The translations under genes and the position numbers were made by a program. Source: Nitrospirae bacterium MYbinv3 (lineage in GTDB: Bacteria > Nitrospirota > Thermodesulfovibrionia > Thermodesulfovibrionales > Magnetobacteriaceae). Taken from it: DNA of 35,248 nt. The notes beneath the pieces are model-generated. The model was given only the letters and a program-made list of their open reading frames with translations. It searched no databases and had not been told where the DNA came from. Shown here piece by piece: positions 1 to 35,248 of the stretch. The stretch covers positions 1 through 35,248 of the forward strand of contig PEAB01000018.1 of NCBI GenBank assembly GCA_002753395.1. The letters are read 5' to 3'. The first letter of the stretch is position 1, and each line of letters starts with the position of its first letter.

Positions 1-134
1 ACTAAACTATTAAGTCCCTCTAATATTCCATTATTGATTCTACTTTCATACCATCTTGTTACTCCTGACCAATGTCTTTTTATTGTTTTGGCTGCTTCAT
101 ATATCGGTTTTAAGCGACCCGAACATATTTCCCA
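1..134 (-). pseudogene. ISL3-type transposase, C-terminal part, runs off left edge
   Basis: The minus strand, read through the frame whose codons include bases 59-57, is open to the left edge. It encodes a stretch ending RWYESRINNGILEGLNSLV, preceded by SGRLKPIYEAAKTIKRHW. The NG-x-x-EGLN signature with an upstream K-x-I-x-x-H-x-x-G is the C-terminal hallmark of ISL3-family DDE transposases. Upstream of about base 134 the translation no longer resembles the family, so the 5' part looks lost, shifted or replaced, and the 3' end lies outside the window. It is probably a decayed insertion sequence bordering the flagellar island. The family call is from motif recognition only. Confidence 0.6.
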
Positions 135-385
135 GACAGGTACGAGAAGCCATCCCGAAAAAAAAGATAAAAGATCCAGAATCTGTCAATTTCGATACAC
201 CATCTGCCAAATTACTAGATAACCTTTATGAAAAAAAGATGAGGGATGGTTACAAGAAGGTTAAGGATGGAGTAACCCTTTTCACAAAGCTTGATCCAGA
301 GATTGCGTACAGCAAGTGTCGTTATCTGAGAGACATCATGAACAAGATGTATGAGCTTTGTCAATCGTTGACGAGCCAAGGTTAA
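56..385 (+). pseudogene. unrecognised small ORF, possibly a truncated gene
   Basis: A 109-codon frame opening with TTG and lacking a convincing ribosome binding site. Its first 20-25 codons lie antisense to the transposase remnant, so that hydrophobic N-terminus is probably not genuine. The remaining part is charged and helical-looking (for example KLLDNLYEKKMRDGYKKVKD and RYLRDIMNKMYELC) and could be the tail of a gene cut by the insertion sequence. I recognise no family. It may also be non-coding. Confidence 0.25.
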
Positions 386-392
386 TGGGAGG

Positions 393-410
393 GCATAGGA
401 AATTCATGGG
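393..410 (+). repeat. solo MITE end-like sequence
   Basis: GCATAGGAAATTCATGGG here matches, with one difference, the inner 18 bases of the terminal inverted repeat of the 161-bp element at 3748-3908 (GCATAAGAAATTCATGGG). No partner end or internal hairpin follows within the next 100 bases, so this is at most a fragment or a related end. It lies just downstream of the toxin gene's stop codon. Confidence 0.4.
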
Positions 411-457
411 AACTAAGTGCTATGTTGTCAAGATAGCGATGTGCTTGGGTAGCAGCT

Positions 458-721
458 CTATGGCTTTTTTATCACATCATGTTTACCAACCCTTCTAAGA
501 ACATAAAACTCACCTTCTATTTGATAAGTAAATCTATATTGATGGTCAACATATCCTTCCCATGTTCCAGTAGCTCTTTGAAGTAAATGTAGATTCAACG
601 ATGGATGGGCAGGATTCTCCGTCAAGTAATGGAGTTGCTTATCGACCTTATCCTGTATTTCTGTTGGGAGTTTAGAGTAATCTATTATAAAATACTTTGA
701 GAATTTAAGTTTTTTAGCCAT
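458..721 (-). CDS. RelE/ParE-superfamily toxin-like protein
   Basis: An 87-residue basic protein with the fold pattern of RelE/ParE-type toxins: an N-terminal helix pair (LPTEIQDKVDKQLHYLTENP), the segment HPSLNLHLLQ, then strands GTWEGYVDHQYRFTYQIEG and FYVLRRVGKHDVI near the end. Family members usually cleave mRNA at the ribosome or inhibit gyrase, and which applies cannot be told here. It starts inside the preceding antitoxin gene (37-base overlap), which is normal for a translationally coupled toxin-antitoxin pair. The pair lies between a transposase remnant and the flagellar cluster, which fits accessory DNA. Family call fairly secure, activity inferred. Confidence 0.75.
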   Translation of the reverse strand: MAKKLKFSKYFIIDYSKLPTEIQDKVDKQLHYLTENPAHPSLNLHLLQRATGTWEGYVDHQYRFTYQIEGEFYVLRRVGKHDVIKKP

Positions 722-969
722 TTTTCAGATTCTGGACTCCTTAGCCATTTAGAGGCTTCCTCCGCATTACTAAATTCGACATACTCACCATTTTCCAGCG
801 CTTCATCAACCTCCTGCTCTCTTTCTTGCCACTCTTTAGTCCAGAAATATGCATGAGAGTCTTCAATATTCTCAATAGTAATATTTACCTCTATACCTTC
901 TTGCAGTTCAATATCATCTAAGGGTTCAAAAACACCATGAGCAAATATTGCCTTAATTGTGATTGACAT
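685..969 (-). CDS. DUF104-type (AF2212-like) antitoxin
   Basis: A 94-residue acidic protein. The start is set at the ATG of MSITIK because AAGGAGGT lies four bases upstream; a longer frame to 996 exists but would bury that site. Residues 1-33 carry the small beta-barrel pattern of DUF104/AF2212-like antitoxins (IKAIFAHGVFEPLDDIEL...GIEVNITIE). The rest is a charged helical tail (WQEREQEVDEALENGEYVEF) of the kind that wraps the partner toxin. It overlaps the RelE-like toxin gene by 37 bases and precedes it, the usual antitoxin-first order. It probably neutralises the toxin and may repress the operon; the DNA-binding role is inference. Confidence 0.72.
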   Translation of the reverse strand: MSITIKAIFAHGVFEPLDDIELQEGIEVNITIENIEDSHAYFWTKEWQEREQEVDEALENGEYVEFSNAEEASKWLRSPESEKWLKNLNSQSIL

Positions 970-1073
970 AGTTACCTCCTTGCTTCTTCTGTACAACTAT
1001 ATTAAACTAATCATCTAATTTTCTCCACAAGAGGATACCTTCCTTTCTCCCTCCTCTCTTCTTCTACGTATAT

Positions 1074-1337
1074 CTATGGTTTTTTGCTTATTGAGTAGAC
1101 GAAGGCAAGGAGTTCTGCTACCGCTTTGTACAGTTCGTATGGGATTTCCTGATACAGGTCAAGTGCCGAGAGTATATCGATAAGCTGCCTGTCCTCTGTG
1201 ATAGGAATGCCGCTAGAGCGAGCCATCTCGATGATCTTATCAGCAACGGTACCTGAACCCTTGGCCACTATCTTGGGAGCGCCGGGTGTGCCTAAATTAT
1301 ACTTTAATGCTGCTGCCTTACGTGGTTTGTCGTTCAC
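1074..1337 (-). CDS. flhX: FlhB C-terminal domain homologue (FlhX / YlqH type)
   Basis: An 87-residue protein equal to the C-terminal part of the cytoplasmic export-switch domain of FlhB: A-A-A-L-K-Y, APKIVAKGSGTVADKIIEMA, GIPITEDRQLIDIL and EIPYELYKAVAELLAFVY. It lacks the transmembrane part and the NPTH autocleavage site. Homologues can partly replace the cleaved FlhB C-terminal fragment in export gating. It starts with GTG three bases after the stop of the FliK-like gene and has no clear ribosome binding site, so it is probably coupled to it. The pairing mirrors ylqG-ylqH of Bacillus. It is the last flagellar gene at this end; the full-length flhB is at 26733-27767. Confidence 0.85.
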   Translation of the reverse strand: MNDKPRKAAALKYNLGTPGAPKIVAKGSGTVADKIIEMARSSGIPITEDRQLIDILSALDLYQEIPYELYKAVAELLAFVYSISKKP

Positions 1338-1340
1338 GGA

Positions 1341-2786
1341 CTATACTATAAGGTTTAGGCTCTTGTCATTGTGGGCGTCAGCAAAGTCAATGTTTTCCTT
1401 CAGTCCCATGTTAACAATCCTTAGAGACAGACCGGCATCAGTAAAACGCCTTTCAAGGTCACCTCTACGGGCAACAATAAGGTCTTTAGTCTCTGGCCTT
1501 TCGGCATAGAAGGATACAAAGAACATCTTGTCTGAGATGGTCGCCGATATCGACAGCTTACCAAGACGTTTGAGATTTAAATTGATGTCGCAGGTAACCG
1601 TCTTTTTAGAGGAATACTTGTTTTTCTTAAAAAGCATTTCACCATCTTTGAGCTCGTTCCAGGAGAAAGGTAAAAACGAATAAACCATATCATTAGCTCG
1701 GGAGGTGAGCTGAAAATACTCTATGTTCTTGATAAGTCTCTCTACCATGCCGGGTACGTCCTGCTGTTTACCGCTGGAGTATTTCAATATATCAGAGACC
1801 CTGTCCTCCGTTAGCAGGTCTTGGAGTTTCAGCAGTAAAGCCTTCTGATCATCGGCAAAGTTGATCGATGACCTTATGTGTTCCTGCTTAGATGAATCAT
1901 AGGACTGCACCACGTCAATTAACTTCTGCTTGATAAAGGTCAGCGATTCCCTGAGCTTGTCGTCAACTGGCAGTTGGAGGGCATCCTGCACCTTCTGTAA
2001 TGTGGCATTAAGCACCTGTCTTAAGTCAACATCTGCCTTAAATTCCTGCATGGCATACAAGCCTTCCTCAGCCTTGAGGATAATAGTATTCAATGCCCCT
2101 CTTATATCAAACTTAAGACTTTTAAGTTCTTCAAGACCTAGTGTTGCCACGTTAATAACCCCATGCAAGGTTTCCTTTAGGATTACTACGTCAGGGGCCT
2201 GCTTCATCTCTTGCAGGGCAGTGGCCTTTAGCTTGGTTTCAAAAAGCACACCTCCAGCTTCAAGCGCAGACTTTAACAGACTGGCATCTATTTGCTCTAT
2301 ATCAGGCATGAATTTAGATAGAAGTGCAAACTCTGGATAGTTGTTCTTAATACTCGTTGGAATGGAGTTAAAATTTGCCCTCAATGCCTGTAACTCCTCG
2401 CTGCTGAGTTTATCGCCTGCAAGTCCTGACAGCAGGCCATAGAGCTTTTGTCTGAAGGAATCTAAAGGTGACTCAATGTCCGTTCCTTTACCTTTATCCA
2501 GGCCTAGGAACTTAAACTTGACCTCTTTATCACCGCCAATCACCTCAAGGACAACCTTATCACCCTCATTTAACGGTACGTTGGTCTTTGCAGTAACTAC
2601 ACCACCTTGAGCGCTTGCCCCTCTTCCAACAGGCGGGGTTATACGCAACATCACCATGCCAGACTCAATTACGTCTAATACGTCTGCAGTCAGCACATCT
2701 CCAGAGAGCAGCGTTACCTGCTTGTTCTCAGTACGTAATACGGTAACGAGACTATCTGACTTGGTAATACCGTAGTTTTGTATCAT
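1341..2786 (-). CDS. fliK: FliK-like hook-length control protein
   Basis: A 481-residue protein, the least conserved of the cluster. The N-terminal 100 residues form a beta-rich domain (LLSGDVLTADVLDVIESGMV, LNEGDKVVLEVIG), the middle is helical and charged, and residues about 370-470 fit the FliK C-terminal (Flg_hook) pattern: FLPFSWNELKDGEMLF, a run of strands LNLKRLGKLSISATI / FFVSFYAE, then ERRFTDAGLSLRIVNMG. FliK measures hook length and, through this C-terminal domain, makes FlhB switch substrate class. The neighbour flhX encodes an FlhB C-terminal domain, which supports the call. AAAGGTAG lies five bases before the ATG. It could equally be described as YlqG-like. Confidence 0.72.
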   Translation of the reverse strand: MIQNYGITKSDSLVTVLRTENKQVTLLSGDVLTADVLDVIESGMVMLRITPPVGRGASAQGGVVTAKTNVPLNEGDKVVLEVIGGDKEVKFKFLGLDKGKGTDIESPLDSFRQKLYGLLSGLAGDKLSSEELQALRANFNSIPTSIKNNYPEFALLSKFMPDIEQIDASLLKSALEAGGVLFETKLKATALQEMKQAPDVVILKETLHGVINVATLGLEELKSLKFDIRGALNTIILKAEEGLYAMQEFKADVDLRQVLNATLQKVQDALQLPVDDKLRESLTFIKQKLIDVVQSYDSSKQEHIRSSINFADDQKALLLKLQDLLTEDRVSDILKYSSGKQQDVPGMVERLIKNIEYFQLTSRANDMVYSFLPFSWNELKDGEMLFKKNKYSSKKTVTCDINLNLKRLGKLSISATISDKMFFVSFYAERPETKDLIVARRGDLERRFTDAGLSLRIVNMGLKENIDFADAHNDKSLNLIV

Positions 2787-2860
2787 TGTCTACCTTTTAA
2801 GGCAAAGACTAACGGATCAAACAATAATCCAAGAGGTCTCATACCTTCTAATTAGCAACA

Positions 2861-3262
2861 CTATATCTTATCCAGTACAACCTGTACGCCTCTCATCAAG
2901 GCGGCATTAAAAAGAAGAGGACCCCTTAAGTTTGCAATTACCTGTCCTGCGTTTACCCTTATGATAACTAAAACGATTAGATCGGCCTCTTCATTTAACT
3001 CTAGATACTTCCTAGTAGCGGAATCTATGGCAAGAGTAAAATCCTGGGCAACGATTGTTGGATCTGTTACTATAAATGCTATATCAGGGTCATCTATAGC
3101 CTGCAGCCACTTAAGCGGAGTATCTTTATGGTCGAGCAAGATAAACCTTTTAAGGTCTGTAAAACCTAAAAGACCTTCTGGAAAGTGTATGACTTTATTT
3201 GCCTCTACGACTAAAGGTCCAAACCGCGTTGTCTCAAATAATATACTATTACTGTAACACAT
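2861..3262 (-). CDS. fliW: FliW flagellar assembly factor
   Basis: A 133-residue protein with the FliW signatures: ETTRFGPLVV near the N-terminus, IHFPEGLLGF, FILLDHKDTPLKWLQAIDDP, AFIVTDP and the C-terminal NLRGPLLFN. FliW binds CsrA and also flagellin; free flagellin titrates FliW away so that CsrA can repress flagellin translation. It is slightly short at the C-terminus relative to the usual 145-155 residues. Its ATG lies 14 bases inside the end of csrA, so the two partners are translationally coupled. No flagellin gene lies in the window, so the regulated target must be elsewhere. Confidence 0.93.
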   Translation of the reverse strand: MCYSNSILFETTRFGPLVVEANKVIHFPEGLLGFTDLKRFILLDHKDTPLKWLQAIDDPDIAFIVTDPTIVAQDFTLAIDSATRKYLELNEEADLIVLVIIRVNAGQVIANLRGPLLFNAALMRGVQVVLDKI

Positions 3263-3473
3263 TTTTTATCTTATCAAAGTCATTTGTTGTTAACCCGGCA
3301 GATAATAAGTTCTCTGTCTTTATCCTCTCATACAATTCCTTCCTGTATATCCTTACACCGTTTGGTGCATCTATGCCAAGCCTGACCTTATTGCCCTTTA
3401 TTTCAACAATGGTAATAGTAATAAGGTCACCTAACTTTATTGCCTCTTCTGACTTCCTTGTCAACACGAGCAT
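3249..3473 (-). CDS. csrA: CsrA RNA-binding translational regulator
   Basis: A 74-residue protein beginning MLVLTRKSEEAIKLGD and continuing with ITITIVEIKGNKVRLGIDAP and VRIYRKELYERI. The RNA-contacting R of the second motif is kept, while the usual H before it is Y. CsrA binds GGA motifs in mRNA leaders and, beside fliW, normally represses flagellin translation. GGAGG lies six bases upstream of the ATG. It overlaps fliW by 14 bases. The residues after about 60 extend beyond the compact dimer core, the region that FliW usually contacts in FliW-containing species (family knowledge). Confidence 0.95.
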   Translation of the reverse strand: MLVLTRKSEEAIKLGDLITITIVEIKGNKVRLGIDAPNGVRIYRKELYERIKTENLLSAGLTTNDFDKIKNVLQ

Positions 3474-3738
3474 CTTGCCCTCCTTTTAAAGCACATTTCT
3501 TTTTATCGAACCATGTCATTTACAAAAACTCTTTGACCCTCCGTCATTAATCTATAGATATTATAAAACAACAACTTAAATAATTAAAAGCCCTTTTAGC
3601 CAGCGATTCTCACTGATAATGAATGTAATTTATTGATATATAAGCAATATACTATAAAAACACCGCGAAAATTATTTTTCATATACACAGTAAAATCCTT
3701 ATAAAAAGCCATTCTGCAAATTCAGTGAGCATTGCTGC
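3474..3738. other. AT-rich gap upstream of csrA
   Basis: About 265 bases without a gene, very AT-rich, probably holding the csrA-fliW promoter. A sequence TTCGATAA (minus strand, 3503-3510) resembles a sigma-28 minus-10 box but has no TAAA at the right distance, so I do not call it. I see no clear riboswitch or terminator. The MITE described next begins at its distal end. Confidence 0.5.
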
Positions 3739-3747
3739 CTTTTAACA
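3739..3747. repeat. left target-site duplication of MITE
   Basis: CTTTTAACA directly precedes the GGGTGCATAAG end of the element and is repeated exactly at 3909-3917 after the other end. A perfect 9-base duplication marks the insertion as transposase-made and fairly recent. Confidence 0.8.
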
Positions 3748-3908
3748 GGGTGCATAAGAAATTCATGGGTAACAAATAATAATGTATAACTGGGTCAAGG
3801 GGACTGGTCCCCTTGCAGAGGGGGCTGAGGGAGGGGTCGCTACCCCCTGCGTCAGTAGGCAGAGTCTCCTTTTTATATTTCTAAAACCCATGAAATTCTT
3901 ATGCACCC
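3748..3908. mobile_element. 161-bp MITE with 23-bp terminal inverted repeats
   Basis: The ends 3748-3770 and 3886-3908 are inverted repeats with a single mismatch (outer sequence GGGTGCATAAGAAATTCATG), and exact 9-base copies of CTTTTAACA flank the element. The interior is far more GC-rich than its surroundings and holds two hairpins: a nine-pair stem at 3796-3815 (CAAGGGGAC-tg-GTCCCCTTG) and GGGGT-cgct-ACCCC at 3833-3846. There is no coding capacity, so movement must rely on a transposase in trans. It sits ten bases beyond the flgL stop codon and so separates flgL from csrA. A matching partial end is at 393-410. Confidence 0.85.
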
Positions 3909-3917
3909 CTTTTAACA
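3909..3917. repeat. right target-site duplication of MITE
   Basis: CTTTTAACA, identical to 3739-3747, directly follows the right terminal inverted repeat of the 161-bp element. Confidence 0.8.
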
Positions 3918-3927
3918 CAGCAACCAC

Positions 3928-4953
3928 CTACTTTATAAAATCAAGCAGAGATTGTGATAGGATCTGAGACGAGGTTTGCCTTAAAGCCTGAAGAGCTACC
4001 TCTGCCTTTGACATATCACTCATTACCTCGGCCATATCTGCGTCCTCAACGTTGGATCTTACCTGATCAACACCCTGGGAGGTATCCTCGTTACCAAGTC
4101 GTGTTGATTGTATGTAGTTCAACCTTGCTCCAACTGTTGATCGTACCGTTGTTGTTTTGTCTACGGCATAGGCGACACACTTTTGCAGCGCCTGTAGTCT
4201 TTCGATATTATTTGTATTTAAGGCGATTTCAACCTCTTTTACCATGTCAATATAGTTTGTAAAGTTGACCTGATCATATCCGGCAACCGCTGGACTGCTT
4301 GCCGTGCTAAAGACCATGGAGACCAACGCACTGCTTGGAGTTGAGATAAAGTGGACAAAATTACCGGTGTCCAATCTCATAGACTGTACACCTGACAATG
4401 TGAATGCAAAGGCCTCGGTTCCTGTTATATTCTCTGTTACTTTACCGGTCAGGCTTATATCTACGTTGATCTTCTGCGCATCCCCTTGATAGGTGTACAT
4501 TCCGCCTGCGTTAGAAGCATAACTGGACTGTGTAGTTTTAAAGCCGGAGAACAGATATCTATCCCTGAACTTACTGTTTGATAGATCGTACAGCGATGAT
4601 TTAATAATATCTATTTCTTGTGCTATGTCCTGCCTATCCACAGCGTTTCTTGAGCCATTTGAAGCATCTATCATCAGTTCATGGATACGTTGGAGGTCCT
4701 CTGTTACAGCCTCCATAACGGAGTCTGTAGCCTCTAAGAAGGAGCGTGCATCATCTATGTTTTTTCTGTACTGTTCATTATAATTGAGTGTGAGTTTATA
4801 ATCGAGCACCTTCTGCATCCCTATGGTATCGTCAGAGGGCTTATTTATTTTAAGCCCGGACGCCATCTTCTGCTGTATATCGTACAACTTAGCAAAATTA
4901 CCCTGAAAGCTTTGCTTGGTGCGATCATATATCATAAAAGTTGATACTCTCAT
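3928..4953 (-). CDS. flgL: FlgL hook-filament junction protein (HAP3)
   Basis: A 341-residue flagellin-like protein. The N-terminus (MRVSTFMIYDRTKQSFQGN, QQKMASGLKINKPSDD) and the C-terminal helix (MSDMSKAEVALQALRQTSSQ, ILSQSLLDFIK) are the D0/D1 coiled-coil parts shared by FlgL and flagellin. The middle is the variable exposed domain. FlgL is exported after the hook is finished and forms the layer between FlgK and the filament. Its ATG overlaps the flgK stop by four bases. It is the last gene of the flgM-flgN-flgK-flgL unit, with the 161-bp MITE just downstream. Confidence 0.95.
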   Translation of the reverse strand: MRVSTFMIYDRTKQSFQGNFAKLYDIQQKMASGLKINKPSDDTIGMQKVLDYKLTLNYNEQYRKNIDDARSFLEATDSVMEAVTEDLQRIHELMIDASNGSRNAVDRQDIAQEIDIIKSSLYDLSNSKFRDRYLFSGFKTTQSSYASNAGGMYTYQGDAQKINVDISLTGKVTENITGTEAFAFTLSGVQSMRLDTGNFVHFISTPSSALVSMVFSTASSPAVAGYDQVNFTNYIDMVKEVEIALNTNNIERLQALQKCVAYAVDKTTTVRSTVGARLNYIQSTRLGNEDTSQGVDQVRSNVEDADMAEVMSDMSKAEVALQALRQTSSQILSQSLLDFIK

Positions 4954-6851
4954 AGGTTCACCAACACCTTTAGCATCTCATCCGTTACGCTTACAAGCCT
5001 TGCAGCAGCCTCAAATCCCTTCTGATAGCGTATTATATTCATAGCCTCTTCATCTAACGACACGGCCGATACCGAGTTACGCCGCTGCGTAAGTTCGTTG
5101 TACATGTTTGACTCAAACGTGTTATTGTCCTTGGCCGTCTTACTGAAGCCACCTGCTGTAACTACAAAGGTAGAGTAGAAATCGCTATAGGTACTGCCCT
5201 TAAGAGATGACGTAGATGCATGTTGACTATGAGCAAGGTCTACAGCCTTTAGGGCATTTCTGTTATCTCCAGGTAGTCCTGGTGAGCCAGATGCAGCCGC
5301 AACCTTATCCGTATCGGTAATGGCAACACCGCTATTTTTTATTGCCAGCTCTATTGGAGAGAGCTTAAAGACGTTACCTGACTGTGGGCTTCCACCAAAG
5401 GTTACCTCCATGCCATCTACATTCAATGTATTGGCTGTGGTGAGGGTTCCGCTTACAGTGGTCTTGTCCTTTACGTCATAAAGGTCGTAAGTAGTAGCGC
5501 CAGTAAACCTTATCTCGTATTCCTTGTAGGTAAGCGAGCTCCTGTCATAGATAATTGCAGAGACGTCGGTTACCGTACTGCTGTTGACGTTTAGAACGGT
5601 AGGTGAAAGAGAGTTAAACAGATTCTGTCCGTGGGCTGAAAAATAAAAAGTATCGTTGGCTACCGGTGCACTTGAAAAATTGACGTCCATACCGTTTATG
5701 TTAAGAGGCGAGCCTGTGTAGCTATTACCGCTGCTTACGAGTTGTCCGTTTTTATATAAATCAAAGGTACTTGATGATGAGAACTTAAGCTGATAGTCGC
5801 CAGGTATGAAATTAGCAAAATTGGATATATTAATTGAAGATATTGCCCCAGATGTAGTGGCCTGAGGTGTATTATTTGTTATAGTGAAATCGGACTGGCT
5901 GGAATTCAGTCCAAAACCTGTAGATTGAACTATATTAACCTCGTTTGTGATGGAACCGACAATCCTTCTTAGATTTGAGATGGCAAAGGGTAGTCCGCTC
6001 TGGCTGGAGTTTTTTATCTCAAGCAATCCACCTAACCTGCCTCCAGTTACCTTGTCGGTAACGTCTATACCGCCCACTAGAACGTTGAACTTGTCGTCTA
6101 CTGTTTTATTGCTCTGCATGGGATGGACGATGATGCCACTTACGAGGTTTCTCTGACCTACTATGACGTTGACCCGTCCGGATTCATCCTCGAAACTATC
6201 AAACTTGACAAGCTCCGAGAGCTCCTTAAGTGCTCCTGTCCTTTGGTCGCGCAGGTTGTTTGCCTCATGTGTGGTACCAGCCTCAGACTCTGATATCTGA
6301 CCGTTTAAGGCCGCAATTGTATCTGCTAGTGCATTGATCTTATCAACTGTAGTTGGTATCTCTTTGTTTATAGAACTTGCCAGATCTGTAAGTCTCTTTT
6401 CGACCTCTGTAGACTTATCAATAAGTTCGGTTGCCTTTGTTAATAAGAGGTTTCTTTGTGCCGATGCACCAGGGTTTGTGGAGACCTCTTGCCAGGCATT
6501 AAATATGTCGGCAATTATTGTGCCAAGCCCAACCCCAGTTTGCTCGTTTAGGGCGTCTTCTATCTTTGAGTACGTATCCTCCATTACCGAGGTTTTTCCT
6601 AAATTTGACTTTTCATACATCAACTGAGCCTCGATAAACTTATCATATCGTCTCTTGATATCGGCGATATTTACGCCTCTGCCAAGTTCTCCATGACTTG
6701 TCATTATGGGAGATGCTATCTCTAAGATTGCATCCTGCCTGCTGTAATTTGGAGAGTTTACGTTTGCTATATTGTTACCAGTGACCTCTAAGGCAGTTCT
6801 TGACGTTGTCACTGCCGATCTTGCTATGTCAAACAAAGCTGCTACAGACAT
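4950..6851 (-). CDS. flgK: FlgK hook-associated protein 1 (HAP1)
   Basis: A 633-residue axial protein. The N-terminus contains the rod/hook-type motif LEVTGNNIANVNSPNYSRQD and the C-terminus ends MNIIRYQKGFEAAARLVSVT, then EMLKVLVNL. The central 250 residues are variable and rich in S, T, N and G, with two related stretches (GDYQLKFSSSSTFDLYKNGQ and YEIRFTGATTYDLYDVKDK), which look like a duplicated beta domain. FlgK forms the first hook-filament junction layer. AGGAGG precedes the ATG. The flgN stop codon TAA is immediately adjacent and in the same frame, so FlgN, its chaperone, and FlgK are separated by one stop codon only. Confidence 0.95.
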   Translation of the reverse strand: MSVAALFDIARSAVTTSRTALEVTGNNIANVNSPNYSRQDAILEIASPIMTSHGELGRGVNIADIKRRYDKFIEAQLMYEKSNLGKTSVMEDTYSKIEDALNEQTGVGLGTIIADIFNAWQEVSTNPGASAQRNLLLTKATELIDKSTEVEKRLTDLASSINKEIPTTVDKINALADTIAALNGQISESEAGTTHEANNLRDQRTGALKELSELVKFDSFEDESGRVNVIVGQRNLVSGIIVHPMQSNKTVDDKFNVLVGGIDVTDKVTGGRLGGLLEIKNSSQSGLPFAISNLRRIVGSITNEVNIVQSTGFGLNSSQSDFTITNNTPQATTSGAISSINISNFANFIPGDYQLKFSSSSTFDLYKNGQLVSSGNSYTGSPLNINGMDVNFSSAPVANDTFYFSAHGQNLFNSLSPTVLNVNSSTVTDVSAIIYDRSSLTYKEYEIRFTGATTYDLYDVKDKTTVSGTLTTANTLNVDGMEVTFGGSPQSGNVFKLSPIELAIKNSGVAITDTDKVAAASGSPGLPGDNRNALKAVDLAHSQHASTSSLKGSTYSDFYSTFVVTAGGFSKTAKDNNTFESNMYNELTQRRNSVSAVSLDEEAMNIIRYQKGFEAAARLVSVTDEMLKVLVNL

Positions 6852-7325
6852 TTAAGCCTCCTTCGTAATGAAAAACCCCTTTCTCTGAATGTTTGGGTTA
6901 ATCCCTAATGTCCTGAGAAAGTTAAGGTTATTCTTTAAGTAATTTATCGAACGCTCTATTAAAATCTTATTGTAGTCGTTTAGTTCTTCAATACTTTGAA
7001 GCAGCGATCTCAGCTTTGAACGAATATCAAGGAAAGCACTATCACCAGTTAACTCTGCCAGGTCTTTAAGGCTTATGTCTGCACTCTGCCTAACCTTTGT
7101 TTCTTTTGATGCTTCTAAAGAATATTTCCTCATGAGTCTGACCCTTTCGTCCTCTAGCAGTCTGAGTTTTAACACTAGGGTGTCTTTCTCTTTAGAGAGC
7201 TTTTCCACGCTCTGTTCGTTAAAATCAACCAGAGACTGTCGCTCTACTTGTAAAAGCTCAAACAGCGCCTTGTAACCTAGCACCTGTTCGTTAAGGATCT
7301 TCTTTAAAGCATCAGTAGTTTTCAT
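6852..7325 (-). CDS. flgN: FlgN export chaperone
   Basis: A 157-residue, mostly helical and highly charged protein with the FlgN pattern: a first helix (LNEQVLGYKALFELLQVERQ), a long coiled coil around residues 40-75, and the C-terminal helix LIERSINYLKNNLNFLRTLG. FlgN binds the C-termini of FlgK and FlgL and escorts them to the export gate. It lies between flgM and flgK, which is its usual place. Its ATG overlaps the flgM stop (ATGA). Confidence 0.85.
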   Translation of the reverse strand: MKTTDALKKILNEQVLGYKALFELLQVERQSLVDFNEQSVEKLSKEKDTLVLKLRLLEDERVRLMRKYSLEASKETKVRQSADISLKDLAELTGDSAFLDIRSKLRSLLQSIEELNDYNKILIERSINYLKNNLNFLRTLGINPNIQRKGFFITKEA

Positions 7326-7624
7326 GTGATCTCTTGTAACATCTTGGCCGCGATTGCCTTTGAGTCAATACTGTATGTGCCATTTTCAATGGACTCCTTA
7401 AGTACCTTGATTTTGTCCTCCCTCACTTCAGGAAGCTGATCTATTGCTTTTTTTAACTCTTCAAAGTCTCTTGCTCTCGGAGAGAGGTTGACCTTGTCAG
7501 AGGTTATCACCTTCTCCGTGCTGCTTACGTTTGCACTATTGGTATAGGCACTAGTCTTATCTACTTTCTTTGTCTGGCTTACCGGTTCTTTGCTTTCCGG
7601 CGGTTTATTTCCATATATCTTCAT
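7322..7624 (-). CDS. flgM: FlgM anti-sigma-28 factor
   Basis: A 100-residue protein. The start is placed at the ATG of MKIYGN because AGGAGGT lies just upstream; a longer frame to 7672 would lie within the promoter region. The N-terminal half is unstructured and polar. The C-terminal half (KVNLSPRARDFEELKKAID, VREDKIKVLKESIENGTYSI, AIAAKMLQEI) is the FliA-binding region. FlgM holds FliA inactive until the hook is complete and is then exported. It is preceded by a strong sigma-28-type promoter and so probably autoregulates through FliA. Confidence 0.92.
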   Translation of the reverse strand: MKIYGNKPPESKEPVSQTKKVDKTSAYTNSANVSSTEKVITSDKVNLSPRARDFEELKKAIDQLPEVREDKIKVLKESIENGTYSIDSKAIAAKMLQEIT

Positions 7625-7652
7625 CGTATACCTCCTAATAGGAAACTTTTTA

Positions 7653-8045
7653 CTATGGTTTCCTATCGGCATTTACGGAGGATTTCTTTAAGTCATTTTC
7701 TTCTTGAGAAACAGCTCCACCACCGCCTTTTGCCAACTTCTGTTTTGAACTGCCGCTTTCCTCATTCAACCTTGTTAGCTGCTCTATGAAGGTATCCTGT
7801 AAACCAAGACCACGCTGTGCCATTATCCTGGATAACTCTGTATCAAAAAGGCTTACGTACATCTCAGCTCCTAACCCTTTACCCATTATGGGACCGCTGG
7901 CAGACCTCATCGCCTTAACCATCTGCTCTGCAAATAGTGCCTCCATTTCCTTGGCTACCTCTTTTATAGCCTCTGGGTCTTTCTTGCCTTTTATGTTCTG
8001 TAAGGCTGTTAAAGGGTTTGCTGATAGTCCGTTAACCGTCTTCAT
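7653..8045 (-). CDS. flgJ: FlgJ N-terminal rod-capping domain, single-domain form
   Basis: A 130-residue protein corresponding to only the rod-binding domain of FlgJ: EAIKEVAKEMEALFAEQMVK (residues 25-44), GKGLGAEMYVSLFDTELSRI and AQRGLGL. The C-terminal muramidase domain of enterobacterial FlgJ is missing and replaced by about 45 low-complexity residues (GSSKQKLAKGGGGAVSQEEN). It caps or chaperones the growing rod; a separate lytic enzyme must open the peptidoglycan. It follows flgI by a short gap. Its 3' end contains the sigma-28 promoter for flgM. Confidence 0.9.
   Translation of the reverse strand: MKTVNGLSANPLTALQNIKGKKDPEAIKEVAKEMEALFAEQMVKAMRSASGPIMGKGLGAEMYVSLFDTELSRIMAQRGLGLQDTFIEQLTRLNEESGSSKQKLAKGGGGAVSQEENDLKKSSVNADRKP
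7663..7690 (-). promoter_or_regulatory. sigma-28 (FliA) promoter of flgM-flgN-flgK-flgL
   Basis: Read on the minus strand: TAAA (7690-7687), 16 bases, then GCCGATAG (7670-7663). This matches the known FliA/SigD pattern TAAA-N15/16-GCCGATA. The full minus-35 stretch is TAAAGAAA. It lies within the last codons of flgJ and would start transcription about 30 bases before the flgM ATG. Position and sequence agree with late flagellar genes controlled by FliA and FlgM. Confidence 0.72.
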
Positions 8046-8056
8046 AATAATATCCC

Positions 8057-9145
8057 CTACATTATCTCTAAGTCAGCCGACAGGGCGCCAGCCGCTTTTA
8101 TTGACTGCATGATAGCCATAAGATCCCTGGGTGAAACACCCAGCTTATTCAACCCCGTTATGATATCTCCAAGATTTGAGCCAGATATCTTTGTTAATGC
8201 CGCCTTTGTCTTTTCTGTTACCTGAACGCCGGGCTGCACTGATTGACCTCCGAGGGCCTGTAAGGCTACATCACTGGGTGTGGCCTCCTTTATCTCTATC
8301 GTCAAGTCTCCATGAGCTATAGCCACGGGCATCAATTTAACGTTTTCACCTATAACAACAGTCCCAGTGCGCTCGTTTATGATTATCTTTGCCGCCACGT
8401 CGATATCTACGTCAATGACCTCTATACTATTGACTAACCCGACTACGTCACCCTTGTATTGTGTAGGCACCGACACCCTTACCGATGATGGGTCAAGTGT
8501 CTTTGCGTATTCACCTTTTAGATGCTTATTGACTGCATTTTTAACGTTTGAGGCCGTTGTAAAATCGGTCTTGTTAAGGATTATAGTAAAATCCTCTGCA
8601 TTTGCAAGGTCATAACCAAATTCCTTCTCTATTGTCGCCCCTTCCGGGACGTTGCCAACCGTTGGGAAGTTCTTCTGTACCTTGGCTCCACCGCCTCCTG
8701 CCGCAAACCCACCTATTGATACTCCACCCTGTGCAAGGGCATAGACCTTACCATCCGGTCCCTTAAGAGGGGTTTGGAGCAATACACCACCTTGAAGAGA
8801 CTTGCAATCTCCTATTGCCGAGACAACAGCGTCTATCTTTCTACCAACCTTTGGAAATGGCGGCAGCTTTGCCGTTACTACTACGGCGGCAACGTTTTTC
8901 GATACTATGTCCTTTTGATCTATCGTTATGCCCATCTTGTATAACAAATTTGCTAGACTTAAGAGCATAGCTCCCTTCTTATCTCCTGTACCGGTTAGCC
9001 CTACGACTAGCCCGTATCCTACCAGCTGGTTATCCCTTACGCCCTTGATACTTGCCATGTCCTTCAAACGTTCAGCGTACAGGGGAAGCGGCAGAGACGT
9101 CAGCATAGCCATCATTATAGATATAACCATAATAAATTTAACCAT
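8057..9145 (-). CDS. flgI: FlgI flagellar P-ring protein
   Basis: A 362-residue periplasmic protein. The signal peptide is visible (MVKFIMVISIMMAMLTSLPL, then PLYA) and the mature start is ERLKDMASIKGVRDNQLVGY, typical of FlgI, followed by GLVVGLTGTGDKKG. The rest is conserved to the C-terminal SPRDLMAIMQSIKAAGAL. I chose the ATG at 9145; alternatives are an ATG at 9211 with AGGTGAG upstream, or the full frame to 9283, both adding a long N-region. FlgI forms the ring around the rod in the peptidoglycan. It lies between flgH and flgJ. Confidence 0.95.
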   Translation of the reverse strand: MVKFIMVISIMMAMLTSLPLPLYAERLKDMASIKGVRDNQLVGYGLVVGLTGTGDKKGAMLLSLANLLYKMGITIDQKDIVSKNVAAVVVTAKLPPFPKVGRKIDAVVSAIGDCKSLQGGVLLQTPLKGPDGKVYALAQGGVSIGGFAAGGGGAKVQKNFPTVGNVPEGATIEKEFGYDLANAEDFTIILNKTDFTTASNVKNAVNKHLKGEYAKTLDPSSVRVSVPTQYKGDVVGLVNSIEVIDVDIDVAAKIIINERTGTVVIGENVKLMPVAIAHGDLTIEIKEATPSDVALQALGGQSVQPGVQVTEKTKAALTKISGSNLGDIITGLNKLGVSPRDLMAIMQSIKAAGALSADLEIM

Positions 9146-9243
9146 ACCGTGCCGTCCTATCCTACCTGCTTTTTCAGCCTCTACTTTTTTCAAACCTTGA
9201 GTGCGTATCATATTCTCACCTGACTGCGATATCAGCATAACCA

Positions 9244-9951
9244 TTAAAATGGTCTTACCTGTCCAAAAAGCCTGCCAAGCCATCCGGGACTCTGGAGTTC
9301 TTGTAAGAAACCATCTCCTACCAGATACAACCGTACGTCTGCGATCTTTTGACTCTGCACGGAGTTTGAGGCATCCACATCATCTGGTCTTATGATGCCC
9401 TGGAGGGCAAGTATCTGTTTTTCGTAGTTAATGGTTATCTCTTTTCTAGAATCAATGACAAGATTGCCATTGGGCTGTACATCTATAACCCTGGCAGTGA
9501 TTGAGCCAAGGAAACTCCCTTCCTGTTTCACCTCACCCTTACCGCTGAACTTGTCCTTGTTGGTCGTAGAAAGCTGCGGTCTTGTTGCCACACCTTTATT
9601 AAGCCCTGCTGCGGCGCTAGTGACGTCGAAGAAGTTAGACAACGCAGCATTATAGTTGGATTCCTTATCGGCTGTGGTCTCTTCTTTAGTGTTTGCCTTA
9701 ATAGTTTCAACTATTTTAATCGTTACCAGATCATTTACCCTTCTGGCACGTCTGTCCTCGTAAAGGCTTGGCGAATCACTCCAGAGCGACCCCTTTGCAA
9801 CTGGATCACTTACAACCGCAGGGGCATAAACGTAAGGCTGCGGCGCTGATGGCAGCTTAGATGCAGGAGAAGCACAACCGCTTGTCAGGGCTATTATCAG
9901 ACCTGTTGACAACAAACATGTTGACGATATTATCTCTTTTGTCTTTTTCAT
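9244..9951 (-). CDS. flgH: FlgH flagellar L-ring lipoprotein
   Basis: A 235-residue outer-membrane lipoprotein. The start is the ATG at 9951, with GGAGAG upstream. The signal sequence leads to ALTSGCAS with Cys26 as the probable lipidation site; T at minus 3 is less usual than L. The mature protein shows SLWSDSPSLYEDRRARRVND, LVTIKIVETIKANT, GSITARVIDVQPNGNLVIDS and, near the end, IADVRLYLVGDG, all FlgH hallmarks. It forms the L ring in the outer membrane, proof of a double-membrane cell. It starts one base after the flgA stop. Confidence 0.95.
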   Translation of the reverse strand: MKKTKEIISSTCLLSTGLIIALTSGCASPASKLPSAPQPYVYAPAVVSDPVAKGSLWSDSPSLYEDRRARRVNDLVTIKIVETIKANTKEETTADKESNYNAALSNFFDVTSAAAGLNKGVATRPQLSTTNKDKFSGKGEVKQEGSFLGSITARVIDVQPNGNLVIDSRKEITINYEKQILALQGIIRPDDVDASNSVQSQKIADVRLYLVGDGFLQELQSPGWLGRLFGQVRPF

Positions 9952-9952
9952 T

Positions 9953-10594
9953 TTATCTCTCCACTCTAACCGTATGACTATCAATAACCGTGCCAACGAC
10001 AATCTTTTTTGACGAAGGGTTTTCAACCTTTATTGCCTCGCCTACGTTTCCGTGGTCTCTGGCTATGCCTTTTGCCGTTATCCGCACGTTGCCGCTTTCA
10101 TAAAACAGCGTCACTTCCTGTCCTTTCTTTATAGTATAGACGGTCTCTATGGCGTTCTCTGTAATGGTACGATTTACCGGTATTGAACGGTTCACTGTCC
10201 GTCCTATACAGTTGCTTTCTTCAGTTATTGCGCCAATTGGAATCGTCTTAACGTTTACCTGCATCCTGTAGACGTCTCCTTCACCTATGATCTCACCCTT
10301 TTTTAAAGGCCGCCTGGCACTTACTACCCAATCGAATGCCTCAACGTTGACGGCATAGTCAATTGTCTGACCCGATGGGAATTTCAACTGAAAAGTTGCT
10401 CTTCCAGGCAGCTTGCCGCTTACCAAAACTATCCTGTCAGGTTGGATTGCAGCAACTCCTGTTCCTTCGGCCTTAAATTCGCTCAACGGCTGAACTTCTA
10501 CCTCTGACCAGGGATAGTTCTCCTTGATATAGTCCCTGACAACACCCTGAGGAGTCCAAGCAGTCAACAGCGTCGTTAGAACAAAGGCTATCAT
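9953..10594 (-). CDS. flgA: FlgA P-ring assembly chaperone
   Basis: A 213-residue exported protein with a short hydrophobic N-terminus (MIAFVLTTLLTAWT). The C-terminal SAF domain contains RRPLKKGEIIGEGDVYRMQV, AITEESNCIGRTVNRSI and KKGQEVTLFYESGNVRITAK, then ARDHGNVGEAIKVENPSSKK, all typical of FlgA. It assists FlgI to form the P ring in the periplasm. The gene lies between flgG and flgH. GGAAGGGAT precedes the ATG. Confidence 0.93.
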   Translation of the reverse strand: MIAFVLTTLLTAWTPQGVVRDYIKENYPWSEVEVQPLSEFKAEGTGVAAIQPDRIVLVSGKLPGRATFQLKFPSGQTIDYAVNVEAFDWVVSARRPLKKGEIIGEGDVYRMQVNVKTIPIGAITEESNCIGRTVNRSIPVNRTITENAIETVYTIKKGQEVTLFYESGNVRITAKGIARDHGNVGEAIKVENPSSKKIVVGTVIDSHTVRVER

Positions 10595-10629
10595 TAAAGT
10601 ATCCCTTCCTTTTGACCCTGCATACTCAT

Positions 10630-11418
10630 TTACCGCTTCATGCTGTTAGCCAACTGAAGCATCTCATCAGAGGTCTGCACGGCCTTGGAGTTGATTTCGT
10701 ATGCCCGCTGGCTGACGATCATATTAACCATCTCATCTACAACGCTCACGTTACTGGTTTCTAAGAATCCCTGTGCTAGACTGCCGAAACCTTGTAGTCC
10801 AGGGGTTGAGACAGTAGGTGTGCCAGATGCCTCACTCTCTTGATAGAGGTTCTTACCGATAGCTTTAAGACCAGCCGGATTCACAAACCTTGCCAACTCT
10901 ATCTGTCCAAGCTGTGTGAGGGTTGTCTGATTGTTCTGTTGGGCCGTAACCAATCCATCCGAACCAATAGTTATAGCTGTTGTGTCCTGTGGTACGGTGA
11001 GTTCTGGCTCTAAGGGATAGCCGTCGTCATTCACGATCTTCCCATCGCTATCGAGCTTAAACGCCCCTGCGCGTGAATAGGCTATTGTGCCGTCAGGCAT
11101 GGTAATCTGAAAAAAGCCATCCCCTTCTATAGCCACATCTAATTCATTGTTTGTGTTTATAAAATCGCCCTGTTTAAATATCTTCCCAACTGATACTGGC
11201 CGTACGCCAAGACCAATTTGCTCACCGGTTGGAGACTTAAGCCCCTCTGCAGTTGGACCTCCAGGGGATTTCATCGCCTGATACATGAGGTCTTGAAACT
11301 CTGCCCTCCCCTGCTTATAACCATATGTTGAGACATTGGCCAGATTGTTCGAGACCACGTCTATGCTCAATTTTTGAGCGTTCATCCCGGTTGCTGCTAT
11401 AAATAGCGACCTTAACAT
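10630..11418 (-). CDS. flgG: FlgG distal rod protein
   Basis: A 262-residue axial protein, the usual FlgG length. The N-terminus MLRSLFIAATGMNAQKLSID then VVSNNLANVSTYGYKQGRAE is diagnostic, as are GDFINTNNELDVAIEGDGFF, AYSRAGAF and the C-terminal LETSNVSVVDEMVNMIVSQR then AYEINSKAVQTSDEML. It builds the distal rod through the rings. AAGGAGGT lies eight bases before the ATG. It follows flgF in the same transcription unit. Confidence 0.97.
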   Translation of the reverse strand: MLRSLFIAATGMNAQKLSIDVVSNNLANVSTYGYKQGRAEFQDLMYQAMKSPGGPTAEGLKSPTGEQIGLGVRPVSVGKIFKQGDFINTNNELDVAIEGDGFFQITMPDGTIAYSRAGAFKLDSDGKIVNDDGYPLEPELTVPQDTTAITIGSDGLVTAQQNNQTTLTQLGQIELARFVNPAGLKAIGKNLYQESEASGTPTVSTPGLQGFGSLAQGFLETSNVSVVDEMVNMIVSQRAYEINSKAVQTSDEMLQLANSMKR

Positions 11419-11490
11419 CTATCTATACCTCCTTAACGTTAAAATTCCATCAAAATTTGGTCTTTTCTCTTAATCAACAAAGGTTAAGCG

Positions 11491-12240
11491 TTAGACCCTT
11501 GCCATTTCGTTTGCAATCTTTCCAGAGGCCTCGTCAAAGACCTGTATGATCTTTTGATTTGACTCATACTCCCTGTGCAAATTGATCATGTTCACCATTT
11601 CCTGTATAACATTGACATTTGACGACTCTAAGTACCCTTGTTTCAGGCTCGACGCCGATTCAATGACCGGTTCTGTCGTTACATAGTTGCTTTCGCCTTC
11701 CTTTCGCAGTTTCGTCTTATCTGCGAACTCCACTACCCTGAGCCTGTCTATCACTATGCCATTAACTGCAACATCGCCTGATGAGCTTATCTCTAACTTG
11801 CCCTCAGGTACCTGTATGGGACCTCCGCTGCCAAGGACCTTTACACCCTTCGCGTTAGTGATAAAGCCTTCTGAGTTTAAGGTGAAGTTACCAGCCCTAG
11901 TATACTTGTCTCCTTCGAGGGCAAAATAGCCAGAGCCATCTATTGCAACATCCAATGGATTATTGGTGTTGATCATCCCACCGCCGCTGTGGTCGGTATA
12001 TACATCAGATACGTAAGTCATAATCCTGCCATCACTTGACTTACCCGCTGTACCGAGAGCTGCTCCTTCTTGATCCTCAGCGCCCCTTTCACTAAACTCA
12101 GTCATCAAATAATCTCTAAAGGTAACGCCATCTTCTTTATACCCATATGTGGCTGCGTTTGCAAGGTTGTTGGATACCGTCTCCATCTGCCGCTGCTTCA
12201 TCATTGAACCGGATGCAGCTATATAAATACCCTTATACAT
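11491..12240 (-). CDS. flgF: FlgF proximal rod protein
   Basis: A 249-residue axial protein of the FlgF/FlgG family: MYKGIYIAASGSMMKQRQME, VSNNLANAATYGYKEDG, NTNNPLDVAIDGSGYFALEG, YTRAGNF, and the C-terminal SNVNVIQEMVNMINLHREYE. It starts MYKG with SG in the first helix and is shorter than FlgG, which favours FlgF. It forms part of the proximal rod. AAAGGAG precedes the ATG. It is the second gene of the sigma-54-type unit. Confidence 0.93.
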   Translation of the reverse strand: MYKGIYIAASGSMMKQRQMETVSNNLANAATYGYKEDGVTFRDYLMTEFSERGAEDQEGAALGTAGKSSDGRIMTYVSDVYTDHSGGGMINTNNPLDVAIDGSGYFALEGDKYTRAGNFTLNSEGFITNAKGVKVLGSGGPIQVPEGKLEISSSGDVAVNGIVIDRLRVVEFADKTKLRKEGESNYVTTEPVIESASSLKQGYLESSNVNVIQEMVNMINLHREYESNQKIIQVFDEASGKIANEMARV

Positions 12241-12306
12241 TTACAACTCCTTTCCTAATCTTATCTATCTCCTGATGTTATGGAGTCCTTTGAACGGATA
12301 AACAAG

Positions 12307-12648
12307 TTACTTATTAAGGTTAAGGATTAACTCAACCTCACCTCTTTGCATACCTAAAACGTCTGCAACCTCGTCTACTGTAAGGCCCCTCTGTGTTAGT
12401 GCCATAACCTCGTGTTGTCTGTTTACTGCCCCTGTTGGATGATTGATAGAATCGGCCATGTGTAACAATCTCTCAAAGGTAGCTAATTTGGCATCTACTG
12501 AGGCCTCTATTGCCTCAAGTATCTCTATTTGCTTTTCGAGCTTCTTGAAGATGGCATTAGCGGTATGCTCAAGTATGGCAACATCGTCTTTTGTTTCCTC
12601 TTTCTCTATTGCCTTACCCTTGCTTTTTGAATCAAAGAGCTTTTTCAT
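12307..12648 (-). CDS. small coiled-coil/HTH protein of flagellar operons (DUF6115/DUF2802-like)
   Basis: A 113-residue protein. The start is set at the ATG of MKKLFDSKSKG because GGAGAG lies five bases upstream; a longer frame starts at 12696 with a weaker site. Residues 20-70 form a charged helix (LEKQIEILEAIEASVDAKLA), and the C-terminus (TQRGLTVDEVADVLGMQRGE, VELILNL) is a sigma-region-4-like helix-turn-helix. Similar short proteins occur in flagellar gene clusters of several phyla, function unknown to me. Being the first gene behind the sigma-54 site, it could regulate or help assemble the rod unit; this is inference. Confidence 0.65.
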   Translation of the reverse strand: MKKLFDSKSKGKAIEKEETKDDVAILEHTANAIFKKLEKQIEILEAIEASVDAKLATFERLLHMADSINHPTGAVNRQHEVMALTQRGLTVDEVADVLGMQRGEVELILNLNK

Positions 12649-12741
12649 AGTTCTCTCTCCAACCGGTTCGCTTTTCTTACTAAATAGACCTATCATCTCA
12701 GAATGCCTTTTTGAATATCCAGTTTATTATTTATTTTGCTT

Positions 12742-12760
12742 AAGTATCTTAAAAAGATAC
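12742..12760. repeat. palindrome in leader of the flgF unit
   Basis: AAGTATCTTAAAAAGATAC contains the inverted repeat GTATCTT-aaa-AAGATAC (12744-12760). The nine bases AAGTATCTT recur at 12790-12798, within the sigma-54 site. This could be an operator or a weak RNA hairpin between promoter and start codon. Confidence 0.4.
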
Positions 12761-12785
12761 CAAACACTTACAATTCATATGTTAC

Positions 12786-12802
12786 ATGCAAGTATCTTGC
12801 CA
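12786..12802 (-). promoter_or_regulatory. sigma-54 promoter of the flgF-flgJ unit
   Basis: The minus strand reads TGGCAAGATACTTGCAT. The sigma-54 consensus is TGGCACG-N4-TTGCW: here only the C after TGGCA differs, and the GG and GC dinucleotides are exactly ten bases apart. A start about 12 bases further would give a leader of about 80-130 bases before the small HTH gene. Sigma-54 with a FlrC/FleQ-like activator commonly drives rod and ring genes; no such activator is in the window. Confidence 0.65.
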
Positions 12803-13079
12803 TTCAAAAAGGCTAAATCATAAGACGGAGCTCTATCTACGTTTAAGTTCATAGTCTTGAGGTGGGTCTATAGATGTAGCAGCCTGTAAACAGGCTATTA
12901 ATAGGATTCTACTGTATTGTTTGAAAGAAGGCCATCTGCGCTAAACCAGCAGATGACATACTCCTTCTATAAATGCAGCCGTTTGGAAGGTCAAAACGAT
13001 AAATTCACCGATGTCAACTATTTGACAATTGGTAAGAAATTAGACACTTTTAAAGACAATCGTGAGGAATGCTTTGTCA

Positions 13080-13544
13080 TTAAAACACTGTGAGATCTCC
13101 AGCGCCCTCGATGAGTTTATCTATATCGAGGAGTATAATCAGGCGATCGGCCAGCTTTGCAATGCCGCTTATAAATTCAGTGGATATATCCGTTGCCATA
13201 GGTGGAGTTGGCTCTACTATATTTGATGGAACCCTTAGAACCTCGGAGACGGAATCTACGACCATACCCATTGTAATGCCTTTGATATCTACAATCATTA
13301 TCCTTGAGTCTTCATCGTTTTCCTTTTCCATAATACCGAATTTCTTTCTAAGGTTTACTACTGGGATTACCTTACCGCGCAGGTTTATCACACCTTCGAC
13401 ATAGGGCGGCGAGTTAGGCACCATGGTGATAACTGTCATCCTGTTAATCTCCTGTACCTTAAGTATATCCACAGCATATTCCTCGCTGCCTAATGTAAAT
13501 GTAACTAATTGTAAGACGTCATCTGTAACAGTAAAAGTATCCAT
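13080..13544 (-). CDS. cheW: CheW chemotaxis coupling protein
   Basis: A 154-residue single-domain CheW: LQLVTFTLGSEEYAVDILKV then QEINRM, VEGVINLRGKVIPVVNLRKK, MGMVVDSVSEVLRVP and ISGIAKLADRLIILLDIDKL. CheW links chemoreceptors to CheA at the membrane. AAGGGAG precedes the ATG. It is the last gene of the chemotaxis run, after cheB, and one of two CheW-domain genes here; the other is fused to CheZ at 16774-18207. No receptor gene lies in the window. Confidence 0.96.
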   Translation of the reverse strand: MDTFTVTDDVLQLVTFTLGSEEYAVDILKVQEINRMTVITMVPNSPPYVEGVINLRGKVIPVVNLRKKFGIMEKENDEDSRIMIVDIKGITMGMVVDSVSEVLRVPSNIVEPTPPMATDISTEFISGIAKLADRLIILLDIDKLIEGAGDLTVF

Positions 13545-13655
13545 AATTTCTCCCTTATTACGTTTACGCTAGTTTATTAAATTAATCCCTTGTGTTTGAA
13601 CTATGATTTAGCAGATTAGATAACCATAATCTACAGTCCTTTCAGATATAACGCA

Positions 13656-14714
13656 TTATATAGAGTTAACAATCTCTCCTGCCACCTCGCTTAGAGATAC
13701 AATCTTGTCTGCAATACCGGCGTCTACCACGGCCTTCGGCATTCCATAGACAACGCAGCTTTCCTCATCCTGAGCGATTGTCCTCCCACCACCTTCTTTA
13801 ATCGCCTTCATACCCTTGAGTCCATCATTGCCCATACCGGTAAGGATAACCCCCAGACAACTGCCCGGATACAACTGGGCAATTGATAACATCATAACGT
13901 CCACGGATGGTTTATATATATACTCGTTGTTTTGTGAAATGCTTATGTACTTTTCTATTCCCTTTTTTACAATGCTCATATGGCCTAGCCCAGGGGCAAT
14001 ATAGACAACACCGCTTTGGAGTTTCTCACCGTCCTTGGCCTCTTTAACCTGAAGATGACTGAGTTGGTTTAACCGCTCGGCAAATGGACCGGTGAAGTTT
14101 TGTGGCATGTGTTGAGAGATCACGACAGGGACGGTTATGTTTTTTGGTAATATTGGCACTATCGACTGTAAGGCCTTGGGGCCTCCTGTTGAGGTACCTA
14201 TGGCTATTATGTTCATGCGTTTTGAGGAGTTAAATTGTACGTCCCTTGGCATAGTTATGATAGGTGTCGACGTCCTGGTCTTCTTTTTTGGCGCTTTAAA
14301 TCCTTTTATACCAATCTGTTTTATTTTCTCTATGAGCATAAGTTTGATGTTTACTATATTAACGGACAACTCCGAGAGATTTTTAGGAATAAAGTCTACG
14401 GCCCCCATATCCAGAGCATCGAGGGTGACCTTGGCCCCTTCAGTGGTTAACGAACTGACCATTATGACTGGCAAGGGGAATTTTTCCATTAATATCTTTA
14501 GAGTCTCAAGACCGTTCATTTTAGGCATCTCAACATCCAACGTCATAATGTCTGGCTTTAGAGCCTGAACCTTCTCTATCGCCTCCACTCCGTCGCGGGC
14601 AACTCCCACAACCTGTATCTCAAGATCGGACGCTATCATACTCTTAAGAGCGTTTCTCATAAACGCTGAGTCATCCACAATCAAAACCTTAATATACCTG
14701 CTCTTACTCTCCAT
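13656..14714 (-). CDS. cheB: CheB receptor methylesterase
   Basis: A 352-residue two-domain protein. The receiver domain (residues 8-125) has the acidic pair in VDDSAFMR and phospho-acceptor Asp60 in MTLDVEMPKMNG. The methylesterase domain (about 165-350) has Ser175 in GTSTGGPKAL, His202 in SQHMPQNFTGPFAERL and Asp297 in GMGNDG as catalytic triad. It removes methyl groups added by CheR to receptors, giving adaptation. It follows cheA by 13 bases without a clear ribosome binding site, so coupling is likely. Confidence 0.97.
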   Translation of the reverse strand: MESKSRYIKVLIVDDSAFMRNALKSMIASDLEIQVVGVARDGVEAIEKVQALKPDIMTLDVEMPKMNGLETLKILMEKFPLPVIMVSSLTTEGAKVTLDALDMGAVDFIPKNLSELSVNIVNIKLMLIEKIKQIGIKGFKAPKKKTRTSTPIITMPRDVQFNSSKRMNIIAIGTSTGGPKALQSIVPILPKNITVPVVISQHMPQNFTGPFAERLNQLSHLQVKEAKDGEKLQSGVVYIAPGLGHMSIVKKGIEKYISISQNNEYIYKPSVDVMMLSIAQLYPGSCLGVILTGMGNDGLKGMKAIKEGGGRTIAQDEESCVVYGMPKAVVDAGIADKIVSLSEVAGEIVNSI

Positions 14715-14727
14715 ATAATAATAACCG

Positions 14728-16674
14728 TTATTTGTGTACGTGTAAGGCTGCGCTAAACAGTACTGTTGGATCGATAATCAAAACAACCTTACCGTCTCCA
14801 GTTATTGTGGCTCCTGCTATACCCTCTGAGCTGTTGGCAAAGCCCTCGATCGATTTTATAACTACCTCTTCCTGACCATAGAGTCTGTCCACCATCATAC
14901 CAAACTTCTTTTCATTAATTACGATGACTACCATATATATCTTATCAGCTCCATTGGACGATGGTGAATCTATGAAGAACTTAGTAGCAAGCCTGTATAC
15001 TGGTACGACCTCGTTTCTTAGAATGACTGTCTCATGACCTCTTATGGTCTTTATCTCTGACTTGTCAAGACGCACTGTCTCAACAACTGATGACAGGGGT
15101 ACTGCAAATACCTCATCACCTACGCCAACCATTAGAGCCTGAATGATTGCAAGTGTAAGGGGTAAGCGAAGCAAAAATCTAGCACCCTGACCAACCTCTG
15201 TCTCGATGGTGATTGATCCGTTGAGCTTAGATATATTGGTTTTTACAACGTCCATTCCTACGCCGCGTCCTGAGACGTCTGTTACCAGTTTAGCAGTTGA
15301 AAAACCTGGTAAAAATATATAGTCCAGTATCTCCTTATTAGACAGCTTTTCTAACTCATCACGAGTAGCAAGCTCCTTCTCTAATATCTTTTCTTTCAAC
15401 TTATCAACGTCGATTCCTTTACCGTCATCTTCTATGGACAAGACAATATTATTGCCCTCTTGATAGGCTGACAGTATGACCGTTCCATGTCTAGGTTTAC
15501 CTGCTGCCTCTCTAACATCAGGCAGTTCGATGCCATGATCGGCTGCGTTTCTGATCAAATGCACCAGAGGGTCGCCAACCTCCTCGATGATAGATTTATC
15601 AAGCTCTGTCTCCTCACCAACGAGACGCAGTTCGACCTCTTTTTTCATCGTCCTGGCCAGATCTCTAACCATCCTTGGAAACTTGTTAAAGACCTTTTTG
15701 ACTGGCTGCATCCTTGTTTTCATAACCGCAAGCTGTAGATCAGTCGTTATGAGGTTGATAAAGGCTGTCAGCTCCGCCAGATGCGATACGTCTGCCGAGT
15801 CGGTGTACTTGATCTCAAGATTAGCCACAATCTTCATTAGTCTGTTACGGGCAAGCACCAGCTCGCCAACTAGGTTTAACACGTTATCAAGTCTCTCTAC
15901 GTCCACCCTGATCGTCTGTTCTACCTGCTGCCCCTTTTCCTTGTCAGCCGGTCCGCTCTGTTTGGCCAGCGCCTTTTTGACGTCTTCTTTAGAGGTCTTG
16001 TCCGTGGCTGTTAGTATCTCTCCAACCTTTGGCACATCCCCAGTATCTACAGACTCCTTTATCATTGACTGTATGGTAAGTGCCTCTTCTACATCATCCT
16101 CGGATACCTTGCCTTCCTCTATAAGAAGCTCGCCTACGTGTTTTGGTGGCCGCTGTTCCGGATCTGTATCTTCCTCGCTCTGACCAGGCTCTTCACCAAG
16201 GCGTTCCGTATCCATATAGTCTTTGGCCGCTGCCTCAGCTTTTGCAGACGTCTTTTGTTCATGGCTGTCTTTATCAGTCGAAACACCAACGCCATCGTAA
16301 ACGTCTTGCAGTTTTTTCAAGAGGTCGCTTAAATCCTCTTCAACACCGTCTTTTTGCTTTATATGTTCGAGGAGTATCTTTACCATGTCCACTGATTCTA
16401 ATATCACGTCCATTATCTGTGGGGCCAGCAAGATAATGCCGTCTTTTATCTTTTTCAGAACAGATTCAGTGATATGAGTAAGCTGCACCATTTGATTGAA
16501 TCCGAGAAACCCTGAAGCTCCTTTTATTGTATGTATAGAACGAAATATATCGTTAACGAGATCCTGGTTTTCCCTATCAGCTTCCAATTCAACAAACTTG
16601 TGGTTAAGTTCTTCAATAAGCTCTGTCGTTTCTATAAGAAAGTCGTTTATTATCTCATCCATCTCATCAGCCAT
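14728..16674 (-). CDS. cheA: CheA chemotaxis histidine kinase with repeat linker
   Basis: A 648-residue kinase. The HPt domain has phospho-acceptor His48 (SIHTIKGASGFLGF). Where P2 normally sits there are two short related modules, residues about 179-203 (HVGELLIEEGKVSEDDVEEA) and 216-239 (KVGEILTATDKTSKEDVKKA), resembling MshEN/GspE-N-type units. P3 dimerisation begins RVDVERLDNVLNLVGELVLA. P4 has the N box HLIRNAADHGIE (372-383), DDGKGID and GRGVGMDVV. P5 is CheW-like to the end. AAAGGAGG precedes the ATG. It phosphorylates the CheY proteins and CheB. The lack of a recognisable P2 suggests different CheY docking. Confidence 0.97.
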   Translation of the reverse strand: MADEMDEIINDFLIETTELIEELNHKFVELEADRENQDLVNDIFRSIHTIKGASGFLGFNQMVQLTHITESVLKKIKDGIILLAPQIMDVILESVDMVKILLEHIKQKDGVEEDLSDLLKKLQDVYDGVGVSTDKDSHEQKTSAKAEAAAKDYMDTERLGEEPGQSEEDTDPEQRPPKHVGELLIEEGKVSEDDVEEALTIQSMIKESVDTGDVPKVGEILTATDKTSKEDVKKALAKQSGPADKEKGQQVEQTIRVDVERLDNVLNLVGELVLARNRLMKIVANLEIKYTDSADVSHLAELTAFINLITTDLQLAVMKTRMQPVKKVFNKFPRMVRDLARTMKKEVELRLVGEETELDKSIIEEVGDPLVHLIRNAADHGIELPDVREAAGKPRHGTVILSAYQEGNNIVLSIEDDGKGIDVDKLKEKILEKELATRDELEKLSNKEILDYIFLPGFSTAKLVTDVSGRGVGMDVVKTNISKLNGSITIETEVGQGARFLLRLPLTLAIIQALMVGVGDEVFAVPLSSVVETVRLDKSEIKTIRGHETVILRNEVVPVYRLATKFFIDSPSSNGADKIYMVVIVINEKKFGMMVDRLYGQEEVVIKSIEGFANSSEGIAGATITGDGKVVLIIDPTVLFSAALHVHK

Positions 16675-16773
16675 GGCAGCCTCCTTTTAGGTCTTTTATT
16701 CTAGACCTTTTCATCTTTGGCCTATATTTAATAACATAGTGCTTTATGCCTCATAATAAAGACGACATGTTGA

Positions 16774-18207
16774 TTAAAATCCAAACTCTGCAAGTAGTGC
16801 ATCGACGTCCCCTTGCTGGGACATGATTCCCTCACCAGCCTTTATCTGAGGACCAGCAAGTTCCTCCGGCTTCTTCACCTCAGCCTTTTTACCCTCAGGT
16901 GTGCCAAAATACACAACCAGCCGCAATAGCTGCTCTTCAAGCTCTCTTACAAGCCTGATGACCTTCTTGAGTATCTGTCCCGTGAGATCCTGAAACTCCT
17001 GTGCCAGCATGATCTCAATAAAATCATTACTGATCTCGGACAGCTCTGTCTTGACAAAACTGAGAGAGACCTTTTCCTCCGAGTGGGTGCAGTCGAGTTC
17101 GTTGAGTTTTTCCTCGACGAAATCCAGTTTGGTCATCAACTCCTCCAGCTTTGACTGGTTTCTCTCGGCTATACCGATTGTCTTGCCTGCCGCCTCATCG
17201 GTCTTTGTAATCACCCATTCTAATTTGTCCGTAACCTCGGGCATATCATCCTGAGCTATGTCAGCAAGACGGGGGTCTATCAACTGTTTAAATATATTAA
17301 AGGAGTCGTGGAGTTTGCGGGTCATCTTACCAACCTCTGAGAACAAGTCTCTCTCACCGTAGTTTGAAAGCGACATGATGACCTTCTCAGCCTTTTCGAT
17401 ATCCCCATTGGCAAAGGCGTCTATAAGCCCTTTGACCTCATCCATTATTTTGTGTACAAGCCCTTGCTCGAATCCCTTTTCTCCTACTGACTTTTCAAAG
17501 GCCTCTTGTACTTCCTGTACAAAGTCGTCACCACTCTTGGGTGCGGTTTTTTGCGCTGAGGTGTTGTCTACTGCCTCTGAGACCTGCTGTTGACCTGTGA
17601 CATCGTCGTCATGTTCTGCAGTCTCGTTTTGTTCGACAGCGTCGAGCCGTTCACTTATCTTACCGTTGCCCTTTTCAATCGGTCCCTTTTCTGGCATATC
17701 TTCTAACGGCATCATAGCAGGAGATTTAACTGTATAGTCAATCTCTGTTTCCCTGTTAGATCCGGCGCTCAACATCTCCATGTCGTCCTTGTTTAATATC
17801 TTTGACAGGTCGATGATGATCACCATCCTGTTTTCACCAAGGTTTGCGACACCTCTGAGACACTCATCGTTATTCCTATTACATACGAGTTCTATATCTC
17901 TTGTAATGGTATTGTCATCAATCTCCATGACGCCGGTGATGGTGTCCACTTTAACGCCAAAAGTCACTCTGCCTATGTTGGTTACTATGACCTTGCCGCC
18001 TAACTCTGAACAGTCGCTGTCAAGACCGAGTTTTCTTTTTAAGTCAATGACCGATATGGTTTTTCCTCTAAGGTTAATAATGCCAAGCACATGCTGTGGG
18101 GTATGAGGAAGCTTTGTTGTCTGTGCAGGTTTCATAATCTCCTGAACCACAAGGATAGATATAACGTATTCTTCCTTTCCCAGGGTAAACCCTATGTACT
18201 GGCTCAT
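16774..18207 (-). CDS. cheZ: CheW-CheZ fusion: coupling domain plus CheY-P phosphatase
   Basis: A 477-residue fusion. Residues 1-145 are CheW (IGFTLGKEEYVISILVVQEI, VLGIINLRGKTISVIDLKRK, LRGVANLGENRMVIIIDLSK). Residues 146-225 are an acidic, Q/E/D-rich linker. Residues about 228-477 are CheZ: a long helix with MTRKLHDSFN (295-304), then IMLAQEFQDLTGQILKKV with catalytic Asp407 and Gln411 (Asp143 and Gln147 in E. coli CheZ), and a tail GDVDALLAEFGF equivalent to the E. coli CheY-binding tail VDDLLDSLGF. So both domains appear functional. AGGAGA precedes the ATG. It sits between cheY and cheA and may place the phosphatase at the receptor-kinase array. Confidence 0.93.
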   Translation of the reverse strand: MSQYIGFTLGKEEYVISILVVQEIMKPAQTTKLPHTPQHVLGIINLRGKTISVIDLKRKLGLDSDCSELGGKVIVTNIGRVTFGVKVDTITGVMEIDDNTITRDIELVCNRNNDECLRGVANLGENRMVIIIDLSKILNKDDMEMLSAGSNRETEIDYTVKSPAMMPLEDMPEKGPIEKGNGKISERLDAVEQNETAEHDDDVTGQQQVSEAVDNTSAQKTAPKSGDDFVQEVQEAFEKSVGEKGFEQGLVHKIMDEVKGLIDAFANGDIEKAEKVIMSLSNYGERDLFSEVGKMTRKLHDSFNIFKQLIDPRLADIAQDDMPEVTDKLEWVITKTDEAAGKTIGIAERNQSKLEELMTKLDFVEEKLNELDCTHSEEKVSLSFVKTELSEISNDFIEIMLAQEFQDLTGQILKKVIRLVRELEEQLLRLVVYFGTPEGKKAEVKKPEELAGPQIKAGEGIMSQQGDVDALLAEFGF

Positions 18208-18263
18208 CTAATTCTCCTGAATCTCAAAATCATTACTCCTGATTACTAAAATTGCACTAGTTT

Positions 18264-18656
18264 TTACTTCTTTTGTAGTTTTTCAAATATCTTATCGATC
18301 TTCTCTTTTAGTACCTCAGCAGTGAAGGGTTTAATAACGTAGTTGTTTACGCCAGCCTTTACAGCCTCAACGACCTGTTCTTTTTCCGCCTCGGCGGTAA
18401 CCATAAGCACAGGCATAGACTTTAGCTTTGCATCGCCTCTTACCTTCTTTAGTAGCTCTAGGCCTGAGACATTAGGCATGTTCCAATCGGTGACAAGAAA
18501 GTCAAAGCCGCCAGTTTTGAGTTTGTTAAAGGCCTGTTCACCGTCCTCGGCCTCTTCAATCTTTTCAAAGCCTAGTTGCTTTAGAATGTTTTTCACTATC
18601 CTTCTCATAGTGGAAAAATCGTCAACCACCAGTATTTTCATGTTCTTATCGTACAT
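18264..18656 (-). CDS. cheY: CheY chemotaxis response regulator
   Basis: A 130-residue single receiver domain very close in pattern to classical Che[21 protein letters not shown], phospho-acceptor Asp57 in [20 protein letters not shown], the conserved Thr in [16 protein letters not shown] and Lys in [16 protein letters not shown]. Phosphorylated CheY binds FliM and FliN to change flagellar rotation. It lies next to its phosphatase (CheW-CheZ) and kinase. GGAGGTC precedes the ATG. Of the two receivers here this is the likely motor-binding one. Confidence 0.95.
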
Positions 18657-18679
18657 TACAGAAGACCTCCGTTTTGTAG

Positions 18680-19042
18680 TTAATGCTTTAATATATCTTT
18701 TATATTTCTAGTAACTGCCTCTGCAGTTACGGGCTTAACCATATAACCATTTGCGCCGGCCTCAAATGCCAGTTCCCTATCAATATCATCGTTTTCTGTG
18801 GTGATCAATATTATCGGTATACGTTTAAAAGAGGGGTCGGCCCTGAGTGTCCTTGTCAGTTCAAGACCATCCATGTAAGGCATGTTTAAGTCTGTAAGTA
18901 TGAGGGCAACCTCGTTGTAGGCCAATTTCTCTATTGCATCTAACCCATTTTCTGCATATATTGGTTCATACCCACTGCTTGTTAGATAAAGCCCCAAGAT
19001 CTTCCTTGTTGTCTTATCATCGTCGACTACCATTATTCTCAT
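18680..19042 (-). CDS. second CheY-like single-domain response regulator
   Basis: A 120-residue receiver domain with all catalytic residues: [20 protein letters not shown], Asp51 in [20 protein letters not shown], Thr in ILITTENDD and Lys in [12 protein letters not shown]. It lacks the DFSTMRRIV stretch of the neighbouring classical CheY, so it may be a phosphate sink or have another target. It lies between cheR and cheY in the same run. A GAGGGAT site precedes the ATG. No output domain is present. Confidence 0.9.
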
Positions 19043-19066
19043 ACTTTCTATCCCTCGCCTTTAATA

Positions 19067-19888
19067 CTAAACCTTTTGATATACTACCGTCTTGTCAATT
19101 ACATTAGGCCTAAAGACACGTGTTACGTCATGTAGACTCTCGGCCATACCTATAAAGAGGTATCCGCCAGCTCGTAGAGATTCGTACAGGTTGCTTATGA
19201 CCTTTATTTTGGCTTTCTTATCGAAGTAAATAAGCACGTTTCTGCATAATATTACATCCATATCACGAAACCCCCTCATTTTTTTATCATCGAGGAGGTT
19301 TAATTGCACAAACTTAACCTTTGTCCTGACCTCGTTATTGAGCTGATAATTTGATGCGGTGCTTTGTTTAAAATATTTTTTCATGTACGCCTCTGGTATA
19401 TTTCTGATGGCATACTGAGCATATTCAGCCTTAAGTGCCCTTTCAATCACCACATCGCTTAGATCCGAGGCGTGTACCTCAAACCTTATAGAACTTGTCT
19501 TAGGGTTTTCCAAAAGCATCATTGCTATTGTATAGGGTTCTTCACCAGTTGAACATGCTGCAGACCATATCTTCATGGTCTGAGCTCTTTTGTCTTCCTT
19601 CATTTTAGGTAACACGTGTTCTACTAACACTTCCAGCTGTTTGGTTTCCCTAAAAAAAAACGTTTCATTAGTTGTTATCTTATCATACAGGATTTTTAGC
19701 TCATTTTTGTCTGCATTGTATCTCAAGAGATAGAAATAATCCTCGTAGCTGCCGATCTTTTTTTCCTCAAGCCGTTTAGATAGCCTGTTTTCAATAAAAT
19801 ATTTTTTTGTATCAGGGATATATATCCCTGTGGTGTCATAAATAAAATCCCTCAAGTTCTTAAAGGTCTCATCCTTAAGTACCATCAT
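19067..19888 (-). CDS. cheR: CheR receptor methyltransferase
   Basis: A 273-residue protein. The N-terminal helical domain (FKNLRDFIYDTTGIYIPDTK, FIENRLSKRL) is followed by the SAM-dependent methyltransferase: TTNETFFFRE, MKIWSAACSTGEEPYTIAMM (SAM-binding loop), EVHASDLSDVVIERA, DVILCRNVLIYFD and GGYLFIGMAESL. It methylates glutamates of chemoreceptors, opposing CheB. Its ATG overlaps the stop of the HEAT-repeat gene by four bases, so the two are coupled. Confidence 0.97.
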   Translation of the reverse strand: MMVLKDETFKNLRDFIYDTTGIYIPDTKKYFIENRLSKRLEEKKIGSYEDYFYLLRYNADKNELKILYDKITTNETFFFRETKQLEVLVEHVLPKMKEDKRAQTMKIWSAACSTGEEPYTIAMMLLENPKTSSIRFEVHASDLSDVVIERALKAEYAQYAIRNIPEAYMKKYFKQSTASNYQLNNEVRTKVKFVQLNLLDDKKMRGFRDMDVILCRNVLIYFDKKAKIKVISNLYESLRAGGYLFIGMAESLHDVTRVFRPNVIDKTVVYQKV

Positions 19889-21741
19889 AAGGATTGTATG
19901 GCTTCCTCTGCTTTCAGTCTAACGGAGTCATCTGGATGATCTCTCAAAGGCAGCAGGGCATTATATATCTCAACTCCACCTATTTTGGCAAGGGCATCAA
20001 TCGCTCCAAGCGTTACCAACGCCTCTGTATCGTTTAATGCGGCTATCAATTCCCTAAGGTACTCTTCTCCTTTAGAGTTTGCAACTGCCTTTACGGCATA
20101 GAACCTTACCCACATGTCCATATCATGCATAGCGCTCAACAGAGCCTCTGAGAAAGTACCTGCCTGGTTAAATCCCATGACAGCCACCTTTCGCAGCTGT
20201 GGATTAGGGTCCTTCAGAACCTCTTCAAGCCTCTTCTCAACACCCTTGGATTTAAACGATGAAAGCCGCTGCACTGCTGTAACCTTAACATTCTCGTTTT
20301 TGTCACGAGTAAGCTTAAGTATGAGCTGAACATCATTGCAGTACTTAGCTATATACTTCTTTGTTACAACAGAATAACTACCAATGTCCTTTAAGAAACT
20401 CTCACTATCTAGGTATAGCAGAGCCTGCACGGTCTCTTCTATGACGTCATCGCACTTTTCATCTTTAAGCATCCTTACGATAGACCCATAGGCCCTAACG
20501 TTTCCTATCTTATGCAGTGCATAGACTACCTGCAGCTTCATATGACAGTCGTCATCGTTTAAAGCCTCAATCAATGCGTCAACACAGCGTTCATCTGCGA
20601 TGCTCACCAGTGCCTTGGCCGCACCCCTCCTTTTATCTCTGAATGAGCCTCTCAATAGACTTATAAGCTCCTCAATGGCTTCTGTACACTTGAGTTTACC
20701 CAACATCTCCACAAGCAGGGCCTTAGACCTGAATCGAAGTTCGCTCCTCTGCCTGAGCATACCTACCAAACTCTCGCAGTCTGAAATCTCTGTGATAGAG
20801 TCGATTATGATACGATAACGCTCCTCATCTTCGGGATAGGAGGTATCCATAGAGCCTGCCAACTCTATGAGCATTTCAATGGCCCTCTTCTCCTTTAAAA
20901 TCCTCAACCCCTCTATAGCTGCCGTTTTTTCCTCCCAATCGGCGTTGTTTAACATCTTGATCAGCTCATCGGAGATATAAACCATATCCGGTTCGATACC
21001 GAGGCTGACCAGGCTCTTGACTGCAACACCTCTAGTAAAGTCATCGGAGTTCTTGATGCAATATATCAATGCCTCTTTGGATTCCTTCGACGGTATCTTA
21101 CCAAGCGTCTCAAGGGCTGCATATCTTATCACACTTGAACCGCCTGTACACAATCTAAATATCGCTCCGACGGCCTCTTTCCCTTTCATCTTACCGAGGG
21201 CCTCAAGGGCTGCAAAGGTCACCCACTCCTCATCATGCAGTGCAGTCTCAAGGTGTTCCACAATACGCTCGCTGCTCTCGTTTAACAAACCAAGAGAACG
21301 GCAAGCAGCGGCTCGAACGTTTGGATTTGGATCCTTAAGCAGCGGAAATATCTTATCAATTACCACACCGGTCTTTATATCACCCATGAGGTCAAGTGCA
21401 AACTTCCTTATATCATCATCCTTATCATTTAGCAGGTCGTAAAGTAATGGGACGGTCACATTACCAAGCTCTTTGAGGATCACCAAGGCAGCATTTCTCT
21501 GCGCCGGTCCCTTTCTCAACACGGGTATAGTCATATAGGCCACCATCTCACCACCAATCGCTATTAGCGACTGCATGGCAGCATCCTGCACTGCCGCATT
21601 TGAATCAAAGAGTGCTTTGATCAATGGGTAAATTGCCCGTTCATCACCCTCAGAGAGCATCGTGGCCGCAGCACGCCGGTCAGAAACGTCAGCCCCACTG
21701 AGCTTCTTGATTAGTGAATAGAGTTTTTTTGTCTGCAACAT
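19885..21741 (-). CDS. HEAT-repeat protein of the chemotaxis operon
   Basis: A 618-residue soluble protein made almost wholly of HEAT-like helical pairs of about 30 residues: AIYPLIKALFDSNAAVQDAA, VTVPLLYDLLNDKDDDIRKF, FPLLKDPNPNVRAAACRSLG, ALIEALNDDDCHMKLQVVYA, LREVL-type units to the end. No catalytic motif, signal peptide or membrane segment is seen, so it is probably a protein-binding scaffold. It shares a four-base overlap with cheR and lies between fliA and cheR, suggesting a role in receptor adaptation or array organisation. That role is inference; related HEAT genes beside cheR are, to my recollection, found in Nitrospirota and some deltaproteobacterial groups. Confidence 0.85.
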   Translation of the reverse strand: MLQTKKLYSLIKKLSGADVSDRRAAATMLSEGDERAIYPLIKALFDSNAAVQDAAMQSLIAIGGEMVAYMTIPVLRKGPAQRNAALVILKELGNVTVPLLYDLLNDKDDDIRKFALDLMGDIKTGVVIDKIFPLLKDPNPNVRAAACRSLGLLNESSERIVEHLETALHDEEWVTFAALEALGKMKGKEAVGAIFRLCTGGSSVIRYAALETLGKIPSKESKEALIYCIKNSDDFTRGVAVKSLVSLGIEPDMVYISDELIKMLNNADWEEKTAAIEGLRILKEKRAIEMLIELAGSMDTSYPEDEERYRIIIDSITEISDCESLVGMLRQRSELRFRSKALLVEMLGKLKCTEAIEELISLLRGSFRDKRRGAAKALVSIADERCVDALIEALNDDDCHMKLQVVYALHKIGNVRAYGSIVRMLKDEKCDDVIEETVQALLYLDSESFLKDIGSYSVVTKKYIAKYCNDVQLILKLTRDKNENVKVTAVQRLSSFKSKGVEKRLEEVLKDPNPQLRKVAVMGFNQAGTFSEALLSAMHDMDMWVRFYAVKAVANSKGEEYLRELIAALNDTEALVTLGAIDALAKIGGVEIYNALLPLRDHPDDSVRLKAEEAIQSL

Positions 21742-21768
21742 ATAATTATATTTTAAACACCACTGTAT

Positions 21769-21797
21769 ATTATAAGGATATTCTATAGTAAAATAAA
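21769..21797 (-). promoter_or_regulatory. possible sigma-70 promoter before the HEAT/che genes
   Basis: On the minus strand TTTATT (21797-21792), 17 bases, then a perfect TATAAT (21774-21769), about 30 bases before the HEAT-gene ATG, in the only sizeable gap (64 bases) between fliA and the chemotaxis genes. The minus-35 box is weak. The same two hexamers with the same spacing precede fliL. Confidence 0.4.
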
Positions 21798-21805
21798 GTG
21801 AATTT

Positions 21806-22594
21806 TTAGTCCGCCTTATTAAGGGGATTATTATCTGTTAGCTTTGACTTCATTCTCAATATAGCCTGACTATGTAACTGACATACCCTGCCTTCTGACA
21901 AACTGAGCACTTTACCTATCTCCTTCATCGTAAGTTCGTCCCAATAGTAGAGAGATAGAACCATCTTCTCCTTATACGGCAGCTCGTCGATCAAACGTGC
22001 AAGCGTGTTTTTTTGAGATGCCTCCATTAGCAAGGTAAGAGGGTCCTTACTGGTTGTATCCGGTATGTTATCAGCCATGTTGATCTCTTCACCGCCGGTG
22101 AGTCTGCCGCTGAAGTCCTCAAACCTTAGGGTAATTACGCTGTCAGCATCCTTTAATATCTTATAGTACTCATCCAGGGTGATATTAAGCTCTTTGGCTA
22201 CCTCCTCGCCATCAGGGGCCCTGCCTAGCTTTTTTTCAATGCTTACGAACACACTCTTGAGTTCACATACCTTTTCCTTTAGTGATCTCGGTGCTGTATC
22301 AAAGGCTCGAAGCTCGTCAAGCATCGCCCCCTTTATCCTGAACTCGGCAAATGTCTTGAGCTTTGATATACTTGGGTCGTAATTTCCTATGGCGTCTAAG
22401 AGTCCTATTATGCCAACGCTAATCAGGTCGTCTACTGTAAGCTGCGGCGGTATCCGGTTTAGCAGCCTAAAGGCAGTATACTTTATAAAAGGAAGAAAAT
22501 CTTTTATTATCTCTTCCCTTTGATCGTTATTGATGGCGGAGGGGGTCTCACCCTTATTCAGCTTCGATTTATAAACTTTTGGGTTCTTTAACAT
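21806..22594 (-). CDS. fliA: FliA, flagellar sigma-28 factor
   Basis: A 262-residue sigma factor. Region 2 is visible as LTVDDLISVGIIGLLDAIGN, LKTFAEFRIKGAMLDELRAF then DTAPRS, region 3 as LGRAPDGEEVAKELNITLDE, and region 4 as EKMVLSLYYWDELTMKEIGK then VLSLSEGRVCQLHSQAILRM. All are typical of FliA/SigD/WhiG. It should read the TAAA-N16-GCCGATAG promoter before flgM and is held by FlgM. It overlaps the flhG end by seven bases and ends the flhA-flhF-flhG-fliA run. Confidence 0.96.
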   Translation of the reverse strand: MLKNPKVYKSKLNKGETPSAINNDQREEIIKDFLPFIKYTAFRLLNRIPPQLTVDDLISVGIIGLLDAIGNYDPSISKLKTFAEFRIKGAMLDELRAFDTAPRSLKEKVCELKSVFVSIEKKLGRAPDGEEVAKELNITLDEYYKILKDADSVITLRFEDFSGRLTGGEEINMADNIPDTTSKDPLTLLMEASQKNTLARLIDELPYKEKMVLSLYYWDELTMKEIGKVLSLSEGRVCQLHSQAILRMKSKLTDNNPLNKAD

Positions 22595-23427
22595 TTTTTT
22601 GCCGTATCAGATTGTGAGTTAAGGAGATTACCAATAAAGAACTGCAGAGAGCCCTTTACCCTAATCCTTTCCCTGCCTAATATTTTTACAGCCAGTTCGG
22701 CAATCTTCTTAGATGCCTTGCTGTCTGGAAATGCCTCGACAAATGCCCTCTGTGCCCTCACGGCTTTTGTAACTGCACTATCTAAGGGAATAAAACCTAA
22801 ATAATCCAGCCCTATATGCAAAAACTTCTCAGTTGCAGTAAGCAGTCTTTTGAAAACGTCTTTAGCCTCATCAGCATCTCTCGCAGAGTTGACAAGCAAG
22901 CTAAGATTTTTTTCTTGATATCTTGTGTAGAGCACTTTAATCAAGGCGTATGCATCAGCGATAGAAGTAGGATCTGGCGATGTCACTATGATTATTTCTT
23001 GTGCTGCTATGCAGAAAAAGGCAACATTCTCTGATATCCCTGCTGCCGTATCTATTAGCAGCACGTCTATCTCTTCCTCGAAGGACTCAAACTCCTCAAG
23101 AAACCTTAACCTCTGAAACTCATCTAACGAGGTCATCTCCTGCACCCCAGAAGTAGCCGGCAGTATCTTTATGCCATGAGGTCCTTCCACCACTATATCC
23201 TTGAGCGTCATATCACCATCCAGTACATTCTGTATGTTATACTTTGGTGCCAGGTGCAGCAATACATCTATGTTGCTCAACCCTAGATCGGCATCGAGTA
23301 TAAGGACTTTCTTGCCCTCTTTTTGTAGAGCGATAGCCAGATTAGCCACAACATTGGTCTTACCAACGCCGCCCTTCCCGCTGGCCACAGCAATCGTCCT
23401 GATCTGATGATGTCCTATAATTGCCAT
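22588..23427 (-). CDS. flhG: FlhG (YlxH/FleN) MinD-like ATPase
   Basis: A 279-residue ParA/MinD-type ATPase. The deviant Walker A is SGKGGVGKTN (residues 16-25), then KKVLILDADLGLSNIDVLLH, IDVLLIDTAAGIS (Walker B) and IIIVTSPDPTSIADAYALIK. The C-terminus has RERIRVKGSLQFFIGNLL. FlhG limits flagellar number and stimulates the FlhF GTPase. Only ten residues precede the beta strand, so the usual N-terminal DQAxxLR activator helix for FlhF is missing. The ATG follows the flhF stop codon directly in the same frame, so no longer start is possible. Confidence 0.95.
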   Translation of the reverse strand: MAIIGHHQIRTIAVASGKGGVGKTNVVANLAIALQKEGKKVLILDADLGLSNIDVLLHLAPKYNIQNVLDGDMTLKDIVVEGPHGIKILPATSGVQEMTSLDEFQRLRFLEEFESFEEEIDVLLIDTAAGISENVAFFCIAAQEIIIVTSPDPTSIADAYALIKVLYTRYQEKNLSLLVNSARDADEAKDVFKRLLTATEKFLHIGLDYLGFIPLDSAVTKAVRAQRAFVEAFPDSKASKKIAELAVKILGRERIRVKGSLQFFIGNLLNSQSDTAKKC

Positions 23428-24681
23428 TTACAATACTCCTTTTTTTAAGATCAGGTTAGCCAGTAAATCCACCGTAGCAAACTCAATATCGTCTGGTACC
23501 TTTTGACCTGTAGTCAGATAAGCTATAGGTTTCTGGTACGTCATCAGGAGGTTATACAGGGAGCCAAACCGCACGGCCTCATCCACCTTTGTAAAGCCTA
23601 GGTAGTTTATCGGGAGCCTTCTGTAGTACTTATATGCCTCTGTCAAGAACTCGTCATCACTGTTGGCGCTCATTATCAGGTGCAGCTCGATTGGTACCTC
23701 GGTCTGACATATCTCGTTTAGACAGTCTATATATTCCTCATCCTTTGGACTCCTGCCAGTTGTATCTATGTAGATCACGTCCTTGGTCTCTGCATAACGC
23801 ATGAGGCTGCTTTTCAGTTCCTTTGTATTTGTGGCTACCGACAGTGGGATACCTAATATCCTGGCATATATCCTGACCTGTTCAACGGCTCCTATCCTGT
23901 ACGTGTCCAGGTTTATGATTGCCGCCTTTTTGCCTTCCTTTATCGAGTTGGCAGCAAGTTTAGCTACGGTAGTTGTTTTACCTACGCCGGTAGGGCCTAA
24001 AAGCATTATGGCCTTCATATCGCTGCCTCGTTTTTTCACCTTTAAGTTATTTATCAACAGTGGTAGTACCTCGTTTACGTCCTTTGCCTTCTCACATAGA
24101 AGTATAGCATATTCTTCCTTAATTGACCTCTCTCTCAGAAAGTATAACAACATTCTCTTTTTTGGTGGAAGGGCCATCTCATATCCTATGTTTTTCATAT
24201 CCTCTATGGTATCTCTGAGCCCCTCTATCTCACCCTTTATGTCCTCGGTTAGCCTTTTGACCAGGAACTTAAAGTCGGCAGTGGTGGCATCCATTACCCT
24301 CGGTTTGGGCTCTGCCGAAGGAGGTTCAGGCGTCTGCGGCTTTGCAGGGGGTTCATCCTTAGAGGATTCGTACCGGTCAATGGTTGAAATCTTAGGTGTG
24401 GCCTCAGGCCTTCCTGCCGGTCTTTCTGCCGGTTTCTCTTGGGACTTTGTCTTGGCCATAAAACTGCTGTCTTTTCTGAGATTGTCTTTCTGTGTCTCTC
24501 TCTTGTCACTCATCGGTCTTATTTTATTGATATCGTAGTCAACGGCTGCAGTTACTTCGACAAAAGGGTTATCGCCGCCTTTTTCCTCGGTTGAGAGGAT
24601 GATTGCGTCTTCGCTGAGTTCCTTTTTTACTAACACAAGCGCTTCTGCAAAGGTTCTAGCCTGATATTTTTTAATCTTCAT
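23428..24681 (-). CDS. flhF: FlhF SRP-type GTPase for flagellar placement
   Basis: A 417-residue protein. The N-terminus MKIKKYQARTFAEALVLVKK then ELSEDAIILSTEEKGG is the FlhF B domain. A proline/lysine-rich linker (about 60-135), a helical N domain (about 140-220) and the SRP-GTPase G domain follow: P-loop LLGPTGVGKTTTVAKLAA (228-245), DTYRIGAVEQVRIYA, DTTGRSPKD and GFTKVDEAVRFG. FlhF directs the first flagellar structures, usually to the pole. It overlaps flhA by 11 bases, and the flhG ATG follows its TAA directly. Confidence 0.96.
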   Translation of the reverse strand: MKIKKYQARTFAEALVLVKKELSEDAIILSTEEKGGDNPFVEVTAAVDYDINKIRPMSDKRETQKDNLRKDSSFMAKTKSQEKPAERPAGRPEATPKISTIDRYESSKDEPPAKPQTPEPPSAEPKPRVMDATTADFKFLVKRLTEDIKGEIEGLRDTIEDMKNIGYEMALPPKKRMLLYFLRERSIKEEYAILLCEKAKDVNEVLPLLINNLKVKKRGSDMKAIMLLGPTGVGKTTTVAKLAANSIKEGKKAAIINLDTYRIGAVEQVRIYARILGIPLSVATNTKELKSSLMRYAETKDVIYIDTTGRSPKDEEYIDCLNEICQTEVPIELHLIMSANSDDEFLTEAYKYYRRLPINYLGFTKVDEAVRFGSLYNLLMTYQKPIAYLTTGQKVPDDIEFATVDLLANLILKKGVL

Positions 24682-26710
24682 ACTTAACCACTCCTAATGA
24701 GTATAATCTTGCCGTAGAAGAAATCTCTGCATTAGACAGCACTACCACTGATGGTATAAATTTCTCCACAAGTTTCCTTAAAAATCTCCTCACATGAGAA
24801 GAACAGAGAATTACCGGTTGAACACCTTTAAAACTATCGCTGTTTATCAGGTTTTCTATCCCCTTAACTATCTTATTAATTATCTCCGGGTTTATTGCCT
24901 CTCCCGTCTGTACGCTGCGCGACAGCATAGATTCAAACCTCGGATCCAGTGTAAATACCGGTACGTTGCCTTCCTGTGTTGAGTACTGCTTGGTTATGTG
25001 CCTTGACAATGCCTGCCGCACAAGTTCTGTAAGCATCTCCGTATCCTTTATCGTGGGGGCATAGTCAAGCACTGTCTCAAGTATGGTTATTATATCATTA
25101 ATAGGTACCCGTTCCCTAAGTAGGCCCTGAAGGATACGCTGCACCCCGCCCAGCGTAATATGTGCAGGGATTAGCTCATCTACAAGCTTCGTATAAGTCT
25201 TGGAGACGTTATCCAATATGTTTTGCACCTCTGTTCTACTGAGAAGCTCCCAGCTAGACTTTCTTACAAGCTCAGTAAGGTGGGTGGCAATGACCGTTGG
25301 TGTATCAACCACCATGTAACCTTCCACCTGAGCCTTCTGTATGTTTTGCTCATCTATCCAATAGGCTGGCAGTCCAAACGCAGGTTCCCTGGCTGGTATG
25401 CCCTCTATCTTCTCCGACTCGTCGGCAGCCACTGCCAGCCAGTACCCCATCATGACCTCGTTGCGTGCTATCTCTATCCCTCTGATCATAAAGCTGTACT
25501 CATGAGGTCTAAGCTGCAGGTTGTCGCGTATGTGCACGGGGGGGATTATAAAACCTATCTCTTTGGCCAGTTGTCTGCGCATCGCCTTTATCTTTGATAG
25601 AAGTTCACCCTTGGTCTCCTCAACTAGTGGGATTAGCCCATAGCCAATCTCAAGCGTAAGCGGGTCGAACTCAAGGAAGGTTTCTATTCTCGGTTCCTCA
25701 GATACAGTTTCTGTTGGTGGCACGGCCCCTGCCTCCTTTTTCGCAGTTGAGCTAACCAAGTAGGCAAACCCAGCCGCCGCTGCCGCAATGAGGATAAATG
25801 GCAGGTGTGGCAGACCAGGAACTAAGGCAAACACAAAAAGTATACCAGCGGTAGTAAATAATGCCTTAGGATTAATCAATATCTGCTCGGCTATATCCTT
25901 ACCCATGTCAGATTCCTTACCTGCACGGCTGACCACAATACCAGCAGCAGTGGATATCAAGAGCGCCGGTATCTGTGTCACCAGTCCGTCACCAACGGTC
26001 AAGATCGTATAAGTCTTTAATGCCTCAACGATTGGCATTCCCCTTTGCAGGATTCCAATTATCAAGCCGCCTACAATATTTATAACCGTTATAACGACAC
26101 CAGCGATCGCGTCTCCTCTGACAAATTTGCTTGCTCCATCCATAGCTCCATAGAAGTCAGCCTCCTGGGCTATGGTTTCACGCCTGCGTCTGGCGTCCTT
26201 TTCGTTTATTAAACCAGCATTAAGATCGGCATCGATTGCCATCTGTTTACCGGGCATAGCATCAAGAGTAAACCTTGCAGCGACCTCGGCAATTCTACCT
26301 GAACCCTTTGTTATAACTACGAAGTTTACAACCACGAGTATCATAAATATTATAAGACCCACGGCATAGTTGCCGCCAACAACAAAGTTTCCAAACGACA
26401 TAATAACCGTACCTGCCGAATCTATACCCTCGTGTCCCTTTAACAAAACAAGCCTTGTTGTGGCTATATTCAAAGCCAGTCTGTACAGTGTGGTTATCAA
26501 TAACAGTGTGGGAAATATGGAAAAATCAAGCGGTTTTTGCACATATACGCTGGTGATGATTATTACCACTGCAATCGCTATTGAGATAGAAAGCAGCATG
26601 TCAAGCAAGATCGGAGGCAATGGCAACAGCATCACACCTAGTATAGCCACTATAGTGACAGATACTATAATCTCAGCCCTTTCTCTTAACAACTTTAACA
26701 AGAAGTTCAT
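24671..26710 (-). CDS. flhA: FlhA flagellar export gate protein
   Basis: A 679-residue inner-membrane protein. The start is set at the ATG of MNFLLKLLRERAEI, with GGGGAGGG upstream; the longer frame to 26779 runs into flhB. About eight hydrophobic segments lie in the first 330 residues, with the FHIPEP signature region around TLYRLALNIATTRLVLLKGH and the cytoplasmic loop RFTLDAMPGKQMAIDADLNA. The rest is the cytosolic ring domain that docks chaperones. FlhA uses proton motive force in export. It lies between flhB and flhF. Confidence 0.97.
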   Translation of the reverse strand: MNFLLKLLRERAEIIVSVTIVAILGVMLLPLPPILLDMLLSISIAIAVVIIITSVYVQKPLDFSIFPTLLLITTLYRLALNIATTRLVLLKGHEGIDSAGTVIMSFGNFVVGGNYAVGLIIFMILVVVNFVVITKGSGRIAEVAARFTLDAMPGKQMAIDADLNAGLINEKDARRRRETIAQEADFYGAMDGASKFVRGDAIAGVVITVINIVGGLIIGILQRGMPIVEALKTYTILTVGDGLVTQIPALLISTAAGIVVSRAGKESDMGKDIAEQILINPKALFTTAGILFVFALVPGLPHLPFILIAAAAAGFAYLVSSTAKKEAGAVPPTETVSEEPRIETFLEFDPLTLEIGYGLIPLVEETKGELLSKIKAMRRQLAKEIGFIIPPVHIRDNLQLRPHEYSFMIRGIEIARNEVMMGYWLAVAADESEKIEGIPAREPAFGLPAYWIDEQNIQKAQVEGYMVVDTPTVIATHLTELVRKSSWELLSRTEVQNILDNVSKTYTKLVDELIPAHITLGGVQRILQGLLRERVPINDIITILETVLDYAPTIKDTEMLTELVRQALSRHITKQYSTQEGNVPVFTLDPRFESMLSRSVQTGEAINPEIINKIVKGIENLINSDSFKGVQPVILCSSHVRRFLRKLVEKFIPSVVVLSNAEISSTARLYSLGVVKYED

Positions 26711-26732
26711 AGTGTGTACCCTCCCCTTAATT

Positions 26733-27767
26733 TCATGCAAACCCTTTAAGTTTGAATATGTAAGCCAGTATCCTGGCAACCGCTTTGTATAGTTCAGGGG
26801 GTATAAAGGTATTTACCTCAAGTTTAAAGAGGGTTCTGGCAAGCGGTTTATCCTCAATTACCGGTATCCCATTGCCCTTGGCTATCTCCCTTATTTTTTC
26901 AGCGACATAACCGCTCCCCTTTGCAATCACCTTTGGGGCTGACATCTCCGTTTCCCTGTATCTAAGGGCAACTGCAAGGTGAGTGGGGTTTGTTATGATG
27001 ACGGTGGCCTTTGGCACCTCGGCCATCATACGTTTCCTTGCCTGCTCTCTTTGGATGCTCCTTATCCTGGACTTTACCTTTGGATCACCCTCCGTTTCCT
27101 TGAACTCTTCCTTTATCTCTTCCTTACTCATCCTAATGGACTTCTCAAACCTCCACTTCTCAAATACATAGCTTATGGAGGCCACTATAAACAGATAGAA
27201 GAAGCCATACCACATGGCGTTCTTTAAAAACACCACGGAGATTGAGGCTATCTGTTTCAGCTCCAATCCCATTATGTAGGGCAGCTTATATATATCCCTC
27301 TTAATTACCAGATAGAAGATAAATCCGCCGGCAACAAATTTTAACAGTGCCTTGAAGAAATCAATAAGTCCGTTAAAAGAAAAAAGCCTCTGCAGGCCTT
27401 CTAATGGATTGAGCTTAGAGAGGCTTAACTCGAGGGGCTTTAAAAAGAAACCCACTTGTGCAACATCGGAGGCCACTGCAAGGGTCATAACGGCAATAAA
27501 AAATGGTAAAAGTATGGTAAAGGTCTTTATCAGGGCCATCCTCGTGGCCAAAAACGGATCCATGCCATACTGTAAGCCGAGAAACTTAATGGTAACGTCC
27601 GACATCTCAGTAAAGACGTATTGACCTCCGAAGTGTATCACTAACAACACACCGGCCATCCCAGCAAGGGCTGTGACCTCCCGGCTCTTGGCAATCTGCC
27701 CCTTCTCTCTCGCCCTCTGCCGCCGCCGCGGCGTGGCTTGTTCCGATCTTTCATCTTGTTCAGCCAT
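26733..27767 (-). CDS. flhB: FlhB export switch protein
   Basis: A 344-residue protein with N-terminal cytoplasmic motif ERSEQATPRRRQRAREKGQI, four membrane segments, the linker KEEIKEEFKETEGDPKVKSR, and the autocleavage site NPTH at 260-263 (ATVIITNPTHLAVALRYRE). The C-terminal domain (APKVIAKGSGYVAEKIREIA, IPPELYKAVARILAYIF) is what the separate flhX gene resembles. Self-cleavage allows switching from rod/hook to filament substrates. It starts after a short gap behind fliR. Confidence 0.97.
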   Translation of the reverse strand: MAEQDERSEQATPRRRQRAREKGQIAKSREVTALAGMAGVLLVIHFGGQYVFTEMSDVTIKFLGLQYGMDPFLATRMALIKTFTILLPFFIAVMTLAVASDVAQVGFFLKPLELSLSKLNPLEGLQRLFSFNGLIDFFKALLKFVAGGFIFYLVIKRDIYKLPYIMGLELKQIASISVVFLKNAMWYGFFYLFIVASISYVFEKWRFEKSIRMSKEEIKEEFKETEGDPKVKSRIRSIQREQARKRMMAEVPKATVIITNPTHLAVALRYRETEMSAPKVIAKGSGYVAEKIREIAKGNGIPVIEDKPLARTLFKLEVNTFIPPELYKAVARILAYIFKLKGFA

Positions 27768-27798
27768 TATCTACTGCGACCATAAGAAGCGAGCTTAA

Positions 27799-28590
27799 TC
27801 ATTTTACCTTGCCAAGCTTCAGTACGTTGTGCATCTCATATTTCATGTCCTCAATGGCGTTAATCATTACATTATAAAAGGTTGGTATAGACAACATCAT
27901 AACCATAAGGCCGACCATGATAAACAGTGGAAAGCTCACAAAGAATATGTTTATCTGAGGTGAGGCCTTGTACAGAAAACCAAGGAGGAAGTTCAACACC
28001 ACCATCACAATCATCACCGGAGCCCCTATCTTGATGGCAAGGACAAACACCTTAAAGCCTCCAAAGATAGCGTTTATCATCAAGTTGTTGATATTTAACT
28101 GTCCTGGCGGCAGGATCTCAAAGCTCTTGGCAAATATGTATATCAGATCGTGGTGGGCATTGACAGCAAAAAACAGAAGCGTCACTAGTATCCCAAGCAA
28201 TCTGGATATCTCAGCGGATTGACCAAACTCAGGGTCAAAGCTGGTAGCGATAGACAGGGCCATGCCGTTACTCATCATCTGGCCGGCCATGTTTACAGCG
28301 ACAAAGATAAATCTCACAGCGCTGCCTAGGAGCATTGAAAGGATAATCTCACGCACAATCAATGTGAAAAAACTCTCTGGCGTGATCTCAAACTGTACTA
28401 TAGGCGTCAGCACAAAGGCCAGAGCCACTGCTATGGCTAGTTTAAACTGGGCTGGCGAGTTCTTGCTGCTAAACAGCGGTATTATCGACATAAATATACT
28501 TGTTCTTAACAGTACCAGCAAGAAACTCACTATCTGCTTTGAAACAAGTCCAGAATTGATCATCCCTACTATGTCCATCTTGTTATTCAT
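27799..28590 (-). CDS. fliR: FliR export gate membrane protein
   Basis: A 263-residue polytopic protein with typical FliR segments: LLVLLRTSIFMSIIPLFSSK, REIILSMLLGSAVRFIFVAV, NMAGQMMSNGMALSIATSFD and VMVVLNFLLGFLYKASPQIN. I start it at the ATG at 28590; a TTG at 28602, directly after the fliQ stop and in the same frame, would add four residues, and an ATG four codons later is also possible. No clear ribosome binding site is seen, so translation is probably coupled to fliQ. FliR forms the FliPQR channel. Confidence 0.95.
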   Translation of the reverse strand: MNNKMDIVGMINSGLVSKQIVSFLLVLLRTSIFMSIIPLFSSKNSPAQFKLAIAVALAFVLTPIVQFEITPESFFTLIVREIILSMLLGSAVRFIFVAVNMAGQMMSNGMALSIATSFDPEFGQSAEISRLLGILVTLLFFAVNAHHDLIYIFAKSFEILPPGQLNINNLMINAIFGGFKVFVLAIKIGAPVMIVMVVLNFLLGFLYKASPQINIFFVSFPLFIMVGLMVMMLSIPTFYNVMINAIEDMKYEMHNVLKLGKVK

Positions 28591-28602
28591 CTTATGATAC
28601 AA

Positions 28603-28872
28603 TCATTTAGCGTACTGCGGTAGTTTCTCTATGAGGGTGACTGTGAAATGTATCATCGTACGTGCAAGCCACGGCATCAGGATAAAGATACAGGCAAAGA
28701 CGGCAAGTATCTTTGGAACAAAGGTTAACGTAAACTCCTGGATCTGTGTGATGGCCTGAAAGAAACTCACTAGTAACCCAACAACCATGCTTACTAAGAG
28801 CATGGGGCCTGCTACCATCATTAGCGTCTTAAACACCTCGCCTGAGAGATCCCTTACTATCTCTACCGTCAT
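28603..28872 (-). CDS. fliQ: FliQ export gate membrane protein
   Basis: An 89-residue protein, the classical FliQ length, when started at the ATG of MTVEIVRDLSGEVF (28872), which overlaps the fliP stop by four bases. A 102-residue frame reaches back into fliP and is less likely. Two hydrophobic hairpin helices (LMMVAGPMLLVSMVVGLLVS and LTFVPKILAVFACIFILMPW) flank FFQAITQIQEFT. FliQ packs around FliP and FliR in the export channel. Confidence 0.96.
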   Translation of the reverse strand: MTVEIVRDLSGEVFKTLMMVAGPMLLVSMVVGLLVSFFQAITQIQEFTLTFVPKILAVFACIFILMPWLARTMIHFTVTLIEKLPQYAK

Positions 28873-29516
28873 TGGAAACTCCGCACCAGTGTGCCCACAA
28901 CAAGGTTCCACCCGTCAACAAGCACAAACAGCAGGAGCTTAAAGGGTAGAGAGATCATAACAGGGGGCACCATCATCATACCCATAGACAACATCACGCT
29001 GGCAACCACCATGTCTATTATAATAAAAGGTAGATACAACAAAAAGCCCATCTCAAAGGCCGTCTTAAGCTCGCTGATTGCAAAGGCCGGCACAACGATC
29101 TTGATAGGCAGGTCCATTGGCTTTTCAGGTGCATCCACCTTTGCCAGTCTCAAAAACAATGCTACGTCCTTCTCCCTTGTCTGTTTTAACATAAAGGATT
29201 TAACGGGCTGCTCAGCACGCCTAAGGGCCTCCCCGATGGTTATCTTTTTATCCATTAAAGGGGTAAACGACTCCTTTGCCACCACATCCAATGTTGGCGT
29301 CATTACAAACAGCGTAATGAATATCGAAAGCCCTATTACAACAACGTTTGGTGGTATCTGTTGCCCGCCCATGGCCTGCCTAAGAAAAGACAGCACGATT
29401 ACCACCCTGGTAAAAGACGTAAACATCACTAACATCGATGGCAAGACCGACAGGAAGCTGATAAGCACAAACATCGATATCAACGGATGGTCTATATTAA
29501 ATACGTTATTATTCAT
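28869..29516 (-). CDS. fliP: FliP export gate membrane protein, short N-terminus
   Basis: A 215-residue protein with FliP signatures FTSFTRVVIVLSFLRQAMGG, VMTPTLDVVAKE, PAFAISELKTAFEMGFLLYL and MMMVPPVMISLPFKLLLFVL. Many FliP proteins carry a cleaved signal peptide and are about 245 residues; this one starts almost directly at the first membrane helix, and an in-frame TGA lies four codons upstream. No good ribosome binding site is next to the ATG. Instead AAGGAAG precedes a nine-codon reading frame whose stop overlaps the fliP start region, so initiation may depend on coupling. Confidence 0.95.
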   Translation of the reverse strand: MNNNVFNIDHPLISMFVLISFLSVLPSMLVMFTSFTRVVIVLSFLRQAMGGQQIPPNVVVIGLSIFITLFVMTPTLDVVAKESFTPLMDKKITIGEALRRAEQPVKSFMLKQTREKDVALFLRLAKVDAPEKPMDLPIKIVVPAFAISELKTAFEMGFLLYLPFIIIDMVVASVMLSMGMMMVPPVMISLPFKLLLFVLVDGWNLVVGTLVRSFQ

Positions 29517-29592
29517 TATTATTATTCACAATTGGCATTTTCAGGTCTTCCTTTCTCAACTCCCCGATGAACACTCAAGGGTGTGAAATCTA

Positions 29593-29901
29593 TTATTCTT
29601 TTGCCGCTCCCTGTATTTGGGCGTACTCTTTAACAAACGATCCTGTGCCCTCCACCTGAGCAAGGGCCTTATCATTTAAAGTCGTAAGGAGTCTGACATC
29701 AGTAGGTGTAATACCTATGATTAAGACCTTGGTACCAACTTTAACGGCCGCTATGCCTTTTTTAGGACCAAAAGACATATACTCCAAGAGATTGATTAAA
29801 CCTGCCTTCTTTTGCCTTTTTTTTAGGACGAAGGCTATTCCATATATAAGAAAGACAACAGCCCCAAGGGCAAATAGCATCTGAAGCAGGACATCTGTCA
29901 T
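29593..29901 (-). CDS. fliO: FliO export apparatus assembly protein
   Basis: A 102-residue protein with one N-terminal membrane helix (LLQMLFALGAVVFLIYGIAF), a basic stretch KKRQKKAG, and the small domain LLEYMSFGPKKGIAAVKVGT then KVLIIGITPTDVRLLTTL, as in FliO/FliZ family members. FliO stabilises FliP during export gate assembly. It overlaps fliN by four bases and precedes fliP by 76 bases. The family is weakly conserved, but the position and pattern agree. Confidence 0.9.
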   Translation of the reverse strand: MTDVLLQMLFALGAVVFLIYGIAFVLKKRQKKAGLINLLEYMSFGPKKGIAAVKVGTKVLIIGITPTDVRLLTTLNDKALAQVEGTGSFVKEYAQIQGAAKE

Positions 29902-30215
29902 TTAAGCTGCTTTAACCTGTCGTTAGGGCTAACGATATCTGTAAGCCTTATGCCAAACTTTTCGTTTACAACTACAACCTCGCCCCTTGCAATGACCTTA
30001 TTGTTAATGAGCATCTCCATCGGCTCACCGGCAAGCTTGTCTAATTCTACAACAGAGCCTTGCCCCAACTGTAACAGGTCATTAATCAACATCTTTGTCC
30101 TGCCTATCTCAACTGTAACAGTAAGTGGGATGTCAAGGAGAAACTTTATATCCCTCAGCCCTTCATGCCCCTCGGCAACTTCAAACTCCTGAAAATCCGC
30201 CTTAAACGGTTCCAT
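29898..30215 (-). CDS. fliN: FliN flagellar motor switch protein
   Basis: A 105-residue protein whose C-terminal 75 residues form a SpoA domain: FLLDIPLTVTVEIGRTKMLI, LLQLGQGSVVELDKLAGEP, MEMLINNKVIARGEVVVVNE and FGIRLTDIVSPNDRLKQL. FliN forms the lower C ring with FliM, binds CheY-P and helps dock export substrates. It sits between fliM and fliO, overlapping fliO by four bases. The N-terminal extension is short and acidic. Confidence 0.97.
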   Translation of the reverse strand: MEPFKADFQEFEVAEGHEGLRDIKFLLDIPLTVTVEIGRTKMLINDLLQLGQGSVVELDKLAGEPMEMLINNKVIARGEVVVVNEKFGIRLTDIVSPNDRLKQLK

Positions 30216-30236
30216 TAAACAGCCTCCTTAGTTTAT

Positions 30237-31205
30237 CTATGTGATGACATTTGTGATCTTTACAGCCTGGTTTCCTTTTCGCACACCAGCAGTACACTTG
30301 AACTTTGCAATTCCCTCAATCTTAAACACCAGCTCATCCGTCAACGACTTACCTAGGTTTATAACATCCCCCTCTTTCAGCGTCAAAAGGTCTTCCACTG
30401 TCAGATCTGTGCAGGCCAACTCGACGCTGACCGCTACATGCGACTCCATCAGTATGTCTTTGAGACGGTTCACCCACCTCTGGTCGGTTTCCAGTTTCTC
30501 GGCCTGTATGCCGGAGTAGAGCTTCTCCTTCACAGGCTCTATTATGGAGTAGGGTATACAGAAATACATCTTACCGGTAAAGTCCTCTACCTCTATATGT
30601 ACCTCTATCTTAATAATAACCTCGGTAGGCGTAACAATTGTGACAAACTGAGGGTTCATCTCAGAACCTACGTGCTCAGGTTGAACGTTAGCCAGACCTC
30701 TCCAGGCAAGGGCAAGGTCCTTTAGCACCATGCTGACCACCTTTTTGATGATCCTCTGCTCTATTGGCGTAAAGTACCTACCCTCAGATTTTGTATTACG
30801 TGCCGTAGTTGCCCCGAAGAAATACTCCACAAAGGCAAATACCGCAGGAGCGCTTATGACAAACAGTGAATACCCTTTAAGTGGCTCCATCTTAAATATG
30901 TTTATACTTGATGGCAAAGGCAGCGTCTTCATAAACTCGCTAAACTTCATCATTTCTACGCCGTGGATGTTTACATCGACAAACTTCATGATAATAGCCG
31001 AGATAGAGTTTCTAAAAAACCTTGCAAACCGCTCGTTAGCAATCTCAAGCCCTGGCATCCTGCCTCGAATGATACGTTCCTGGCTTGTCAGATCGTATAT
31101 CTTTGCGGAAATCTCCTCGCCCCCGCCGCCATCAGTCTCAATAGCACCGGCCTGTACGCCCTTTAATAGGGCATCGATCTCATCTTGTGATAGGATCTTA
31201 TTCAT
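30237..31205 (-). CDS. fliM: FliM flagellar motor switch protein
   Basis: A 322-residue protein. The N-terminal LSQDEIDALLKG (residues 4-15) is the conserved CheY-P binding peptide. The middle domain contains MPGLEIANERFARFFRNSIS and SVNIHGVEMMKF-like sequence, and the C-terminal SpoA domain includes CTDLTVEDLLTLKEGDVINL and VRKGNQAVKI. FliM forms the C-ring wall and reverses rotation when CheY-P binds. Its ATG overlaps the fliL stop by four bases. Retention of the CheY-binding peptide agrees with the classical CheY and CheZ domain encoded in the cluster. Confidence 0.97.
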   Translation of the reverse strand: MNKILSQDEIDALLKGVQAGAIETDGGGGEEISAKIYDLTSQERIIRGRMPGLEIANERFARFFRNSISAIIMKFVDVNIHGVEMMKFSEFMKTLPLPSSINIFKMEPLKGYSLFVISAPAVFAFVEYFFGATTARNTKSEGRYFTPIEQRIIKKVVSMVLKDLALAWRGLANVQPEHVGSEMNPQFVTIVTPTEVIIKIEVHIEVEDFTGKMYFCIPYSIIEPVKEKLYSGIQAEKLETDQRWVNRLKDILMESHVAVSVELACTDLTVEDLLTLKEGDVINLGKSLTDELVFKIEGIAKFKCTAGVRKGNQAVKITNVIT

Positions 31206-31714
31206 TGCACCACAAAGTCCATAAAATAAACGTGTTTAATAGTATCCTTTCCAATGGCCTCATTCAATCTAGCCAACATCTCCTCCTTCAGCTGCAGCTT
31301 CCCGTCAGAACCCGATATAGCTTCATATGACTTACTGCTTAATAAAAGGATTATAGCATCCCTCAACTGCGGCATCCTGTCTTTAATGCTCGGTTCATCT
31401 AGCTTGGAGGCAAGTTCCACCTGCACAGTCAACTTCATATACCTTCCAGCATCAACAAGGTTCACTACAAAAGGATCTAGCCCTACAAGGGCAGGTGGCC
31501 CTTCCTCCTTTTTCTTCTTTTCTGCATGGCCGGCGCCCTCATGACCTCCGCCTTCTTTACTACCCATGAACTTTGTATATACAAGAAACCCTGCACCCGC
31601 CAAAACCAACACTACACCGACAATTATAATAATCAGCTTTGCACTTAACTTTGATTTTTTCTTAGCCTGCTCCGGTGCCTCATTGTTATAACTATCATCG
31701 CGCTCTTCAGCCAT
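31202..31714 (-). CDS. fliL: FliL stator-associated protein
   Basis: A 170-residue single-pass protein: a charged cytoplasmic start, membrane helix LIIIIVGVVLVLAGAGFLVY, a glycine-, histidine- and lysine-rich linker (KEGGGHEGAGHAEKKKKEEG), then the periplasmic FliL domain (LDPFVVNLVDAGRYMKLTVQ, LRDAIILLLSSKSYEAIS, IGKDTIKHVYFMDFVVQ). FliL rings the stator units and supports torque. It is the first gene of this long run; AGGAGG lies ten bases before the ATG and a promoter candidate about 45 bases upstream. Confidence 0.95.
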   Translation of the reverse strand: MAEERDDSYNNEAPEQAKKKSKLSAKLIIIIVGVVLVLAGAGFLVYTKFMGSKEGGGHEGAGHAEKKKKEEGPPALVGLDPFVVNLVDAGRYMKLTVQVELASKLDEPSIKDRMPQLRDAIILLLSSKSYEAISGSDGKLQLKEEMLARLNEAIGKDTIKHVYFMDFVVQ

Positions 31715-31760
31715 TTAACCCAAATCCTCCTAAAACTTAAAGTTACTCTTTTATATAATT

Positions 31761-31789
31761 ATTATATCAAATAATATGCCATAAATAAA
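31761..31789 (-). promoter_or_regulatory. candidate promoter of the fliL operon
   Basis: The minus strand has TTTATT (31789-31784), 17 bases, TATAAT (31766-31761), a sigma-70-type arrangement about 45 bases before fliL. Overlapping it, TGGCATATTATTTGAT (31781-31766) nearly fits a sigma-54 site, with GG and G at the right distance but GA in place of the minus-12 GC. I favour sigma-70; both readings are from sequence only. Confidence 0.42.
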
Positions 31790-31851
31790 CAGAAATATGA
31801 TAGAGGCACTATTAAGTAATCTTGACGTGACAAAAGTACCACACAAGGGAT

Positions 31852-32119
31852 TGTCTGAACTAGGATTACACAGATTAAAGGATTTACAGGAATAAGGTAT
31901 CTTCTTTATATTTCATGCTAACTATGCTTTTAAGCTCTCTGGATTCCTGCTTTCGCAGGAATGACATATTTGGAAAACGGCTATAACTGTCATTCCCACG
32001 AAAGTGGGAATCCATGTATTGAAACCATAAAATAAAATTACCATGTTTTTTTTAGAGGATACGGAATAAGTTTAATTAATCCTGCTAATCCCTTAATCCG
32101 TTAAATCATGGTTCAGACA
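31852..32119. repeat. palindromic repeat unit interrupted by a MITE
   Basis: The left arm from 31852 (TGTCTGAACTAGGATTACAC...) and the right arm ending 32119 (its complement TGTCTGAACCATGATTTAAC...) are imperfect inverted repeats of about 40-45 bases; both continue with a GGATTA-type sequence and CAGGA. Without the inserted 167-bp element and one 8-base duplication the unit would be about 93 bases and fold into a single long hairpin. It resembles intergenic palindromic units known from environmental genomes. It lies upstream of fliL, in the gap between two divergently read units. Confidence 0.65.
31896..32062. mobile_element. 167-bp hairpin-rich MITE, copy 1
   Basis: Ends GTATCTTCT... and ...AGAGGATAC are imperfect inverted repeats. 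The element is flanked by exact 8-base direct repeats GGAATAAG (31888-31895 and 32063-32070). Inside are two facing hairpins, TTCCTGC-tttc-GCAGGAA (31944-31961) and TTCCCAC-gaaa-GTGGGAA (31993-32010). They are mutual inverted copies that differ by paired, compensating base changes, so the stems are probably under selection. No coding capacity. A second copy of the same length is at 33923-34089 in opposite orientation. Confidence 0.82.
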
Positions 32120-32406
32120 TTTTTTATTGCAGTCATATGAAATTGACATTGTTAATTTAATTACGCTACATACTATTTAAACCCAATTTACTATATCCAC
32201 TGAGAAACAGACACGTTCAGTAGTGTCAAAGCATTGACGGTTATGATGTTTTTTCAACCTTTAGTTAAAATAGATCTGCACCAGTATTTTATTCATACTT
32301 GATTTATTTTATACTTTTTTGATAAGTTATCTGTTATATATGAAGGACGTAATGGTTTTTACGAAGAACTCATAGATATCTAATAAAAAAACGGGGTAAA
32401 GCTAAC
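32120..32406. other. AT-rich leader region of the HD-GYP-PilZ gene
   Basis: About 290 bases, very AT-rich, no gene. A perfect TTGACA minus-35 hexamer lies at 32143-32148 on the plus strand, but only weak minus-10 candidates follow around 32166-32175. I see no riboswitch that I could name. It must contain the promoter of the downstream gene. Confidence 0.35.
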
Positions 32407-33891
32407 ATGAAGATGCGACGTGTCAGAGTCGGTGACATACAAGTAGGGCAGCCTTTGGCAGCATCCATACATGACGAAACAGGTCACTTGATGCTGCGTA
32501 GGGGATATATAGTAACCGAAGAGGATGTACTGAAAACATTGCGAGGGCTTGTTGCAACCGAAGAACAAGAGAAAGAGGAAAAACTGGCCCAGATCACAGA
32601 GCATGACGTCGATATTATTATTGAGGAGGACTCACCTTTTGAGGAGATCGATATAGTCTATCAGAGGCTTGAGAACTTGTTCAGGCAATTAGGCACAGAA
32701 AGAGACATCCGGACGAAACTCCTTTTTTTATCGAACATAATAGTGCATGTATGCTCTTTAGATGAAGACCTGGCGTTGGGCACTTTACTTCTGAGACAGG
32801 ATGCCAGGTACACAATCAAACATCCGCTACATACGGCTATCGTGTGTGAGGTTATAGCTAAGAAGCTCGGTTGGTCTGTAACGGATCGCCTATCCTTGCT
32901 TTCTGCTGCCATTACTATGAATATTGCTATGATAGAGTTACAGGAGATGTTACATTACCAAAAAGACCCTCTAACGGATAAGCAGAGGAGAAACATTCAA
33001 AGCCACCCTGTTCAAGGTATGGAGTTGTTGAAGAAAAACAAGATTAATGACCAGTTATGGTTGAAAGCCGTGCTTCAGCACCATGAGACTTTAGATGGCA
33101 GCGGTTATCCATACAATCTTAAAGGAGAAGAGGTGTCTCAAGGGGCACGAATCGTTTACTTGGCAGACCTGTACTGTGCACGTGTAACCGGCCGTGACTA
33201 TCGCCCCCCACTGTCGCCAACCATGGCTATGAAGGAGATCTTCCTCAATAAAGGTCAGCGGATTGATATGGATTTAGCAATGGTCTTTATAAAAAACCTG
33301 GGGATGTACCCACCAGGCTCGTTTGTAAGACTCAAGAATAATGAGATTGCTGTGGTGACACAGCGTGGAGAGAAAACAAATGCCCCTATCGTCCATACAG
33401 TGATAAAAGGTAACGGCTTTCCACCGTTGACGCCACTGCGCCGTGATACCAGTTTTGACGAGTTCGCTGTAAGCGCAATACTTTCTCATCATAAGCCTCC
33501 AATTGAGGTAAACAGCCATCAACTATGGGGCTACGGTGTCTTTAAGAAACCTAAGATAACAAGAAGGAAACGTGACAGACTGCAAACAAACATACCTGCA
33601 AAACTCCTCGACATGGTGACCATCAAGACCTCTGATGCTGCTATTATCAACATAAGCGAACACGGTTGTCTGGTGAGAACTTCAGGAGTAGACAGCAATC
33701 TCTATGTACTGGACAAGAACTACTTTATCTCCTTCAGACTGCTCGAAAAAACTTTTGAGAATATTGAATGCGTAGTAAAAAACTCTCAGATTAAGGATGG
33801 AAACCATCTGTTAGGCATAGAGTTTATTGATATAAGCGAAGAACTTAAAAACATGGTATCCTTTTATATAGACACCATGCGTTTAGATTAA
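32407..33891 (+). CDS. degenerate HD-GYP domain protein with C-terminal PilZ
   Basis: A 494-residue cytoplasmic protein. Residues 1-50 (RVRVGDIQVGQPLAASIHDE) resemble the N-terminal domain common before HD-GYP. The HD-GYP domain spans about 100-310: HHETLDGSGYP (225-235) and ADLYCARVTGRDYRP are kept, but the metal-binding HD dyad is replaced by MN (171-172, in SAAITMNIAMIEL). So phosphodiesterase activity is doubtful. Residues about 386-490 are PilZ, with RRKRDR and NISEHG (415-420), the c-di-GMP binding motifs. It may act as a c-di-GMP effector for motility. It is on the opposite strand to the flagellar genes and flanked by inverted MITE copies. Confidence 0.85.
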   Translation: MKMRRVRVGDIQVGQPLAASIHDETGHLMLRRGYIVTEEDVLKTLRGLVATEEQEKEEKLAQITEHDVDIIIEEDSPFEEIDIVYQRLENLFRQLGTERDIRTKLLFLSNIIVHVCSLDEDLALGTLLLRQDARYTIKHPLHTAIVCEVIAKKLGWSVTDRLSLLSAAITMNIAMIELQEMLHYQKDPLTDKQRRNIQSHPVQGMELLKKNKINDQLWLKAVLQHHETLDGSGYPYNLKGEEVSQGARIVYLADLYCARVTGRDYRPPLSPTMAMKEIFLNKGQRIDMDLAMVFIKNLGMYPPGSFVRLKNNEIAVVTQRGEKTNAPIVHTVIKGNGFPPLTPLRRDTSFDEFAVSAILSHHKPPIEVNSHQLWGYGVFKKPKITRRKRDRLQTNIPAKLLDMVTIKTSDAAIINISEHGCLVRTSGVDSNLYVLDKNYFISFRLLEKTFENIECVVKNSQIKDGNHLLGIEFIDISEELKNMVSFYIDTMRLD

Positions 33892-33922
33892 TATGCGGTG
33901 TGAATCTTAAATATCCGTTTGT

Positions 33923-34089
33923 GTATCCTCTTTAAAAAAAGCATGGTAATTTATTTTATGGTTTCAAGACATGGATCCCTACTTTCATGGGAATGACAGC
34001 AATAGCCGTTTTTCAAATATGTCATACCTGCGAAAGCAGGAATCCAGAAAGTTTAAAAGCATAGTTACCATGAAATATAAAGAAGATGC
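33923..34089. mobile_element. 167-bp hairpin-rich MITE, copy 2 (inverted)
   Basis: The reverse complement of this segment matches 31896-32062 over its whole length with scattered differences. The hairpin CCTGC-gaaa-GCAGG is intact at 34027-34040, while the other stem (33976-33993) has lost pairs. Flanks are CCGTTTGT (33915-33922) and CCGATTGT (34089-34096), a 7-of-8 match that would be an aged target duplication overlapping the last base. It follows the HD-GYP-PilZ stop by about 30 bases. A 60-codon frame inside it is not considered a gene. Confidence 0.75.
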
Positions 34090-34174
34090 CGATTGTTCTT
34101 GTAAAGGGATAAATACAAATCCTGTTTCTACAGCAATGACGATAGAAGATTAGGTCTGTCAACAAAAGGTAATT

Positions 34175-35248
34175 ATGATCAAAGAAAGGTGTTCTGCTGT
34201 GCACCAGGAAACAGCTTATAAGAAATCTTCTATCTTTCAACAAAGTCCGTGGACATTTGTAGGATATTGGTTGTTGGCTGCCATACTTATGTCGTTGGTC
34301 TTTTCGTCTTATATTCTTATACCAACCGTTTTCCATGATAATTCTGTGTTAATTGGTAACTCTACTGAACCAGCTTACAAAAGTAATTGCTCAAACTATA
34401 GCGAATTAAGCCAGTCGCTTATGCTGGGACGTCCCGTTTCTTCGCTCATAGAGTGCTTTCTTTTTAAGCACATAAAATCTATTAATGATTTACAAAAGTT
34501 GAGGTTAGCTGTTGTCTTGTTATATTCATGTGGGGCTGCTATCTTGACTGTACTGTTAATTTGTTGTAGCGTGTTACCCACTGTTGCGTTTTTTTTAAGT
34601 CTGTCGATCTTCATCCTGCCAGGGCCGCAATATATGGTATATTTAGCTTGGCCTGCCCAACCTATAGCCACATTATTGGCAATAATAAGCTATATCTTAC
34701 TGGATCAAAGCTGGCTGGGTAGGCCCTCTGACAGGAAAACTGCTTTGGTATGGGCAGGGAGAGGTATATTGGCCTTTTCTATCTTACTAATAACAATGTT
34801 TATATACCAAGCACATGCTTTTTTCTTCTTTATAGTCAGCTTTATAGCTGTTAGTATGGGTTCAGAGAAGTCAAGGATACGTTCTCTTATCCTTTTAGTT
34901 ACCAGGGATATATGCTTTTTTGGCTTTACAGGTTTTGTCTACTATATAACGACTAAGTTATTTATTTCAAGCAAATACTTATCTAACGATCCAAATTATC
35001 TAATAGAAATGTCGACTAAACATCTACTGCGGAAGATATCGCTATTGTATAAAGACTTAATACCTATTGTATTTAATTTATGGAACGTTTATCTTTCTAA
35101 TGTGTATGGTCGCATTGTGTTTGCTACAGTGGGTATCTTATTAACAGGTTTATTTATTCTATTCATTAAGAAGAAACGGTTTAATCCTTGTATCGTCATT
35201 CTTTATGCAGCTTTACTGTCATTCTTCATCTTATTTCCATGGATATTG
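34175..35248 (+). CDS. polytopic membrane protein, incomplete at right edge
   Basis: An open frame of 358 codons from the ATG at 34175 (AAGGT just upstream) to the window end without a stop. It begins MIKERCSAVHQETAYKKSSI, then a first membrane helix (FVGYWLLAAILMSLVFSSYI) and an outside loop with TEPAYKSNCSNYSELSQSLM then LGRPVSSLIEC, and many further hydrophobic segments separated by short loops. The first loop with GRPVSSLIE is reminiscent of GtrII-like membrane glycosyltransferases, but I do not recognise the family with confidence. A role in surface or flagellin glycosylation is only a guess. Confidence 0.75.
   Translation, partial: MIKERCSAVHQETAYKKSSIFQQSPWTFVGYWLLAAILMSLVFSSYILIPTVFHDNSVLIGNSTEPAYKSNCSNYSELSQSLMLGRPVSSLIECFLFKHIKSINDLQKLRLAVVLLYSCGAAILTVLLICCSVLPTVAFFLSLSIFILPGPQYMVYLAWPAQPIATLLAIISYILLDQSWLGRPSDRKTALVWAGRGILAFSILLITMFIYQAHAFFFFIVSFIAVSMGSEKSRIRSLILLVTRDICFFGFTGFVYYITTKLFISSKYLSNDPNYLIEMSTKHLLRKISLLYKDLIPIVFNLWNVYLSNVYGRIVFATVGILLTGLFILFIKKKRFNPCIVILYAALLSFFILFPWIL

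Follow-up and report, generated by a model that had tools for sequence, protein, structure and literature searches.

A CheW-CheZ fusion of the Thermodesulfovibrionales as a candidate array adaptor carrying a CheY-P phosphatase

In Escherichia coli, CheZ is a dimer that is recruited to the chemosensory array through the aromatic tip of its helical hairpin and CheA-short, a D(D/E)WF tip serving as the localisation motif (PMC7750401). Alpha- and deltaproteobacterial CheZ proteins have been reported without the CheA-short-binding site, and in Helicobacter CheZ is placed by ChePep (PMC7750401). CheV has been proposed to act as an additional adaptor and a phosphate sink, and an Arg62-Glu38 salt bridge is described as universally conserved in CheW and CheV (PMC4742279). 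The position of CheZ matters because it shapes the CheY-P gradient. Here we describe cheWZ, a gene in which CheW and CheZ are joined in a single reading frame. From its sequence, we consider it probable that the product serves as a further array adaptor and brings a CheY-P phosphatase to the receptor-kinase array.

The gene lies on the minus strand of the window, which is the whole stretch of 35,248 nucleotides analysed. Its frame is complete, running from an ATG at 18207 to 16774, while the plus-strand reading contains many stops. The earlier note had described one 477-residue frame holding CheW, a linker and CheZ, and this was borne out: the gene is intact and both Pfam domains are present. 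Production of free CheZ from an internal start was considered and rejected, as no start with a ribosome site was detected at a shared position in the fused genes scanned. The features of the gene are as follows.

18214 to 18218, minus strand: ribosome-binding site AGGAG before the ATG of cheWZ (sequence reading)
16774 to 18207, minus strand: cheWZ, CheW-CheZ fusion gene, 477 amino acids plus stop (sequence and Pfam, PDB matches)
17788 to 18201, minus strand: CheW domain, residues 3-140 (Pfam PF01584, E 8.3e-35; beta-barrel in the model)
18139 to 18141, minus strand: Glu23, equivalent to E. coli CheW Glu38, salt-bridge partner (invariant in 36/36 fused CheW domains)
18067 to 18069, minus strand: Arg47, equivalent to E. 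coli CheW Arg62 (invariant in 36/36 fused CheW domains)
17530 to 17775, minus strand: acidic linker, residues 145-226, predicted disordered (model, composition, alignment)
17350 to 17532, minus strand: predicted helices before the CheZ hairpin, residues 226-286 (model)
16777 to 17349, minus strand: CheZ domain, residues 287-477 (Pfam PF04344, E 4.2e-41)
16906 to 17274, minus strand: predicted long CheZ helical hairpin, helices 312-370 and 376-434, tip without Trp (model)
16987 to 16989, minus strand: catalytic Asp407 in QDLTGQ (invariant in alignment A1)
16975 to 16977, minus strand: catalytic Gln411 in QDLTGQ (invariant in alignment A1)
16777 to 16812, minus strand: C-terminal CheY-binding helix GDVDALLAEFGF, residues 466-477 (conserved in A1; helix 467-474 in the model)

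The CheW half matched PF01584 with 119.8 bits (cut-off, 23.5) over profile positions 1-136 of 138 and matched E. coli CheW in the PDB by sequence (2ho9, 4e-20). NCBIfam agreed with both the CheW and the CheZ assignments, with scores below the NCBIfam equivalog cut-offs. The modelled double beta-barrel resembled the CheW subunits of E. coli core signalling units (TM-score normalised to the target, 0.83-0.88), giving a strong Foldseek match to 6s1k/8c5v (E about 1e-13). In addition to the salt-bridge pair, Pro34, Gly42, Gly84, Val93 and Gly119 were invariant among the 36 fused CheW domains, and per-site constraint was correlated between fused and ordinary CheW (Spearman 0.58). The fused domains have drifted at E. 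coli positions 21, 75, 107 and 120, all of which are fixed in ordinary CheW, and carry a signature, Gly/Ala at position 21 and Gly at 107, unseen in ordinary CheW. As four otherwise fixed sites differ, one contact of the fused domain has probably changed. The domain is proposed to bind CheA P5 and receptors.

The CheZ half matched PF04344 with 141.5 bits (cut-off, 30.7) over profile positions 2-203 of 203, disposing of the concern, raised in the earlier note for residues 228-477, that there might be no significant CheZ match. Its PDB sequence match was to E. coli CheZ (1kmi, 5e-18), in an alignment that takes in QDLTGQ and continues to the final residue, GDVDALLAEFGF pairing with the end of 1kmi. 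Both catalytic residues and the CheY-binding tail had been recognised in the earlier note and are present as stated. D407, Q411 and Q406, together with Q465, D469, L472 and G476 of the tail, were invariant in 32 fusions (alignment A1). Pfam detected no receiver domain in CheWZ. AlphaFold was run on a 19-sequence alignment (A2) and returned a model of modest overall confidence (mean pLDDT, 65) in which a confident CheW barrel was followed by an unstructured gap (residues 151-227, pLDDT <50). Predicted helices then spanned residues 226-309, ahead of a hairpin whose two helices were each 59 residues long; residues 435-466 formed a further disordered stretch, and a last helix lay at 467-474. This modelled layout is that of E. 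coli CheZ placed behind a CheW domain. Foldseek supported the CheZ half weakly (1kmi, E 1.6); hence, the CheZ assignment rests on sequence. The linker is acidic, as the earlier note says, with 17 D/E versus 8 K/R over residues 145-226, and the alignment showed it to be longer in the host genus than in the rest of the order.

The surrounding genes form a chemotaxis operon, with the order HEAT-repeat gene, cheR, cheY2, cheY, cheWZ, cheA, cheB, cheW, within a flagellar region containing fliA, fleN, flhF, flhA and flhB (names read from translations).

19067 to 19888, minus strand: cheR (domain search)
18680 to 19042, minus strand: cheY2, second single-domain receiver (domain search)
18264 to 18656, minus strand: cheY of the E. 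coli type (DWNMP), likely substrate, lying 56 bases upstream of the fusion (PDB matches)
14728 to 16674, minus strand: cheA, with Hpt, dimerisation, ATPase and CheW/P5 domains (Pfam)
13656 to 14714, minus strand: cheB (domain search)
13080 to 13544, minus strand: canonical cheW, encoded separately in this operon (Pfam, E 1e-40)

The best PDB matches of cheY were enteric-type CheYs (E about 1e-53). An operon of HEAT-cheR-cheY2-cheY-cheA/cheWZ-cheB-cheW is kept in named Nitrospirota, where cheA usually precedes cheWZ. The HEAT-repeat protein (19885-21741, minus strand) lies before cheR, and related Nitrospirota have it at the same point of their che operons. Pfam found no P2 domain in the window CheA and no domain of any kind at about residues 180-245, the stretch that separates Hpt from the dimerisation domain and is the expected site of P2; two repeats resembling MshEN/GspE N-terminal repeats, VGELLIEEGKVSEDDVEEALTIQ and VGEILTATDKTSKEDVKKALAKQ, were read there. 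A further protein near the flagellar cluster (32407-33891, plus strand) combines HD_5 with a C-terminal PilZ domain and is likely a cyclic-di-GMP protein. A separate cheW is retained in the che operon of the host and of many relatives, indicating that CheWZ supplements CheW and is no substitute for it. Apart from CheWZ, the genome encodes no CheZ. In the same genome, one CheC hit just exceeded the cut-off and two CheX-type hits fell short of it, all three lying outside the window, and CheX/CheC-type proteins are present in the host family; as such proteins also occur, CheWZ is not surely the sole CheY-P phosphatase.

The nearest named relative was Candidatus Magnetomicrobium cryptolimnococcus, followed by Nitrospirae/Thermodesulfovibrionales genomes, which places the window in the Nitrospirota. 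The same fusion occurs in three other genomes of the host genus. Within the host family, CheZ exceeded the cut-off in 13/19 genomes, each with a frame of 419-481 amino acids, and several members had no CheZ. Among 101 sampled genomes of the host order, the Thermodesulfovibrionales, 54 had a CheZ over the cut-off, and in 52 of these it was a CheW-led fusion; the two exceptions were G081, with a 62-amino-acid fragment, and G050, whose gene (L218) lies at a contig end and lacks CheW. Both Pfam domains were detected in 32/32 aligned fusions. A frame-joining artefact, named in the earlier note as a refuting outcome, has a negligible probability: the same junction is found in independent genomes of many genera, including the single-contig genomes G015, G038 and G096, and this conservation led us to reject it. 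A plasmid search gave no match spanning most of the CheWZ protein.

Fusions were also detected in ten genomes of families f14 and f15 of the same class and, elsewhere in the phylum, in three genomes of family f22 and one of f25, while the large family f29 has ordinary CheZ with frames of about 200-275 amino acids. CheZ is common in the host phylum (Nitrospirota; 225/396 sampled genomes), contrary to the suggestion that it is less commonly described outside Proteobacteria. In the Pseudomonadota sample, 119/349 genomes had CheZ over the cut-off among the matches listed, and CheW was present in 0/13 of the long CheZ frames checked (341-440 amino acids), again among the matches listed. Another phylum, that of genome G405, contained the main-type fusion in three genomes (L091/L160, L185 and L186; the first, whose frame is cut at a contig end, was counted by its CheZ type) and a different CheW-CheZ protein in two (L178, L254). 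Long CheZ frames of this phylum mostly carry N-terminal parts other than CheW. Those with a different N-terminal part (L162-L168, L170-L173, L175, L176) formed one clade where placed in the tree, and in L175 this part gave a weak Hpt match (E 1e-4), so that an Hpt-CheZ fusion is possible there. In other CheZ relatives (L244-L252; 397-683 amino acids), the N-terminus bears a strand-like motif (VIGFELGVGEFRI or similar), and the CheZ match is interrupted by a large insert. No account of a CheW-CheZ protein was found in open-access full text, the scope of our literature search; domain databases may hold an entry for the architecture with no accompanying publication.

The fused CheW domains of the order formed one clade (support, 95/87 with all rows and 100/99 in a reduced set), and the CheZ tree grouped the same families. 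Such trees are what one old fusion with mainly vertical inheritance would be expected to give. The fused domain is no recent copy of the neighbouring cheW or of the CheV-like genes of the host. A single common origin for every CheW-CheZ fusion was also considered. The protein L178 (787-2103) combines an ordinary-type CheW with a CheZ of the ACNFQDLTGQ type (motif read in L178); its CheW shares up to 61% identity with ordinary CheW and 34-43% with fused CheW, groups with ordinary CheW (100/99) and is joined to a CheZ from a different CheZ branch (98/98). These placements disfavour the single origin, and a second, separate fusion in L178 and L254 is likely, short of proof because an AU test did not reject one clade of all fusions (p 0.13). 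Two stand-alone CheZ proteins, L169 and L174, nest beside a fused CheZ (100/97); hence, the CheZ part was perhaps also freed by loss of CheW or passed on by transfer.

A Trp at the hairpin tip was present in 0/41 main-type fusions versus 65/65 gammaproteobacterial CheZ proteins (tip window), and the hairpin was shorter in the fusions (median distance between the TEeAA motif and the catalytic Asp, 70 versus 81 residues). On the kinase side, no Shine-Dalgarno sequence was detected before the internal starts at residues 62-97 of the window CheA. The textbook CheA-short route thus seems, from sequence, to be absent on both sides, making the CheW domain its obvious candidate replacement. The earlier note had assigned the job of CheA-short to this domain, a proposal favoured by the missing tip, the missing internal ribosome site of CheA and the preserved CheW core. 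The tip Trp was likewise present in 0/17 stand-alone or long CheZ proteins of the phylum of G405; as its loss extends to stand-alone non-gamma CheZ and is not specific to the fusion, we say only that the CheW domain may replace CheA-short recruitment.

As an array adaptor, CheWZ would use its CheW domain to dock into the flagellar chemosensory array, in the layer of CheA P5, CheW and receptors, and the long, flexible, acidic linker would hold a CheZ hairpin dimer there. The CheZ tail would capture CheY-P, and Asp407 and Gln411 would remove the phosphate, the covalent tether thereby allowing the signal to be ended at the array with no need for CheA-short. Phosphatase activity, dimerisation, array docking and an effect on the CheY-P gradient are properties that we infer for this protein. 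The drifted sites of the fused CheW, the occurrence of CheC/CheX-like proteins, the lack of CheZ in several family members and the missing tip of stand-alone non-gamma CheZ count against this reading.

Other roles can be envisaged for the same architecture. The CheW domain could sense receptor or kinase state and gate CheZ, making CheWZ mainly a regulated phosphatase and the domain more than a means of placing it. The well-supported separate clade of fused CheW, with signature residues unlike those of ordinary CheW, is consistent with this, as is the retention of a separate cheW in the operon; the linker, being long, variable and predicted to be disordered, disfavours tight coupling of the two halves, and we regard such gating as unlikely. 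Disorder could expose the linker to cutting, and the fusion might then be merely a joined gene, with a passive CheW part or a protein cut or re-initiated to give free cytoplasmic CheZ. This is distinctly unlikely given that the CheW half has kept the constraint pattern of ordinary CheW over an order-wide history.

As E. coli CheZ is a dimer, the fusion should bear two CheW heads, and with the CheW core kept these could cross-link core units, phosphatase activity being secondary to a structural role. The invariance of the catalytic residues and the CheY-binding tail is what would be expected if phosphatase activity were under selection and makes a mainly structural adaptor improbable. A broader proposal, which we advance tentatively and consider rather unlikely, is that CheW-tethered CheZ has been invented repeatedly outside enterics as a two-headed array adaptor in which the state of the array gates the phosphatase; if true, kinase activity and CheY-P removal would be set in one complex.

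In a whole Nitrospirota order, the chemotaxis off switch is one protein with an array-building CheW adaptor, suggesting that signal termination can be built into the array lattice. The fusion offers a direct genetic answer, one that can be tested throughout the order, to how CheZ reaches the array, and a natural single-chain part with which to probe whether array-bound phosphatase improves chemotaxis.

CheWZ resembles E. coli CheZ (PF04344, 1kmi) in its predicted hairpin, the Asp and Gln of QDLTGQ, the C-terminal CheY-binding helix and the E. coli-type CheY partner but differs in being fused to CheW, in its shorter hairpin without the aromatic CheA-short tip and in the lack of any sign of a CheA-short start. 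Helicobacter CheZ-ChePep and Azorhizobium CheZ are also placed independently of CheA-short (PMC7750401); where those systems use a separate partner or other means, CheWZ would use a covalent CheW domain. The CheW half shares with ordinary CheW (PF01584) the fold, the Arg62-Glu38 pair and Val36, Gly57, Gly99, Asp103 and Val108, whereas it forms its own clade, has signature changes and works beside a separate cheW. FliY, a CheC-type phosphatase fused to FliN and placed at the motor, likewise tethers a CheY-P phosphatase covalently to a machine part, although at the motor and from another phosphatase family. CheV, a CheW-receiver fusion, likewise joins an adaptor of the CheW type to a partner domain that terminates the signal; the partner is a receiver in CheV and a phosphatase in CheWZ, and the CheW domain of CheWZ stands apart in the tree from those of the 311-322-amino-acid CheV-like proteins of the host. 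The best reading of CheWZ is as a mirror of CheV, a phosphatase-bearing array adaptor.
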